Shown here: in pieces, positions 1 through 64,000 of the stretch | Layout: each line of letters starts with the position of its first letter | Numbering within the stretch: position 1 is the stretch's first letter | Assembly (NCBI GenBank): GCA_016285245.1 | Contig: JAEEQH010000011.1 | Coordinates: 16,733-80,732, forward strand | Source of the DNA: Prevotella sp. | GTDB lineage: Bacteria; Bacteroidota; Bacteroidia; Bacteroidales; Bacteroidaceae | Reading direction: 5' to 3' | Length of the DNA: 64,000 bases | Translations under genes and position numbers: made by a program | The notes under the pieces: generated by a model | Told to the model about the DNA's origin: nothing | The model's input: only the letters and a program-made list of their open reading frames with translations | Database searches by the model: none

Positions 1-2
1 TC

Positions 3-1895
3 CTATTTCCGGCCGTAGCCATTCCAAATGGCGGTGCCGTCGGGGGCTGCCGAGAGGGTGGTGAGCGACGGGGTGCTGGTGGCGACGATGGTCATCGAGC
101 TGGCCATCCTGCTGTTACTGGGCACCTGGAACGAGAAGGCGGCGCTGGTGCCGTTCTTCAGGGTGTACCACTTGCCCTTGGTGAACGATGCCGACTTGCT
201 GGTGACGCCGCTGAGGCTGCTGCCAGACTCCAGTCCGCCGATGGCGACGACGTTGCCGCCGGTGATGTAGAGCTTCTTGCCGCCCTCGGTGTTGGCGTCG
301 ATGCCTACCTCGGGCGAGGAGACGGCCACGGCGAAGACGTTGCCGCCCTTGATGTAGAAGTCGCCGTTGGAGTCGAGACCGTCGTTGCCCGTGGAGTTGC
401 CCATGACGTAGCCGCCGTTGATGGTGAAGTCGCTGGAGGAGTTGATGGCGTCGTCGCCGGACTCGGCATAGACGATGCCGTCGTTGATGACGATGGTGCT
501 CTTCGACTCGATGGCCTCGTGGCTGCTGGCCTTGGCAATGATGGTGCCGCCGTTGATGACGATGCCGCCGTAGAAGTCGTATTGTGCCGTATCGTGTCCG
601 CCGGGGAAGCCGCCGCCACCGGGCCATCCGCCACCACCGCCGGGCCATCCGGGAGCCTCCTCGCGGCTGCTGCTGGTGCTCTGTGCCACCTTGTAGCCCG
701 CCTTGATAGCCTTTGCCGAGCCATAGGTGTCGCTGCTGGAGCCTGTACAGGTGACGTTGAGTGTGCCGCCGTTGACGGTGAGTATGCTGTCGCACTTGAT
801 GCCCTTGCCGGCATAGCCTGTCGACTTCAGGGTGATGGTGCCGCCGTCGATGGTCATGTTGCCGTCGGTCTTCAGGGCGGCGCAGCTCTTGTACTCCGCG
901 TCGTCGCTGTCGTAGGCGTACTTGCCGCTGGTGGTGATGTTGAGCGTGCCCTCGCTGATGGTCATGTGGCCGTCGGCCTTGATGCCCTTCGAAGCTGCTG
1001 CGGTAGTGCTGATGGTGAGCGAGCCGCCCTCGATGTAGACGTTACCGCCGTCCTCGTCCTCATGGTCCTTGGTGGCCTCGGTCTGCTGGTCGTCGACGTC
1101 GCATTGCAGTCCGTCGTCGCCAGTGCCGCTGATGGTGACGGTGCCGCTTTTCATGAGGAAGTACTCCTCGCAGCTGATGCCGTCGCCGACGGCTGCGGTG
1201 ATGTTGACCGTCAGGTTCTTGATGCTGATATAGGAACCACTCTTGATGGCGTGCTTCGTATTGCCCGTGACGTTGAGCGTGCCGTTGCCCTGCAGCTGGA
1301 GCTGTCCCTTGCTGTAGATGCTGGCTTTCTGTTCGCCGCCGGTACCGTCGGCAAGGGTGTTCACCGTGTTCTTCTTGGCGCTGAGCTGTATGCGCTTCGA
1401 GTTGGCGATGCTGATGGCTGCCCCCGAGGGGTTCGTCAGCGTGAGGCCAGCCAGGGCGACGGTACACTTGTACTTGCCCGAGGCGATGCAGAACTCGCCG
1501 TCGGCGGAGGTGCCGCTGAGCTCGTAGGTGATCTCGTCGCCGTCGATGTCGGCGGTGTTCGTCTGGGCCACGGTGACGTGGGCACCGCTGACGGTGGCGC
1601 TGACGTAGGGAGCGATGTTGCCGGCGATGGTGACGGTGGCCGTCGTGCCGTCGTAGCTGACGGCGACGGTGTTCGAGTCGACGGCGGCCTCGCTGGTGAC
1701 GGTGATCTCGCTGATGTCGCTGACATTGAACGTCTTACCGCCGATGGTCAGCGACTGTCCGCCGTTGCTGTAGGTCATGTCGCGACCGTCGGCCGTGAAG
1801 GCGTAGGTGACGCTGCCCTGACGGACGTTGAGGGTCTGAGCGATGCTGCTGACCATGGTCATGGCCAGCAGGACGGTTGTGATGAGCTGTTTCAT
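3..1895 (-). CDS. Secreted carbohydrate-binding-domain-type repeat protein (parallel beta-helix-like, Gly/Trp/Pro-rich loop)
   Basis: 630-aa ORF with signal peptide (MKQLITTVLLAMTMVSSIAQ), repeated 'DGxMTIxGGTxxI' strands, WPGGGGGWPGGGGFPGG loop. Confidence 0.75.
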   Translation of the reverse strand: MKQLITTVLLAMTMVSSIAQTLNVRQGSVTYAFTADGRDMTYSNGGQSLTIGGKTFNVSDISEITVTSEAAVDSNTVAVSYDGTTATVTIAGNIAPYVSATVSGAHVTVAQTNTADIDGDEITYELSGTSADGEFCIASGKYKCTVALAGLTLTNPSGAAISIANSKRIQLSAKKNTVNTLADGTGGEQKASIYSKGQLQLQGNGTLNVTGNTKHAIKSGSYISIKNLTVNITAAVGDGISCEEYFLMKSGTVTISGTGDDGLQCDVDDQQTEATKDHEDEDGGNVYIEGGSLTISTTAAASKGIKADGHMTISEGTLNITTSGKYAYDSDDAEYKSCAALKTDGNMTIDGGTITLKSTGYAGKGIKCDSILTVNGGTLNVTCTGSSSDTYGSAKAIKAGYKVAQSTSSSREEAPGWPGGGGGWPGGGGFPGGHDTAQYDFYGGIVINGGTIIAKASSHEAIESKSTIVINDGIVYAESGDDAINSSSDFTINGGYVMGNSTGNDGLDSNGDFYIKGGNVFAVAVSSPEVGIDANTEGGKKLYITGGNVVAIGGLESGSSLSGVTSKSASFTKGKWYTLKNGTSAAFSFQVPSNSRMASSMTIVATSTPSLTTLSAAPDGTAIWNGYGRK

Positions 1896-2314
1896 TTGAT
1901 GTAGCGCTTAGTCGTTGTGTTTCCTTTCTTGAAGATATAGAGGCCGGGTTTCAGCTGGGTGCCTGATGTCGGTATGCGGCGGCCGCTGAGGTCGTATACC
2001 TCGTAGTCCGAGTAGTCCGACGATGCATCGCCGGGAGTGGTGGCGACGCTGATCTCCTGGATGGCGGTGGCGTCGCTGCCCTGCATGGTTTCCGAGAAGA
2101 ACATCCGGTTGAGGTCGCTGACGGTAAACGTCCGGCTGACGTCGCCGCTGATAGCTGTCAGCGTGCCGTCGTTGTAGACGAGCTTCAGACCGTCGGAGGT
2201 CATCGATAGCTGGGTGCCGTCGTTGGCCTCGAAGACCATGTACTTGTAGGTGGCAGCGCTGGCGGTGAGCGTGGCGGCCAGGAGGAGTAGGGTGGTGAAG
2301 AGTACTTTTCTCAT
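1892..2314 (-). CDS. Small secreted protein with C-terminal sorting-like tail
   Basis: Start re-set to MRKVLFTTLLLLAATLTASA; tail YDLSGRRI...KPGLYIFKKGNTTTKRYIK; stop overlaps next ATG (ATGA). Confidence 0.7.
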   Translation of the reverse strand: MRKVLFTTLLLLAATLTASAATYKYMVFEANDGTQLSMTSDGLKLVYNDGTLTAISGDVSRTFTVSDLNRMFFSETMQGSDATAIQEISVATTPGDASSDYSDYEVYDLSGRRIPTSGTQLKPGLYIFKKGNTTTKRYIK

Positions 2315-2364
2315 TGTCGGTAACTTTGTATGGTTCTTAGTCTGTCGTAGTTGTTTTGTCGGTG

Positions 2365-2372
2365 CAAAGATA
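2365..2372 (-). promoter_or_regulatory. Bacteroidota -7 element TATCTTTG upstream of 1892-2314
   Basis: caaagata on + strand = TATCTTTG on - strand, matches TAnnTTTG. Confidence 0.5.
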
Positions 2373-2456
2373 GCGATTCTCGGCGTATTCGCCAAAACTG
2401 TTCAACGAAATTGCTTGTTTTTTCAGCGAATCGTTCCGTAAACGAAAAAAAAGTAG

Positions 2457-2464
2457 TACCTTTG
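2457..2464 (+). promoter_or_regulatory. Bacteroidota -7 element TACCTTTG upstream of SulP gene
   Basis: TAnnTTTG match 28 nt before the ATG at 2492. Confidence 0.5.
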
Positions 2465-2491
2465 CAGGCGAAAAGGATAACAAAAGGTATT

Positions 2492-4222
2492 ATGACAACA
2501 CTGGAATTCAAACCACAGCTCTTTGAGACGCTTAGGAACTACTCGAAGAAGCAGTTCACCACCGACCTCATGGCCGGTATCATCGTCGGTATCGTGGCGC
2601 TGCCGCTGGCCATCGCCTTCGGTATTGCCTCGGGTGTGACACCAGAGAAGGGTATCATCACCGCCATCGTCGCCGGCCTGCTGATATCGGTGCTCGGCGG
2701 CTCGAAGGTGCAGATTGGTGGTCCTACGGGCGCGTTCATTATTATTATCTACGGCATCATCCAACAGTACGGCTTCGAGGGCCTGACTATTGCAACGCTG
2801 ATGGCGGGCGTGTTTCTGATTATGTTTGGCGTGCTCCACTTGGGCACCATCATCAAGTATATCCCGTACCCCATCATCGTAGGCTTCACCTCGGGTATTG
2901 CGCTGACCATCTTTACCACGCAGGTGAAGGACTTGCTGGGACTGACGATGGCGTCGGTGCCGAGCGACTTCATCGAGAAGTGGATAGCCTACGGCGGCGC
3001 CTTTACGACCATCGACTGTTGGAGTGCCGCTGTCGGCGTCGGCAGCGTGGCCCTCATCGCCTTGTGGCCGAAGCTCACAGGGCTCCTTCCTCGTTCCTCG
3101 TTCCTCGGAAAACTCCCCGGCTCGCTGATTGCCATTATCGTAATGACCATTGTCGCCCTGCTGCTGAAGCAGTATGCCGGCGTGACGACCATCGAGACCA
3201 TCGGCGACCGTTTCTCGATATCCAACCAGCTGCCAGGTGCCACGGTGCCCGCCCTGTCGTGGGAGACCATCAAGGGTCTGGTGTCGCCGGCCATCACCAT
3301 TGCCATCCTCGGCGCCATCGAGTCGCTGCTGTCGGCAACGGTGGCCGACGGTGTCATCGGTGCCCGCCATTCCAGTAACACCGAGCTCATTGCCCAGGGC
3401 GTGGCGAACCTCGCCTCACCGCTCTTCGGAGGCATACCCGCCACGGGAGCCATCGCCCGCACGATGACCAACATCAACAACGGCGGCCGCACTCCCGTAG
3501 CCGGCATCATCCACGCTGTGGTGCTACTGCTCATCTTTCTCTTCCTCATGCCCCTGGCACAGTACATCCCGATGGCCTGTCTGGCCGGTGTGCTGGTCAT
3601 CGTCAGCTACGGCATGAGCGGCTGGCGTTCGTTCGCAAGCATCATGAAGAACCCGAAGAGCGATGTCATCGTCCTCTGGGTGACGTTCTTGCTGACAGTC
3701 ATCTTCGACCTCACCATCGCCATCGAGGTAGGACTCATCTGCGCCTGTCTGCTCTTCATGCGCCGTATGGCCGAGACCACCGATGTCAAGGTCATCAGCG
3801 ACGAGATAGACCCCGCCGAGGAGGAGAGCGATTTCCAGCTGGGCAATCTGGAGCACCTGACCATCCCCGAGGGTGTGGAGGTTTACGAGATCAACGGCCC
3901 GTACTTCTTCGGTGCCGGCAACAAGTTCGAGGAGATCATGGGTGCTCTGGGCCACGGCCGTCCGAAGGTGCGCATCATCCGTATGCGTAAGGTGCCCTTC
4001 GTCGACTCCACGGGCATCCACAACCTGACTAACCTCTGTCTGATGTCACAGCAGGAGGGTATCCAGGTGGTCCTCTCGGGTGTCAACGAGCGTGTGCAGG
4101 CCGTCCTCCACAAAGCCCGTTTCGACGAGCTCGTGGGTACCGACAATATCTGTAGCCACATCAATCTGGCTCTGGAGCGTGCCAACGAGTTGGTTGAAAG
4201 GATTGAAAAATTGAAGGAATAA
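2492..4222 (+). CDS. SulP family inorganic anion transporter with STAS domain
   Basis: Start set at MTTLEFKPQLFETLRNYSKKQFTTDLMAGIIVGIVALPLAIAFGIASG; C-terminal STAS 'VPFVDSTGIHNL'. Confidence 0.92.
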   Translation: MTTLEFKPQLFETLRNYSKKQFTTDLMAGIIVGIVALPLAIAFGIASGVTPEKGIITAIVAGLLISVLGGSKVQIGGPTGAFIIIIYGIIQQYGFEGLTIATLMAGVFLIMFGVLHLGTIIKYIPYPIIVGFTSGIALTIFTTQVKDLLGLTMASVPSDFIEKWIAYGGAFTTIDCWSAAVGVGSVALIALWPKLTGLLPRSSFLGKLPGSLIAIIVMTIVALLLKQYAGVTTIETIGDRFSISNQLPGATVPALSWETIKGLVSPAITIAILGAIESLLSATVADGVIGARHSSNTELIAQGVANLASPLFGGIPATGAIARTMTNINNGGRTPVAGIIHAVVLLLIFLFLMPLAQYIPMACLAGVLVIVSYGMSGWRSFASIMKNPKSDVIVLWVTFLLTVIFDLTIAIEVGLICACLLFMRRMAETTDVKVISDEIDPAEEESDFQLGNLEHLTIPEGVEVYEINGPYFFGAGNKFEEIMGALGHGRPKVRIIRMRKVPFVDSTGIHNLTNLCLMSQQEGIQVVLSGVNERVQAVLHKARFDELVGTDNICSHINLALERANELVERIEKLKE

Positions 4223-4256
4223 AATTGAAGAATTGAAAAATTGAAGAATTGAAGTT
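4192..4256. repeat. Word-repeat array (ATTGAAAAATTGAAGAATTGAAG)
   Basis: gttgaaaggattgaaaaattgaaggaataaaattgaagaattgaaaaattgaagaattgaag; runs into the 3' end of the SulP ORF. Confidence 0.8.
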
Positions 4257-4264
4257 CTTTTGAG

Positions 4265-4993
4265 ATGCGCGTAGTCTACGAGGACAACCATATCATTATC
4301 GTTGCGAAGGAGAGCGGCGAGATTGTGCAGGGCGACAAGACCGGCGACGAGCCGCTGTCGGAGACTGTCAAGCAGTACTTGAAGGAAAAGTACCAAAAGC
4401 CTGGCGCTGTGTTCCTTGGTGTCGTTCATCGTCTCGACCGTCCTGTCGCTGGACTGGTGGTCTTCGCCCGCACGTCGAAGGCCCTCTCACGCCTGAATAA
4501 GATGTTCGCCGAAGGTGAGGTGCACAAGACGTACTGGGCCATTGTGGAAAATACGAGATTAGAAATGAGAGATGAAAGATATGGTTACTCTCAGGACGAG
4601 AACGTGTCGCAGGGAGGTGGTCATATCTTTCATGAGTTGACCCACTGGCTGGTACGTAACGAGCAGCAGAACAAGTCGTATGCCTACGATCACGAGGTGC
4701 CGCGCTCGAAGAAGGCGGTGCTGCGCTACCGTGTCATCAATCAGGGCGACCGCTACGCCCTGCTCGAGGTGCAGCTGCTCACCGGCCGTCATCACCAGAT
4801 ACGCTGTCAGCTGGCAAAGGCGGGGATGCCCATCCGTGGCGACCTGAAGTATGGTGCCCGCCGCTCGAATCCCGACGGCAGCATCTCGTTGCTCTCACGC
4901 CGTGTGGAGTTCGTACACCCCGTGTCGAAGGAAAACATCAGCGTCGAAGCATCTTTGCCAGCCGACCCGCTGTGGAAGAAACTGCTTGGTTGA
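4265..4993 (+). CDS. RluA-family RNA pseudouridine synthase
   Basis: VVHRLDRPVAGLVVFARTSKAL and TGRHHQIRCQLA motifs. Confidence 0.9.
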   Translation: MRVVYEDNHIIIVAKESGEIVQGDKTGDEPLSETVKQYLKEKYQKPGAVFLGVVHRLDRPVAGLVVFARTSKALSRLNKMFAEGEVHKTYWAIVENTRLEMRDERYGYSQDENVSQGGGHIFHELTHWLVRNEQQNKSYAYDHEVPRSKKAVLRYRVINQGDRYALLEVQLLTGRHHQIRCQLAKAGMPIRGDLKYGARRSNPDGSISLLSRRVEFVHPVSKENISVEASLPADPLWKKLLG

Positions 4994-5022
4994 AATTTTA
5001 TTCAAGAAAAATAGCATTTTCT

Positions 5023-5053
5023 TTTGTTTGACGTGCTTTTTTTTGTACCTTTG
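5023..5053 (+). promoter_or_regulatory. Promoter of nuo operon (TTTG-N19-TACCTTTG)
   Basis: TTTG at 5023-5026 and TACCTTTG at 5046-5053, upstream of nuoA ATG 5095. Confidence 0.6.
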
Positions 5054-5094
5054 CAGCAAATTTAGAAAAAATTGTTATAACACTATAGTTTTTT

Positions 5095-5445
5095 ATGAAT
5101 TTCACTTTGTTGATTACCGTCTTGGTGACGGCTTTAACATTGGTGGTAGCTGCTTACGTTGTTGCCAAGCTGATAGGACCGCGGTCCTACGCGAAGGTGA
5201 AAGGTGAGCCGTATGAGAGTGGTATCCCCACGCGAGGCACCTCGTGGTTGCCGGTATCGGTGGGATTCTATCTCTTTGCCATCTTGTTCCTCATGTTTGA
5301 TGTGGAAACCTTGTTTCTATATCCGTGGGCTGTAGTAGTGAAGGACTTCGGAGCGATGGCCCTGCTGTCGGTAGGATTCTTCCTGGTAGTATTGGTTTTA
5401 GGCCTGGCTTACGCTTGGCGGAAAGGAGCACTGGAATGGAAATAA
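5095..5445 (+). CDS. nuoA: NADH-quinone oxidoreductase subunit A
   Basis: YESGIPTRG..., FLMFDVETLFLYPWA motif. Confidence 0.95.
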   Translation: MNFTLLITVLVTALTLVVAAYVVAKLIGPRSYAKVKGEPYESGIPTRGTSWLPVSVGFYLFAILFLMFDVETLFLYPWAVVVKDFGAMALLSVGFFLVVLVLGLAYAWRKGALEWK

Positions 5446-6176
5446 AACCGAAAATCAAGTCTATTCCCTACGAGGAATGGAACGATAACGAGACGCTGGA
5501 GAAGATTGTTGACGAGCTCCACGAGGGTGGTGTCAACGTCATCACCGGCTCGCTGGACAAGTTGATCAACTGGGGACGTGCCAACTCCCTGTGGTCGCTG
5601 ACGTTCGCCACCTCGTGCTGTGGCATTGAGTTCATGGCATGTGGCTGTGCCCGTTACGATTTCGCCCGCTTCGGTTTCGAGGTGACGCGTAACTCCCCTC
5701 GTCAGGCAGACCTGATTATGTGCGCAGGTACCATTACCCATAAGATGGCACCGGCGCTGAAGCGTCTGTACGACGAGATGGCCGAGCCGAAGTACGTCAT
5801 CGCCGTCGGCGGCTGTGCCATCAGCGGCGGTCCGTTCAAGTCGAGCTACCACGTGGTGAAGGGCATCGAGGAGATTATTCCCGTCGATGTCTTTATTCCC
5901 GGTTGTCCCCCGCGTCCCGAGGCTATCATGTACGGCATGATGCAGCTGCAGCGCAAGGTGAAGATCGAGAAGTTCTTCGGTGGTGCTAACCACAAGCAGA
6001 CGGCCGAGGAGGCTGCCCTGGGCGTGTCGAACGAGGAGTTGACGTTCCGTGAGAAGCACGGCGATCATCGCCGCGAGCCCATCGTGGTCACGGCTGTTCC
6101 CGAGGAGTTTGTTGAGGAAATGAAGAATGCTGCGGCAGAACCGCAGTCCACAGTAAAAGAGGAGGCAAAGGCATGA
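5436..6176 (+). CDS. nuoB: NADH-quinone oxidoreductase subunit B
   Basis: Start set at MEIKPKIKSIPYEEW; SLTFATSCCGIEFMA, VFIPGCPPRPEA; overlaps nuoA by 10 nt. Confidence 0.95.
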   Translation: MEIKPKIKSIPYEEWNDNETLEKIVDELHEGGVNVITGSLDKLINWGRANSLWSLTFATSCCGIEFMACGCARYDFARFGFEVTRNSPRQADLIMCAGTITHKMAPALKRLYDEMAEPKYVIAVGGCAISGGPFKSSYHVVKGIEEIIPVDVFIPGCPPRPEAIMYGMMQLQRKVKIEKFFGGANHKQTAEEAALGVSNEELTFREKHGDHRREPIVVTAVPEEFVEEMKNAAAEPQSTVKEEAKA

Positions 6177-7783
6177 AGTTAGAGTTCTTATCATTTGAAT
6201 TTGACAAGTTCGCACAGGAGATGCAGGACTTGAAGGACAAGAAGGGCTTTGACTATCTTGTCACCATCGTCGGCGAGGACTTCGGAGACGAGGGCCTTGG
6301 CTGTGTTTATATCCTTGAGAATACGCAGACGCACGAGCGTTGCAGCGTGAAGATGATTGCCAAGTCACAGGTTTGTGGCGACGGTATTGCCTCGAACGGC
6401 ACGGGTAAGACCGATGGTCAGGTGCTGGCCTATCTTCCCACCGTCTCGAACATCTGGCGTGTAGCCGACCTGCTGGAGCGCGAGGTCTTTGACTTCTATG
6501 GCATCGTGTTCCTCGGTCATCCCGATATGCGTCGTCTGTTCCTGCGTAGCGACTTCAAGGGCTATCCTTTCCGTAAGGACTGGGAGTTCAACGACAAGTA
6601 CACGCTGGAAGACGATGAGGAGCCCGACTACGGCTTGGAGTATTTCCTGGACAAGGATGGAAACCTCCAGTCAAAGCAGAACCGACTCTTCGGCTCAGAC
6701 GATTACGTGATAAACATCGGTCCCCAGCACCCTGCTACCCACGGTGTGCTCCGTTTGCAGACCGTTCTTGACGGCGAAACCGTCAAGCGTATTTATCCGC
6801 ATCTCGGTTATATCCACCGTGCCATCGAGAAGATGTGGGAGGGTATGACCTATCCTCAGACGCTGGCTCTGACCGACCGTCTGAACTACCTCGGTGCCAT
6901 GCAGCACCGTCATGCGCTCGTCGGTGTCATTGAGGAGGCTTTGGAGGTGGAACTGACCGACCGTATCAAGTACATTCGTACCATTATGGACGAGCTTCAG
7001 CGTCTTGACTCCCACCTGCTCTACACCTCGTGTGTGGCTCAGGACTTGGGTGCCCTGACGGGTATGCTCTATGGTATGCGTGACCGTGAACACGTGTTGA
7101 ACGTGATGGAGGAGACCACGGGTGGTCGCCTGATTCAGAACTACTACCGTATCGGCGGTCTGCAGGACGACATTGATCCTAACTTCGTGAAGAACTGCAA
7201 GGACCTGGTGAAGTATCTGCGTCCCACGATTCAGGAGTATATGGACATCTTCGGTGACAATGTCATCACCCACAATCGTCTGGAGAACTGTGGCCCGATG
7301 AGTCTCGAGGATTGCATTAACTACGCTGTGACTGGTCCTGCCGGCCGTGCTTCCGGATGGAAGAACGACGTGCGCAAGAACCATCCGTACGACATGTATG
7401 ACAAGGTGGAGTGGGAGCAGTGCACTCTGACTGGCTGCGACTCTATGGACCGTTACCTCGTTCACATCAACGAGATGTACCAGAGCCTGAACATCATTGA
7501 GCAACTCATCGACAACATCCCTGAGGGTGACTTCTATGTGAAGCAGAAGCCTATCATCAAGTGCCCGGAAGGACAGTGGTACTACTCTGTTGAGGGCGTG
7601 GCTGGTGAGTTCGGCGTCTATCTAGACTCTCGTGGCGACAAGAGCCCGTACCGCATGAAGATGCGTCCGATGGGCCTCTCGCTGGTTGGTGCCTTCGACC
7701 CGATGCTTCGCGGTCAGAAGATTGCCGACCTGATTGCTACCTGTGCTGCTATTGACGTTGTGATACCAGATATCGACCGATAG
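6173..7783 (+). CDS. nuoCD: NADH-quinone oxidoreductase subunit C/D fusion
   Basis: N-terminal 30-kDa domain followed by NuoD (GPQHPATHGVLRLQ); ATGA overlap with nuoB. Confidence 0.95.
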   Translation: MKLEFLSFEFDKFAQEMQDLKDKKGFDYLVTIVGEDFGDEGLGCVYILENTQTHERCSVKMIAKSQVCGDGIASNGTGKTDGQVLAYLPTVSNIWRVADLLEREVFDFYGIVFLGHPDMRRLFLRSDFKGYPFRKDWEFNDKYTLEDDEEPDYGLEYFLDKDGNLQSKQNRLFGSDDYVINIGPQHPATHGVLRLQTVLDGETVKRIYPHLGYIHRAIEKMWEGMTYPQTLALTDRLNYLGAMQHRHALVGVIEEALEVELTDRIKYIRTIMDELQRLDSHLLYTSCVAQDLGALTGMLYGMRDREHVLNVMEETTGGRLIQNYYRIGGLQDDIDPNFVKNCKDLVKYLRPTIQEYMDIFGDNVITHNRLENCGPMSLEDCINYAVTGPAGRASGWKNDVRKNHPYDMYDKVEWEQCTLTGCDSMDRYLVHINEMYQSLNIIEQLIDNIPEGDFYVKQKPIIKCPEGQWYYSVEGVAGEFGVYLDSRGDKSPYRMKMRPMGLSLVGAFDPMLRGQKIADLIATCAAIDVVIPDIDR

Positions 7784-7822
7784 TCGAAGAATTGTAAAAT
7801 TGAAGAATTGAAAAATTGAAGT
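7784..7822. repeat. Word-repeat array between nuoCD and nuoH
   Basis: tcgaagaattgtaaaattgaagaattgaaaaattgaagt, same words as 4192-4256. Confidence 0.8.
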
Positions 7823-7826
7823 TATT

Positions 7827-8915
7827 ATGTTCGACTTTTCTATAGTTACACAATGGTTCGACCAGCTGCTCAGGATCACGATAGGTTGTCCCGACTGGTT
7901 GGCGATATTGATTGAGTGCGTGTTGGTGGGCACGGCAATCCTCGTGGGATATGCCCTCATCGCCTGCGTACTGATATTCATGGAGCGTAAGGTGTGTGCC
8001 TACTTCCAGTGCCGTCTGGGCCCGATGCGCGTAGGCTACTGGGGTTTGCTGCAGGTGTTTGCCGACGTGCTGAAGATGCTCATCAAGGAGATCTTCTTCG
8101 TCGACAAGGCCGACAAGCTGCTTTATGCCGTTGCTCCGCTGCTGGTGATTATCGGCTCCGTTGGTGCCTTCTCGTTCCTGCCGTGGAACAATGGTGCCAC
8201 CATCCTCGACTTCAACGTGGGCATCTTCCTGCTGACGGCTATCTCGTCGATTGGTGTGGTGGGCATCTTCCTTGCCGGTTGGGGCTCTAACAACAAGTAC
8301 TCTGTCGTCTCCGCCATGCGTGGCGCCGTGCAGATGATCTCGTACGAGATGTCGCTCTGCCTCTGCTTGATTACCGCCGTCATCCTGACGGGAACGATGC
8401 AGATGAGCGGTATCGTCGAGGCGCAGACAGGCCCTTGGAAGTGGCTCATCTTCCAGGGACACCTTCCTGCTATCATCGCCTTCTTCGTGTTCCTCATCGC
8501 TGGTAACGCTGAGGCCAACCGTGGCCCGTTCGACATGGCTGAGGCCGAGAGTGAGCTGACGGCCGGTCACCATACCGAGTACTCAGGTATGGGCTTCGGC
8601 TTCTTCTATCTGGCAGAGTTCCTGAACCTCTTCATCATCGCCGGCATCGCCGCTACGGTGTTCCTCGGCGGCTGGGCTCCCATCAATGTGGGCATCGAAG
8701 CCTTCGACGAGGTGATGAACTACATCCCCGGCATTGTCTGGTTTATGGGCAAGACCTTCGGTCTCGTCTGGATTCTCATGTGGATCAAGTGGACGTTCCC
8801 CCGTCTGCGTATCGACCAGATCCTGAAGCTGGAGTGGAAGTACTTGATGCCGCTGTCACTCATCAACCTCGTGATAATGACTGTTGTGGTGGCCCTTGGC
8901 CTGTATATTAAATAA
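7827..8915 (+). CDS. nuoH: NADH-quinone oxidoreductase subunit H
   Basis: MERKVCAYFQCRLGPMRVGYWGLLQ, NRGPFDMAEAESELTAG. Confidence 0.95.
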   Translation: MFDFSIVTQWFDQLLRITIGCPDWLAILIECVLVGTAILVGYALIACVLIFMERKVCAYFQCRLGPMRVGYWGLLQVFADVLKMLIKEIFFVDKADKLLYAVAPLLVIIGSVGAFSFLPWNNGATILDFNVGIFLLTAISSIGVVGIFLAGWGSNNKYSVVSAMRGAVQMISYEMSLCLCLITAVILTGTMQMSGIVEAQTGPWKWLIFQGHLPAIIAFFVFLIAGNAEANRGPFDMAEAESELTAGHHTEYSGMGFGFFYLAEFLNLFIIAGIAATVFLGGWAPINVGIEAFDEVMNYIPGIVWFMGKTFGLVWILMWIKWTFPRLRIDQILKLEWKYLMPLSLINLVIMTVVVALGLYIK

Positions 8916-8924
8916 GGTATAGCA

Positions 8925-9470
8925 ATGGAAGATAACAAATCATATTTCGGAGAAATCGGGCACGGCTTGAAGACGCTGGCCGTTGGCATGAAGACCTCCT
9001 GGAAGGAATACTTCAAGGACTTCTTCACCAACAAGTCGACGGAGCAGTACCCCGAGAACCGCAAGACCACACTCCACGTGGCCAAGCGTCACCGCGGACG
9101 TCTTGTCTTCAAGCGTGACGAGAACGGCCAGTACAAGTGTACGGCTTGCACATTGTGCGAAAAGGCGTGTCCCAACGGCACCATCAAGATTACGGCCCAC
9201 ATGGCTGAAGACCCTGAGACGGGAAAGAAGAAGAAGGTGCTCGACGACTACCAGTACGACCTTGGCGACTGTATGTTCTGCCAGCTCTGTACTAACGCCT
9301 GCAATTTCGACGCTATTGAGTTTACAAACGACTTCGAGAACGCTACCTTCAACCGTGGCGGTCTGGTGCTCCACCTTGACAAGGAGCAGTATGACGGTGG
9401 CTCGCTGCCCAATCTGCTTGACGGTGGTGCCGATTGGGAAGTCGGCAAGTTTAACACTAAAACGAAGTAA
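8925..9470 (+). CDS. nuoI: NADH-quinone oxidoreductase subunit I (two 4Fe-4S)
   Basis: CTACTLCEKACP and CMFCQLCTNACNFDAI. Confidence 0.95.
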   Translation: MEDNKSYFGEIGHGLKTLAVGMKTSWKEYFKDFFTNKSTEQYPENRKTTLHVAKRHRGRLVFKRDENGQYKCTACTLCEKACPNGTIKITAHMAEDPETGKKKKVLDDYQYDLGDCMFCQLCTNACNFDAIEFTNDFENATFNRGGLVLHLDKEQYDGGSLPNLLDGGADWEVGKFNTKTK

Positions 9471-9475
9471 GGACT

Positions 9476-9997
9476 ATGGGTAATACAGTGATGTTTGCTA
9501 TCCTCGCCGTCCTCATCCTCGGCTCGGCCGTGATGTGTGTGACGACGACAAGGATTATGCGTGCAGCAACGTTTATGCTGTTCGTGCTCTTTGGTGTAGC
9601 AGGTCTTTACTTCCTGCTCGACTATACCTATCTGGGTGCTGCCCAGATTTCCGTCTATGCCGGCGGTGTGACGATGATCTACGTCTTCGCCATCCAGCTG
9701 GTCAGCAAGCAGACCCTGCAGGGTATGGTGGAACGCCTGAAGGGCAGCCGCGTCGTCTTCGGCGCGCTGATGGCTGTCATCGGACTGGCCACCGTCGTGC
9801 TGGTGTTCCTGAAGAATGATTTCATCTGCCGTGCCGCCGAGGTGGCCGACGTCGAGGTGCCTGCCAGCGCCATCGGTCATGCCCTCGTGGGTGCAGGGAA
9901 GTACGAGTATGTGCTGCCTTTCGAGTTCATCTCCATCTTCCTCCTGGCCTGTATCATCGGCGCACTCGTTGTTTCACGTAAAGTAGAGGAGAAGTAA
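9476..9997 (+). CDS. nuoJ: NADH-quinone oxidoreductase subunit J
   Basis: Position in operon, YAGGVTMIYVFAIQL. Confidence 0.93.
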   Translation: MGNTVMFAILAVLILGSAVMCVTTTRIMRAATFMLFVLFGVAGLYFLLDYTYLGAAQISVYAGGVTMIYVFAIQLVSKQTLQGMVERLKGSRVVFGALMAVIGLATVVLVFLKNDFICRAAEVADVEVPASAIGHALVGAGKYEYVLPFEFISIFLLACIIGALVVSRKVEEK

Positions 9998-10000
9998 GCC

Positions 10001-10309
10001 ATGGTACCAGTACAGTATTATTTCGTGCTCTCAGCACTCCTGTTCTTCATCGGCGTCTACGGTTTCATCAGCCGTCGTAACCTGATTGCCATGCTCATCT
10101 CCATCGAGCTGGTGCTCAACGCCGTTGACATCAACTTCGCCGCGTTCAACCGCCTGCTCTTCCCCGACGGCATGGAGGGAATGTTCATGACCCTCTTCAG
10201 CATCGGCGTGTCGGCAGCAGAGTCGGCCGTGGCCATCGCGATTATCATCAATGTCTACCGCCGCTTCAAGAGCGACAGCGTGGACAGCATTATGAACATG
10301 AAAAGATAA
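10001..10309 (+). CDS. nuoK: NADH-quinone oxidoreductase subunit K
   Basis: GFISRRNLIAMLISIELVLNAVDINF. Confidence 0.95.
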   Translation: MVPVQYYFVLSALLFFIGVYGFISRRNLIAMLISIELVLNAVDINFAAFNRLLFPDGMEGMFMTLFSIGVSAAESAVAIAIIINVYRRFKSDSVDSIMNMKR

Positions 10310-10318
10310 GTAAGCATT

Positions 10319-12301
10319 ATGGGATTCGAATATACAGTTTTCATACTTCTGCTGCCGCTGCTGTCCTTCATCGTGTTGGGACTGGCAGGCATGAAGATGT
10401 CTCATAAGACCGCTGGTCTTATCGGTACATGTTCACTGGGACTTGTCACCATCCTGTCGTATGTCGCTGCCTTCCAGTACTTTACTGCCGACCGCGTCAA
10501 CGACGTCTACCAGACAATCGTTCCATTTAACTTCACGTGGTTGCCGCTGGGCAACCTCCACTTCGACATGGGTATCCTGCTCGACCCCATCTCGGTGATG
10601 ATGCTTATCGTCATCTCGACGGTGTCGTTCATGGTACACATCTACTCCTTCGGCTATATGCATGGTGAGAAGGGCTTCCAGCGCTACTACGCCTTCTTGA
10701 GCCTCTTCACGATGTCGATGCTCGGACTGGTGCTCGCCACGAACATCTTCCAGATGTATATGTTCTGGGAGCTCGTGGGTGTCAGCTCGTACCTGCTCAT
10801 CGGTTTCTACTATCCGCTGAAGCCCGCCATCGCCGCCTCGAAGAAGGCATTCATCGTGACGCGCTTCGCTGATATGTTCTTCCTGGTGGGTATCCTGACC
10901 TTCGGCTACTTCACCGATTCGTTCAGCTTCTCGTTTGCCGGCGATATCGTGATGGGGCAGGGGACGACGCCTTTCATCGAGGGTAACATGGCCAAGGCCG
11001 TTGCTGCCGGAGCGTTCATCATCCCTACGGCGCTGACGCTGATGTTCATCGGTGGTGCCGGTAAGAGTGCGATGTTCCCGCTGCACATCTGGCTTCCCGA
11101 CGCCATGGAAGGTCCGACGCCTGTGTCGGCACTCATCCACGCCGCTACGATGGTGGTCGCCGGTGTGTTCCAGATTGCCCGTATGTTCCCCTTGTGGATA
11201 CAGTATGCGCCCGAGGCGATGTCGATTGTCGTCTGGGTGGGCGTCATCACCGCTTTCTATGCCGCTGCCGTGGCCTGTGCCCAGAGCGATATCAAGCGTG
11301 TGCTCGCCTTCTCGACCATCTCGCAGATCGCCTTCATGATGGTGGCCCTCGGCGTTTCGCTGCCTGGTCATCACGGAGCCATCCTCGATAACCACGCTCA
11401 GCTGGGCTATATGGCTGGTATGTTCCACCTCTTTACGCACGCCATGTTCAAGGCTTGCCTGTTCCTTGGCGCCGGCTGCATCATCCATGCCGTCCACTCG
11501 AACGAGATGGAGAAAATGGGACAGCTGCGCAACCGTCTGCCCATCACCCACTGGACGTTCCTCATCAGCTGTCTGGCCATCGCCGGTATTCCCTTCTTCT
11601 CGGGCTTCAGCTCGAAGGACGAGATTATCACAGCCTGCATGGCATACAGTCCTGTGGTAGGCTGGATTATGACCGGCATCGCCGCCATGACCGCCTTCTA
11701 TATGTTCCGTCTGTACTACGGCATCTTCTGGGGTACGCCCTGTAAGGAGAACGAGCACCACGAGATGCACGAGCCTGTGGTGATGTGGCTGCCGCTGGTC
11801 ATCCTCTCGGTCATCACCGTCGGTGTGGGAGTCTACTCCACGCTCGCCGGATTCCTCGGCTGGGGCGGTTCTTTCGGTTCGTTCGTATCGGCTGCCGGTA
11901 CCGACTACACCATCCACTTCAATATGCAGATTGCTGCTACGTCGACCATCATCGCTATCCTGAGCATCTGTCTCGCCACCTATATCTATAAAGGTGAGAG
12001 CCAGCCCATCGCCGACCGTTTGTACAAGACGTTCCCGAAGCTGCACCGTGCCGCCTACAAGCGTTTCTATCAGGACGAGATTTGGCAGTTTGTCACACAC
12101 CGCATCATCTTCCGCTGTATCTCGACACCCATTGCCTGGTTCGACCGTCATGTCGTTGACGGCACGTTCAACTTCATGGCGTGGGGTGCCAACGAGGCTG
12201 GCGAGTCGCTGCGTCCGTGGCAGAGCGGCGATGTCCGCCAGTATGCCGTGTGGTTCCTCACGGGCACCGTGGCACTCACGCTCGTATTACTTGCTTTATA
12301 A
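10319..12301 (+). CDS. nuoL: NADH-quinone oxidoreductase subunit L
   Basis: FWELVGVSSYLLIGFYY, GKSAMFPLHIWLPDAMEGPTPVSALIHAATMV. Confidence 0.95.
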   Translation: MGFEYTVFILLLPLLSFIVLGLAGMKMSHKTAGLIGTCSLGLVTILSYVAAFQYFTADRVNDVYQTIVPFNFTWLPLGNLHFDMGILLDPISVMMLIVISTVSFMVHIYSFGYMHGEKGFQRYYAFLSLFTMSMLGLVLATNIFQMYMFWELVGVSSYLLIGFYYPLKPAIAASKKAFIVTRFADMFFLVGILTFGYFTDSFSFSFAGDIVMGQGTTPFIEGNMAKAVAAGAFIIPTALTLMFIGGAGKSAMFPLHIWLPDAMEGPTPVSALIHAATMVVAGVFQIARMFPLWIQYAPEAMSIVVWVGVITAFYAAAVACAQSDIKRVLAFSTISQIAFMMVALGVSLPGHHGAILDNHAQLGYMAGMFHLFTHAMFKACLFLGAGCIIHAVHSNEMEKMGQLRNRLPITHWTFLISCLAIAGIPFFSGFSSKDEIITACMAYSPVVGWIMTGIAAMTAFYMFRLYYGIFWGTPCKENEHHEMHEPVVMWLPLVILSVITVGVGVYSTLAGFLGWGGSFGSFVSAAGTDYTIHFNMQIAATSTIIAILSICLATYIYKGESQPIADRLYKTFPKLHRAAYKRFYQDEIWQFVTHRIIFRCISTPIAWFDRHVVDGTFNFMAWGANEAGESLRPWQSGDVRQYAVWFLTGTVALTLVLLAL

Positions 12302-12328
12302 TAATAACGATATAACGATATAACGACA
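12302..12328. repeat. Short array (AACGATAT)n between nuoL and nuoM
   Basis: taataacgatataacgatataacgaca. Confidence 0.7.
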
Positions 12329-13858
12329 ATGGAAATTTTAGTTCCTTCAATGAATATATTATCATTATTCGTTTTGATTCCCGCCCTGATGCTTTTGGGA
12401 TTGTGGATTGCCCGCAACCTCAACCAGGTGCGTGGCGTGATGGTGACCGGCGCCAGCTGTCTGCTGGCACTCTCCATCTGGCTGACGGTATACTTCGTTC
12501 AGCAGCGTGCTGCCGGTAATACAGCCGAGATGCTGCTCGTGGCCTCGATGCCTTGGTTCAAGCCGCTGAACATTGCCTACGCCGTGGGTGTCGACGGTAT
12601 CTCCGTAGTGATGCTGCTCCTGTCGAGCATCATCGTTTTCACCGGCACTTTTGCCTCGTGGCAGCTGAAGCCGCTGACGAAGGAGTACTTCCTGTGGTTC
12701 ACCCTCCTCTCGACGGGTGTCTACGGCTTCTTCATCTCCACCGATATGTTCACGATGTTCATGTTCTACGAGGTGGCACTCATCCCCATGTACCTGCTCA
12801 TTGGTGTCTGGGGCTCCGGCCATAAGGAGTACTCGGCCATGAAGCTGACGCTGATGCTGATGGGTGGCTCGGCCCTCCTGATCATCGGTATCCTGGGCAT
12901 CTACTTCTTCTCGGGTGCAACGACGATGAACGTCAACGAGATTGCTGCTATGCACAATATCCCCGTCGATATCCAGAAGGTGTTCTTCCCGTTCATCTTC
13001 ATCGGCTTCGGTGTGCTGGGAGCCCTCTTCCCGTTCCACACATGGTCGCCCGACGGTCATGCCTCGGCGCCTACTGCCGTGTCAATGCTCCATGCCGGCG
13101 TGCTGATGAAGCTCGGTGGCTACGGCTGTTTCCGCGTGGCCATGTACCTGCTGCCTGAGGCAGCACAGGAGCTGGCGTGGATTTTCCTCATCCTGACGAC
13201 CATCTCGGTTGTCTACGGTGCCTTCTCTGCCTGTGTACAGACCGACCTGAAGTATATCAACGCCTATTCGTCGGTGTCACACTGTGGTCTGGTGCTCTTC
13301 GCCCTGCTGATGATGTCGCAGACGGCGGTCACCGGTGCCATCCTGCAGATGCTGTCGCACGGTCTGATGACGGCCCTCTTCTTTGCCCTCATCGGTATGA
13401 TCTACGGTCGTACGCATACCCGCGACATCCGTGAGCTGGCTGGTCTGATGAAGATCATGCCGTTCCTCGCCGTGGGCTACGTTATTGCCGGTCTTGCCAA
13501 CCTCGGACTCCCCGGCTTCTCGGGCTTCATCGCTGAGATGACCATCTTCGTCGGTGCCTTCGGTGCCGAGCCGCTGAGTGGCGACCCGAACACGTCGTTC
13601 CGTATGGTGGCAACGATCATCGCCTGTACGTCGATTGTCGTGACGGCCGTCTACATCCTGCGTGTCGTTGGCAAGATTCTGTATGGTGAGGTGGAGAACA
13701 AGCACTTCCTCGAGCTTACCGACGCAACGTGGGACGAGCGTGTCGCCGTCATCTGCCTCATCTTCTGTGTGGCAGGCCTCGGCTGTGCACCGTTCCTGTT
13801 CAGTGACATGATCTCGCCGGCTGCCGGTAGCATCCTGAAATCAATTGGTGTAATGTAA
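12329..13858 (+). CDS. nuoM: NADH-quinone oxidoreductase subunit M
   Basis: FYEVALIPMYLLIGVWG, LFPFHTWSPDGHASAPTAVSMLHAGVLMK. Confidence 0.95.
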   Translation: MEILVPSMNILSLFVLIPALMLLGLWIARNLNQVRGVMVTGASCLLALSIWLTVYFVQQRAAGNTAEMLLVASMPWFKPLNIAYAVGVDGISVVMLLLSSIIVFTGTFASWQLKPLTKEYFLWFTLLSTGVYGFFISTDMFTMFMFYEVALIPMYLLIGVWGSGHKEYSAMKLTLMLMGGSALLIIGILGIYFFSGATTMNVNEIAAMHNIPVDIQKVFFPFIFIGFGVLGALFPFHTWSPDGHASAPTAVSMLHAGVLMKLGGYGCFRVAMYLLPEAAQELAWIFLILTTISVVYGAFSACVQTDLKYINAYSSVSHCGLVLFALLMMSQTAVTGAILQMLSHGLMTALFFALIGMIYGRTHTRDIRELAGLMKIMPFLAVGYVIAGLANLGLPGFSGFIAEMTIFVGAFGAEPLSGDPNTSFRMVATIIACTSIVVTAVYILRVVGKILYGEVENKHFLELTDATWDERVAVICLIFCVAGLGCAPFLFSDMISPAAGSILKSIGVM

Positions 13859-13876
13859 AGAAAGGAGGATAAAGAT

Positions 13877-15319
13877 ATGAATTACGGACAATTCCTACAA
13901 ATGATTCCCGAGTTTTATCTCGTGCTCATCTTGCTGGCAGTTTTTGCAGTAGACTTCATCGCCCACAAGAGCGAGAAGAAGCATGACGTCCTCTATGCCG
14001 TGACGGTGGCTCTGCTGGCCGTCCTTCCCGTGCGCATCGCCTTTTTGTCGGAACCTGCAGAGGCCTTTGGCGGTCTCTATGTGGCGTCGCAGATGGCCAA
14101 TGTCATGAAAGTCATCCTGACAGTAGGTACGCTCATTGTGGTCATCATGGCTCAGCCCTGGCTGAAGACTGTTAAGAAGTACGAAGGTGAGTTCTATATG
14201 CTTGTGGTTTCCACCCTGCTGGGTATGTACATCATGATCAGCAGCGGCAATTTCCTGATGTTCTTCCTCGGACTGGAGACGGCATCCGTGCCGATGGCCT
14301 GCCTTGTCGCCTTCGACCGTCTGAAGAAGCAGTCTGCCGAGGCAGCCGCGAAGTATATCCTCACCGCCACGTTCTCGAGCGGCGTGATGCTCTATGGCAT
14401 CTCGTTCCTCTATGGCGTCACGGGAACGCTCTATTTCGACGACATGGCCCAGCGCCTGTCCCAGAGTGCGTTCTATACCGCCGACTGGGGACTGGCCATC
14501 GCCGGCATGGTGTTCTTCTTCAGTGGCCTGGGCTTCAAGCTCTCGCTGGTGCCCTTCCACCTCTGGACGGCCGACACCTATCAGGGTGCTCCCACGCCGG
14601 TCACTGGCTACCTGAGCGTCGTCTCCAAGGGTGCTGCCGCCCTGGCGCTGTGCATCATCCTCGACAAGGTGTTTGGTTCTATGTTCGAGTATTGGCAGGT
14701 GCTGCTTGGTGTGGTCATCGTGCTGACCATCACCGTTGGTAACCTCTTCGCCATCCGCCAGTCGGAACTGAAGCGCTTCATGGCATTCTCGTCCATCTCG
14801 CAGGCAGGTTACATCATGCTCGCCGTGCTGGGCAATACCGATATGGGTGCCGTGGCGCTGACGTACTACGTGCTGGTCTATGTCGTGGCCAATATGGCTG
14901 TCTTCACCGTCATCAACGTCGTGGAGCACAATGGCGGCAACACGCAGATGGCGTGCTACAACGGCTTCTACCAGACGAACCCGAAGCTGTCGTTGCTGAT
15001 GACGCTGGCATTGTTCTCGCTGGCAGGCATCCCGCCGTTCGCAGGTATGTTCTCGAAGTTCTTCGTCTTCATGGCTGCCGCCGGCGAGGGGTCGTTCCTG
15101 GCTTACTTCGTGGTGTTCGTGGCCTTGGTCAACACGGTGGTGTCACTCTACTACTACCTGTTGATTGTCAAGGCGATGTACATCACCAAGACCGACGCGC
15201 CGCTGCCCACGTTCCGCAGCGACGGTAACACCCGCCTGTCGCTGGCACTCTGCACCGCTGGTGTCATCGCCTTCGGCGTGGTGTCGTGCATCTACGGCTG
15301 GATAGCCGCAGCAGCATAA
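13877..15319 (+). CDS. nuoN: NADH-quinone oxidoreductase subunit N
   Basis: KLSLVPFHLWTADTYQGAPTPVTGYLSVVSKGAA. Confidence 0.95.
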   Translation: MNYGQFLQMIPEFYLVLILLAVFAVDFIAHKSEKKHDVLYAVTVALLAVLPVRIAFLSEPAEAFGGLYVASQMANVMKVILTVGTLIVVIMAQPWLKTVKKYEGEFYMLVVSTLLGMYIMISSGNFLMFFLGLETASVPMACLVAFDRLKKQSAEAAAKYILTATFSSGVMLYGISFLYGVTGTLYFDDMAQRLSQSAFYTADWGLAIAGMVFFFSGLGFKLSLVPFHLWTADTYQGAPTPVTGYLSVVSKGAAALALCIILDKVFGSMFEYWQVLLGVVIVLTITVGNLFAIRQSELKRFMAFSSISQAGYIMLAVLGNTDMGAVALTYYVLVYVVANMAVFTVINVVEHNGGNTQMACYNGFYQTNPKLSLLMTLALFSLAGIPPFAGMFSKFFVFMAAAGEGSFLAYFVVFVALVNTVVSLYYYLLIVKAMYITKTDAPLPTFRSDGNTRLSLALCTAGVIAFGVVSCIYGWIAAAA

Positions 15320-15367
15320 TCGTCTAATTTATAGACAGTATTGAATATAAACAAAAAATAGAGTCGC

Positions 15368-17380
15368 ATGGCCAATCCCTTTCATAAGATATTGAACTGG
15401 TACTTTACCAGAAACTCCCTGCCTTACTGGGTCATGTTTCTTGTTGACAGTTTTATCCTGTTCATGTCGGGATTCTTCGTATATTGGGTGTTCCACCGCA
15501 GTATACAGACCCTGATCCACGCGGACACCCTGTCCCTGGTCATGCTCTTCTATATCGCACTGAGCTGGGTGGGTATGAGAATGTTCCATACCTATTCCGG
15601 CATCGTGCGCTACTCGTCGTTCGTCGACCTGATGCGAGTGGCTTACGCCAATCTCGTATCGCTGGTATTGGCGCTTGTCGTGCATTACGTCCTCACGCGA
15701 TTCCATCTGCCAGTCGTCGAGCTGATGACCTCGGTACAGATTATCCTGGTTTTTGTCGTCTCGACACTGGTCATGTGGGCAGTACGTGTCATGGTGAAAA
15801 ACCTCTATGAGGTGATGTCCAGCAGCAAGCGGTCGAAGCCTGCCCTCATCTACGGCTCCATGAGTGGTGTCGTGGCGCTGGCCAAGAGCGTCCGTATGCA
15901 GGAGCCTCGTCAGTTCCTTGTCAAGGGCTTCCTGACCACCGATCCTCACGATGTCCATGACCGGCTTATGGGCGAGCATATCTACGACCCGAGTTACGAC
16001 AACCTGTACGAGATTATTAACAACAACCATATAGAGGCTCTGCTCGTGTCGCCGACGCGTGTTTCTGAGTTCCGCAACGATAGGGACTTGCAGGACTTGA
16101 TGATTAACGCCGGTGTGCGTATCTATATGGTTGCACTTGCGCCGGAGGCCAGTGACAGCTGGTCTCCGGCGCAAGCGCAAACGCAAGCGCAAACGCAAGC
16201 GCAAACGCAAGCGCAAGCTGGAAGGGATGTTGAAAATTCTTCTACTGTCAACCTGGCTCACTTGCATGAGGTGAGTGTCGAGGATTTGTTACCTCGCGAC
16301 GAGATCAAGGTTGACATGAACTCCATTGCCCAGCAACTCTCTGGCAAGCGTATTCTCATTACTGGCGCTGCGGGCTCCATCGGCTCCGAACTGGTGCGTC
16401 AGGTGGCTCTCTTCCGTCCTGCAGCGATGATGCTTATCGACCAGGCTGAGACCCCCAGTCACGATATCCGCCTGATGATGGCGAAACGCTTCCCCTCTGT
16501 TGATGCCACGACGGTAGTGACGAGCATTACCCATGCCCACCGTATGGAGAAGATTTTTAGCTCATTCCGTCCCGACTACGTGTTCCATGCTGCTGCCTAC
16601 AAGCATGTGCCGATGATGGAGGACAATCCGGCCGACGCCGTTCTCAATAACATCTACGGCACGAAGGTGCTCGCTGACCTCAGCGTGAAATACGGTGTTA
16701 AGAAGTTCGTGATGATCTCTACCGACAAGGCCGTCAACCCCACGAATGTCATGGGCTGTTCGAAGCGCATCTGTGAGATCTATGTACAGGCCCTCGACAG
16801 CTTTATGGCCAGCCGTGGCGAGTCTTCAACGAAGTTTGTCACCACACGCTTCGGCAACGTCCTCGGTTCTAACGGCAGTGTCATACCCCTGTTCAAGGAG
16901 CAGATTAAGGCCGGTGGTCCTGTGACGGTGACCCATCGCGACATCATCCGCTACTTTATGCTCATCCCCGAGGCTTGTAAGCTGGTGCTCGAGGCCGGTA
17001 CGCGCGGTGATGGTGGCGAGATTTTCGTCTTCGACATGGGCAAGCCCGTCCGCATTGCCGACTTGGCGCAGCGTATGATTCGGCTGAGTGGTGCCAAGAA
17101 CGTGAAAATCGAGTACACGGGACTCCGTGACGGTGAGAAACTCTACGAGGAGGTGCTCAGCGACCAGGAGAACACGAAGCCGTCGTTCCACGAGAAGATT
17201 CGTATTGCCGATGTTCGCCCCTACGACTTTGAGCAGGTGGGCGAAGCCATTGACGATCTGATTGAGCAGGCAAAGCAGTACGACGATATGGAGACAGTCA
17301 GGAAGATGAAGGAAATTGTGCCCGAATACAAGTCGAACAACTCTATCTACGAGAAACTCGATAAGCACGCATCCCGATAA
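15368..17380 (+). CDS. Membrane nucleoside-diphosphate sugar epimerase/dehydratase (CapD/WbpM-like polysaccharide biosynthesis)
   Basis: N-terminal TM segments, ILITGAAGSIGSELVRQ, YKHVPMMEDNP, STDKAVNPTNVMG. Confidence 0.9.
   Translation: MANPFHKILNWYFTRNSLPYWVMFLVDSFILFMSGFFVYWVFHRSIQTLIHADTLSLVMLFYIALSWVGMRMFHTYSGIVRYSSFVDLMRVAYANLVSLVLALVVHYVLTRFHLPVVELMTSVQIILVFVVSTLVMWAVRVMVKNLYEVMSSSKRSKPALIYGSMSGVVALAKSVRMQEPRQFLVKGFLTTDPHDVHDRLMGEHIYDPSYDNLYEIINNNHIEALLVSPTRVSEFRNDRDLQDLMINAGVRIYMVALAPEASDSWSPAQAQTQAQTQAQTQAQAGRDVENSSTVNLAHLHEVSVEDLLPRDEIKVDMNSIAQQLSGKRILITGAAGSIGSELVRQVALFRPAAMMLIDQAETPSHDIRLMMAKRFPSVDATTVVTSITHAHRMEKIFSSFRPDYVFHAAAYKHVPMMEDNPADAVLNNIYGTKVLADLSVKYGVKKFVMISTDKAVNPTNVMGCSKRICEIYVQALDSFMASRGESSTKFVTTRFGNVLGSNGSVIPLFKEQIKAGGPVTVTHRDIIRYFMLIPEACKLVLEAGTRGDGGEIFVFDMGKPVRIADLAQRMIRLSGAKNVKIEYTGLRDGEKLYEEVLSDQENTKPSFHEKIRIADVRPYDFEQVGEAIDDLIEQAKQYDDMETVRKMKEIVPEYKSNNSIYEKLDKHASR
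16136..16217. repeat. In-frame hairpin plus 12-bp tandem repeat (GCGCAAACGCAA)n inside the epimerase gene
   Basis: cttgcgccggag (16136-16147) / ctccggcgcaag (16164-16175) followed by gcaagcgcaaacgcaagcgcaaac...; encodes QAQTQAQTQAQTQAQTQAQA. Confidence 0.9.
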
Positions 17381-17419
17381 CTCCCGTTTAGCACGCATTT
17401 CGTCAAAATCCCGTTTAGC

Positions 17420-18562
17420 ATGAACGACTATCAGTATCATATTTTTTCGCCCTACCGTGTCTGTCCCCTAGGGGCTCACGTCGACCACCAGCATGGTCTG
17501 GTGACGGGCTTTGCCATCGACAAGGGTATCGACTTGTGGTTCAACATCCGTGAGGACGATGTTGTCAACCTCTCGTCGCTGACGTTCGAGGGTGAAGTGT
17601 CGTTCCGTGTCACGGCACCCTCGCAGGTGCGCGAACGCCATTGGGGTGACTATGCCCGTGGTGCGAAGTTCGCCCTGCGTAAGCGTTTCGAGCTGACTCA
17701 CGGACTGGACGGCGTCATCAAGGGCTCGCTGCCTGTTGGTGGCCTGTCGTCGAGTGCGGCTGTCCTCATCGCCTACGTTATGGCACTGGCCAAGGCCAAC
17801 GACATCGTGCTTCAGCCCTTCGAGGTGGTAAAGATTGCCTCCGAGGCCGAGCGCGAGTACATCGGACTGAATAACGGTCTGCTCGACCAGGCGTGTATCG
17901 CTCTGGGCAAGAAGAATGGCTTGCTGTTCCTCGACTGCGACTCCAACGAGTGGCGAATCATTAAGCGCCACCCGGATATGCCGGAGTTCGAGATTGGCAT
18001 CTTCTTCTCGGGACTGACGCGCTCGCTGGTCAACAGCGACTACAACTTGCGTGTCTATGAGTGCAAGACGGCAGCATGGAATATGCTGGCCTATCTCGAC
18101 CAGCCACTGAAGACGTTCGACAAGACGTTCCTCCGCGACATCCCCAAGAGCACCTACGACAAGACGAAGATAGCCATGCCTGCCCGCTTTGCCCGTCGTG
18201 CCGAGCACTTCTACTCGGAGTACCGTCGTGTGCGACAGGGTGTGACGGCCTGGGAGACGGGTAACCTGAAACTCTTTGGCAAACTCTCCTTTGACTCCTG
18301 TGAGTCGAGCATCCACAACTACGAGTGCGGCTCGCCCGAGCTCATTGCCATCTACGACATCATGCGCCAGCTGCCTGGCGTCTATGGTGGTCGCTTCTCG
18401 GGTGCTGGCTTCAAGGGTGCTTGCATCGCACTTGTCGATCCCGCCTACAAAGCCGATATCGAGAAGACGCTAACGGAACGCTATCTGGAGCAGTTCCCGG
18501 AGTACGAGCGTACCTTCCAGGTGTTCTGGGTGCATCCCGACAACGGCGCCCGCTTTGTGTAG
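17420..18562 (+). CDS. GHMP-family galactokinase-like sugar kinase
   Basis: CPLGAHVDHQHG, GSLPVGGLSSSAAV, GRFSGAGFKGACIA. Confidence 0.85.
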   Translation: MNDYQYHIFSPYRVCPLGAHVDHQHGLVTGFAIDKGIDLWFNIREDDVVNLSSLTFEGEVSFRVTAPSQVRERHWGDYARGAKFALRKRFELTHGLDGVIKGSLPVGGLSSSAAVLIAYVMALAKANDIVLQPFEVVKIASEAEREYIGLNNGLLDQACIALGKKNGLLFLDCDSNEWRIIKRHPDMPEFEIGIFFSGLTRSLVNSDYNLRVYECKTAAWNMLAYLDQPLKTFDKTFLRDIPKSTYDKTKIAMPARFARRAEHFYSEYRRVRQGVTAWETGNLKLFGKLSFDSCESSIHNYECGSPELIAIYDIMRQLPGVYGGRFSGAGFKGACIALVDPAYKADIEKTLTERYLEQFPEYERTFQVFWVHPDNGARFV

Positions 18563-18595
18563 TTCATCGTTTTGCTCACGCATCTCTATACCGTT

Positions 18596-19678
18596 ATGAA
18601 GCAGATCTGTATCATTGCCGGTGCACGCCCCAACTTCGTGAAGGTGGCACCGTTGTTGCGTGCTTTCGACAAGACCGAGGGTGCCGACTGCCGTCTGATC
18701 TTTGCAGGCAGCGAGGACGACCCGACGCTGGAGGCATCGCTCTTCGACGACCTTCAGATGCGTCATCCCGACGTCTGCCTCGGCGTCACCAGTACGCGTG
18801 TCAATGAGATTACCGCTCAGGTGATGGGCGAGCTCGACCAGTATCTCGAGCAGCATCCCACCGACATCGTCATCGTCGTCGACGACCTCGCCTCGACGAT
18901 GGCCGCCGCCATCACCGCCAAGAAGCGCGGCATCCGTGTCGCCCATCTCGTGGCTGGCACCCGCTCGTTCGACATCACCATGCCCAAGGAGATCAACCGT
19001 CTCGTCATCGACGCCCTGAGCGACTATCTGTTCACCGCCGGCATCAAGAGCAATAGCGTGGCCACCCGTGAGCAGCAGTCGGAGACGGCTCAAACTTATA
19101 TGGTGGGCAACATCCTGATGGACACGCTGCGCTATAACCTCCCGCGCTTCCGTGAGCCCGCAGCCCTTCAGCTGCAGCCTTCCACCTATCTCGTCTTCAC
19201 GCTGAATCGCCGTGCCCTGATTAGCGACGAGGAGCAGCTGCGGCTGATGCTGCAGACGCTCATCAGCGAGACGGCCGACATCCCCATCGTGGCGCCGCTG
19301 CGTGGCTCCGCTCTGGGCGTCGTCGTACGCTTGCTCACGGAGCTGGGCGTGTCAGAATCGAAGTTCCGCGTGCTGACGTCGTTGCCTTACCTGGAGTTCG
19401 GCTGGCTGACGGCTCATGCCCGTGGCATCATCACCGACTCCGGCAACGTGGCCGAGGAGGCGACTTTCAACGGTGTGCCTTGCATCACGCTCAACGACTA
19501 CACCGAGCATCAGGAGACCGTCACCGTTGGAACGAACGTCCTCGTTGGCAGCGATGGCGCGAAGTTCTCTACTGCGCTTTCCGACATGGTTCGTGGTGAG
19601 TGGAAAAAATCAGCGCTCCCGGACCGTTGGGACGGCAGGAGCGCTGAGCGTATTGTTCAGATTCTTCTTAATCAGTAA
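18596..19678 (+). CDS. wecB: UDP-N-acetylglucosamine 2-epimerase-like protein
   Basis: MKQICIIAGARPNFVKVAPLLRAF; GIITDSGNVAEEATFNGVPCITLNDYTEHQETV. Confidence 0.88.
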   Translation: MKQICIIAGARPNFVKVAPLLRAFDKTEGADCRLIFAGSEDDPTLEASLFDDLQMRHPDVCLGVTSTRVNEITAQVMGELDQYLEQHPTDIVIVVDDLASTMAAAITAKKRGIRVAHLVAGTRSFDITMPKEINRLVIDALSDYLFTAGIKSNSVATREQQSETAQTYMVGNILMDTLRYNLPRFREPAALQLQPSTYLVFTLNRRALISDEEQLRLMLQTLISETADIPIVAPLRGSALGVVVRLLTELGVSESKFRVLTSLPYLEFGWLTAHARGIITDSGNVAEEATFNGVPCITLNDYTEHQETVTVGTNVLVGSDGAKFSTALSDMVRGEWKKSALPDRWDGRSAERIVQILLNQ

Positions 19679-19704
19679 CCGGACTTCTTATTCAGTAACC
19701 GGAA
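19665..19704. repeat. 20-bp tandem duplication spanning the convergent stop codons
   Basis: ttcttaatcagtaaccggac | ttcttattcagtaaccggaa (2 mismatches). Confidence 0.85.
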
Positions 19705-22042
19705 CCAGTTTTATTCCGAAGAGGTTCACCGACTTGTCCTTCGTCAGTTCATGACTGCCGGCCTCAAGCGTTGTGGTGTGGGTGTTGCCCGAACCACTGA
19801 TCTTTGCGCCGTCAATCTTGATGCTGGCCGTCTCGGTGGAAGCGAAGTAGAGTGTCATCGTCATCTTCTGCGTCAGCGTGAACTTCACCGACGTGGCCGT
19901 CTCCATCTTCAGACAGGTCTTATACTCCGTACCATCGATGGTGGCCGATCCCTTGCTGTTCGAGCCGTTGCCAGTGACGGTGAAGAGCGCGCTGCTGGGT
20001 TTTCCGCTCTTGTCGAACGTGCAGAGGACTGTTCCCTCCACACCGGGTGTCGGCTGTTCGCCGCCCTGTTCGCCGCCCTGTTCGCCGCCTTGTTCACCAC
20101 CTTGTTCACCACCTTGTTCACCACCTTGCTCACCACCTTGTTCGCCGCTCTCAGCATTCTCGTCGCCGAAGATGCCCACGAGCGTCGTCTTGTAGTTGTC
20201 GAGCAGTCCTCCCAGCACGGGGTCGTAGGCTGAGTCGGTGTCGTCGTTGCCCACATTGTCTGTGAAGGTGTAGCTGAAGTCGCCGTGCCCAATGCGTCCG
20301 GCACCGTAGTATCCCGTGACGATGGCCGGTACGTCGGCAGCGGCATCGGGCGTGTACTGGTAGATGCGTGTGGCGTCGGTGTCGAAGTTGTTATACGTTG
20401 TGCCGCCTTCCTTCGTTACCTCAGTAGCGGGTACCTGCTCGTCGCGTGTAGCAGTCTCGTAGGCATCGTATCCTGTCGTGGCGGGAGCCTTCTGGGTGCA
20501 GTACTTGAAGTTCTTGATGGTGCGGTCAAAGTAGTTGCCGAAGGCCTTGATCATGCCGCCCTTCTCGCCGCTGAAGGTGCCGCTGCCCTGGGCGTCGGTG
20601 CCCTGTAGCGAGGAGAGGATGGGCTTCTTGGTCTTCAGGAAGTAGTTGTTCTCCACGAAGACGCTGGCGCCGCTGGTGGCTCCTACACCATACTTGGCCA
20701 CGTTGTCGAAGTAGTTGTTCCACACGTGGACGGTCATGGTGCGGACACGCGGATGACGGGAGTCTGAGTGGTCGAACCAGTTGTGGTGGTAGCTAATGTA
20801 GTTGGGGCCGCTCTCGTCTTTCATGCCAAACATATTGGTCTTGCCGGTATCCCAGTAGTGGCAGTAGCTGACGGTGACGTACTTCGAGTCGGCTTTCACG
20901 TCGATGGCACCGTCGCCCTTGGCGTGGTCGCCGCCACCGTTGGGGCCGTAGAAGACGTCCATGTGGTGAATCCAGATATTGGAGTTGTCGGTGTCGAGGC
21001 TGAGACCGTCGTCCAGACAGCGCATGATGCCCATGTTACGGAACTCCACGCTCTTGCTGTTGCGCACCAGGAATCCGAAGCTGCGGATGGTGGCATCGTC
21101 GCCGATACCCTCGAAGGTGATGTTCAGTTCGCTGTCAGCCCTACGGCCCTTCACCTGGATGCCTTCCTCCTTGCTGCCCACGGCATCAAGGTCAGCTTTC
21201 TCTACGAGACCGATGAAGCGGAAGGCGATGGGCGTCGTGTCGTAGCCCTTTTCGTAGCCTGTGATGATGGCCTGCAGACCTGTACACTTGGTGGTGCCTC
21301 CCTTGGCGTCGGTCTTAACGGTGGTGGTGATGGTCTTAGCCGTCTGCTTCGTGACGTAGAACACCTTGGCACCTGCCTTCAGCGTGCCGTCGTTGTTGTA
21401 GGCTCCAACGCCCGACTGGTAGTTGAAGTGGGCGTAGCCCGTGCGGTCGTAGCTCTTCACCTCCAGGCTGCTGACGCTGCTGCCCTTGGCGGTCTGCTCG
21501 TTGCCGTTACTGTCGACGGGAACGACCTTCAGCTCATAGGTGCCGGCCTTCAGTCCCACGACGTCGGCACGGCCGTAGCTGCCGTAGTTGCGCACCAGCT
21601 GCTCGTCAATCTTCGTGAAGTCGGTGTACTGTCCGCCCTTGACGTAGACATGATATGTCTTTGCGCCGTCCAGGGGCTGCCACTTGGCATAGACGCTCTC
21701 CAACCATCCCTTCGACTCCGTGATCTTCACGTCGCCGTTGATGATTTCGCCGGGCGTTGGATCGTCGCCAGGTGTCGGTGCTGGGTCGTCGCCGGGCTCC
21801 TCCTGCTGCTGTTTCTTCTGGAAGTGAATCTTTTGCACGTTGCTGTAGCTGTCGCTGCCTACGGTCACCCTGCCGTTGGCGTCAATGGCTATTGCGCCAA
21901 TGACGGCCGTGTTGTAGACCTTCTGGCTGTTATCGTTCAGCGTGATGATGGCCTTGTTGTAGTCATCGCCCGTCTGCTGGGCAGTTGCTGTTGTCAGCAC
22001 TGCCAGCAGTAGGGCTATCGTGAGTAGTAGTTGCTTTTTCAT
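19688..22042 (-). CDS. Secreted pectate lyase-like (PL1) with (EQGG)n linker and C-terminal accessory domain
   Basis: NIWIHHMDVFYGPNGGGDHAKGDGAIDVKADSKYVTVSYCHYWD; YISYHHNWFDHSDSRHPRVR. Confidence 0.88.
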   Translation of the reverse strand: MKKQLLLTIALLLAVLTTATAQQTGDDYNKAIITLNDNSQKVYNTAVIGAIAIDANGRVTVGSDSYSNVQKIHFQKKQQQEEPGDDPAPTPGDDPTPGEIINGDVKITESKGWLESVYAKWQPLDGAKTYHVYVKGGQYTDFTKIDEQLVRNYGSYGRADVVGLKAGTYELKVVPVDSNGNEQTAKGSSVSSLEVKSYDRTGYAHFNYQSGVGAYNNDGTLKAGAKVFYVTKQTAKTITTTVKTDAKGGTTKCTGLQAIITGYEKGYDTTPIAFRFIGLVEKADLDAVGSKEEGIQVKGRRADSELNITFEGIGDDATIRSFGFLVRNSKSVEFRNMGIMRCLDDGLSLDTDNSNIWIHHMDVFYGPNGGGDHAKGDGAIDVKADSKYVTVSYCHYWDTGKTNMFGMKDESGPNYISYHHNWFDHSDSRHPRVRTMTVHVWNNYFDNVAKYGVGATSGASVFVENNYFLKTKKPILSSLQGTDAQGSGTFSGEKGGMIKAFGNYFDRTIKNFKYCTQKAPATTGYDAYETATRDEQVPATEVTKEGGTTYNNFDTDATRIYQYTPDAAADVPAIVTGYYGAGRIGHGDFSYTFTDNVGNDDTDSAYDPVLGGLLDNYKTTLVGIFGDENAESGEQGGEQGGEQGGEQGGEQGGEQGGEQGGEQPTPGVEGTVLCTFDKSGKPSSALFTVTGNGSNSKGSATIDGTEYKTCLKMETATSVKFTLTQKMTMTLYFASTETASIKIDGAKISGSGNTHTTTLEAGSHELTKDKSVNLFGIKLVPVTE
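20054..20147. repeat. 12-bp tandem repeat encoding EQGG linker
   Basis: About 8 units of tgttc[ga]cc[ga]cc[ct]; linker ESGEQGGEQGG...EQPTPG. Confidence 0.9.
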
Positions 22043-22044
22043 TT

Positions 22045-22208
22045 TTTCAATGCTTAATTCTTAATTCTTAATTCTTAATGCTTAATGCTCAATGCTCGAA
22101 CTATCCTCGTTCCTCGTTTTTCGTTCCTCGTTTCTCGTTCCTCGTTTCTCGTTCCTCGTTCCTCGAAGAACTTCAATTTTTCAATTCTTCAATTTTTCAA
22201 TTTTTCAA
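22045..22208. repeat. Composite intergenic word-repeat array (three word families)
   Basis: (TTAATTC/TTAATGC)n, (CTCGTTC/CTCGTTT)n, (TTCAATTTTTCAATT)n fill the gap between 22042 and 22197. Confidence 0.9.
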
Positions 22209-22583
22209 CACTTTCACCACCTTCGTACCTTTCTTAATAATGTACGAACCCTTCTTCGGCGCCTTCTTCAGTTGGCGGCCGCTCATGTCGAAGTAGGCGA
22301 GGGGAGCATCCTTCGCCTCGCTCTCCAGCGCTTTCAGGGCGTCGACCACGGTGAAGACGATGGTCACCGTCTCCATGTCGACCGTCTGCGTCGTGCCGTT
22401 GGCCAGGTGTAGCACCACCTTGTCGTCGTCGAACGTCAGCTTAGTCACCGTCTCCGTCTGCTGCTGCTGTCCTACGGTCACCACGGCCTTCTTTGTCTGG
22501 GCCCCGGCAGTCAGCACCGTTGCCAGTACAACCGCTGTCATGAGCACTTTCTTCGTGTGGTCTCCCACTATCAGTTTTCTCAT
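22197..22583 (-). CDS. Small secreted protein with C-terminal sorting-like tail
   Basis: Start set at MRKLIVGDHTKKVLMTAVVLATVLTAGAQ; tail YFDMSGRQLKKAPKKGSYIIKKGTKVVKVLKN. Confidence 0.7.
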   Translation of the reverse strand: MRKLIVGDHTKKVLMTAVVLATVLTAGAQTKKAVVTVGQQQQTETVTKLTFDDDKVVLHLANGTTQTVDMETVTIVFTVVDALKALESEAKDAPLAYFDMSGRQLKKAPKKGSYIIKKGTKVVKVLKN

Positions 22584-22622
22584 TGTTCTTCTTTGTTTTA
22601 GTCTGTTAATAGCTTTTCGATG

Positions 22623-22630
22623 CAAAGGTA
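22623..22630 (-). promoter_or_regulatory. -7 element TACCTTTG upstream of 22197-22583
   Basis: caaaggta on + strand. Confidence 0.5.
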
Positions 22631-22814
22631 GTGCAAAGCAGGCAAAACGCCAAATGTCTCTTGTGAAAATATTACGCAAACGTTTTAGTCCTCTTGCCCC
22701 TTGCTCCTTGCTACTTGCCCCTTCCATTCCATGAAAATTCCACACTTTTGCATCTTTTTTCATGTAAATTGTAAAAAAACGCCCATTTCTGATACAACTT
22801 ACAGTTTTTTTACC

Positions 22815-22822
22815 TATATTTG
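22815..22822 (+). promoter_or_regulatory. -7 element TATATTTG upstream of OMP gene
   Basis: TAnnTTTG match 65 nt before ATG 22887. Confidence 0.45.
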
Positions 22823-22886
22823 CAGTCGAAAGCACGATAAATACCTATTAATTAACTCATAGTATTAACTTTAAACTAACAAGCGT

Positions 22887-23357
22887 ATGAAAAAGATTTT
22901 GATGATTGCGTGCATGATCATTGCCAGCACGGCAGCTTTCGCACAGGCAGGAAAGACCACTATCGGTATCCACGGCGACTACATGCTCGACGATCCCAAC
23001 AACTTCGGTATCGGCGCTAACATGGGCTACGAGTTCATTGACAATGTCCGTGGTGTGGCTGAGTTCAACTACCTCCTGAAGAAGGACCATGTGAGCTATT
23101 GGAACGTCGATCTGAAAGCTGAGTATCTGTTCAAGTTCGGTCAGCTCGTGGTTTATCCGCTGGTAGGTATCGACCTCACGGGCTGGAAGGTCTCTTATGA
23201 CGGTCACAGTGATGACGACTCGAAGCTGGGTTTGAATATCGGTGGCGGCGCAGAATACTGGCTGTCTAATAGCCTCGCCCTGAAGGCTGAGTACAACTAC
23301 AAGACGCAGTACGACGGCTGGAGCCTGCTGAAGTTTGGTGTGGTCATCCCGTTCTAA
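22887..23357 (+). CDS. Outer-membrane beta-barrel protein
   Basis: Signal peptide MKKILMIACMIIASTAAFAQ; alternating beta strands; terminal aromatic F. Confidence 0.75.
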   Translation: MKKILMIACMIIASTAAFAQAGKTTIGIHGDYMLDDPNNFGIGANMGYEFIDNVRGVAEFNYLLKKDHVSYWNVDLKAEYLFKFGQLVVYPLVGIDLTGWKVSYDGHSDDDSKLGLNIGGGAEYWLSNSLALKAEYNYKTQYDGWSLLKFGVVIPF

Positions 23358-23419
23358 GTCTTTAGCGCTTTCAAACTATAACAAAAGAGACATTGTCCTA
23401 ACAGACATCCTCATCAACG

Positions 23420-23482
23420 AAAATCTTCAAAAATCCGACAAGACTCATTCGTAGTCATTTCTGTCAGATTTTTGAAGATTTT
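23420..23482. terminator. Bidirectional terminator between convergent genes
   Basis: aaaatcttcaaaaatccgaca (23420-23440) pairs with tgtcagatttttgaagatttt (23462-23482), flanked by A/T runs. Confidence 0.75.
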
Positions 23483-23513
23483 TGTTTTTCTCAGTTTTCT
23501 TGCAACTTGCTCC

Positions 23514-24152
23514 TTATCCGATGAACTTCAGGATGAGGTCTACCAGTTCGTCCTCCGTCTTGCCGTCAGCCGAGATGACGAGGTCGTAGTTGCGGGTGTC
23601 GTAGCGTGAGGTCTTCGTGTACTTCGTCACGTAGTTCTCGCGCATCTTGTCCACGCGCTCAATGGTCTTGCGGGCTTCCTCCTCGCTCATGTTCTGCTTG
23701 CGTGCCACGCGCTCAATGCGGAAGGGCAGCGATGCCTGGATGAGGATGCTCAGGTGGTTGGGATGCTTCTGGAACACGTAGAAGCCCGAACGTCCGGCGA
23801 TGACGCACGACTCCTCCTCTGCGATGCCCTTGAGGATCTCCTTTTCGGCCTCAAACATCTCGTCGGTGGTCAGCAAGTCTGGCTCGTCGCCCGTTTTCGG
23901 TACATAGTAGCTGGCGTTCGTGTTAGAACCGAGGTTCATGATGCGCTTGAACTCCGACCACCATGAGTGGCTTCTGCCCTTCAGCTTCTCAATCTCCTCC
24001 ACGCTGAGGCGGTATTTCTTCTCCAGCTCCTTGATGAGCGCCTTGTCGTAGAACTCCACACCCAACTTCTCTGCCAGCTTGCGGCCTACGGTGCGACCGC
24101 CGCTGCCCAACTCACGGTTAATCGTGATGACAAACTTCTCGTTCTTTTTCAT
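23514..24152 (-). CDS. Cytidylate kinase-like family protein
   Basis: FVITINRELGSGGRTVGRKLAEKLGVEFYDKALI; VIAGRSGFYVF. Confidence 0.8.
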   Translation of the reverse strand: MKKNEKFVITINRELGSGGRTVGRKLAEKLGVEFYDKALIKELEKKYRLSVEEIEKLKGRSHSWWSEFKRIMNLGSNTNASYYVPKTGDEPDLLTTDEMFEAEKEILKGIAEEESCVIAGRSGFYVFQKHPNHLSILIQASLPFRIERVARKQNMSEEEARKTIERVDKMRENYVTKYTKTSRYDTRNYDLVISADGKTEDELVDLILKFIG

Positions 24153-24172
24153 AGTCGTATAAGTTTTGGTTA

Positions 24173-24760
24173 TTAGTTAAATTCTGGAAATACCTGGTCT
24201 ACGAGCACGCAGAACTCGCGGTAGGCGTCGGTGTCGCTCAGCGGCGCGAGACTCTTGGCCAGGTGGCGGTAGTACCACGCGTGGCGTGCAGGGTCTTTCT
24301 CGTTGAAACGCTGCCACAGACGGTCGCCCTGCTCGCGCTGGTTGCGGGCCATGGCACGCATATTCGACAGTTTGTCGCCGAGGGCTACCATCTGTGTGTC
24401 GCGACTGGCCGTCGCCAGCCTGTCGATGGTCGCCTGCTTGCGCTGCTGCCAGCTCTCCACGTGGCTCATGCCCGGCACCTCGATGTCCGTCTCAGCCTCC
24501 ACCAGTTCGGCCACGCGGGGACCGAACTCGCGGCTGATGTCCTCGATGGTGACGCCGGCGTCCTCCACCACGTCGTGCAGAAGGGCCGCTGCCATCAGTT
24601 CCTGATCGCTGGTCATGGTGCCGACGATGGTCATCGCCTCCAGCGGATGCAGGATGTAGGGTAGGGTGCTACCCTTGCGGTTGACACCCTCGTGGGCCTC
24701 GGTGGCATAGCGTATGGCACGGTCTATGAGCCGTGTGTCAATGGTCTTCTCCTTCTTCAT
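24173..24760 (-). CDS. HD-domain (RSH hydrolase-like / small alarmone hydrolase) protein
   Basis: AHEGVNRKGSTLPYILHPLEAM, AALLHDVVEDAGVT, ALGDKLSNMRAMA. Confidence 0.82.
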   Translation of the reverse strand: MKKEKTIDTRLIDRAIRYATEAHEGVNRKGSTLPYILHPLEAMTIVGTMTSDQELMAAALLHDVVEDAGVTIEDISREFGPRVAELVEAETDIEVPGMSHVESWQQRKQATIDRLATASRDTQMVALGDKLSNMRAMARNQREQGDRLWQRFNEKDPARHAWYYRHLAKSLAPLSDTDAYREFCVLVDQVFPEFN

Positions 24761-25839
24761 TTTCCTTCTTTTAGTTTCTTCTGCATAAACGGTAGCGTCT
24801 CAGCCTGCTCCCACATCATGTCGGCCAGCGTGCCGTTGGCTTCGTCCTCGCCGTTGATGGTGTCGAAGATGGTCTTCAGACCACTACGGCCGCCGTCGTG
24901 CTTCAGCACGTAGACCAGACAGAGGTACTGCAGTCCCACGCTCGACGAGAGGATGTCAAGGTCGGTGGTGGCCAGCTGCGATAGTGCCAGCTGGTAGGCA
25001 TCGTCGCTGTTCTCGTCGATGAAGTGCTGCACGTCGCCCAGCGTTTCCAGTCCGAACGATTCCAACACGGGCAGGTACGACCTCATCGAGATGGGGTATA
25101 TCTCCGCCTGGTTGACGGCGGCAATGCGCTTGTTCAGTCGCTCGAAGGGCCGCAAGTCCATGTAGTTCGTGAACGAGTCGCCCGACAGCGGCACGTCGTC
25201 CAGCTGTCCGCTCTTCACCAGCGCCTGCAGCTGACGGCGGTAGTCGGTGAGCACCGTGCGCAGGCGGCTGAACTCGTCGTCGACGAGCTCCAGCATACCT
25301 GCCAGGCGGTTGAACTGACGGATATATTCGCGGGGAATCTTCACATCACCCTTGTAGCCCGTATCGTGCTCAATGGTCGACCACACGTGCTGCAGCGCCG
25401 TACGCATCTGCAGCTCGAAGCGCTGCCCGCCCTCCTGCAGACGGCAGATGTAGTGCAGCGAGCTGTAGCCGAAGCTGTCCAGCTGGTGCAGCTTACGCTT
25501 GTCGACGCTCTCCTGCCAGTCTATCTTGAAGATGCGCTTCGCGATGGCCGCCACCTTGTCCACCTCGTCGGTATAGAACGTGATGACGCGCAGTCCCACG
25601 AGGTCGGTGATGTCGTCGATGGTCTTGTACTTCGCACCCTTCCGCTCCAGCTTCCCCGCCAGCGACTTCTCCGTCTTCACGCGGCGCTCGATGGCGGTGA
25701 CGTAGATGCCCTGCTTGCGCAGCTCCCGCCGTAGCAGGTTATACGCACTCAGCGACAGCGGCTCCAGCTTCGGCAGTATCTCCCGGTACTGTCTCATCAG
25801 AGCCTCGCCGTGGGGGTCCAGTATCACATTGTTCTCCAT
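24757..25839 (-). CDS. RelA/SpoT-domain (p)ppGpp synthetase-like protein
   Basis: IDDITDLVGLRVITFYTDEV, DSFGYSSLHYICR, RFELQMRTALQHVWSTIEHDTGYK; ATGA overlap with HD gene. Confidence 0.85.
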   Translation of the reverse strand: MENNVILDPHGEALMRQYREILPKLEPLSLSAYNLLRRELRKQGIYVTAIERRVKTEKSLAGKLERKGAKYKTIDDITDLVGLRVITFYTDEVDKVAAIAKRIFKIDWQESVDKRKLHQLDSFGYSSLHYICRLQEGGQRFELQMRTALQHVWSTIEHDTGYKGDVKIPREYIRQFNRLAGMLELVDDEFSRLRTVLTDYRRQLQALVKSGQLDDVPLSGDSFTNYMDLRPFERLNKRIAAVNQAEIYPISMRSYLPVLESFGLETLGDVQHFIDENSDDAYQLALSQLATTDLDILSSSVGLQYLCLVYVLKHDGGRSGLKTIFDTINGEDEANGTLADMMWEQAETLPFMQKKLKEGK

Positions 25840-25847
25840 AACGTTTG

Positions 25848-25855
25848 CAAAGATA
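25848..25855 (-). promoter_or_regulatory. -7 element TATCTTTG for RelA/SpoT-HD-kinase operon
   Basis: caaagata on + strand just upstream of the start. Confidence 0.5.
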
Positions 25856-26008
25856 GGAATAAAGTTTGAAAAACTACGCCTTGGAACGGTAAAAATACGA
25901 AAAAAACTTTTTTTGACGCTCTCAGGAGCCGTCTTTTTCTACTGCTACCTGTTTCGGACTGAGCTGAAGGGGGAGATCATTCATATTCTATATAGGATTA
26001 TTTATGAT

Positions 26009-26342
26009 AAAGGTTGTCAGGTTGTCAAAACGCCGATATACAAAGGCTTTGCAACCTTTTTGAGGTTGACAGAGGTTGACAAGAGGTTGCCATGATTGTC
26101 TTACAGCCCATAAAGCTGGTCTTTAGCTCCCAATTCTCTCGAGAATTCAACGCTAAAGGTGGTCTTTTCGCGCGAAAAGGTCATCCTCTCAGCCGAAAAG
26201 GTCATCTTCTCAGTCGTAAAGGTCATCTTCTCAGTCGTAAAGGTCACCCCTTTAAAGTTGTCAACCTCTTGTCAACCTCTGTCAACCTCAAAAAGGTTGC
26301 AAAGCCTTTGTATATCGGCGTTTTGACAACCTGACAACCTTT
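26009..26342. repeat. Perfect 81-bp inverted repeat (26009-26089 / 26262-26342) enclosing 172 bp with 21-bp tandem repeats
   Basis: Left arm aaaggttgtcaggttgtcaaaacgccgatatacaaaggctttgcaacctttttgaggttgacagaggttgacaagaggttg equals the reverse complement of the right arm at all 81 positions. Confidence 0.97.
26173..26248. repeat. 21-bp tandem repeat, CG[AT]AAAGGTCATC[TC]TCTCAG[TC], 3 full plus partial units
   Basis: Units start at 26173, 26194, 26215, 26236; a diverged unit starts near 26151. Confidence 0.93.
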
Positions 26343-26495
26343 TCTTTGAATTTTTCTATAATAGTGTAATGCAAACCGTTGGTTTTTCCATTATGATCAG
26401 ATGCAAACAGAAGGAAGAAATACCAAAAATAATCGCACTAAAACGTTTGCGTGAAAAAAATAGGTGAAAGGTGTTGAGAATTCGTGGAAATTGTG

Positions 26496-26503
26496 TAACT
26501 TTG
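26496..26503 (+). promoter_or_regulatory. -7 element TAACTTTG upstream of uxaC
   Basis: TAnnTTTG match 41 nt before ATG 26544. Confidence 0.5.
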
Positions 26504-26543
26504 CCGTAAATTTCAACGAATATACTTAAAAACCGAAAGACTC

Positions 26544-27950
26544 ATGAAACAATTCAATGACAAGAACTTCGTGCTGGAGACTGAGATAGCCCAGGACCTG
26601 TACCACAACCATGCGGCCAAGATGCCGATCATCGACTACCACTGTCACCTGATTCCCGAGATGGTGGCCAACGACCACCGCTTCAAGTCGATCACGGAGC
26701 TGTGGCTGGGCGGCGACCACTACAAGTGGCGCGCCATGCGTACGAACGGTGTGGACGAGAAATACTGCACGGGCAAGGACACCAGCGACTGGGAGAAGTT
26801 CGAGAAGTGGGCGGAGACGGTGCCCTACACGCTGAGGAACCCGCTGTACCACTGGACGCACCTGGAGCTGAAGACGGCCTTCGGCATCGAGAAGCTGCTG
26901 AGCCCGAAGACGGCGCGCGAGATCTTCGACGAGTGCAACGAGAAGCTGAAGCAGCCGGAGTTCTCGGCTCGCGGCCTGATGAAGCACTACAAAGTGGAGT
27001 GTGTGTGCACCACCGACGACCCCGTCGACGACCTGCACAACCACATCGAGTATGCCAAGCACAAGGCTCAGGACGATCCCTTGATGATTCCCGCGTGGCG
27101 TCCCGACAAGGCGATGAACATCGAGAAGCCGGAGTTCGCGAAGTACGTGGAGCAGCTGAGCAACGTCAGCGGCGTGAGCATCACGACGTTTGCCGACATG
27201 GTGGACGCCCTGAAGAAGCGCCACGAGTTCTTCGAGGCCCAGGGCTCGAAGCTGTCGGACCACGGCATCGAGGAGTTCTACGACGAGGAGTACACCGACT
27301 CGCAGATTGAGACCATCTTCGAGAAGGCCATGCGCGGCCAGCAGCTGTCGCAGCTGGAGATTCGCCAGTACAAGAACTGCTTCCTGACGGTGATGGCCGA
27401 GATGGACGCCGACGCCGGCTGGACGCAGCAGTTCCACTACGGTGCCATCCGCGACAACAATACGGCTATGTACAACCAGCTGGGCCCGGACACGGGCTTC
27501 GACTCGATCGGCGAGTTCAACACCGCCAAGGCCATGTCGACGTTCCTGAATAAGCTGAACATGAAGGGCAAGCTCACGCGTACCATATTATATACGCTGA
27601 ACCCCTGCGCCAACGAGGTCATCGCCACGATGCTTGGCAACTTCCAGGGCGGCGAGCCGGGCAAGATACAGTTCGGCAGCGGCTGGTGGTTCAATGACCA
27701 GATGGACGGCATGATCCGTCAGATGAACGCCCTCAGCGTGCTCGGCCTGCTGAGCCGCTTCGTGGGAATGCTGACGGACTCGCGCTCGTTCCTGAGCTAT
27801 CCGCGCCACGAGTACTTCCGCCGCATCCTCTGCAACCTGCTTGGCAACGACGTGGAGAAGGGCCTGCTGCCCGACGACCGCGAGCTGCTGGGAAAGATGG
27901 TGGAGGACATCTCGTACAACAACGCGAGACGCTATTTCAAATTTTATTGA
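26544..27950 (+). CDS. uxaC: Glucuronate isomerase
   Basis: IIDYHCHLIPEMVA, KVECVCTTDDPVDDLHNH, LTDSRSFLSYPRHEYFRRILCNLLG. Confidence 0.95.
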   Translation: MKQFNDKNFVLETEIAQDLYHNHAAKMPIIDYHCHLIPEMVANDHRFKSITELWLGGDHYKWRAMRTNGVDEKYCTGKDTSDWEKFEKWAETVPYTLRNPLYHWTHLELKTAFGIEKLLSPKTAREIFDECNEKLKQPEFSARGLMKHYKVECVCTTDDPVDDLHNHIEYAKHKAQDDPLMIPAWRPDKAMNIEKPEFAKYVEQLSNVSGVSITTFADMVDALKKRHEFFEAQGSKLSDHGIEEFYDEEYTDSQIETIFEKAMRGQQLSQLEIRQYKNCFLTVMAEMDADAGWTQQFHYGAIRDNNTAMYNQLGPDTGFDSIGEFNTAKAMSTFLNKLNMKGKLTRTILYTLNPCANEVIATMLGNFQGGEPGKIQFGSGWWFNDQMDGMIRQMNALSVLGLLSRFVGMLTDSRSFLSYPRHEYFRRILCNLLGNDVEKGLLPDDRELLGKMVEDISYNNARRYFKFY

Positions 27951-27959
27951 TAAAAAATT

Positions 27960-27991
27960 CGGCTATCCTGCACGGGGTAGCCGTTTTTTTT
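27960..27991 (+). terminator. Rho-independent terminator of uxaC
   Basis: cggctatcc tgcacg gggtagccg followed by T8. Confidence 0.8.
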
Positions 27992-27992
27992 G

Positions 27993-28000
27993 TACCTTTG
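27993..28000 (+). promoter_or_regulatory. -7 element TACCTTTG upstream of wza-like gene
   Basis: TAnnTTTG directly after the uxaC terminator. Confidence 0.5.
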
Positions 28001-28034
28001 CAGCCGGAAAGTAAAAAAACGCAACGTTGAAGAG

Positions 28035-28832
28035 ATGAAAAAACTGATTCTTCCACTGATGGTAACCGTCGCTGTGATGCTGCTCAGCAGCTGTGGCAGC
28101 ACGAAGGACGTGGCCTACTTCCAGAATGCCACGCAGGTAGACCTCTCGGCATCGCAGGTGCTGTTCGACGCACGCATCATGCCGAAGGACGAGCTGAGCA
28201 TCACCGTGTCGACCACCGACCCCGAGGCCGCTACCCCGTTCAACATGACGGTGCCCACCACCTACACGCAGAACACCCGTTCGACCTACTCTCAGGCCAT
28301 GCTGCAGAGCTATCTGGTGGACAACCAGGGCAACATCGAGTTCCCCATCGTGGGCACCCTGCACCTGGGCGGCATGACGAAGTCGGAGGCCGAGCAGCTC
28401 ATCAAGACGAAGATACAGCCCTACATGAACGCCAACGAGACCCCGATCGTCACCGTCCGAATGTCGAGCTACAAGGTGTCGGTGCTGGGCGAAGTGAACC
28501 GTCCGGGCAGCTTCACCGTGTCGAAGGAGAAGGTGAGCATCCTCGAGGCCCTGGCGCTGGCCGGCGACCTGACCATCTACGGTGTTCGTAACAACGTGCA
28601 GCTGATACGTGAGGACGCCTCCGGACAGAAAGCCATCTATATGCTGAACCTGAACGACGCGAACATCATCAACTCGCCGTACTACTACCTTCAGCAGAAC
28701 GACATCGTCTACGTGACGCCGAACAAGGTGAAGGCTCAGAACTCCAGCGTGGGCAGCATGACGACGCTATGGTTCTCGGCCACGTCGATTCTCATTTCGT
28801 TGACTTCGCTGTTGTATAACATTTTGAAATAA
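28035..28832 (+). CDS. Polysaccharide export lipoprotein (Wza/BexD-like)
   Basis: Lipobox LLSSCGS; VSVLGEVNRPGSFTVSKEKVSILEALALAGDL. Confidence 0.9.
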   Translation: MKKLILPLMVTVAVMLLSSCGSTKDVAYFQNATQVDLSASQVLFDARIMPKDELSITVSTTDPEAATPFNMTVPTTYTQNTRSTYSQAMLQSYLVDNQGNIEFPIVGTLHLGGMTKSEAEQLIKTKIQPYMNANETPIVTVRMSSYKVSVLGEVNRPGSFTVSKEKVSILEALALAGDLTIYGVRNNVQLIREDASGQKAIYMLNLNDANIINSPYYYLQQNDIVYVTPNKVKAQNSSVGSMTTLWFSATSILISLTSLLYNILK

Positions 28833-28837
28833 TCCAA

Positions 28838-28872
28838 AAGAGGTTGAGAGTCGTTCTCAATCTCTTTTTTTT
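28838..28872 (+). terminator. Rho-independent terminator after wza-like gene
   Basis: aagaggttgaga gtcgt tctcaatctctt followed by T-run. Confidence 0.8.
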
Positions 28873-28912
28873 GAAAACAAGACAAACATACCATCAAGAA
28901 AGGAAAAGAACT

Positions 28913-30757
28913 ATGTGTGGCATAGTAGGATACATCGGAAAGAAAGACGCCTTCCCCATACTCATCAAGGGACTGCGGCGCCTGGAGTACCGCGGCTACG
29001 ACTCCGCCGGCGTGGCACTCATCAACGAGGGCGGCGCCCTGAGCGTGCTGAAGACGAAGGGCAAGGTGGACAACCTCGTGGACTACTGCGAGGACAAGGA
29101 CAAGAGCGGACACATCGGCATAGCCCACACGCGCTGGGCCACCCACGGCGAGCCGTCGTCAAGGAACGCCCATCCGCACTATTCCGAGTCGCACAACCTC
29201 GCCATCATCCATAACGGCATCATCGAGAACTACGCCGACCTGAAGCAGAAGCTGATGGAGAAGGGCGTCACCTTCCAGTCGGACACCGACACCGAGGTGG
29301 TGGTGCAGCTCGTGGAGTATATCATGAACAAGAAGCAGGTGGACCTGCTGACGGCCGTCCAGGTGGCGCTGTTCCAGGTCATCGGCGCCTATGCCATCGC
29401 CATCATTGACAAGCGCGACCCTCAGCAGATTATCGCCGCCCGCAAGCAGAGCCCGTTGGTGGTGGGCATCGGCGAGGGCGAGTTCTTCCTCGGCTCCGAC
29501 GCCAGCCCCATCATCGAGTATACCGACAAGGTGGTCTACCTGGAGGACGGCAACATCGCCGTCATCCGTCTGGACAGCGGCCTGAAGGTGGTCGACATCC
29601 TCGGCGAGGAACAGGCGCTGGCGGTGAAGACCGTCGACATCGACCTGGGACAGATAGAGAAGGGCGGCTATCCGCACTTCATGCTCAAGGAAATCTTCGA
29701 ACAGCCCGACTGCCTGACCAACTGTATGCGCGGCCGTGTGAACGTCGAGGGCGACCACATCACCCTGTCGGCATTCATCGACTACCGTCGTCAGCTGCTC
29801 TCGGCCAAGCGCGTGCTGATCGTGGCCTGCGGCACGTCGTGGCACGCCGGACTCATCGGCAAGCAGCTCATCGAGACGTTCTGCCGCATACCCGTCGAGG
29901 TGGAGTACGCCTCGGAGTTCCGCTACCGCAACCCCGTCGTAGGCAAGGACGACATAGTCGTCGCCATCTCGCAGAGCGGTGAGACGGCCGACACGCTGGC
30001 TGCCGTCCAGCTGGCCAAAGAGCGCGGCGCCTTCATCTACGGCGTCTGCAACGCCATCGGCTCGAGCATACCCCGTGCCACCGATACCGGCACGTACATC
30101 CACGTGGGACCGGAGATCGGCGTGGCGTCGACGAAAGCCTTTACCGGACAGGTGACGGTGCTGACGATGATGGCGCTGGCCATGGGCGAGGCCCGTGGCA
30201 CCATCAGCCGCGAAGACTACCTGCGCGTGGTGAAGGGCCTGGCCGAGGTTCCCGTGAAGATACGCGAGGTGCTGCAGATGAACGACCGCATCAAGGACCT
30301 GGCGCGCACCTTCACCTATGCCCATAACTTCCTGTACCTGGGCCGCGGCTACTCGTACCCCGTGGCCATGGAGGGTGCCCTGAAACTGAAGGAGATCAGC
30401 TACATCCACGCCGAGGGTTACCCCGCTGCCGAGATGAAGCACGGTCCTATAGCCTTGATAGACAGCGACATGCCCGTCGTCGTCATCGCCACCCACAACG
30501 CGATGTACGAGAAGGTGCTGTCGAACATCCAGGAGATCAAGGCCCGCAAGGGTAGGGTGATAGCCCTCGTCTCGAAGGGCGACGACACCATTGCCAACAT
30601 CGCCGACGAGGTGATTGAGCTGCCCGACGTCGAAGAGTGCCTGGAGCCTCTCGTCGCCACCATCCCCCTGCAGCTGCTGGCCTACCATGTGGCCGTCTGC
30701 AAGGGCAAGGATGTCGATCAACCAAGAAACTTAGCTAAATCAGTGACTGTAGAATAA
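28913..30757 (+). CDS. glmS: Glutamine-fructose-6-phosphate aminotransferase (isomerizing)
   Basis: MCGIVGYIGKKDAFPILIKGLRRLEYRGYDSAG; C-terminal NLAKSVTVE. Confidence 0.97.
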   Translation: MCGIVGYIGKKDAFPILIKGLRRLEYRGYDSAGVALINEGGALSVLKTKGKVDNLVDYCEDKDKSGHIGIAHTRWATHGEPSSRNAHPHYSESHNLAIIHNGIIENYADLKQKLMEKGVTFQSDTDTEVVVQLVEYIMNKKQVDLLTAVQVALFQVIGAYAIAIIDKRDPQQIIAARKQSPLVVGIGEGEFFLGSDASPIIEYTDKVVYLEDGNIAVIRLDSGLKVVDILGEEQALAVKTVDIDLGQIEKGGYPHFMLKEIFEQPDCLTNCMRGRVNVEGDHITLSAFIDYRRQLLSAKRVLIVACGTSWHAGLIGKQLIETFCRIPVEVEYASEFRYRNPVVGKDDIVVAISQSGETADTLAAVQLAKERGAFIYGVCNAIGSSIPRATDTGTYIHVGPEIGVASTKAFTGQVTVLTMMALAMGEARGTISREDYLRVVKGLAEVPVKIREVLQMNDRIKDLARTFTYAHNFLYLGRGYSYPVAMEGALKLKEISYIHAEGYPAAEMKHGPIALIDSDMPVVVIATHNAMYEKVLSNIQEIKARKGRVIALVSKGDDTIANIADEVIELPDVEECLEPLVATIPLQLLAYHVAVCKGKDVDQPRNLAKSVTVE

Positions 30758-31873
30758 ATGAAAGATGTGACACTGGTCCTGTCTGACGGGACGCAATTCA
30801 AAGGAAAGAGCTTCGGCTACGAGCAGAACGTGGCCGGAGAGGTGGTGTTCAACACGGCCATGATGGGCTACCCGGAGTCGCTCACCGACCCCTCGTATGC
30901 CGGACAGATCATGGTGCTGACGTTCCCCCTGGTGGGAAACTACGGCGTGCCGCCGTTCACCTTCGGCGGTAAGAAGGCCGAGGTGAGCGGTATCGGTACT
31001 GTTCTGCCCGACTTCATGGAGAGCGACCGCATCTATGCCACGGCGCTCATTGTCAGCGACTACTCCGAGCAGTACTCCCACTGGAACGCCGTCGAGAGCC
31101 TCGGCGACTGGCTGAAGCGTGAGCAGGTGCCCGGCGTGACCGGCATCGACACCCGCCAGCTGACGAAGGTGCTGCGCGAGCATGGTGTGATGATGGGACG
31201 ATTGGTGTTTGAGGAGAAGGTTATTGCGACAGAGTCGCAACAAACGTTAGAGGAGGACTACGGCGCCATCAACTGGGTGGAGCGCGTCAGCTGCAAGGAT
31301 GTCATCCGCTACAACGAGGGTGCCGGCAAGAAGGTGGTGCTCGTCGACTGTGGCGTGAAGGCCAACATCATCCGCTGTCTCGTACAGCGCGACGTCGAGG
31401 TGATTCGCGTGCCCTGGAACTACGACTATACGGGCATGGCCTTCGACGGGCTGTTCCTGGCCAACGGTCCCGGCGACCCCGACAAGTGTGTGGACGCCGT
31501 GGAGATACTGAAGAAGCAGATGTCCATGAGCCGCAAGCCCATCTGTGGCATCTGCATGGGAAACCAGCTGCTGGCGAAGGCCGGCGGTGCCACCATCTAC
31601 AAGCTGAAGTACGGTCACCGCTCACACAACCAGCCTGTGCGCGAGGTGGGCACGAACCGCTGCTACGTGACCTCGCAGAACCACGGCTATGCCGTCGACG
31701 CCGCCACGCTGGGCAAGGACTGGCGCGAGCTCTTCGTCAACATGAACGACGGTTCGAACGAGGGTATCCGTCACCAGACGAACCCCTGGTTCTCGAGTCA
31801 GTTCCACCCCGAGGCCTGCTCGGGTCCCGTCGACACGGAGTTTATGTTCGACCGTTTCATTGAAGCGCTGTAG
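30758..31873 (+). CDS. carA: Carbamoyl phosphate synthase small subunit
   Basis: GICMGNQLLAKAGGATIYKLKYGHRSHNQPV; SSQFHPEACSGPVDTEFMFD. Confidence 0.96.
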   Translation: MKDVTLVLSDGTQFKGKSFGYEQNVAGEVVFNTAMMGYPESLTDPSYAGQIMVLTFPLVGNYGVPPFTFGGKKAEVSGIGTVLPDFMESDRIYATALIVSDYSEQYSHWNAVESLGDWLKREQVPGVTGIDTRQLTKVLREHGVMMGRLVFEEKVIATESQQTLEEDYGAINWVERVSCKDVIRYNEGAGKKVVLVDCGVKANIIRCLVQRDVEVIRVPWNYDYTGMAFDGLFLANGPGDPDKCVDAVEILKKQMSMSRKPICGICMGNQLLAKAGGATIYKLKYGHRSHNQPVREVGTNRCYVTSQNHGYAVDAATLGKDWRELFVNMNDGSNEGIRHQTNPWFSSQFHPEACSGPVDTEFMFDRFIEAL

Positions 31874-31914
31874 AGATAGATAAGAGATAATAGATAAGAG
31901 ATAATAGATAAGGG
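31872..31914. repeat. Word-repeat array (AGAGATAATAGATA)n between carA and carB
   Basis: agagatagataagagataatagataagagataatagataaggg. Confidence 0.85.
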
Positions 31915-34900
31915 ATGAGAGACCAAAATATCAAGAAGGTACTGCTGCTGGGTAGCGGCGCATTGAAAATCGGCGAGGCCGGTGAGTTCGACTATAGTGG
32001 AAGCCAGGCGCTGAAAGCCTTGCGCGAGGAGGGCATCAAGACGGTGCTCATCAACCCCAACATTGCCACGGTGCAGACGTCGGAGGGTGTTGCCGACGAG
32101 ATATACTTCCTGCCCGTACAACCCTATTTCGTGGAGAAGGTCATTGCCAAGGAACGTCCCGACGGCATCCTGCTCTCCTTCGGTGGACAGACGGCGCTGA
32201 ACTGCGGCGTGGAGCTCTACCAGAGCGGCGTGCTCGAGAAGTACAATGTCAAGGTGCTGGGCACGCCCGTACAGGCCATCATCGACACCGAGGACCGCGA
32301 GCTGTTCGTCAAGAAGTTGGACGAGATCAGCGTGAAGACCATCAAGAGCCATGCCTGCGAGACGATGGCCGAAGCCCGCGAGGCTGCCGCCGAGCTGGGC
32401 TATCCCGTCATTGTGCGTGCTGCCTATGCGCTGGGCGGCCTGGGCTCGGGCTTCTGCGACAACGAGGATGAGCTGCAGGTGCTCTGCGAGAAAGCCTTCG
32501 CCTTCTCGCCGCAGGTGCTGGTGGAGAAGTCGCTGAAAGGCTGGAAGGAGATAGAGTACGAGGTGGTGCGCGACCGCTATGACAACTGCATCACCGTCTG
32601 TAACATGGAGAACTTCGACCCCCTGGGCATCCATACCGGCGAGTCGATCGTCATCGCACCGAGTCAGACGCTCACCAATTCGGAGTACCACAAGCTGCGC
32701 GCGCTGGCCATCAAGATTATCCGCCACATCGGCATCGTCGGCGAGTGTAACGTGCAGTACGCCTTCGACCCGGAGTCCGAGGACTACCGCGTCATCGAGG
32801 TGAACGCCCGTCTGAGCCGCTCGTCGGCACTCGCCTCGAAGGCGACGGGCTATCCCCTGGCCTTCGTCGCTGCGAAGCTGGGCATGGGCTACGGACTCTT
32901 TGAACTGAAGAACTCGGTCACGAAGACGACGAGCGCCTTCTTCGAGCCGGCACTCGACTACGTGGTCTGCAAGATTCCGCGCTGGGACCTCTCGAAGTTC
33001 CACGGCGTGGACAAGGAGCTGGGCTCGAGCATGAAGAGCGTCGGCGAGGTGATGGCCATCGGCCGTACCTTCGAGGAGGCGCTGCAGAAAGGCCTGCGCA
33101 TGATCGGTCAGGGTATGCACGGCTTTGTGGAGAACAAGGAGCTGAAGATTGCCGACATCGACGCCGCCCTGCGCGAGCCGACGGACAAGCGCGTCTTCGT
33201 CATCTCGAAGGCCATGCACCTGCCGGAGTATACCATCGACAAGATCCATGAGCTGACGAAGATTGACCGCTGGTTCCTGGAGAAGCTGAAGCACATCATC
33301 GACATCGACGAACGTCTGAAGAAGCAGAATATCAATACGCTGGAGGCGTCGCTACTCCGCGAGGCGAAGGTCTACGGATTCACCGACTTCCAGATAGCCC
33401 GCGCCATCGGTCTCGAGGGCGAGATACCGACGATGCACAAGGCCATGCTGCTGGTGCGTAACCGCCGTAAGCAGCTCGGCATCCTGCCCGTGGTGAAACA
33501 GATTGACACCCTGGCAGCCGAGTATCCCGCACAGACCAACTACCTCTACGTCACCTACCAGGGAACAGCCAGCATCGACACCCCTGCAGCCAACATCGAC
33601 GTCGAATATAAGCACGACGGCCGCAGCATCATTGTGCTTGGCTCAGGTGCCTACCGTATCGGCTCGAGTGTGGAGTTCGACTGGTGCGGCGTCCAGGCGC
33701 TGAACACCATCCGCAAGGAGGGCTGGCGCTCGGTGATGATCAACTACAACCCCGAGACGGTATCGACGGATTACGATATGTGCGACCGCCTGTACTTCGA
33801 CGAGCTGACCTTCGAGCGTGTCATGGACATCATCGACATGGAACAGCCGCATGGCGTCATCGTCTCGACAGGTGGACAGATACCCAACAATCTGGCCATG
33901 TACCTCGACGAGGAGCATGTGCCCATCCTCGGCACACAGGCCATCGACATCGACGGCGCCGAGGACCGTGCGAAGTTCTCGCAGATGCTCAACGAGCTGG
34001 GTGTGAACCAGCCGGAGTGGTCGGCGCTGACATCGATGGCGGATATCGACAAGTTCGTCGAGCGGGTAGGCTTCCCCGTACTGGTACGCCCCAGCTATGT
34101 GCTCTCAGGAGCGGCGATGAACGTCTGCTCGAACCGCGACGAGCTGGAACGCTTCCTGAAACTGGCGGCGAACGTCAGCGAGGACCATCCCGTCGTCGTC
34201 TCGAAGTTCATCGAGCACGCCAAGGAGATTGAGATGGACGCCGTGGCCAAGGACGGTGAGATCCTGGCCTACGCCATCTCCGAGCATATCGAGTTTGCCG
34301 GTGTACACTCCGGCGACGCCACCATCCAGTTCCCGCCGCAGAAGCTGTATGTGGAGACGGTGCGCCGCATCAAGCGCATCTCACGACAGATAGCCAAGGC
34401 CCTGCACATCAACGGACCGTTCAATATCCAGTACATGGCGCGCGACAACGACATCCTCGTCATTGAGTGTAACCTCAGGGCCTCGCGCTCGTTCCCCTTC
34501 GTGTCGAAGGTGCTGAAGCTGAACCTCATCGACTTGGCGACACGCGTCATGCTCGGACTGCCTGTTGAAAAACCGTCGAAGAACCTCTTCGACCTCGACT
34601 ATGTGGGTATCAAGGCCTCGCAGTTCTCGTTCAACCGCCTGCAGAAAGCTGACCCCGTGCTGGGTGTCGACATGGCATCGACGGGCGAGGTGGGATGTAT
34701 CGGCGACAATACCGACACCGCCCTGCTCAAGGCCATGCTCAGCGTGGGACACCGCATACCGAAGAAGACGGTGCTGCTCTCGACGGGTGGTGCCAAGCAG
34801 AAGGCCGAGATGCTCGACGCCGCCAGGATGCTCGTGGAGCACGGCTATGAGCTCTACGCCACGGGTGGCACGTCGAAGTACCTGACGGACAACGGCATCG

Positions 34901-35163
34901 CCAACACCCTGGTGTACTGGCCGTCGGACAGTGGGCAGCCACAGGCCATCGACCTGCTCCATGAGCACAAGATCGACATGGTGGTGAACATCCCCAAGGA
35001 CCTGACGACCCACGAGCTGACCAACGGCTACAAGATACGCCGTGCGGCTATCGACCTGAACGTGCCGCTCATCACCAACAGCCGTCTGGCAAGTGCCTTT
35101 ATCCATGCGTTCTGTACCGTCGGAATAGAGGGTATCGGCATCAAGTCGTGGCGTGAATACTAA
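31915..35163 (+). CDS. carB: Carbamoyl phosphate synthase large subunit
   Basis: KVLLLGSGALKIGEAGEFDYSGSQALKAL; two ATP-grasp halves; C-terminal MGS-like domain. Confidence 0.97.
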   Translation: MRDQNIKKVLLLGSGALKIGEAGEFDYSGSQALKALREEGIKTVLINPNIATVQTSEGVADEIYFLPVQPYFVEKVIAKERPDGILLSFGGQTALNCGVELYQSGVLEKYNVKVLGTPVQAIIDTEDRELFVKKLDEISVKTIKSHACETMAEAREAAAELGYPVIVRAAYALGGLGSGFCDNEDELQVLCEKAFAFSPQVLVEKSLKGWKEIEYEVVRDRYDNCITVCNMENFDPLGIHTGESIVIAPSQTLTNSEYHKLRALAIKIIRHIGIVGECNVQYAFDPESEDYRVIEVNARLSRSSALASKATGYPLAFVAAKLGMGYGLFELKNSVTKTTSAFFEPALDYVVCKIPRWDLSKFHGVDKELGSSMKSVGEVMAIGRTFEEALQKGLRMIGQGMHGFVENKELKIADIDAALREPTDKRVFVISKAMHLPEYTIDKIHELTKIDRWFLEKLKHIIDIDERLKKQNINTLEASLLREAKVYGFTDFQIARAIGLEGEIPTMHKAMLLVRNRRKQLGILPVVKQIDTLAAEYPAQTNYLYVTYQGTASIDTPAANIDVEYKHDGRSIIVLGSGAYRIGSSVEFDWCGVQALNTIRKEGWRSVMINYNPETVSTDYDMCDRLYFDELTFERVMDIIDMEQPHGVIVSTGGQIPNNLAMYLDEEHVPILGTQAIDIDGAEDRAKFSQMLNELGVNQPEWSALTSMADIDKFVERVGFPVLVRPSYVLSGAAMNVCSNRDELERFLKLAANVSEDHPVVVSKFIEHAKEIEMDAVAKDGEILAYAISEHIEFAGVHSGDATIQFPPQKLYVETVRRIKRISRQIAKALHINGPFNIQYMARDNDILVIECNLRASRSFPFVSKVLKLNLIDLATRVMLGLPVEKPSKNLFDLDYVGIKASQFSFNRLQKADPVLGVDMASTGEVGCIGDNTDTALLKAMLSVGHRIPKKTVLLSTGGAKQKAEMLDAARMLVEHGYELYATGGTSKYLTDNGIANTLVYWPSDSGQPQAIDLLHEHKIDMVVNIPKDLTTHELTNGYKIRRAAIDLNVPLITNSRLASAFIHAFCTVGIEGIGIKSWREY

Positions 35164-35203
35164 AAAAAGGGCCGGAAAATTTGGTGATTTCAAATTTATG
35201 TCT

Positions 35204-35211
35204 TAAATTTG
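35204..35211 (+). promoter_or_regulatory. -7 element TAAATTTG upstream of sensor gene
   Basis: TAnnTTTG match 32 nt before ATG 35243. Confidence 0.45.
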
Positions 35212-35242
35212 CACGGAATAAGTAAGAAAAAGACTACTATCC

Positions 35243-36388
35243 ATGGATTTCGGCAATACTTTAGAATCACAGATCAACCGGAGTGATTATAAGATTCTCA
35301 TCGTTGATGATGTTGTCAGTAACGTCTTGTTGCTCAAGATTCTCTTGACCAACGAGAAGTTCCAAGTGTGTACTGCCAACTGCGGCAATATGTGTATTGA
35401 GCAGGCAAAGGCCGAGAAGCCCGACCTCATCCTGCTGGATGTCATGATGCCCGATATCAGCGGTTTCGACACCGCCGTGATTCTGAAGAAAGACCCGGAG
35501 ACCAAGGATATACCTATCATCTTCCTGACGGCTCTGAACAACCCCAGCGACCTGGTACACGGCTTCCAGGTGGGAGCCAGCGACTTCCTGACAAAACCCT
35601 TCAACAAGGAGGAGCTTGTCATTCGCGTCATGCACCAGATTACCGTCGTCGCCGCCAAGCGCATCATTGAGAAGCAGAACCGCGACCTGACGGCAACCAT
35701 CAGCAACCGCGACAAGATGTACTCCGTGATAGCACACGACCTGCGTTCGCCGATGGCATCCATCCGTATGGTGCTGAACCTCGTGGTGTCGGCCATGTCG
35801 CCCGACATCGTCGGACCGGAATTGTACGAGCTGCTCGACAAGGCAAACCGTGAGTCGGAGGAGGTGCACGACCTGCTGGACAACCTCCTGAAGTGGACGA
35901 AGAGCCAGACGGGACGCTTGAACGTCGTGCTGCAGGACTTGGACCTGAACGATATCATCCCCGGTGTCGTGGACATCTTCGAGATGATTGCCCAGACGAA
36001 GAAGATCAAGCTCAGCTTCCAGGGAACGGACGCACCGCTGATGGTGCGTGCCGACAACGATATGCTGAAGACCGTCGTGCGTAACTTCATGTCGAACGCC
36101 ATCAAGTTCTCGCCCGAGGAGTCGTCCATCGAGATCACGATGAAGCCGGAAGGCGACTTCGCGAAGATCAGCATCCGCGACCATGGCGTGGGTATTGCTG
36201 CCGACCGTATCGACAACATCTTCCATAAGGGTGAGACGACCTACGGCACTGGCGGCGAGGAAGGCTCCGGACTGGGCCTGCAGCTCTGTCAGGACTTTGC
36301 CCGTAAGAACGGTGGCGACGTGATGGTGGAATCTGTCGAGGGACAGGGCTCCACGTTCAGCGTCATGGTACCATTGAAGAAAGAGTAA
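35243..36388 (+). CDS. Response regulator receiver - histidine kinase hybrid
   Basis: REC (ILIVDDVVSNVLLLKILL...DLILLDVMMPDISG) then HisKA (YSVIAHDLRSPMASI) and HATPase (GSGLGLQLCQDFA). Confidence 0.9.
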   Translation: MDFGNTLESQINRSDYKILIVDDVVSNVLLLKILLTNEKFQVCTANCGNMCIEQAKAEKPDLILLDVMMPDISGFDTAVILKKDPETKDIPIIFLTALNNPSDLVHGFQVGASDFLTKPFNKEELVIRVMHQITVVAAKRIIEKQNRDLTATISNRDKMYSVIAHDLRSPMASIRMVLNLVVSAMSPDIVGPELYELLDKANRESEEVHDLLDNLLKWTKSQTGRLNVVLQDLDLNDIIPGVVDIFEMIAQTKKIKLSFQGTDAPLMVRADNDMLKTVVRNFMSNAIKFSPEESSIEITMKPEGDFAKISIRDHGVGIAADRIDNIFHKGETTYGTGGEEGSGLGLQLCQDFARKNGGDVMVESVEGQGSTFSVMVPLKKE

Positions 36389-36435
36389 TTTTCAAGGATA
36401 ATATTTATTTGTCAAAAAAACACTAAAAGAAAGAA

Positions 36436-37326
36436 ATGAAAGCATTTGTTTTTCCCGGACAGGGAGCACAGTTCGTAGGGATGGGTAAGGACCTCTACGA
36501 CAACAACGCAACAGCTAAGGAACTTTTTGAGAAAGCCAACGAGATTCTGGGTTACAGAATCACGGATATCATGTTCGAAGGCACCGACGACGACCTGAAA
36601 CAGACGAAGGTCACGCAGCCGGCAGTCTTCCTGCACTCCGTCATCTCGGCCATCTGCATGGGCGATGCCTTCGACCCGAAGATGACCGCCGGTCACTCGC
36701 TGGGTGAGTTCTCGGCACTCGTTGCTGCAGGCGCTCTCTCGTTCGAGGACGGTCTGCGTCTGGTCTATGCACGTGCCATGGCCATGCAGAAAGCCTGTGA
36801 GGCTGCTCCCTCGACGATGGCAGCCATCATCGGTCTGCCCGATGAGAAAGTCGAGGAAATCTGTGCCGGTATCAACCGCGAAGGCAACGTCGTCGTCTGC
36901 GCCAACTATAACAACCCCGGACAGCTGGTGATCAGCGGTAACGTCGAGGCCATCAACGAGGCTTGCGAGCAGCTGAAGGCTGCCGGTGCGAAGCGTGCCC
37001 TGCCGCTGAAGGTGGGCGGTGCCTTCCACTCGCCGCTGATGCAGCCCGCTAAGGACGAACTTCAGGCAGCCATCGAGAAGACGCAGTTCCAGACGCCGAA
37101 ATGTCCTGTCTATCAGAATGTTGACGGTAAGCCTCATACTGACCCCGCCGAGATCAAGCAGAACCTCATTGCACAGCTCACTTCGTCGGTACGCTGGACA
37201 CAGTGTGTGCAGTCGATGATTGCCGACGGTGCAACGGACTTCACGGAGTGCGGTCCCGGCAAGGCTCTGCAGGGCATGATTGCCAAGATTAACCGCGACG
37301 TCACCGCTCACGGCATTGAAGCATGA
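36436..37326 (+). CDS. fabD: Malonyl CoA-acyl carrier protein transacylase
   Basis: FVFPGQGAQFVGMGKDLY, AGHSLGEFSALVAAGAL. Confidence 0.95.
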   Translation: MKAFVFPGQGAQFVGMGKDLYDNNATAKELFEKANEILGYRITDIMFEGTDDDLKQTKVTQPAVFLHSVISAICMGDAFDPKMTAGHSLGEFSALVAAGALSFEDGLRLVYARAMAMQKACEAAPSTMAAIIGLPDEKVEEICAGINREGNVVVCANYNNPGQLVISGNVEAINEACEQLKAAGAKRALPLKVGGAFHSPLMQPAKDELQAAIEKTQFQTPKCPVYQNVDGKPHTDPAEIKQNLIAQLTSSVRWTQCVQSMIADGATDFTECGPGKALQGMIAKINRDVTAHGIEA

Positions 37327-38972
37327 AAGAGAAAATAGTCATCTATCAGATATTCACACGCCTCTATGGTAATGCCAATGTCTCGCGTCAGGAGAACGGT
37401 AGCATAGGGGAGAACGGTTGTGGAAAACTGAACGACTTCACGCCCACGGTACTGAAACAGCTCAGTGCCATGGGCGTGAGTCATGTATGGTATACCGGCG
37501 TCATCCGTCATGCTACGCAGACTGACTACACGGCCTATGGTATACCGCGTAACCACCCGGCCATTGTCAAGGGCAAGGCCGGCTCGCCATACGCCATCAC
37601 CGACTACTACGACGTGGACCCCGACTTGGCCGTCGACGTCGAGAAGCGTATGCAGGAGTTTGAACAGCTCGTGGAACGCAGTCACAAGGCTGGCCTGAAG
37701 GTCGTCATCGACTTTGTGCCCAACCACGTGGCGCGACAGTATCACAGCCTCTGCAAGCCCGCCGGTGTGAAAGACCTCGGCGAGGGCGACAACCCGCAGA
37801 ACGGCTTTGATCCCCAGAACAACTTCTACTACTGTCCCGGACAGCAGTTCGCCCCTTACTTCGACCTCTACCAAGGTGAGACGGAACCCTATGCCGAGGA
37901 GCCTGCCAAGGCTACGGGCAACGACTGCTTCCATAACGCTCCCGGCAAGAACGACTGGTACGAGACGGTGAAGCTGAACTACGGCGTAGACTACTATGCC
38001 GGTGGCGTGGGCTACTTCGACCCCATTCCCTCGACGTGGCAGAAGATGCTCGACATCCTGCTCTTTTGGGCGGCAAAGGGTATCGACGCTTTCCGCTGCG
38101 ACATGGCGGAGATGGTGCCTGCCGCCTTCTGGGGCTGGGCCACCAGTCAGGTGAAGAAGAAGTTCAAGCACATACAGTTCATCGGCGAGGTGTATAATCC
38201 CGCCCAGTATCGCAACTACATCGCCAACGGCTTCGACTACCTCTACGACAAGGTGGGGATGTACGACACCGTTCGCGACATCATCTGCAGCCAGCGTTCC
38301 ACCCACGACATCACCGGCGCCTGGCAACAGACGGACGATATCCGCGACCATATGCTCTACTTCCTTGAGAACCACGACGAGCAGCGCATTGCCAGCGACT
38401 TCTTTGCCGGCGATGCAGCGAAGGCCGTGCCGGCAATGGCTGTCCTGGCCCTGCTGCAGCAGAACCCGCTGATGGTCTATGCCGGACAGGAGTATGGCGA
38501 ACGTGGTATGGACAAGGAGGGCTTCAGCGGCTGCGACGGTCGTACGACGATTTTCGACTATTGGTCGGTCGATACGCTGGTGCGTGCCGCTCAGAAGAAA
38601 CTGACAGCCGCCGAGAAGACGCTGAAGGCGGCGTATGACCGCTTGCTGGCGATTGCCCGTACGGAGAAAGCTGTCAGCGAGGGTGTGATGTTCGACTTGA
38701 TGTATGCTAATCCACAGTTGCAGCGCCAGTATGCCTTCCTGCGCAAGAAAGGCCGTGAGACGCTCCTCGTCGTCGCCAACTTCGAGGGTCATGCCGTCGA
38801 CGCTCCTGTCGTCGTGCCACAACACGCCTTCGACTTCCTGAAGCTGCGTCAGCGTGCGGCTGTTGAGACTATCGACCTGTTGACGGGCACCCCCGTCACG
38901 CTGTCGCTGAAGGCTGATGCCCCCATCGCTCTGAAGGTTCCCGCCTATTCGGCGCTGGTTTTGAAGTTTTGA
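37323..38972 (+). CDS. Alpha-amylase family glycosyl hydrolase (GH13)
   Basis: VVIDFVPNHVARQ, GIDAFRCDMAEMVP, LENHDEQRIASDF; ATGA overlap with fabD. Confidence 0.9.
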   Translation: MKEKIVIYQIFTRLYGNANVSRQENGSIGENGCGKLNDFTPTVLKQLSAMGVSHVWYTGVIRHATQTDYTAYGIPRNHPAIVKGKAGSPYAITDYYDVDPDLAVDVEKRMQEFEQLVERSHKAGLKVVIDFVPNHVARQYHSLCKPAGVKDLGEGDNPQNGFDPQNNFYYCPGQQFAPYFDLYQGETEPYAEEPAKATGNDCFHNAPGKNDWYETVKLNYGVDYYAGGVGYFDPIPSTWQKMLDILLFWAAKGIDAFRCDMAEMVPAAFWGWATSQVKKKFKHIQFIGEVYNPAQYRNYIANGFDYLYDKVGMYDTVRDIICSQRSTHDITGAWQQTDDIRDHMLYFLENHDEQRIASDFFAGDAAKAVPAMAVLALLQQNPLMVYAGQEYGERGMDKEGFSGCDGRTTIFDYWSVDTLVRAAQKKLTAAEKTLKAAYDRLLAIARTEKAVSEGVMFDLMYANPQLQRQYAFLRKKGRETLLVVANFEGHAVDAPVVVPQHAFDFLKLRQRAAVETIDLLTGTPVTLSLKADAPIALKVPAYSALVLKF

Positions 38973-38983
38973 AAACAACGACT

Positions 38984-39451
38984 ATGGCAGACGATTATAT
39001 TCTGAACGATCACAATAAAGAGGAGTTTCCGCCGGCACATACGGCGGAACACCTCTTGAACCGTACGATGCAGCTGCTCTTTGGCTGCGAGCGTTCGTTT
39101 AATGCCCACATCGAACGGAAGAAGAGCAAGATGAGCTTTCATCTTGACTGCAAACCGTCGCGACAGGAGGAGAAGGAGATTGAACGGCGCATGAACGAGC
39201 TGATTGACGAGGATCTGCCTGTCACCTTCGAGTTTGTGACACGCGACAGCCTGCCAGAGGGCGTGAGTGGCGACCGTCTGCCTGACGATGCCTCGGAGAC
39301 GATACGGTTAGTACGCATCGGTGACTACGACGTCTGCCCGTGCATCGGGCGTCACGTGCGTTCTACGAGTCAGATAGGACGTTTCGAAATGCTCGGCACC
39401 AACTGGGACGAGCACGAACGCTCTTTCCGCGTTCGCTTCAAAATCGTTTAA
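38984..39451 (+). CDS. AlaX-like (alanyl-tRNA editing domain family) protein
   Basis: PPAHTAEHLLNRTMQLLFG and CPCIGRHVRSTSQIG, HxxxH and CxxxH-type metal ligands of the editing fold. Confidence 0.7.
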   Translation: MADDYILNDHNKEEFPPAHTAEHLLNRTMQLLFGCERSFNAHIERKKSKMSFHLDCKPSRQEEKEIERRMNELIDEDLPVTFEFVTRDSLPEGVSGDRLPDDASETIRLVRIGDYDVCPCIGRHVRSTSQIGRFEMLGTNWDEHERSFRVRFKIV

Positions 39452-39516
39452 GCTTATACCTTTATTAAACCTTTCGTTAAACCATCGTTCATGCCTGTCG
39501 CTAAACGCTGGTTTAA

Positions 39517-40578
39517 TCAAATCTCCAACTTCATAAAGACGGGGAAGTGGTCGGAGTACGTCAGGTCGTACTTGTAGTAATCCAATCCCTTCAACGACTG
39601 GTCATGGAAGATGTAGTCGATACGAACCATCTTCTGACGTCCGCCACGGAACGTGTACATAAAGCCGTGACCGCACTCCTTGAAACCGTCGACCATATTG
39701 CCGAGCATGGTGTTGTAGACATAGGAGTAGGGGACGTCGTTGAAGTCGCCGCAGACGATATGGGCGCCCTTGGTCTTCTGTATCTCACGGGCAACAACCT
39801 CGGCTTGTCCCGAGCGAATAACCATGCCCATGGTGTAGTTGCCGTAGATGGCGCTAAGCAGGCGGTTGTTCTCCACCTGGAATCCCTGCATCTGAAGCTT
39901 CGCAGCCTTGCGTAAGGTGCGGTTCAGACCAGTCGTCTCCAGATGGACGTTGAAGACGCGGACGATACGGCCGTTGATGTCGATGTCGGCCCACATGGCG
40001 CTGTTATTGGTCAGCTCGAAGTCGATGGTCTTACTCTGCGTGATGGGGTGGCGGCTGAAAATCATCATGTCGTCGCGCCCCTTGGCCATATGCGGGAAGT
40101 ATTCCTTGTAGTTCTCGGAGTTAATCTGGTCGCCGCTGCGCTCGTTGTACTCCTGAAGACAGAGCACCTCCACCTTCTGACGGCGCATTTCAGCGAGGAT
40201 GTCCTGGGCGATGAAGCCTGTCGTCTCGCGTCCGAACATGGCCACGTTATAGGTGGCAATCTTCACACCGGCTTTCGCATCGATGCTCTTATCCTGTGAG
40301 CCGAACTGGTAGAGCGTTCCCATATAGGGTATGCAGAAGGCAATGGTCAGCAGGGGTATGGGCATCCACTTCCAGCGGCGGCGTATGGCCCAGTAGATGA
40401 GCATGACGACGTTGGCGATAATGAATATGGGCAGTACATAGACCAGCAAAGCGCGGGCTGCGTTGCCTGCTGGTGGCACGCTGCCTCCGTAGAGTCCGAA
40501 GATGGTGAATACGGCGATGGCGAAAGTTGCTATGAGGAAAAGGAACGAAAAATATTTATGAACGGCCAGTTTTCCCAT
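39517..40578 (-). CDS. Membrane-anchored endonuclease/exonuclease/phosphatase family protein
   Basis: N-terminal TM helices; VLCLQEYNERSG, GDFNDVPYSYVYNTM, YSDHFPVFMKL. Confidence 0.88.
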   Translation of the reverse strand: MGKLAVHKYFSFLFLIATFAIAVFTIFGLYGGSVPPAGNAARALLVYVLPIFIIANVVMLIYWAIRRRWKWMPIPLLTIAFCIPYMGTLYQFGSQDKSIDAKAGVKIATYNVAMFGRETTGFIAQDILAEMRRQKVEVLCLQEYNERSGDQINSENYKEYFPHMAKGRDDMMIFSRHPITQSKTIDFELTNNSAMWADIDINGRIVRVFNVHLETTGLNRTLRKAAKLQMQGFQVENNRLLSAIYGNYTMGMVIRSGQAEVVAREIQKTKGAHIVCGDFNDVPYSYVYNTMLGNMVDGFKECGHGFMYTFRGGRQKMVRIDYIFHDQSLKGLDYYKYDLTYSDHFPVFMKLEI

Positions 40579-40597
40579 ATCATGAGTGGTGTTTAGG

Positions 40598-41848
40598 TTA
40601 TTTGTCTATGTACTTGGCGCAGATCTCAATCAGGTCTTCCACCTTGAACGGCTTCGCCATGAACTCGTCGCATCCCGCTGCCTTGGCTTCGAGGATGTTC
40701 TCTTCGAAGGCGTAGGCGCTGAGGGCGATGACTGGCGTGCTGTGGTTGACTTCCTTGATGATGCGTGTGGCGTCGAGTCCGTTCATCTCCGGCATACGGA
40801 TGTCCATGAGTATCAGGTCGGGATGCTCGTCCTCGTTGATGGTCACCGCCTCGATGCCGTTATGTGCACGGAGCAGGCGGTAGCGCTTCTGCAGCACGAT
40901 ACGAACCAGTTCGAAGTTGCTCTCTTCGTCCTCGGCTACGAGGATGGTCTTCTGGTTGATCTCGTCGGGACGGGTGCTAACACGGAGCGTGCGGACGCTT
41001 GTCGTCGTACGGTTGCTGGTGGCCATACCGCCGATGGTACCGTGGAACGGCATGGTGAACGTGAAGGTGGAGCCTTTGCCAAGCTCAGACTCTACCTTGA
41101 TGGTGCCGCCCATCTTCTCGACGATGATGCGGCATAGGGCCAGACCCAGTCCGAAACCCTGCTGCTGCTCGGCATCCTTCGAGGTGTATGTCTCAAAGAT
41201 GTGGTCGATGAACTCCGGGGCGATACCCGATCCGGTGTCGCTGACGTAGAACTCGATGTTCAGCCCCTCGTCGATGATGCGGTAGCCGTATCTGATGGAG
41301 CCGCGCATCGTGTGCTTCAGGGCATTGCTGATGAGGTTGGTGAACACCTGTGTCAGACGGTTCTCGTCGGTGTTCATCGTGATGGGCATATCGGGCTCCG
41401 TCCACGTGAGCTCAACAGTCGGCGGACAGCGGAACTTAAAGATCTGCTTGATGTCCGTGCAGAGCTTCTTCAGGTCGGTGGGCGTCTTCTTGATGCTGAT
41501 TTCGCCCGCCTCGACACGTGAAAAGTCGAGAATTTCGTTGATGAGGCTCAGCAGACGGCTGTTGTTGCTCTCGATAATCTCAAGGTAGTTCATGCGCTCC
41601 TCGGGAGAGTCTGTCTCTGCCATGATACGCGAGAAACCCTCGATGGCGTTCAGCGGGGTTCTGATTTCGTGACTCATGTTGGCCAGGAAGAGCGACTTCA
41701 TGCGGCTGGCGTTCTCAGCCTTCGTTGCTTTCTCCTCGTATTCTTTCAGACGTGCATTTGCCTCGTCCAGCTGCTCTTTCGCCAGCAATAGCTGGCGATT
41801 GGCCTCGGCAAATTTGTTGAGCAAGAGCTCCTTTTCGTTTTGTTTCAT
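40598..41848 (-). CDS. Hybrid histidine kinase - response regulator
   Basis: FLANMSHEIRTPLNAIEGFSRIM, GFGLGLALCRIIVEKMGG, C-terminal REC (LILMDIRMPEMNGLDATR). Confidence 0.92.
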   Translation of the reverse strand: MKQNEKELLLNKFAEANRQLLLAKEQLDEANARLKEYEEKATKAENASRMKSLFLANMSHEIRTPLNAIEGFSRIMAETDSPEERMNYLEIIESNNSRLLSLINEILDFSRVEAGEISIKKTPTDLKKLCTDIKQIFKFRCPPTVELTWTEPDMPITMNTDENRLTQVFTNLISNALKHTMRGSIRYGYRIIDEGLNIEFYVSDTGSGIAPEFIDHIFETYTSKDAEQQQGFGLGLALCRIIVEKMGGTIKVESELGKGSTFTFTMPFHGTIGGMATSNRTTTSVRTLRVSTRPDEINQKTILVAEDEESNFELVRIVLQKRYRLLRAHNGIEAVTINEDEHPDLILMDIRMPEMNGLDATRIIKEVNHSTPVIALSAYAFEENILEAKAAGCDEFMAKPFKVEDLIEICAKYIDK

Positions 41849-41873
41849 TGAATACGAAGTTTCTATTCCGCTG

Positions 41874-41881
41874 CAAAGTTA
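41874..41881 (-). promoter_or_regulatory. -7 element TAACTTTG upstream of hybrid kinase
   Basis: caaagtta on + strand; CAAA (-33 TTTG) at 41898-41901. Confidence 0.5.
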
Positions 41882-41921
41882 GGGAAAAAAAATCAGACAA
41901 ACGAATAATTTCTGATATATT

Positions 41922-43103
41922 TTACCCTCTTTTTGCTTTTTCCCATGTTCCGCTGTGGCTGTGCGTCCTTAGATAGCCGATTCCGCGGAAAACATTAACA
42001 TTCATAAACATGAAATAATAGGGGATGTACAGCAGTCGTCCCGGCTTGCGGCGCCGTGCCTGCAGCCAGCCGGCAATGGCGGCGGCGTAGAAAAGTAGCT
42101 GCAAGACGAGGATGATCGTGTAGAGGGTAGAGTGGGTGAGTGGCACCAGTACAACGTTCAACGGCAACAGGGCTATGAGACAGAACGGCGTCAGGCTCCA
42201 TCTCAGCACACGGTGGCTAATGAACAGGAACGACACCAACGGGTAGCGAAGCGGGTTCATCAGACGGCGCAGCCACCAGATGCTCTGCAGACCGCCGGCG
42301 GCGATGCGTCGCTTGCGTTTCGACTCCTCTTCCATCGATGCCGAGCCGTACTCCATCGCGTAGGCTTCCGAGGTGTAGGCTATGCGGTGGCCGTCGCCGA
42401 CGATGAGCATCGACATCATAAAATCATCGAGAAGTGCGTTCGACGGTGCCTCGCGGTAGTGGCTCATGCGTACGGCGAAGAGCTCGCCGGCGGCACCCAT
42501 GGACGAGTACAGTTCGCTGTCCCATCGCTTCAGGGTGCTCTCGTATTTCCAGTAGAGTCCCTCGCCCTCGGCGGCAGCCTCGCCAGCCACTCTGGCGGCT
42601 ACTCTTTTCTCGCCTGAAACGCAGCTGACGTTAGGTTTAGTAAATTGTCGAGCGATTTCTCGCATTGCGCTGGCGTTCAGCATGGTATTAGCGTCAGTAA
42701 ACACTACAAACGGAGCCTTGCTCTCGCGTAGTCCATGCTGCATGGCGGCAGCCTTACCGCGTCGCTCCGGCGAGTAGATGAGTGTCACCTCCGGGTACTC
42801 GCTGAGCAGGTCGTTAGAATGGTCGCTGGAGCCGTCGGTGACCCACATAATGCAAAGTTTCTCGCGCGGATAATCCAGCTGACGGATGTTCTCCATCTTC
42901 TCGCGGATGATGTCCTCCTCGTTGTAGGCACAGATCATCAGCGTCATCTCGGGCAGCTCGTCATCGTTGACGACGGGCTCCTTTTCGCGTCCCATAAATA
43001 GACGTTTCAGGGCTACGAGCGCATAAAGCAGCAGCCCGTAGCCCAGATAGGTGTAGAATACGATGAACAGGCAGAGCCAGAAACAGACTTTTAGTGTTGT
43101 CAT
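41922..43103 (-). CDS. Membrane glycosyltransferase family 2
   Basis: MTLMICAYNEEDIIREKMENI, WVTDGSSDHSNDLL, C-terminal TM helices. Confidence 0.9.
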   Translation of the reverse strand: MTTLKVCFWLCLFIVFYTYLGYGLLLYALVALKRLFMGREKEPVVNDDELPEMTLMICAYNEEDIIREKMENIRQLDYPREKLCIMWVTDGSSDHSNDLLSEYPEVTLIYSPERRGKAAAMQHGLRESKAPFVVFTDANTMLNASAMREIARQFTKPNVSCVSGEKRVAARVAGEAAAEGEGLYWKYESTLKRWDSELYSSMGAAGELFAVRMSHYREAPSNALLDDFMMSMLIVGDGHRIAYTSEAYAMEYGSASMEEESKRKRRIAAGGLQSIWWLRRLMNPLRYPLVSFLFISHRVLRWSLTPFCLIALLPLNVVLVPLTHSTLYTIILVLQLLFYAAAIAGWLQARRRKPGRLLYIPYYFMFMNVNVFRGIGYLRTHSHSGTWEKAKRG

Positions 43104-43130
43104 TACGCTTCCTCCTTGTTTTCCGTTTCG

Positions 43131-44702
43131 TTAAAGCTCTATCTCTTCTTTCATGTCGATGAACTGTCGCTGCATGTCGTAGAACTCGTACTGCAGGAAC
43201 GCCAGTTTCTGCGATGCTACGATCTTCACGCCCAGGCCGTACTTCATCTGCCAGCGGCGTTTCAGACTGATGACGCCCTGATTGATGTAGGCGGCGACAT
43301 AGGGGTGTACGTGCAAGTAGAATCGCTTGATGCCAATCTTGTTGACCAGGCGGTCAATTTTGCTCTCCAGTTGGTCGGTGAACAGGATGCTCGACTTGAT
43401 TTTTCCCTTCCCGAAGCAGGTGGGGCAGTCCTCCTCGACGTTGACGTCCATCACGGGGCGCACACGCTGGCGGGTAATCTGCATGAGTCCGAACTTCGAC
43501 AGCGGTAGGATGTTGTGGCGCGCACGGTCTTTCTGCATATTCTTGCACATGCGCTCGTAAAGCATCTGACGGTCCTCGGCCAGGTTCATATCGACGAAGT
43601 CGACGATAATGATGCCGCCCATGTCGCGCAGTCGCAGCTGGCGTGCCAGCTCGTCGGCGGCGCCGAGGTTCGTCTCCAGGGCGTTGGCCTCCTGTCCGTT
43701 CTCCTTCTTTACGCGTGTGCCGCTGTTCACGTCTACGACGTGCATGGCTTCGGTGTGCTCTATGATGAGGTAGGCGCCGTGCTTGTAGTTTACGGTCTTG
43801 CCGAATCCCGACTTCAGCTGCTTCGTGACGCCGAAGTTGTCGAAGATGGGTACTACGCCCGTGTACTGCTTGACAATTTCCTTCTTCTCGGGGGCAATCA
43901 TCGTCACGTAGTCCTTCACCTGGTGGAAAATCTCCGGGTCGTTAATGTGGATGCCGTCGTATGTGGGGTTGAACAGGTCGCGCAACAATGCTACGGCGCG
44001 GCTCTGCTCCTCGAATACCAGTTGCGGACGCTGGGTGGTCTTCTGCACCTTCGTGATGGTGTCCTCCCACCGTTTCAGGAGCACTTTCAGCTCCTGGTCC
44101 AGCTCCGCGGCGCGTTTGCCTTCGGCGACGGTGCGCACGATGACGCCGAAATTCTTCGGCTTCATGCTCTGCACCAGTTGTTTCAGACGGCTTCGCTCCT
44201 CGCCACGTTTGATTTTCGATGATACCGAGACTTTGTCCTGGAAGGGCATGAGTACCATGAACCGTCCGGCGAAGCTCAGCTCGCAGGTCAGTCGCGGGCC
44301 TTTCGTCGAGATGGGCTCCTTCACCACCTGTACCAGAACCTCCTGTCCCACCTTCAGCGTGTTCTGAATGCTGCCGTCCTTCGGGAGGTCGGGCAGGTGA
44401 GTGGCCTTCTGTATGGGGAATAGTCTCTTCCTGTCGCTCTGTACCTGCTTCAGGTACTTTTCGTAAGAGCTGTATTGAGTGCCAAGGTCAAGATAATGCA
44501 GGAAGGCATCGCGCTCGTGACCGACGTCGACGAAACAGGCGTTCAGTCCCGGCATCAGCTTACGCACTTTGGCGATGTAGATGTTGCCCACGGCGAACGA
44601 TGCCGACCTTGGCTCGTTCTGGTACTCCACCAGCTGCTTGTCTTCCAACAGGGCGATGGAGATGTCCTTCGGCTGAACATCTATGATTACTTCACTAGTC
44701 AT
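43131..44702 (-). CDS. rng: Ribonuclease E/G family protein
   Basis: S1-like KVRKLMPGLNACFVDVGHERDAFLHYLDL, GGIIIVDFVDM, EEDCPTCFGKGKI. Confidence 0.93.
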   Translation of the reverse strand: MTSEVIIDVQPKDISIALLEDKQLVEYQNEPRSASFAVGNIYIAKVRKLMPGLNACFVDVGHERDAFLHYLDLGTQYSSYEKYLKQVQSDRKRLFPIQKATHLPDLPKDGSIQNTLKVGQEVLVQVVKEPISTKGPRLTCELSFAGRFMVLMPFQDKVSVSSKIKRGEERSRLKQLVQSMKPKNFGVIVRTVAEGKRAAELDQELKVLLKRWEDTITKVQKTTQRPQLVFEEQSRAVALLRDLFNPTYDGIHINDPEIFHQVKDYVTMIAPEKKEIVKQYTGVVPIFDNFGVTKQLKSGFGKTVNYKHGAYLIIEHTEAMHVVDVNSGTRVKKENGQEANALETNLGAADELARQLRLRDMGGIIIVDFVDMNLAEDRQMLYERMCKNMQKDRARHNILPLSKFGLMQITRQRVRPVMDVNVEEDCPTCFGKGKIKSSILFTDQLESKIDRLVNKIGIKRFYLHVHPYVAAYINQGVISLKRRWQMKYGLGVKIVASQKLAFLQYEFYDMQRQFIDMKEEIEL

Positions 44703-44732
44703 TCTCTCGGGTCTTGTAGGTTAATACGAAAA

Positions 44733-44768
44733 GGGGTGTGCCGCGAAATGTCGCGGGCACACTCCCTT
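44733..44768 (-). terminator. Hairpin between the 29-aa ORF and rng
   Basis: ggggtgtgccgcga / tcgcgggcacactccc with single bulge; T-run on - strand side. Confidence 0.45.
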
Positions 44769-44796
44769 CATTTTTCCGTTTTACAGCCAGAAGAGC

Positions 44797-44886
44797 TTAC
44801 TTGCTCTTATGACGATTCTTGCGCAGTCTCTTCTTACGCTTGTGAGTAGCCATCTTGTGGCCCTTCTTCTTCTTTCCGTTAGGCAT
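44797..44886 (-). CDS. 29-aa Lys/Arg-rich protein, candidate small ribosomal protein
   Basis: MPNGKKKKGHKMATHKRKKRLRKNRHKSK, absent from ORF track because of length; between HU and rng, same strand. Confidence 0.75.
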   Translation of the reverse strand: MPNGKKKKGHKMATHKRKKRLRKNRHKSK

Positions 44887-44925
44887 AATTCTAAATGGTG
44901 TTTTATTTGTTTAATGTGTTTGTTG

Positions 44926-45201
44926 TTACTTCATCTTGTCAATAAAGCTCTTCGCAGGCTTGAAAGCCGGGAAGTCATGAGCCTCAATGACCAGCGTCGT
45001 GTTCTTAGAGATGTTACGGCCGGTCTTCTGCGCACGGTGCTTCACGATGAAACTGCCGAAGCCGCGGAGATAGATGTTCTCCTTCTGCTGTGCAAGGTTG
45101 ACACGAATCTCTTCCATGAACGCCTCCACGGTAGCTGCCACGTCTTTCTTGGCAATGCCCGTCTGTTCTGCAATGTTGTTGATAATATCTGCCTTAGTCA
45201 T
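44926..45201 (-). CDS. HU/IHF family DNA-binding protein
   Basis: MTKADIINNIAEQTGIAKKDVAATVEAFMEEI, GFGSFIVKHRAQKTGRNISKN. Confidence 0.93.
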   Translation of the reverse strand: MTKADIINNIAEQTGIAKKDVAATVEAFMEEIRVNLAQQKENIYLRGFGSFIVKHRAQKTGRNISKNTTLVIEAHDFPAFKPAKSFIDKMK

Positions 45202-45264
45202 TTCTATGAGTGTTTTTATACGTAAAATCAGGTGCTTACAGGCACCTTCTTCATTTTTGGACTG

Positions 45265-45272
45265 CAAAGATA
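45265..45272 (-). promoter_or_regulatory. -7 element TATCTTTG upstream of HU
   Basis: caaagata on + strand. Confidence 0.5.
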
Positions 45273-45357
45273 CTGTTTTTCAGCGGGATATGAAAATATT
45301 CACCGTCTTTTTTTATGAAAATTAACACTCGCTCTCGCTGAATTGACTTTGCGCTCA

Positions 45358-45795
45358 CTAAACCGGAATCTTGTCTATGCGCTTCTGGTGGCGACCGCCC
45401 TCAAACTCCGTCGTGAAGTACTCGTCCATGATCTTGCGTGCCATGTCCTCGTCGATGAACCGTCCGGGCATCACCAGCACGTTGGCGTTGTTGTGCTGAC
45501 GAATCAGGTGTGCTATCTCCGGAATCCAGCACAGTCCAGCGCGTATCGACTGGTGCTTGTTCAGCGTCATGTTGATGCCCTCGCCGCTGCCGCAGATGGC
45601 GATGCCGGGGAACACCTCGCCCGACTCGATGCCCTTGGCCAGCGCGTGGCCGAAGTCCGAGTAGTCGCACGAGTCCTCGGTGTACGTGCCATAGTCCTTA
45701 TACGTATATCCCTTCTCCTCGAGATACTTCTTCACAAACTGTTTAAGTGCGAAGCCGGCGTGGTCGCTGGCAATGCCAATAGTCTTTACTTCCAT
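45358..45795 (-). CDS. rpiB: Ribose-5-phosphate isomerase B
   Basis: IGIASDHAGFALKQFVKKYLEEKG, GIAICGSGEGINMTLNKHQSIRAGLC. Confidence 0.94.
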   Translation of the reverse strand: MEVKTIGIASDHAGFALKQFVKKYLEEKGYTYKDYGTYTEDSCDYSDFGHALAKGIESGEVFPGIAICGSGEGINMTLNKHQSIRAGLCWIPEIAHLIRQHNNANVLVMPGRFIDEDMARKIMDEYFTTEFEGGRHQKRIDKIPV

Positions 45796-45975
45796 AATGC
45801 TATTAAGATGATTGTTCGTTTCAGTTCGCAAAATTAGCAAAAATCCTGCGGATACGCAAGAAAACCGTCCATCTTTTTCTGAAAAACCTATCATCCGCCT
45901 GTCGGCGCCCTTCTTTACGCGTACCTTATTTAATAAATTACAGGGTGAGTACCCGGCTTTGAGTCCTAAAAATAA

Positions 45976-49035
<3,060 letters not shown>

Positions 49036-49051
49036 ATCACCAATAACCCGT

Positions 49052-50830
49052 ATGAAACAAACCATTATTTCACTCTTCCTCCTGCTGATGGGGGGCGTGC
49101 TGCCGATGAAGGCAGTCAACATTACCGTGGGCGGCACCACCCGCTCGTACAACATCATCGTGCCCAAGAACCTGGGCGAGAACCGTCCGCTGCTCATCTT
49201 CTGTCACGGCTACAACCAGGATGCCAACTGGATGCAGAACGAGGAGTTCAAGAACGACAACGTGAGCATGGAGGCCGTCTGCGACACCGCCAAGTTCATC
49301 TGTGTCTTCCCCAACGGCATCGACAGGGCGTGGGAGACCGGCGGCGACCGCGACATCAATTTCATCAAGGCCATCATCGAGAAGATGGTGACGCAGTACA
49401 AGATCGACCGCAACCGTATCTATATGGGCGGCTTCTCCATGGGCGGTATGCTGACGTACAACGCCATCAACAAGATGTCCGACCAGATTGCCGCTTTCGT
49501 CTCGTGCAGCGGTCCGTCGGTAGTGACGCCTAAGTCCGGACTACGCCCCATTCCCCTGTTGCACATCCAGGGAACGGCCGACAACTGGGGCGGCGTACAG
49601 CCTGCGCTCAACCCGTGGATTAAGCACAACGGCTGCTCGACGACGGAAAAAGTCATCAGCAACTACAACGGCTTCAGCGGCGCCAAGCTGCACATCTGGG
49701 GCCCCGGCAACGACGGCGTGGAAGTGCGGCTCATAGAGCTCAAGGACAAAGGCCACTGGATATGCAAGGAGAAGCAGGTGTACACGGGCAAGGAGATCTG
49801 GAACTTCTGCAAGAAGTATTCGCTGAACAAGACGACGCCCAACGTCAAGATTACCGCCCCGACCACCGGCGACAAGTGCATCAGCTTCGCTCCCAGCGGA
49901 CAGGCATCGTTCCCCGAGATTACCATTACCGCCTCGGCCGACGACCCTAACGGAACCGTGGAGCAGGTGGCGTTCTACGACGGCACGACACTCATAGCCA
50001 CCTGCACCGCCAAGCCCTACAAGGCCACGCTGACGACGACGAAGGTGGGTAAGCACACCCTGAAAGCTGTGGCTACCGACAACGACGGCGAGACGAGTAG
50101 CGCCAGCGTGGAGGTGACGCTGCAGGCTCCCACGTCGCTGACCATCTCGACCGACTTCAAGGAGGGTGGTGCGCTGCCCGCCGGCTGGACTACCTACGAC
50201 AGCAGCGAGCGCCGCACGGGCTATACCAGCGGCTACGACAAGGGCTGCCGCGTCCTGCAGTTCACGGGGTCGCCGAAGGGTTTTAACTATGGCCTCTACT
50301 TCCGCAACATCAACGGCAAGGCCAAGCAGGGCTATGCGAAGTACGGTCTCAGCGGCGCAGGCACGACGCTCCGTCTAGCTCCCGGCCACTACACGCTGAA
50401 GTACAAGATCTGTAACTGGAACATGTCGAACTTCGGCGACGTGGAGCTGGCCGTCGAGAAGCGAACGGGCAGCACGACCATTGCCAGCCAGACGTACACG
50501 CCGGACATCAACATCGGCAACGCAGCCTCCAACAGCTTCAGCAGTCCCGCACAGCAGGCCTTCGAGTTTGACATCGCCGAGCAGGGCGACTACGTCATCG
50601 CCATCTATTCAGCCGCCTCGGAGTGGAGCGACTGCATCGTCGGCCAGCTCATACTGAGTGCTAACAACTATGTGTCGACGGGCATCAGTTCAATGTACAA
50701 TGGACAAGGGACAATGTACAATGGACAATGGATAATGGATAATGAGTTTTACAGCCTGCAGGGCCGCAAAGTCACGAATCCACAAAAGGGCATTTATATC
50801 AAGAACGGCACAAAGGTTGTGATTAAGTAA
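49052..50830 (+). CDS. Secreted CE1/PHB-depolymerase-like esterase with Ig-like and C-terminal sorting-like tail
   Basis: LLIFCHGYNQDANWM, YMGGFSMGGMLTYNAI (GxSxG), tail YSLQGRKVTNPQKGIYIKNGTKVVIK. Confidence 0.85.
   Translation: MKQTIISLFLLLMGGVLPMKAVNITVGGTTRSYNIIVPKNLGENRPLLIFCHGYNQDANWMQNEEFKNDNVSMEAVCDTAKFICVFPNGIDRAWETGGDRDINFIKAIIEKMVTQYKIDRNRIYMGGFSMGGMLTYNAINKMSDQIAAFVSCSGPSVVTPKSGLRPIPLLHIQGTADNWGGVQPALNPWIKHNGCSTTEKVISNYNGFSGAKLHIWGPGNDGVEVRLIELKDKGHWICKEKQVYTGKEIWNFCKKYSLNKTTPNVKITAPTTGDKCISFAPSGQASFPEITITASADDPNGTVEQVAFYDGTTLIATCTAKPYKATLTTTKVGKHTLKAVATDNDGETSSASVEVTLQAPTSLTISTDFKEGGALPAGWTTYDSSERRTGYTSGYDKGCRVLQFTGSPKGFNYGLYFRNINGKAKQGYAKYGLSGAGTTLRLAPGHYTLKYKICNWNMSNFGDVELAVEKRTGSTTIASQTYTPDINIGNAASNSFSSPAQQAFEFDIAEQGDYVIAIYSAASEWSDCIVGQLILSANNYVSTGISSMYNGQGTMYNGQWIMDNEFYSLQGRKVTNPQKGIYIKNGTKVVIK
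50691..50746. repeat. Eight consecutive heptamers inside esterase gene
   Basis: caatgta caatgga caaggga caatgta caatgga caatgga taatgga taatgag. Confidence 0.95.
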
Positions 50831-50832
50831 GA

Positions 50833-50888
50833 GAAGACCTGAGCTTGCTCGAGGTCTTCCGAACGGGAACGAGCTCGAGCAAAGCTCA
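50833..50888. repeat. Overlapping inverted repeats between esterase and GH127
   Basis: gaagacct gagcttgctcg aggtcttc; tgagcttgctcgag (50840-50853) vs ctcgagcaaagctca (50874-50888). Confidence 0.75.
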
Positions 50889-50908
50889 AAGTAGTAGTGA
50901 AGTAAACG

Positions 50909-53290
50909 ATGAGAAAGACTATCCTGACCATTTGCTGCCTCCTGTTGACCACGCTGGCAGCAGCTTATAACGATGAGTTCAGTCTGGGTGATGTCACCCT
51001 GCTTGACGGTCCGCTGAAGAAGGCGTGCGACCTGAACGTCAAGACGCTGTTGCAGTATGACTGCGACCGTCTGCTCGCGCCCTATCGCAAGGAGGCCGGG
51101 CTCGAGCCGAAAGCCAAGGCCTATCCCAATTGGGAGGGACTCGACGGCCATGTGGGCGGTCACTACCTGTCGGCGTTGGCCATGAACGCGGCGATGGGCA
51201 ACGCGGAGTGCCTCCGTCGCATGGAGTATATGATCAGCGAGCTGCAGGCGTGTGCCGATGCCAATAGGAAGAACCACGCGGAGTGGGGACGTGGCTACGT
51301 GGGCGGTATGCCCAACAGCGAGCGCATCTGGTCGACGTTCAAGAAGGGCGACTTCGGCACGTACTTCGGCTCGTGGGCCCCGTTCTACAACCTGCACAAG
51401 ATGTATGCCGGCTTACGCGATGCCTGGTGGTATTGCCAAAACGAGCAGGCGAAGATACTCTTCATGGACTTCTGCGACTGGGTCATCGACCTGACGGCCG
51501 ACCTCAGCGACGAACAGATGGAGCGGATGCTCGGTAACGAGCACGGCGGCATGAACGAGGTGCTGGCCGATGCCTACGCCATCTCAAATGGCGACAGGAA
51601 GTATCTCGATGCCGCCAAGCGGTTCTCGCACCGCCGTCTGCTGACACCGATGACACAGCATATTGACAACCTCGACAATATGCACGCCAACACGCAGGTG
51701 CCAAAGGTGGTGGGCTTCCAGCGTATAGCCGAGGTGGCCAGCGACGAGGCCTACTACGAGGCCGCACAGTTCTTCTGGGACGTGGTGACTAGCCAGCGCT
51801 CGCTGGCTTTCGGCGGCAACAGCCGTCGTGAGCATTTCCCCAGCAAGGAAGCCTGCATGGACTTCATCAACGACATCGACGGCCCAGAGACTTGCAACAC
51901 CAACAATATGCTGAAGCTGACGGAAGCGCTGCACCGCCGCAACCCTGAGGCCCGCTATGCCGACTATTTTGAGCTGGCCACGTTCAACCACATCCTCTCG
52001 TCGCAGCATCCCGAGCACGGCGGCTACGTCTACTTCACACCTGCCCGTCCGCGTCACTATCGCAACTACTCGGCGCCGAACGAGGCCATGTGGTGCTGTG
52101 TGGGTACAGGCATGGAGAACCACTCGAAGTATGGCCAGTTCATCTATACACACCGTGGTGACAACCTGTTTGTCAACCTTTTCGTGGCATCGGAGCTGAA
52201 CTGGAAGGAGAAGGACGTCGTACTCCGTCAGGAGACCCTCTTCCCCTATGCCGAGACCAGTCGCATCACCGTCATGCAGGGCAAGGGTGAGTTCTCGCTG
52301 ATGGTGCGCTACCCCAGCTGGGTGAAGCCCGGACAGTTCAGCGTCAAGGTCAATGGCCAGCCCGTGAACATCGTCACTGGCCCCTCGTCCTATGTCACCA
52401 TCGACCGCAAGTGGAAGAAAGGCGACGTGGTGGAGGTCACCTTCCCAATGTATAACTACGTGAAATACCTGCCCAACGAGCCGCAGTACATCGCCCTGAT
52501 GCACGGCCCCATCCTGCTGGCTATGAAGACCGGTACCGAGGATTTGGCCCATCTGGTGGCCGACGACAGCCGCTTCGGCCAGTATGCCAGCGGCAAGAAG
52601 CTGCCCGTCAACGAGGCACCCATCCTCATCGACGACAACATCGAGGACATTGCCAACCAGCTGACCCCCGTCGCCGGCAAGCCCCTCCACTTCAATTTCC
52701 GAAAGGATGGTCAGCTGTCAACTGTTAACTGTCAACTGTCAGCTATCGAACTGATGCCCTTCTTCGAGCTTCACGACGCCCGCTACATGATGTACTGGCT
52801 CGCCCTGTCGGAGCAGAGTTACAAGGGCTATCTCGCCGACCTCGCCCGTCAGGAGCAGGAGCGTCAGGCGCTGGAGGCCCGTACCGTCGACAAGGTACAG
52901 CCCGGTGAGCAGCAGCCCGAGACCGACCACAAGATGGAGACCGACCGCTCGCAAGTTGGCAACACCAACGACACCTTTTGGCGCGATGCCAGCGATGGCC
53001 ACTACTTCAGCTACCTGATGCAGACGGACGGAATGTCTGACCTCTCGCTACGCCTGAAGTACTGGGGCGTGGGCGAATGGAAGAGCCACGAGTTCGACAT
53101 CTTTGTTGACGACGTGCTGGTCATGGAGGTGAACAATACCGGTAAGTACCGCATCTCCGAGTTCAAGTACGAGACCTATCCCATCCCCGCCGAACTGCTG
53201 AAGGGCAAGACACAGGTACGCGTGAAGTTCGTCGCCAAGCCGCGTAAGCAGATAGGCGAGATTTACGAAGTAAGGCTTGTAAAAGAATAA
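50909..53290 (+). CDS. GH127-type (DUF1680) beta-L-arabinofuranosidase-like protein
   Basis: FSLGDVTLLDGPLKKACDLNVKTLLQYDCDRLLAPYRKEAGL, EAMWCCVGTGMENHSKYG. Confidence 0.88.
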   Translation: MRKTILTICCLLLTTLAAAYNDEFSLGDVTLLDGPLKKACDLNVKTLLQYDCDRLLAPYRKEAGLEPKAKAYPNWEGLDGHVGGHYLSALAMNAAMGNAECLRRMEYMISELQACADANRKNHAEWGRGYVGGMPNSERIWSTFKKGDFGTYFGSWAPFYNLHKMYAGLRDAWWYCQNEQAKILFMDFCDWVIDLTADLSDEQMERMLGNEHGGMNEVLADAYAISNGDRKYLDAAKRFSHRRLLTPMTQHIDNLDNMHANTQVPKVVGFQRIAEVASDEAYYEAAQFFWDVVTSQRSLAFGGNSRREHFPSKEACMDFINDIDGPETCNTNNMLKLTEALHRRNPEARYADYFELATFNHILSSQHPEHGGYVYFTPARPRHYRNYSAPNEAMWCCVGTGMENHSKYGQFIYTHRGDNLFVNLFVASELNWKEKDVVLRQETLFPYAETSRITVMQGKGEFSLMVRYPSWVKPGQFSVKVNGQPVNIVTGPSSYVTIDRKWKKGDVVEVTFPMYNYVKYLPNEPQYIALMHGPILLAMKTGTEDLAHLVADDSRFGQYASGKKLPVNEAPILIDDNIEDIANQLTPVAGKPLHFNFRKDGQLSTVNCQLSAIELMPFFELHDARYMMYWLALSEQSYKGYLADLARQEQERQALEARTVDKVQPGEQQPETDHKMETDRSQVGNTNDTFWRDASDGHYFSYLMQTDGMSDLSLRLKYWGVGEWKSHEFDIFVDDVLVMEVNNTGKYRISEFKYETYPIPAELLKGKTQVRVKFVAKPRKQIGEIYEVRLVKE
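52713..52747. repeat. Five heptamers inside GH127 gene
   Basis: agctgtc aactgtt aactgtc aactgtc agctatc. Confidence 0.9.
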
Positions 53291-53338
53291 TAGCCCCTCC
53301 GGCAAGTTGTTTTGAAACGTAACACGAAAAGACTGACA

Positions 53339-55879
53339 ATGACAAGACTCGCATTGATTTCATTGGTGCTCTTTGTCACCATGACCGCATTGGCACATGA
53401 GCAATTCTGCATTGCCAAGGACGGCAAGGCTGCTACAATTGTGGTAGATGAGAATGACTGGAAGGGCGTTATAAGAGCTGCGAACGACTTGAGCGATGAC
53501 ATCCGCAAGGTGATGGGCGTTAGCGGCGCTGTGCGCTTAATTGACAATGGACGATGGACAATTGATAATTCCATCATTGTTGGAACAATTGGCAAGAGCC
53601 GAACCATCGACCGCCTCATCAAGCAGAAGAAGCTGGATGTGAAGAAAATCAAGGGCCACTGGGAGGGCTATGTCATCGATGTGGTGGATGGAAACCTCGT
53701 CATTGCTGGTAACGACAAGCGCGGCACAATCTACGGCATCTACGAAATTTCCCGCCGCATTGGCGTCTCGCCCTGGTACTGGATGGCTGACGCTCCCGTG
53801 GTACACAAGGATGAGCTGTACTACAACGACGGCTACGAATACGACTGGCCTGCCGTGAAGTATCGCGGCATCTTCATCAACGACGAGTGGCCCTCGTTCG
53901 GCACGTGGTGTCAGAAGCACTTCGGCGGCGTGAACTCCAAGGCCTACGAGAAGATATTTGAGCTCTTGCTGCGCCTGAAGGCCAACTATTTCTGGCCAGC
54001 CATGTGGGCGACGGCCTTCAACGAAGACGACCCCGAGAGTCCCCGTCTGGCCGACGAGATGGGTATCGTCATGGGCACCTCGCATCACGAGCCGATGATG
54101 CGCTCGCACCGCGAATACCTGAACCGAAAGGAGCAGGTGGGACCGTGGGACTATGCCACCAATAAGGAACGCGTGGACAAGTTCTTCTGCGAGGGTATGG
54201 AGCGTAACAAGGCGTACGACAACCTCGTAACCATCGGTATGCGCGGCGATGGCGACGTGGCGATGGGCAAGGGCGACGACCAGGAGAACATGAAGACGCT
54301 CCACAATGTTATCGATGGTCAGCGTAAGATTATCAAGGACATCTACGGACGTGCCGACGCCGTGCCTCAGCTTTGGGCCATCTTCACCGAGGTACAACGC
54401 TACTACGATGCCGGCTTTACCGTTCCCGATGACGTGACGCTGCTTTTCTGCGACAACAACTGGGGCTACATCCGCCGCAAGGGCACCGAGAAGGAACGCA
54501 AGCGCAAGGGCGGTCTGGGTCTCTACTACCATATCGACATGAACGGTGGCCCCTGGAACGACCGTTGGGTGAACACCACCACAGTCCCCAAACTCCGCGA
54601 GCAGCTGAACCTCGCCTACCAGAGCGGCATCGACCGCATCTGGATTATCAACGTGGGCGACCTGAAGCCGAAGGAGATGCCTATCTCGTTCATCATGGAC
54701 TATGCCTGGGACCCTGAGAGCGTGGGAGCCGGTGACGAGCAGCAGGGATGGTTACGCCAATGGACACGTAGCGTGCTTGGCGGTTGTGCCGCCGAGGATG
54801 TCAAGGAAGCTGCCGACATCATCGCTGACTATTCGAAGTATAACCTCTGGCGCAAGCCCGAGGTGCAGGTGCCGGGACTCTTCAACTACGCGGAGATGCT
54901 GCGCCTGAACAACCTCTGGCAGTCGGTCGTGCTACGCTGTGAGGCCCTCAAGGAACGTATCCCCGCTGAGGCCCAGGATGCTTTCTACCAGTTGGTCTAC
55001 TATCCCGCCGTGGCTTCGGCTGGCGTGGCCCAGATATACAACGCCGCCACGATGGGTGACAGCATCACCGTCAATCACCTCATGGCGAAAGACCAACGGC
55101 TGACCGACTATTATAATAAGGTGTTGGCTGGCGGAAAGTGGGACGGCATGATGCTCGACAACCATATCGGCTACTCCAAGTGGTCTATTCCCGACAAGAA
55201 CACGCATCCCATGAGTCTTGGCTACAAGGTCGACTACCCGCTGCTCTACTCGTTTGCCACTCCATCGAAGGAATATTCTATTCCTGCCATCGACTTTGTC
55301 AATACGGAGAGGGAGGTACACCCCTGCTTTAACGGCTGGGAGATACTTTGGGGACTCGGTCGCGGCGACGGCTGCTTGGGGGCTGCCGACGTGATGAAGG
55401 AATACCCCAATGGTGACGGCCCGGCGTTGGAGTACGACATTGACCTGTCTCCCAAAGACGGCAAGGGAACCATAGCCATCGGCATCCTACCTACGCAAGA
55501 CATCATGCCCGCTCGCGGTCTGCGTCTTGGCGTGCAGCTCGACAATTGGCCCATGACGACTGTCGACGCCCGTCAGGGACTGCACGACGAATTCCAGGAA
55601 TATACCCCAAAGAACCTCGCCCAATCGAAGAACCTGAAACCTCTCCCCCCACACAACAACCTGCTGCTCAGCGGCTGGAGGAACGGACGGAAGATGCTTC
55701 GCCGCGACGAGGTGTTCGACAACATCCGCTGGCTGGAGGTAAATTTCGTCAATACCACTCCTGGCAAGCACCGCCTGAAGCTCATCATGATCGACCCCGA
55801 AATCGTCATCGAGACCATCGTGGTGAATCCCGACAACAATCGCTACAGCTACTTTGGCGCACCGGCAAGAACAGAATAG
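53339..55879 (+). CDS. GH115-like alpha-glucuronidase
   Basis: WKGVIRAANDLSDDIRKVMG, RGIFINDEWPSFGTWCQKHFGG, LLRLKANYFWPAMWATAFNEDDP. Confidence 0.9.
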   Translation: MTRLALISLVLFVTMTALAHEQFCIAKDGKAATIVVDENDWKGVIRAANDLSDDIRKVMGVSGAVRLIDNGRWTIDNSIIVGTIGKSRTIDRLIKQKKLDVKKIKGHWEGYVIDVVDGNLVIAGNDKRGTIYGIYEISRRIGVSPWYWMADAPVVHKDELYYNDGYEYDWPAVKYRGIFINDEWPSFGTWCQKHFGGVNSKAYEKIFELLLRLKANYFWPAMWATAFNEDDPESPRLADEMGIVMGTSHHEPMMRSHREYLNRKEQVGPWDYATNKERVDKFFCEGMERNKAYDNLVTIGMRGDGDVAMGKGDDQENMKTLHNVIDGQRKIIKDIYGRADAVPQLWAIFTEVQRYYDAGFTVPDDVTLLFCDNNWGYIRRKGTEKERKRKGGLGLYYHIDMNGGPWNDRWVNTTTVPKLREQLNLAYQSGIDRIWIINVGDLKPKEMPISFIMDYAWDPESVGAGDEQQGWLRQWTRSVLGGCAAEDVKEAADIIADYSKYNLWRKPEVQVPGLFNYAEMLRLNNLWQSVVLRCEALKERIPAEAQDAFYQLVYYPAVASAGVAQIYNAATMGDSITVNHLMAKDQRLTDYYNKVLAGGKWDGMMLDNHIGYSKWSIPDKNTHPMSLGYKVDYPLLYSFATPSKEYSIPAIDFVNTEREVHPCFNGWEILWGLGRGDGCLGAADVMKEYPNGDGPALEYDIDLSPKDGKGTIAIGILPTQDIMPARGLRLGVQLDNWPMTTVDARQGLHDEFQEYTPKNLAQSKNLKPLPPHNNLLLSGWRNGRKMLRRDEVFDNIRWLEVNFVNTTPGKHRLKLIMIDPEIVIETIVVNPDNNRYSYFGAPARTE
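53540..53567. repeat. Heptamer array inside GH115 gene
   Basis: ttgacaa tggacga tggacaa ttgataa; encodes IDNGRWTIDN. Confidence 0.85.
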
Positions 55880-55892
55880 AAACAGAACAAAG

Positions 55893-57665
55893 ATGATTGA
55901 CATGAAGAGGCTATTCACTATGGGTTGTCTGCTGCTGGCTTTGAACGCGGCAGCCCAAACGGCACCTTTCGGCCCTGTGCCCACGGAGAACCAGCTGCGG
56001 TGGCAGGACATGGAGATGTACGCGTTTATCCACTACTCGCTGAACACGTATACCGATCAGGAGTGGGGCTTTGGCAACGAAGACCCGCAGCTGTTCAATC
56101 CCTCGGACCTCGACTGCCGCCAGTGGGCACGGGTCTGTAAGCAGGCGGGCATGAAGGGCATCATCTTCACCGCCAAACACCATTGCGGCTTCTGTATGTG
56201 GCCAAGTTCCTACACCGAGTACAGCGTAAAGAACGCCCCTTGGAAGAACGGCAAGGGCGACGTGGTGCGCGAGTTGGCCGATGCCTGCCGCGAGGAGGGA
56301 CTGAAGTTTGCCGTCTACCTCTCGCCTTGGGACAGGAACCACGCGGACTACGGACGGCCGGAATACGTGACGTATTTCCGCAACCAGCTCCGTGAACTGC
56401 TCACCCAGTATGGCGACATCTTCGAGGTGTGGTTCGATGGTGCCAACGGCGGCGACGGCTGGTATGGCGGCGCGAATGAGACACGACGCATAGACGGCCG
56501 CACGTACTACGGCTGGGCGGAGACGTTCCGCATGATCCGTGAGCTGCAGCCGGGAGCCGTCATCTGGAACGACGGTGGCGACCGTGGCGACCTGCGCTGG
56601 GTGGGCACCGAGGCCGGTAACGTGGGCGAGACAAACTGGAGCCTGATGCCGGCGACGGGCGACACCCCCTGGCACATGCTGCACTACGGCGTGGAGAACG
56701 GCGACGTGTGGTGTCCCGGCGAGACGAACACCAGCATCCGTCCGGGCTGGTTCTACCACGAGACGGAGAACGAACACGTGAAGAGCCTGTCGAAGCTCAT
56801 GGATACCTATTACAAGAGCGTGGGCCGCAACTCGACGCTGCTGCTCAACTTCCCCATCGCCCCGAACGGGCGGATACACCCGACGGACAGTCTGCGTGGT
56901 ATCGCCTTCAAGAAGATGATAGACGAGGTGTTCGTCAATGGAAGTGTAGAGTTTAGAGTGGATAGTGTAGAGTTTGCTACCGCCTTTCCTGCAGAAGAAG
57001 GGACAGCGGTAGCAAACTCTACACTCTACACTCTAAACTTCAAACAGCCCACGGCCATGAACCGTTTCGTGGCCGAGGAGGATATAGCCTTGGGCCAGCG
57101 GGTGAAGAATTTCTCGTTGGAGGCTGAGGTTGATGGCAAATGGGTGCCATTGCGCGATATGCTCGTTGAGAACGGTGACGGGCTGACGACTATCGGCCAC
57201 CGCCGTATCGTCTGCTTCCCGACGGTCCAGGCGACGAAGCTACGCTTCACGATAACGGACAGCAAGGCCGCGCCCGTCATCAAACGACTCGGCGTCTATC
57301 TGGCTCCCGAGCTGACGGCTGACATCCCTGACAGCGGCGAGAAGAAGTCGTCGGCGCTACACATCTTCTTTAGCTCGCCCCGTCAGATGATGGTTGACTG
57401 GGACACAGAGCAGACGTTTACCACGTTCCGCTACCTGCCGCCGCAGAACACCCGCGACGGTCTGATTACGCACTACACCCTCTGGGCCTCGACGGACTGG
57501 GCACACTGGACGAAGCTCGCCTCCGGTGAGTTCTCGAACATCGTCAACAACCCCATCTGGCAGACCATCAAGTTCCCGGCCACGAAGGCACGCATACTGA
57601 AACTCGATGCCGACCGCCTGGCCGAGGGCGAGCGCATGGGTTACGGCGATGTGGACTTCTACTAA
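55893..57665 (+). CDS. Alpha-L-fucosidase-like, GH29
   Basis: MEMYAFIHYSLNTYTDQEWGFGNEDPQLFNPSDLDCRQWARVCKQAGMKGIIFTAKHHCGFCMWPS. Confidence 0.92.
   Translation: MIDMKRLFTMGCLLLALNAAAQTAPFGPVPTENQLRWQDMEMYAFIHYSLNTYTDQEWGFGNEDPQLFNPSDLDCRQWARVCKQAGMKGIIFTAKHHCGFCMWPSSYTEYSVKNAPWKNGKGDVVRELADACREEGLKFAVYLSPWDRNHADYGRPEYVTYFRNQLRELLTQYGDIFEVWFDGANGGDGWYGGANETRRIDGRTYYGWAETFRMIRELQPGAVIWNDGGDRGDLRWVGTEAGNVGETNWSLMPATGDTPWHMLHYGVENGDVWCPGETNTSIRPGWFYHETENEHVKSLSKLMDTYYKSVGRNSTLLLNFPIAPNGRIHPTDSLRGIAFKKMIDEVFVNGSVEFRVDSVEFATAFPAEEGTAVANSTLYTLNFKQPTAMNRFVAEEDIALGQRVKNFSLEAEVDGKWVPLRDMLVENGDGLTTIGHRRIVCFPTVQATKLRFTITDSKAAPVIKRLGVYLAPELTADIPDSGEKKSSALHIFFSSPRQMMVDWDTEQTFTTFRYLPPQNTRDGLITHYTLWASTDWAHWTKLASGEFSNIVNNPIWQTIKFPATKARILKLDADRLAEGERMGYGDVDFY
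56950..57039. repeat. In-frame hairpin insertion in GH29 gene: 34-bp inverted repeat, 2 mismatches, 22-bp spacer
   Basis: agtttagagtggatagtgtagagtttgctaccgc (56950-56983) / gcggtagcaaactctacactctacactctaaact (57006-57039). Confidence 0.93.
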
Positions 57666-57721
57666 ACAGCCATTCAATAGCCATTTCCGTTGGATTTTTG
57701 AAGATTTTCGTTCAAACGAAA

Positions 57722-57750
57722 AGCGGGGGTGCCATATAGGCACACCCGCT
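57722..57750. terminator. Bidirectional terminator between GH29 and tkt
   Basis: agcgggggtgcc atata ggcacacccgct (one mismatch). Confidence 0.75.
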
Positions 57751-57773
57751 TGTCTTATCTGTGAACGAAGTGC

Positions 57774-59786
57774 TTATGCCAGCAGCTTCTTCACCTGCTC
57801 ATAGACGTTCTGACCGGTGAAGCCGAGCTTCTCGTCGAGCACCTTGTAAGGAGCCGAGAAGCCGAACGACTCGAGACCCCAGACGGTACCGTCGGCACCT
57901 ACCAGGCCTTCGAGGTTCACGGGCAGACCGGCGGTCAGACCGAACTTCTTCTTGCCACAGGGCAGCACGCTCTGCTGGTACTCCTTCGACTGGCTGCGGA
58001 ACAGACCCTCGGAAGGAACGCTGACGACGCGTGTCTTGATGCCGTCGGCAGCCAGCAGCTTAGCGCCAGCCTCCAGCGTAGACACCTCAGAACCGGAAGC
58101 CAGCAGGATGACGTCGTAGTCGGCGTCGGAACCGGCGACAACATAGGCACCCTTCGTGGCCTGCGTGTAGTCGTTGCCCTCGGGCAGCATCTCGATGTTC
58201 TGACGCGAGAAGATGAGAGCGGTCGGGGTGTCGACGTTCTCCATAGCCATGCGCCAGCAGACGGTGGTCTCCTCGGCGTCGGCGGGACGAACGACGAGCA
58301 CGCTGTTCTTGCCGTGGTGGTTCTTCAGCTTCTCCATCAGACGAATCTGTGCCTCTTGCTCAACGGGCTCGTGGGTAGGTCCGTCCTCACCAACGCGGAA
58401 GGCGTCGTGTGTCCAGATGAACTTCACGGGCAGCTCCATGAGGGCAGCCATGCGGACAGCGGGCTTCATGTAGTCGGAGAACACGAAGAACGTGCCGCAA
58501 GCGGGGATGACACCACCGTGCAGAGCCATACCGATGCAGCAGCAAGCCATTGTCAGCTCGGCCACACCAGCCTCGAAGAAGGCACCGCTGAAGTCGCCCT
58601 TCACGATGTCCTTGGTCTTCTTCAGGAAGCCGTTGGTATTGTCGGAGTTCGACAGGTCGGCGGAAGCGCAGATCATGTTGGGCACCTGCTCAGCCAGCTG
58701 ACCGAGGACGGCAGCCGAGGCGCTACGGGTAGCGCTTCCAGCCTTCTGCTCAACCTTCGTCCAGTCAATCTTCGGAGCCTTGCCGCTGAACCACTCCTCG
58801 AGCTGGGCAGCCTTCTCGGGATTAGCCTTTGCCCACTCAGCCTTGGCAGCATAGCGCTCAGCCACAATCTTCTTCAGCTCCTCAGCACGCTTGGCATAGA
58901 GCTCTTGCACCTCGGGGAAGATCTGGAAGGGGTTCTCAGGATCGGCACCGAGGTTCTTCATCGTGTTGATATAGGCGTCGCCACCGAGGGGAGCACCGTG
59001 GGTAGCGCAGTTCGACTCGTACGAGCTGTTGTCAGCCTTGCGGGCACCCTTGCCCATGATGCAATGGCCGATGATGAGGCTCGGACGCTCCTTCTCAGCC
59101 TGTGCCTTCTTGATGGCCTCGCGGATTTGGTCGACGTCGTTACCGTCAATCTTCTGCACGTACCAGCCCCATGCCTCGTACTTCTTGGCGGTGTCCTCGC
59201 AGGTCACCACCTCGGTCTTCGTAGAGAGCTGGATGTCGTTGGCGTCGTAGAACATGATGAGGTTGTCCAGGCCCAGGTTACCGGCAATACGGCCAGCACC
59301 CTGTGAGATCTCCTCCTGCACGCCACCGTCAGAGATGTAGGCGTAGATGGTCTGGTTCATGACGTCGCCCAGACGAGCCTTCAGGAACTTGGCTGCGATG
59401 GCAGCACCGACGGCGAAGGTGTGACCCTGTCCGAGGGGACCAGAGGTATTCTCAATGCCGCGCTCAATCTCGCGCTCAGGGTGACCGGGGGTCACCGAGC
59501 CCCACTGACGCAGGTTCTTCAGGTCCTCCAGCGAGTACTTGCCGATGAGGGCGAGCTGGCTGTAGAGCATCGGAGCCATGTGGCCGGGGTCGAGGAAGAA
59601 GCGGTCGCGCCCCTCCCAAGCGGGATTCTCGGGATCGTAGACCAGGAACTCTGAGTACAGGGTGTTGATGAAGTCAGCACCACCCATGGCGCCGCCGGGG
59701 TGACCCGACTTGGCCTTTTCAACCATCGATGCAGCGAGGATACGGATGTTGTCCGCTGCGCGATTCATAACTTTGTTGTCGTTCAT
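57774..59786 (-). CDS. tkt: Transketolase
   Basis: KSGHPGGAMGGADFINTLYSEFL, GHTFAVGAAIAAKFL, THDAFRVGEDGPTHEPVEQ. Confidence 0.96.
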   Translation of the reverse strand: MNDNKVMNRAADNIRILAASMVEKAKSGHPGGAMGGADFINTLYSEFLVYDPENPAWEGRDRFFLDPGHMAPMLYSQLALIGKYSLEDLKNLRQWGSVTPGHPEREIERGIENTSGPLGQGHTFAVGAAIAAKFLKARLGDVMNQTIYAYISDGGVQEEISQGAGRIAGNLGLDNLIMFYDANDIQLSTKTEVVTCEDTAKKYEAWGWYVQKIDGNDVDQIREAIKKAQAEKERPSLIIGHCIMGKGARKADNSSYESNCATHGAPLGGDAYINTMKNLGADPENPFQIFPEVQELYAKRAEELKKIVAERYAAKAEWAKANPEKAAQLEEWFSGKAPKIDWTKVEQKAGSATRSASAAVLGQLAEQVPNMICASADLSNSDNTNGFLKKTKDIVKGDFSGAFFEAGVAELTMACCCIGMALHGGVIPACGTFFVFSDYMKPAVRMAALMELPVKFIWTHDAFRVGEDGPTHEPVEQEAQIRLMEKLKNHHGKNSVLVVRPADAEETTVCWRMAMENVDTPTALIFSRQNIEMLPEGNDYTQATKGAYVVAGSDADYDVILLASGSEVSTLEAGAKLLAADGIKTRVVSVPSEGLFRSQSKEYQQSVLPCGKKKFGLTAGLPVNLEGLVGADGTVWGLESFGFSAPYKVLDEKLGFTGQNVYEQVKKLLA

Positions 59787-59828
59787 AACTAATATATTAA
59801 ATATGAAAAAATAATTATTAAAAGGTTC

Positions 59829-61601
59829 TTAATGTTTGAAGTATTTCTTGCCGTTGGTGATGACGATGCCGCGGCCGTCGCGTGTCTGGCGACCGGCAAG
59901 GTCGTAGGTGTTGCCGTCCGAAGAGTGGGGGAGGCTGACGGCGTTGACGGCCGTCGTCCCTTTCTTCACGACGCTGATGTAGTCCATGTCGGGCATCCAG
60001 CCGGTGCTGTTCGACAGGCGGATGACGTTCTCGCCGGGCTCTAGGGTGATGTCGAGCTTCTTCGTGCCGATGGTGCCCCACCCGCCGGAGTGGTAGCTCT
60101 GCGTCTTCACCGTCTTGCCGTTGACGCTGAGGGTCATGCTACGGCTCTCGCCGCTGATGTAGCCGATGGTCAGCTCGTAGTCGCCGCCCTCCTGGCTGTA
60201 GACGTTGCGCCACTCCAGGTAGTTGGTCGAGGACTTGCCTAAGTAGCCGGCCTTGTAACCGCCTGAGCAGGTGGACGATTCCGAGTACTGGCAGACGTTG
60301 CCCGTTATCTCCGAGTAGGCTTTTGAGTAGCCTGTCTCGGCCTCGTAGAGCGTGCGCTCCAGTCGGGTCTGAGCCTGTGCGACGTAGATCTTCGTGCCGT
60401 GGGCGGGCACCTTCACCGTGTAGGTGCCTTTGTACTGTCCCACGTCCTTCTTCGTGAAGCAGTCGTGGAGGCTGACGCTGTCGGCGAGGTCTATGTCGCT
60501 GAAGTTCATGGTCACCGAGCGCTGGCCGTCGTTGGGGTTGTAGATGGCGAAGGCGCGCTTCAGTCCGTAGGCCGTCTCGATGTCCTTCACCATGATGTAG
60601 CAGCCGTTCACCTTCTTCGCGAGGTAGGCCTGATGGTAGAGCGTGTCCTGGTTCAGGGCTATGAGCTCCGTGTTCTTCAGCAGGTTGAGGTTCGTGCTGT
60701 TCAGGTCTTTCATGTTACAGCCGATGAGCAGGGGCGAGTTCATAATGCACCACATACCGAAGTGGGTCTTGGCCTCCTCGTTGGTCAGCTTGGTATTTCC
60801 CCATTTCGTGACGCCCACCTCCAGCATGTCCATGTCGTTGTAGTGGCCCTTGCTGCAGTAGGCGCTCATGTAGAGGTTCTGTGCCAGGATGTCCTTCACC
60901 GAGTCCCAGCTGGGGTTGATGTCCTGGGTCGTGCGCCACGAGAAAGCGGCATCGTCGGCCCATGTACCGGGGTATGCCCATCGGCAGATGTTCATGCGCA
61001 CATCGTTGCGGCCGGTGTTCTTGATGGCCTTGGCGATGGCAGTGTAGCGCTGCTTCTCGTTGAGGATCAGGTTCTCATTGTTATGGCCGACGGCGCCGCC
61101 GCAGAAGTCGACCTTGATGAAGTCGAAGCCCAGGTCCTTGAAGAACATATCGCAGTCCTGTTGGTCGTGCTCATAGAGTCCCACGCCCACGCCGTCATTG
61201 TCGCCACCGTGATAGCTGCCGCAGGTGTTGTGCCCGCCGTCGCTGTAGATGCCGGCCTTCAGGCCCTTCTTGTGGATGTAGTCCACCACGGGCTGCAGGC
61301 CGTTGGGGAATCGGGTGGGGTGTATCTTCAGCTTGCCCGTCGTCTTGTCGCGACCACCGAAGTAGCCGTCGTCGATGTTGATGTGGTTGTAGCCGACGGC
61401 CGACAATCCTTTCGACACGATGGCATCAGCCTGTCCCTTGATGATCGACTCGCTGATTTGCAGTTCAAACGTGTTCCACGAGCTCCAGCCCATCGTGGGG
61501 CCGTAGTCGATGCTGTCCTTTTGGGCGCCGTCTTCAGCGGCGACAGTCAGAGCTGCCGCCGCCAAGATGGCTGTACATAGTGTTTTCTTCAGCTGTTTCA
61601 A
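59829..61601 (-). CDS. Alpha-galactosidase, GH27, with C-terminal carbohydrate-binding module and sorting-like tail
   Basis: YGPTMGWSSWNTFELQISE, FDFIKVDFCGG, tail NTYDLAGRQTRDGRGIVITNGKKYFKH. Confidence 0.92.
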   Translation of the reverse strand: MKQLKKTLCTAILAAAALTVAAEDGAQKDSIDYGPTMGWSSWNTFELQISESIIKGQADAIVSKGLSAVGYNHINIDDGYFGGRDKTTGKLKIHPTRFPNGLQPVVDYIHKKGLKAGIYSDGGHNTCGSYHGGDNDGVGVGLYEHDQQDCDMFFKDLGFDFIKVDFCGGAVGHNNENLILNEKQRYTAIAKAIKNTGRNDVRMNICRWAYPGTWADDAAFSWRTTQDINPSWDSVKDILAQNLYMSAYCSKGHYNDMDMLEVGVTKWGNTKLTNEEAKTHFGMWCIMNSPLLIGCNMKDLNSTNLNLLKNTELIALNQDTLYHQAYLAKKVNGCYIMVKDIETAYGLKRAFAIYNPNDGQRSVTMNFSDIDLADSVSLHDCFTKKDVGQYKGTYTVKVPAHGTKIYVAQAQTRLERTLYEAETGYSKAYSEITGNVCQYSESSTCSGGYKAGYLGKSSTNYLEWRNVYSQEGGDYELTIGYISGESRSMTLSVNGKTVKTQSYHSGGWGTIGTKKLDITLEPGENVIRLSNSTGWMPDMDYISVVKKGTTAVNAVSLPHSSDGNTYDLAGRQTRDGRGIVITNGKKYFKH

Positions 61602-61660
61602 TTGTCAATTATGAATTGTCAATTATCAATTCTTATCTATTATCTCTTATCTCTTATCTG
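61600..61660. repeat. Composite word-repeat array between GH27 and FGGY kinase
   Basis: aattgtcaattatgaattgtcaattatcaattcttatctattatctcttatctcttatct. Confidence 0.88.
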
Positions 61661-61662
61661 GC

Positions 61663-63252
61663 TTAGCCCTTGTGCTCCACCGCAGCCTGCTCAATGGGCA
61701 GACACTTCTTGTAGTTCTCGATGTAGCGCTCGAAGCCGGCGACGTCCTCAGCCATCGGGGCGATGCTGACGCCCGTGTTGCCTGCGAAGACCACGTCCTC
61801 CAGGTAGTCGGCCAGCGACTTGCCGTTCTTATTAATAAGGTAGCCGGCCAGCAGGGCGATACCCCACGCACCACCTTCGCCGGCAGTCTCCATGACGGAG
61901 ATGGGCGAGTTCAGGGCGGCGGCGAGCATTCGCTGTCCCACGCCGGCGGTCTTGAAGTAGCCGCCGTGACCGGTGATGCGGTCCACGCGGATCATCTCGT
62001 CCTTGAACAGGATGTCGTTACCGATCTTCAGCACGCCGATGGCACCGTAGAGGTTCGCACGCATGAAGTTGGCCAGGTTGAACTTGTCGTTGGCCGAGCG
62101 CACAAACATCGGACGACCCTCGGCAAGACCCGTCACAGGCTCGCCCGAGACGTAGTTGTAAGCCATCAGACCGCCGCAGTCGGCATCACCCTCCAAGGCC
62201 TTGTTGAACAGCTTGCCGTAGAGCTCGTTCATGTCGACGGGCACGCCGAGCAGCTGCTGGTACTCCTTGAACAGTCCCACCCAGGCGTTGATGTCGCTGG
62301 TGCAGTTGTTACAGTGGACCATCGCCACGAGGCTGCCGTCGGGTGTCGTCACCATGTCGATCATCTCGTAGGGCTTCGACAGCGGCTTCTCCAGCACAAT
62401 CATCGAGAAGCTGGAGGTACCGGCCGAGACGTTACCCGTGCGCTGCTTCACGGCGTTCGTAGCCACCATGCCCGTGCCGGCGTCGCCCTCGGGAGGACAG
62501 ACGGGGATGCCGGGCTTCAGGTGACCGCTGACGTCCAGCTTCTTCGCACCCTCGGGGGTCAGGAAACCGGCGCTGTCGCCAGCGTTCAGCGACTTCGGCA
62601 GGATGTCGAGCAGCTTCCACGAGTAGCCCTTCGGCTCAATCAGCTTGTTGAACTTGTCCACCATCGTGGCGTCGTAGGTCTTCGTAGCGGGGTCGACGGG
62701 AATCATGCCCGAGGCATCGCCAACGCCCAGCACGAACTCGCCCGTCACCTGCCAGTGGACATAGCCAGCCAGCGTGGTCAGGTACTTGATGTCGTTCACG
62801 TGCTCGTTGTTGTCGAGGATGCACTGGTACAGGTGCGAGATGCTCCAGCGCAGGGGGATGTTATAGTTGAACAGCTCCGACAGCTCGGCAGCGGCCTTGC
62901 CCGTGTTCGTGTTACGCCACGTGCGGAACGGCACCAGGATCTCCTGCTTCTCGTTGAAAGCCATGTAGCCGTGCATCATAGCCGAGAAACCAATGGCGGC
63001 CAGCGCCTCAATCTCGCAGTCGTACTGCTTCAGCACATCCTTGCGCAGCTCGGCGTAGCAGTCCTGCAAGCCGTACCAGATGGCCTCGATGCTGTAGGTC
63101 CACAGTCCGTCAACGAGCTGGTTCTCCCATTCGTGCGAGCCCTGGGCGATAGGTTTGTTCTCCTGGTCGATGAGTACGGCCTTGATGCGAGTGGAACCGA
63201 ATTCGATTCCCAGAATGGCCTTTCCGGCCTCGATGGTTTGTTTTGCGGTCAT
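61663..63252 (-). CDS. FGGY-family pentulose kinase (L-ribulokinase or xylulokinase)
   Basis: [97 protein letters not shown]. Confidence 0.9.
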
Positions 63253-63328
63253 AATCGAAATTTGCAATTTGACGATTTAACTATTTACGATTTTGGTTTT
63301 TTGCCATTACCAATTTAGGTTCAGACTG

Positions 63329-63336
63329 CAAAGATA
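63329..63336 (-). promoter_or_regulatory. -7 element TATCTTTG upstream of FGGY kinase
   Basis: caaagata on + strand. Confidence 0.5.
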
Positions 63337-63518
63337 CTTTATTCTTCGCACATAGCCAAACAATTAACCTATTTTGTATTTCTCCATCTCATTTTTTTGT
63401 AATAACCAAATTTTTAGTCAAAAAGGTTAATCCGATAAGCGTTTTAGCTCCAATGGCGGGGTGGGGCGCCAGGTTGTGGTTTTCCCAGACCGTATATTTA
63501 TTCGCATATTTATGCTTT

Positions 63519-63554
63519 ATAAGGTGGTCTTTAGCCGCGAAAAGACCACCTTAT
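63519..63554. repeat. 14-bp perfect inverted repeat hairpin with 8-nt loop
   Basis: ataaggtggtcttt agccgcga aaagaccaccttat. Confidence 0.9.
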
Positions 63555-63846
63555 TGTTTCTAAAGATGACCTAATAACACTACTTGATAATGTGCGTTAT
63601 CCTTATCATCCATTTACTGTAAGCGAGAACTCCAAATGACAAAATCGGAAAATTTCCGTTGTTTTGCTTTTAGCGAAACTTGGCGGCACCTCGGTATAGC
63701 TCAAACAAGTTTGGCTCTACTCTCGGTTTGCACAAGCTTTCCACGTTAAGGTTTGTTTAGTAGCATTTTCTTTCTTTTGTTTTCAATATCTCTGTTTCCA
63801 ATTTGTTCCTTTTGCCGTTTTCGTCTTTTCAATATAGTTGTGTATC

Positions 63847-63983
63847 AGTTACTTGCGAATAATCAGCAGGTTTTCAAGAAGAGCATCATGATGATCATCG
63901 GTGCTTGTGTGTTCCTGATTGCCGCTGCCCAGGCTCTGCCTCTGTTCTTCGGCATTGAGGATGGTGTAATCACAGGTTTCTAA
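63847..63983 (+). pseudogene. Possible C-terminal fragment of a DUF4134/TraE-like conjugation membrane protein, followed by ATGAACTCAGGTACTAAC at window edge
   Basis: QLLANNQQVFKKSIMMIIGACVFLIAAAQALPLFFGIEDGVITGF*; no convincing N-terminus upstream. Confidence 0.3.
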
Positions 63984-64000
63984 TGAACTCAGGTACTAAC

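Follow-up and report, generated by a model that had tools for sequence, protein, structure and literature searches.

Inverted-repeat elements and primase-helicases

Miniature inverted-repeat transposable elements (MITEs) are mobilized by transposases supplied in trans. Replication initiators of the PriRep1 type, for their part, act at origins built of short repeats. The BrickBuilt MITE of Porphyromonas gingivalis has ends of ~12 bp that match IS5-family transposons (PMC4596501), while PINSR, a repeat of Prevotella intermedia and P. nigrescens, is reported to be without terminal inverted repeats (PMC4755523). In the accessible parts of PMC5862659 and PMC8211822, PrimPol/VirE(VapE)-helicase proteins of the BT4734-like family are predicted to replicate mobile elements, and those parts mention neither inverted repeats flanking such a gene nor gene-less derivatives. 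Primase-helicases of the VapE/BT4734 type are common in Bacteroidota, and their biology is obscure.

The element described here lies in a 64-kb stretch of Prevotella DNA, referred to as the window, and is regarded as a MITE-like derivative of an apparently undescribed element family in ruminant-gut Prevotella. The favored reading, given a probability of roughly 0.75, is that this structure of 334 bp is a non-autonomous derivative, devoid of genes, of elements of ~2.3–2.6 kb, and that its arms act as recognition sites for a primase-helicase.

Structure of the inverted repeat

A sequence-only reading of the window had described a perfect 81-bp inverted repeat around a 172-bp loop between divergent genes. 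This description holds: the arms at 26009-26089 and 26262-26342 pair at 81 of 81 positions, and the flanking genes start at 25839 on the minus strand (RelA_SpoT-domain protein) and at 26544 on the plus strand (UxaC). Over 84 positions the pairing is 83/84 with one mismatch, and the next position outward of 26009/26342 is unpaired. A repeat search stretches the arms to 25991-26092 and 26259-26360 at 91% identity (102 nt), reaching the outer ends of the element. The fold of the strand has an energy of -206.7 kcal/mol, versus -84.2 +/- 5.0 in 100 dinucleotide shuffles (z = -24.6), and the inverted repeat is thus far beyond chance. The arms are composed of repeated words of ~8–11 bp and a small hairpin, and the loop contains a 21-bp tandem repeat, both of which had been missed earlier (Table 1). 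As in MITEs, the element is short and without a functional gene; an 80-aa open reading frame through the loop and right arm has no Pfam match. The recent origin that had been read from the identical arms is possible and not needed, as arm pairs of relatives span 73 to 99% identity.

Table 1. Parts of the element and its neighbors, by position in the window.
Feature	Position	Strand	Remark
Left outer end of element, CTATATAGGATTATTTATGAT	25985..26008	+	Degenerate counterpart of right outer end
Left arm	26009..26092	+	Covariance-model score 89.8 bits
Left-arm words AGGTTGTC x2	26011-26026		
Left-arm core hairpin AAAACGCCGATATACAAAGGCTTTG	26027-26051		
Left-arm inverted word CAACCT	26052-26057		
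Left-arm words GAGGTTGACA and variants x3	26062-26092		
172-bp loop separating the arms	26090..26261	+	
AATTCTCTCGAGAATT quasi-palindrome, marker of the full-size element's left-inner region	26132..26147	+	Single copy in window
Five 21-bp units, AAAGGTCATCTTCTCAGTCGT type	26155..26259	+	One among many arrays dispersed in own genome
Right arm, left-arm layout inverted	26259..26342	-	91.6 bits
Right outer end, ACACTATTATAGAAAAATTCAAAGA on - strand	26343..26366	-	
Neighbor outside element: RelA_SpoT-domain protein	24757..25839	-	PF04607
Neighbor outside element: uxaC, glucuronate isomerase	26544..27950	+	PF02614

Such a stable fold is what the long-hairpin RNA proposed earlier, or a bidirectional terminator acting on both divergent operons, would display. 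Any inverted repeat of this kind yields the same fold, however; only sub-threshold chance matches and no family were obtained from Rfam, and a terminator would be of little use at this position, with both genes starting away from it. A role of this type is very improbable.

Upstream of uxaC, a AACGTTTACGT-like site is conserved in many relatives (L106-L134), and the window has AAACGTTTGCGT at about 26441-26452. It is possibly the site of a regulator.

The full-size element family

Matches to the arm or loop of the window element were found in 15 of 150 genomes of the genus. The arm search across the same genome and its relatives, which the sequence-only reading had recommended, returned a single pair in the own genome and recurrences in relatives. 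In two of the latter (G138 and G111), a pair of inversely oriented arms encloses a single gene of ~690 aa, with PF08800 (BT4734-like), PF05272 (VapE-like), and PF19263 domains and no others. PADLOC labels the N-terminal part of the protein PrimPol, and PHROGs matches it to helicase/primase families; no transposase, integrase, or nuclease domain was recognized in the element's single gene. A tyrosine integrase gene adjoins the right arm of the G111 element (L046:3589-4614).

Queried with an alignment of G138/G111-type proteins, 85,488 species genomes yielded 80 loci. Inverted repeats of 44–111 bp, with 73–99% identity and spanning 2.31–2.59 kb, surround the gene in 40 of 43 Prevotella-type loci, a proportion (93%) that applies to this subfamily only, in a sample drawn by conserved peptides and consisting mostly of ruminant MAGs. 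Two of the three loci without repeats (L162 and L168) reach contig ends. One repeat precedes the matched coding region by ~110–430 bp, and the other lies at about -6 to +142 bp relative to the end of that region. Control windows of identical size, displaced by 2 kb, had no inverted repeats in any locus. Among 37 further loci, mostly Bacteroides homologues of ~34% identity, just nine have any repeat, and several of these are short. Some shorter VapE genes (L076, L086, L087, L097, and L073) also have flanking repeats on the same plan with other words.

The window arms match those of the primase-helicase elements at up to 88%, so that terminal inverted repeats are shared as between a MITE and its autonomous partner, although the partner here encodes the three domains named above in place of a transposase. 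It is almost certain that the window repeat descends from this family. Since no primase-helicase gene lies between its arms, and the loop is merely 172 bp, the window copy is termed a derivative and not a full member.

The source of the window is a draft genome of 60 contigs and 81% completeness, for which an artefact of metagenome assembly is conceivable. The same layout, with slightly diverged arms, is nevertheless present in several independently assembled genomes, and the window arms differ from each other within positions 82–84 and in their outer ends, which leaves an artefact with practically no weight.

Words and covariation in the arms

The arms have a common order: first an A/T-rich outer end that contains TATA, next two words and a core hairpin of the ACGCCGATGTACAAAGGGT type, then an inverted word, and finally three further words. 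The window arms fit this plan at 90–92 bits, and relatives score similarly, the model having been built with arms of the window and of several surveyed genomes, whose own scores are thus not independent. In one genome (G107; L047-L050 and L084) the arm core is inverted relative to the others, with CCCTTTGTACATCGGGC versus GCCGATGTACAAAGGG.

The words themselves vary among elements (GGTTG, GGGTG, GACTG, and others) and change jointly, both within an arm and between partner arms. For the pairing of word with inverted word, 34 arms gave 32 doubly changed cells versus 15.5 +/- 3.1 in shuffles, a signal that collapses when the partner is slid by one column. At one position, for example, the pair types are GC (12), UA (12), and CG (6). 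The first and the second word are each able to pair with the inverted word.

Identity averages 88.7% between partner arms and 64.3% between arms of different elements, and the nearest arm is the own partner in 45 of 78 cases. Since partners are far more alike than non-partners, some process keeps them so; this could be copying or template switching inside the palindrome.

Gene-less copies in relatives

Scans with the covariance model recovered gene-less copies elsewhere in the genus. G050 has three short pairs (457, 440, and 415 bp) plus two full-length pairs, and the arms of its gene-less twins are alike at 83, 80, and 79 of 84 positions. G138 has one short gene-less pair of 367 bp. One-armed copies are numerous in two further genomes, with about 38 arms in G033 and 47 in G107. 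The same scan found no arms in seven other genomes, six of which are 99% complete. The arm of the resident full element is the best or equal-best match for 21 of 24 gene-less arms, with several ties involving another species. One copy (L049) resembles an internal deletion that retains 3' gene sequence.

Twenty copies in G033 have near-identical arms in unrelated flanks, and with respect to the arm that was retained, the loop occurs in both directions. The dispersed copies of this genome have a common outer end like TATACTAGGATTTTTTCAAA and diverge beyond it, and in one of the one-armed copies a decayed partner arm is still visible.

These orientations bear on the earlier proposal of an invertible DNA switch, in which 26090-26261 would flip between the divergent genes. 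A segment of 172 bp framed by perfect inverted repeats and placed between divergent genes would suit such a switch, as would an inner sequence found in both orientations in G033. However, both orientations are explained by loss of either arm of a paired element, the same arms elsewhere lie 2.4 kb apart around a gene, nothing points to a switched promoter, and no recombinase was recognized among the listed open reading frames at 20000-32000, five of which were run against Pfam. A switch is accordingly extremely improbable.

Origin of the loop

The loop carries a marker of the full-size elements. AATTCTCTCGAGAATT and its one-mismatch variants have 61 matches in the 10.6 kb that separate the left arm from the gene, spread over 32 of the 40 elements. 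Elsewhere in these loci (347 kb) there are none, and the window has a single one (26132-26147), within the loop. From this distribution, the loop as well as the arm of the window element derives from the primase-helicase family.

The remainder of the loop would be a local expansion of a genome-specific 21-bp minisatellite. In the own genome (2.77 Mb draft, 60 contigs, 81% complete) the whole element occurs once, and the 21-bp part of its loop has many scattered matches; a pattern covering two consecutive units was hit 263 times, versus 0 for a reversed control. The minisatellite has a near-palindromic AAAGGTSACCTTT heart and forms dozens of dispersed arrays (e.g., L008-L027). Arrays lie just upstream of VapE genes on contigs C8 and C56 (L070 and L071), and one runs in frame inside a VapE-like gene on C7 (L072:2751-4130), where it encodes KGDLFSA-type repeats.

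The arm occurs in this genome as one pair plus one weak arm, the latter on contig C46 with a 21-bp array directly after it. Within the 81% of the genome that is represented, no full element was detected whose words match, and the one VapE locus with such flanking repeats carries other words. The window arm's best matches among arms of the family are at 88%.

Further large palindromes lie between genes at several loci (L010, L011, L014, L019, L022, and L023). Their arms are built by repetition of other words (TTATCCCGC, CACTTCCCG, and CACCCGGCG), have TATATA/CGCG ends, and are alike within a locus and different between loci.

Evidence for mobility and its limits

The suggestion of a non-autonomous mobile element is well supported, in that arm and loop belong to a family that is dispersed in relatives and has moved between species. 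Three pairs of near-identical full elements are found in different MAGs with unrelated left and right flanks: L144/L170 (98.6% over 2.4 kb), L138/L140 (96.4% over 2.9 kb), and L167/L171 (95.1% over 2.9 kb). Such copies indicate that the family moves, and its mobility is regarded as highly probable.

What exactly moves is complicated by a gene for an HU protein, which tblastn places immediately beyond the right arm at 32 of the 40 loci. In the near-identical pairs, homology takes in the HU gene and ends near its stop codon. In L137, a locus with no HU gene, homology to L140 is confined to the stretch from arm to arm. Since HU lies outside the right repeat and yet travels along, the moving unit does not simply end at the repeats, and the position of HU is the main difficulty for regarding them as transposon termini. 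The lack of an obvious target-site duplication, noted before, was confirmed by eye for the window and for ten gene-less or HU-less copies. The RelA/SpoT–uxaC neighborhood, through which an orthologous empty site for the window was sought, did not turn up in any of the 29 relatives with the best matches. For three gene-less copies of G050, joined flanks were compared with 99 genomes, and no junction was spanned among the matches listed.

Alternatively, the repeats could be sites at which the primase-helicase locus is replicated or controlled, instead of transposon-like ends. The dispersed copies would then be domesticated intergenic palindromes, comparable to REP/BIME, that serve as terminators, mRNA ends, or protein-binding sites and were spread by gene conversion or rare copying. 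The outlying HU gene and the missing target duplication agree with this, as do one-armed copies in which one arm is in excellent condition while the loop and the other arm decay. However, gene-less copies hold the element's own inner sequence in unrelated flanks, i.e., they spread as units, and paired short copies are intact. This explanation is considered unlikely, albeit the strongest of the alternatives.

The element behaves like a MITE, and its short size, paired ends, and dispersal would all fit a conventional one, mobilized by an ordinary transposase that an unseen insertion sequence, similar at its ends, would supply in trans, with the primase-helicase as a passenger. Yet the arm pairs inspected enclose a primase-helicase gene or nothing, with no arm-bounded transposase among them, and again there is no target duplication. 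Because two features usual in MITEs, a target duplication and a partner with a transposase, were looked for and not found, the element is not filed as a MITE, and a conventional origin is judged distinctly unlikely.

Proposed mechanism

Under the favored reading of a gene-less derivative, a full element would consist of an inverted repeat pair of ~80–110 bp around one PrimPol-VapE-type gene, often with an HU-like gene outside the right repeat. The arms, with iteron-like words around a hairpin, are candidate sites of recognition and opening. The primase-helicase may open and copy the element, as island and plasmid initiators do at their origins, and may also serve, in trans, gene-less copies whose words match. 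The window copy would be a passive one, settled between two divergent genes, with its loop enlarged by the local minisatellite.

An AF2 model of the primase-helicase has a mean pLDDT of 77 and a pTM of 0.44. Its closest solved fold by Foldseek is PriRep1 bound to DNA (7pds, E 3.6e-12), followed by viral primase-helicases, and a sequence search for solved structures returned 7pds alone. Arm similarity and protein similarity are moderately correlated (rho 0.46); a search by correlation for the word-reading region of the protein gave a flat profile in which no region stands out. That the primase-helicase itself reads the arms is given even odds. It is rather doubtful that the family moves without any recombinase. 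Equally tentative is the broader proposal of elements that need just a primase-helicase and word-coded inverted ends, and no transposase or recombinase, to copy themselves and spread gene-less derivatives in trans, each lineage-specific set of words being read by its own protein.

Comparison with known systems

If the favored reading is true, inverted word-coded repeats and gene-less derivatives provide VapE/BT4734-type primase-helicases with a defined DNA substrate, and whether a primase-helicase can mobilize DNA becomes directly testable. The family may also account for a class of Prevotella intergenic repeats. While the primase-helicase family is known, the searchable open literature, which included few subscription papers, yielded no account of its repeats and gene-less derivatives, of inverted repeats around VapE/BT4734 genes, or of primase-helicase transposons.

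The enclosed gene belongs to the same protein families as the PrimPol/VirE(VapE)-helicases of mobile elements, as far as these are described in the accessible parts of PMC5862659 and PMC8211822. SaPI/PICI initiators such as PriRep1 (7pds) have the solved fold closest to that of the element's protein. Unlike in SaPI/PICI, no island was recognized around the element, and two inverted copies of a repeat array flank the gene itself. PINSR (188 bp, PMC4755523) is likewise a high-copy, intergenic Prevotella repeat, of unknown source; compared by description only, it differs in the reported absence of terminal inverted repeats. BrickBuilt (PMC4596501) is similar in being intergenic, in having inverted ends with a minisatellite of ~21–23 bp inside, and in its dispersal in a Bacteroidales genome. 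Its IS5-type end of ~12 bp, GAGACCTTTGCA, is not that of the window element, whose outer ends are CTATATAGG... and ...CTATAATAG. Unlike those of BrickBuilt, the ends of the window element extend over ~90 bp, are structured in words, and are common to a primase-helicase element.

Follow-up and report, generated by a model that had tools for sequence, protein, structure and literature searches.

Short tandemly repeated repetitive (STRR) sequences are families of heptanucleotide repeats in cyanobacteria such as Calothrix and Nostoc. Direct repeats of the heptamer TAACTGA, located for the most part ahead of start codons, occur in Beggiatoaceae, cyanobacteria, and some Bacteroidetes (MacGregor, 2015; PMC4679880), and GGGNATC arrays, of which mainly the intergenic repeats were studied, number approximately 186 per genome in Xanthomonas and Nostoc (Rehm, 2015; PMC4692102). 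Rickettsia palindromic elements (RPEs) are short palindromes that lie in frame in unrelated genes and encode a common peptide (PMC10969869), and the BrickBuilt MITE of Porphyromonas gingivalis has a 23-bp unit and is always intergenic (PMC4596501). Our literature search found no paper on heptamer repeats or palindromic elements in Prevotella.

The window, i.e., the whole 64,000-nt stretch of DNA analyzed here, belongs to a rumen Prevotella MAG (81% complete, 2.77 Mb, 60 contigs) and contains a secreted esterase gene with eight uninterrupted heptamers (in order, CAATGTA, CAATGGA, CAAGGGA, CAATGTA, CAATGGA, CAATGGA, TAATGGA, and TAATGAG). Four genes beside the esterase, in the same polysaccharide-utilization cluster, also carry translated heptamers. 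The features of this region are as follows:

47835–47912, + strand: inverted heptamer pair (AATTGAT-type, then TCCATTA-type, with a 16-bp spacer) in the GH2 beta-galactosidase gene at 45994–49035
49052–50830, + strand: secreted esterase gene (592 aa) with an alpha/beta-hydrolase, a Big_7 domain, and a C-terminal sorting-like tail
50691–50746, + strand: solo array of eight heptamers, YAATGGA type, translated, between the esterase body and the tail
50747–50827, + strand: C-terminal tail FYSLQGRKVTNPQKGIYIKNGTKVVIK, kept in orthologues beyond the variable linker
52710–52753, + strand: translated heptamers, GTCAACT type, in the GH127 gene at 50909–53290
53539–53570, + strand: translated heptamers, AATTGAC/AATGGAC type, in the GH115 gene at 53312–55879
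56950–57039, + strand: complete 90-bp heptamer-armed hairpin, core TTTGCTACCGC...GCGGTAGCAAA, in frame in the alpha-L-fucosidase gene at 55854–57665

The original prediction, that eight uninterrupted heptamers lie in frame in a secreted esterase at the junction of its body and tail, was borne out. The array is in frame within the open reading frame at 49052–50830 and encodes S-MYNGQGTMYNGQWIMDNE-F. TRF reports a period of 7 with 7.7 copies and an 87% match, and the period-7 score is 29, whereas the highest score among 60 simulations of 64 kb each, generated by a first-order Markov model with the dinucleotide composition of the window, was 10. The esterase has Abhydrolase_2 and Big_7 domains, and its match to the NCBIfam PHB-depolymerase-type esterase model falls below the cut-off of that model. 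The array is located between the C-terminal domain and the tail, which is common to other secreted proteins of the same genome; SprA of the type IX secretion system is also encoded in this genome. The Pfam and NCBIfam sorting-domain models gave no match to the tail, and because no curated model matches it, we only infer that it is a sorting tail.

The array is lineage-specific. Amongst approximately 70 named rumen Prevotella/Bacteroidales orthologues, obtained from rumen Prevotella MAGs, most linkers are 66–81 nt long and lack a period of 7 (scores mostly 2–6, like other periods). The window linker is the longest (93 nt, period-7 score 25) and exceeds that of the nearest orthologue by approximately 5 aa; the segment is thus mostly absent or variable amongst orthologues, as the original prediction had anticipated. 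The G007 orthologue, whose protein is 80% identical, has different heptamers at the same place (G007/L177: AAATGAT, AAAGGAG, AAATGAT, and AAATGAT). Two further linkers, L221 and L223, contain CAATTCA/CATAATG-type heptamers (scores 15–16), L234 has GTTCAAC heptamers at the same place, and L239, L198, and L218 also carry other heptamers at this site, some of these arrays being short. Moreover, a paralogue with 40% identity, on contig C34, has its own heptamer array at the same spot. The linker peptide differs in every heptamer-bearing orthologue, with neither sequence nor length conserved, and no conserved linker peptide encoded by different codons was seen amongst the approximately 70 orthologues. 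Judging from these alignments, the esterase linker looks like a permissive site where arrays come and go.

Heptamer arrays are dispersed over the genome. A sample of 791 kb (approximately 29% of the genome, partly chosen around arrays, so that densities are approximate) contains 80 period-7 arrays, compared to none for each of periods 3, 4, and 5, three for period 6, 19 for period 8, 23 for period 9, and one each for periods 10 and 11. Recurrent unit families include GAGGAAC (15 arrays), AATTATC (9), AAGCATT (8), and others. The genome-wide count proposed with the original prediction gave 60 occurrences of three consecutive YAATKGA units in this genome and none of the reversed pattern. Across MAGs sampled as one genome per species, 69 of the 150 genomes from this genus have the same threefold pattern and 81 are heptamer-free, with a range of 0 to 139 occurrences per genome. 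In the phylum as a whole, 49 of 346 sampled genomes have it, among them members of a family outside the class. In that family (f33), G457 and other genomes have up to 158 hits per genome.

By description, these arrays resemble the STRR sequences in being tandem units of exactly 7 nt, well above chance and at many dispersed loci, with several unit families per genome. The Prevotella arrays differ in belonging to another phylum and in being translated in about half of the cases, with 51 of 96 arrays in predicted genes, whereas STRR sequences are typically, if not by definition, mainly noncoding. The earlier description of STRR-like heptamers that are translated in a Bacteroidota genome is accordingly supported as an analogy that extends to many loci. 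Beyond that description, there are several unit families, some of the arrays form polarized inverted pairs, and one family is part of a recurrent hairpin element. The TAACTGA repeats are likewise dispersed heptamers with examples in Bacteroidetes, and TAACTGA is one base from TAATTGA; however, they comprise one unit, whereas Prevotella has many units on both strands, in genes as well as spacers (PMC4679880).

Other repeats of the window were also recorded. An intergenic composite block (22049–22208) consists of AATGCTT-type heptamers followed by TCCTCGT-type heptamers and an 8-bp TTCAATTT repeat, an intergenic array at 31872–31922 is of the AGATAAG type, and another at 61598–61659 changes its unit midway from TCAATTA to TCTTATC. 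Period 8/16 repeats (GAAGAATTGAAAAATT) are located at 4198–4254 and 7786–7821, a 12-bp repeat (TGTTCACCACCT, 7.4 copies) at 20055–20143, and a 21-bp repeat (3.5 copies) at 26173–26246, with GAGGTTGACAA motifs adjoining the latter two.

Within arrays, neighboring units are more alike than distant ones: similarity is 0.857 at lag 1 and has dropped to 0.758 by lag 5, which fits stepwise expansion. Departures from an array's own consensus are concentrated at certain unit positions, which recur from one independent array to another. In the TAATTGA family, position 1 departs in 24% of units compared to 2–6% elsewhere, and in the GAGGAAC family, positions 7, 6, and 4 depart in 30, 15, and 11%, with 0–2% at positions 1, 2, 3, and 5. 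The corresponding p values of about 1e-19 (TAATTGA) and 1e-22 (GAGGAAC) are too small, as they treat units as independent, which they are not. In a set of viral contigs, the TAATTGA family is likewise variable at positions 1 and 5, but the search pattern was degenerate exactly there. The agreement of positions across arrays of the unselected Prevotella sample is hard to obtain by neutral decay. Conserved and variable unit positions are also found in the GGGNATC repeats, along with some inverted pairs in convergent orientation, and a similar pattern of fixed and free positions, GGGANTN, has been described for Xanthomonas (PMC4692102); a G-quadruplex explanation is inapplicable to AATTGAT-type units. 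A G-quadruplex basis was rejected for the Prevotella arrays because many units have no G runs.

Based on gene calls from a simple, home-made codon-usage script, the 51 of 96 arrays in predicted genes represent fewer coding arrays than the 88% coding fraction would give. As 7 and 3 have no common factor, stops in a perfect array block every one of the three frames of a strand or none of them. Of 38 arrays whose units are open on both strands, 32 are coding, near the 88% coding fraction; of 12 with stops on both strands, one is coding. In comparison to G007, the nearest relative with data, the six coding insertions (12, 21, 30, 48, 102, and 156 bp) are all multiples of 3, and the intergenic insertions (1, 106, and 131) are not. 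At the GH115 site, the sequence of the G007 orthologue is of almost the same length but unrelated. This pattern of stops and frames is as predicted by indiscriminate appearance of arrays followed by purifying selection. The gene-borne arrays are in frame and lineage-specific and avoid stop-containing units. This is new here, as are the nearly invariant and the free heptamer positions described above and, described below, the recurrent hairpin core and the one-way order of inverted pairs.

The fucosidase gene of the same cluster carries a more complete structure. The 90-bp segment at 56950–57039 is a near-perfect hairpin (z = -12 in single-stranded DNA folding), and the core TTTGCTRCCGC-loop-GCGGYAGCAAA is common to two pairs in this genome. 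Of 249 genomes from the genus, 46 contain this core, in up to 21 copies; the reversed control matched a single genome. Among 12 copies that were read, nearly all have GAGTGTA/GAGTGAA-type heptamers on one or both sides, L392 being without them. The element is translated in one frame (...VESVE-FATA...AVAN-SPLSTLHS...), and its hosts in frame 0 are an ABC transporter, RsmF (two copies in one protein), GMP synthase, and the fucosidase of the window, the hosts other than the fucosidase being from related species. When aligned with solved structures, residues 168–204 of the GMP synthase are unaligned and the fucosidase has about 15 extra residues. Separate from the core hairpin, the GH2 pair is of the YAATKGA type and corresponds to a 20-aa insertion relative to the solved beta-galactosidase 6sd0.

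By description rather than by sequence, this hairpin class resembles the RPEs, as its members are dispersed palindromes that lie in frame in unrelated conserved genes and encode a conserved peptide (FATA...AVAN) (PMC10969869); their 90 bp is slightly below the RPE range of roughly 100–150 bp. The arms in Prevotella, unlike those of RPEs, are heptamer arrays. The esterase array itself has a weak fold and is not palindromic, and thus lacks the palindrome of core and two arms that defines an RPE. The BrickBuilt MITE likewise combines a tandem repeat with inverted ends in a Bacteroidales genome (PMC4596501), but its 23-bp unit is restricted to intergenic regions, whereas the 7-bp Prevotella units are partly in genes. 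A Y1 transposase in the repeat-carrying genomes, which characterizes the REP/RAYT class, was not consistently found: 10 core-carrying genomes, including this one, had no counted Y1/RAYT match, although many of them are incomplete MAGs. The Y1 count was not associated with core copies (Spearman 0.07, p 0.40), its correlation with heptamers (0.24) is confounded by kinship, and a Y1/RAYT transposase was rejected as the driver. A single mobile core for all arrays was also rejected, since the flanks of 184 arrays are mostly unrelated.

Some arrays form inverted pairs that flank a core of roughly 16–80 bp, with the unit flavor alike within each pair. Where the unit is common to both arms, the order is always GA-rich arm, core, and TC-rich arm. 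The counts were 8:0 in two Prevotella samples and, in a search of 150 genomes with mirror-image patterns, 10:0 sites. The ratio in IMG/VR contigs was 60:0, or 36:0 with a stricter pattern; these contigs were retrieved by repeat search and are uninformative on phage frequency, and copies within one contig are not independent. At least some of the contigs are true phage DNA, as the terminase of L302 is 77.5% identical to a Porphyromonas phage terminase and L307 encodes a capsid protein related to phage capsids. A known Porphyromonas phage was rejected as the carrier because the annotated relative phage005b has no heptamer arrays, and the arrays of L302 are therefore not general to that phage group. 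Repeated heptamer-armed hairpins with a common core (GTCGCCGAAGGCGACACCTTCATTG) were seen in the phage-like IMG/VR contigs L267, L307, L362, and L401, and L267 and L307 each have three arm flavors with different core lengths. A large terminase gene of a Porphyromonas phage (L389; PP754928.1, 17686–20133) aligns with the L302 terminase as two segments that together span approximately 970 bp more than the homologue, which suggests an insertion within the gene.

We consider it probable, at roughly 60%, that the esterase segment is a lineage-specific, STRR-like heptamer array, near-neutral and expanded locally in a tolerant linker. Heptamer arrays from several families of units would be generated or acquired by the genome at hundreds of sites, regardless of genes, and those whose stop or frameshift disrupts a gene would be lost. 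The linker before the tail would tolerate any stop-free filler, so that a 56-bp in-frame array could persist and leave the linker approximately 5 aa longer. The linker peptide would have no selected sequence, although the length of the linker could still have a role. The near-neutrality and the local, slippage-type expansion are inferred. Pure slippage from random seeds, however, predicts random units, whereas the same units recur in 69 of 150 and 49 of 346 genomes, and variation is concentrated at fixed unit positions. The occurrence of the same units in distant lineages, together with the fixed positions and the polarity of pairs, is therefore not explained by slippage alone and points to a link with the family of heptamer-armed hairpin elements. 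A rival, rather doubtful scenario is that the esterase array is one arm left from the in-frame insertion of such a hairpin, an RPE-like selfish repeat, the core and second arm having been lost. Armed hairpins do occur in the same gene cluster and in the genus, where they occupy one frame in conserved genes, and their arms are matched in flavor. However, a search to 200 bp from the esterase array revealed neither a core nor an inverted arm, the recurrent core accompanies GAGTG-type arms and not YAATKGA, and most arrays are solo, with no arm bias in genes (24 purine-sense versus 27 pyrimidine-sense).

It is improbable that the array is a contingency locus in which one-heptamer changes shift the frame, remove the tail, and switch the esterase between anchored and truncated forms. 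In silico, the loss or gain of one unit or the loss of two stops translation before the tail, and the loss of three retains it; moreover, SprA is present, and heptamers also occupy this position in the paralogue and in several orthologues. Most orthologues nevertheless have no array, about half of the arrays of the genome are outside genes, and imperfections like those of this array should make slippage less frequent. A selected peptide linker, e.g., a spacer for secretion or anchoring, is still harder to reconcile with the data even though spacers are common at junctions of domain and tail, as its codons are dictated by the DNA repeat and the same repeats occur in noncoding DNA and unrelated proteins; we rejected a functional peptide because the linker is not conserved amongst orthologues. 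The MAG of 60 contigs leaves some room for an assembly artefact or a chance repeat, but we regard this as scarcely credible given the score of 29 versus at most 10 in simulated windows and the occurrence of independent arrays at numerous other loci as well as in relatives, one of which is a congeneric genome in a single contig.

Beyond the probably near-neutral array in the esterase linker, we tentatively propose, as a possibility well short of even odds, that the solo arrays and armed hairpins may be products of one mobile repeat system active across Bacteroidota and their phages. A dedicated, sequence-selective copying process, rather than ordinary slippage, would hold certain unit positions constant while leaving others free and would build inverted pairs in a single orientation; in-frame, stop-free units would allow the elements to settle in conserved genes.

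Bacterial heptamer repeats have been on record for decades, but no mechanism has been assigned to them. Prevotella makes the rival mechanisms testable, as the genus offers hundreds of arrays, approximately half of them in genes, with empty sites in relatives, polarity, and fixed and variable unit positions. For annotation, Prevotella peptides such as NGQWTMDNGQW, NYQLSII, and EERGTRN can be taken for translated repeat DNA instead of motifs. Selfish palindromes are so far best known from Rickettsia, and the in-frame hairpins of GMP synthase, RsmF, and glycoside hydrolases would provide an independent example; they also illustrate how repeat DNA adds loops to enzymes.
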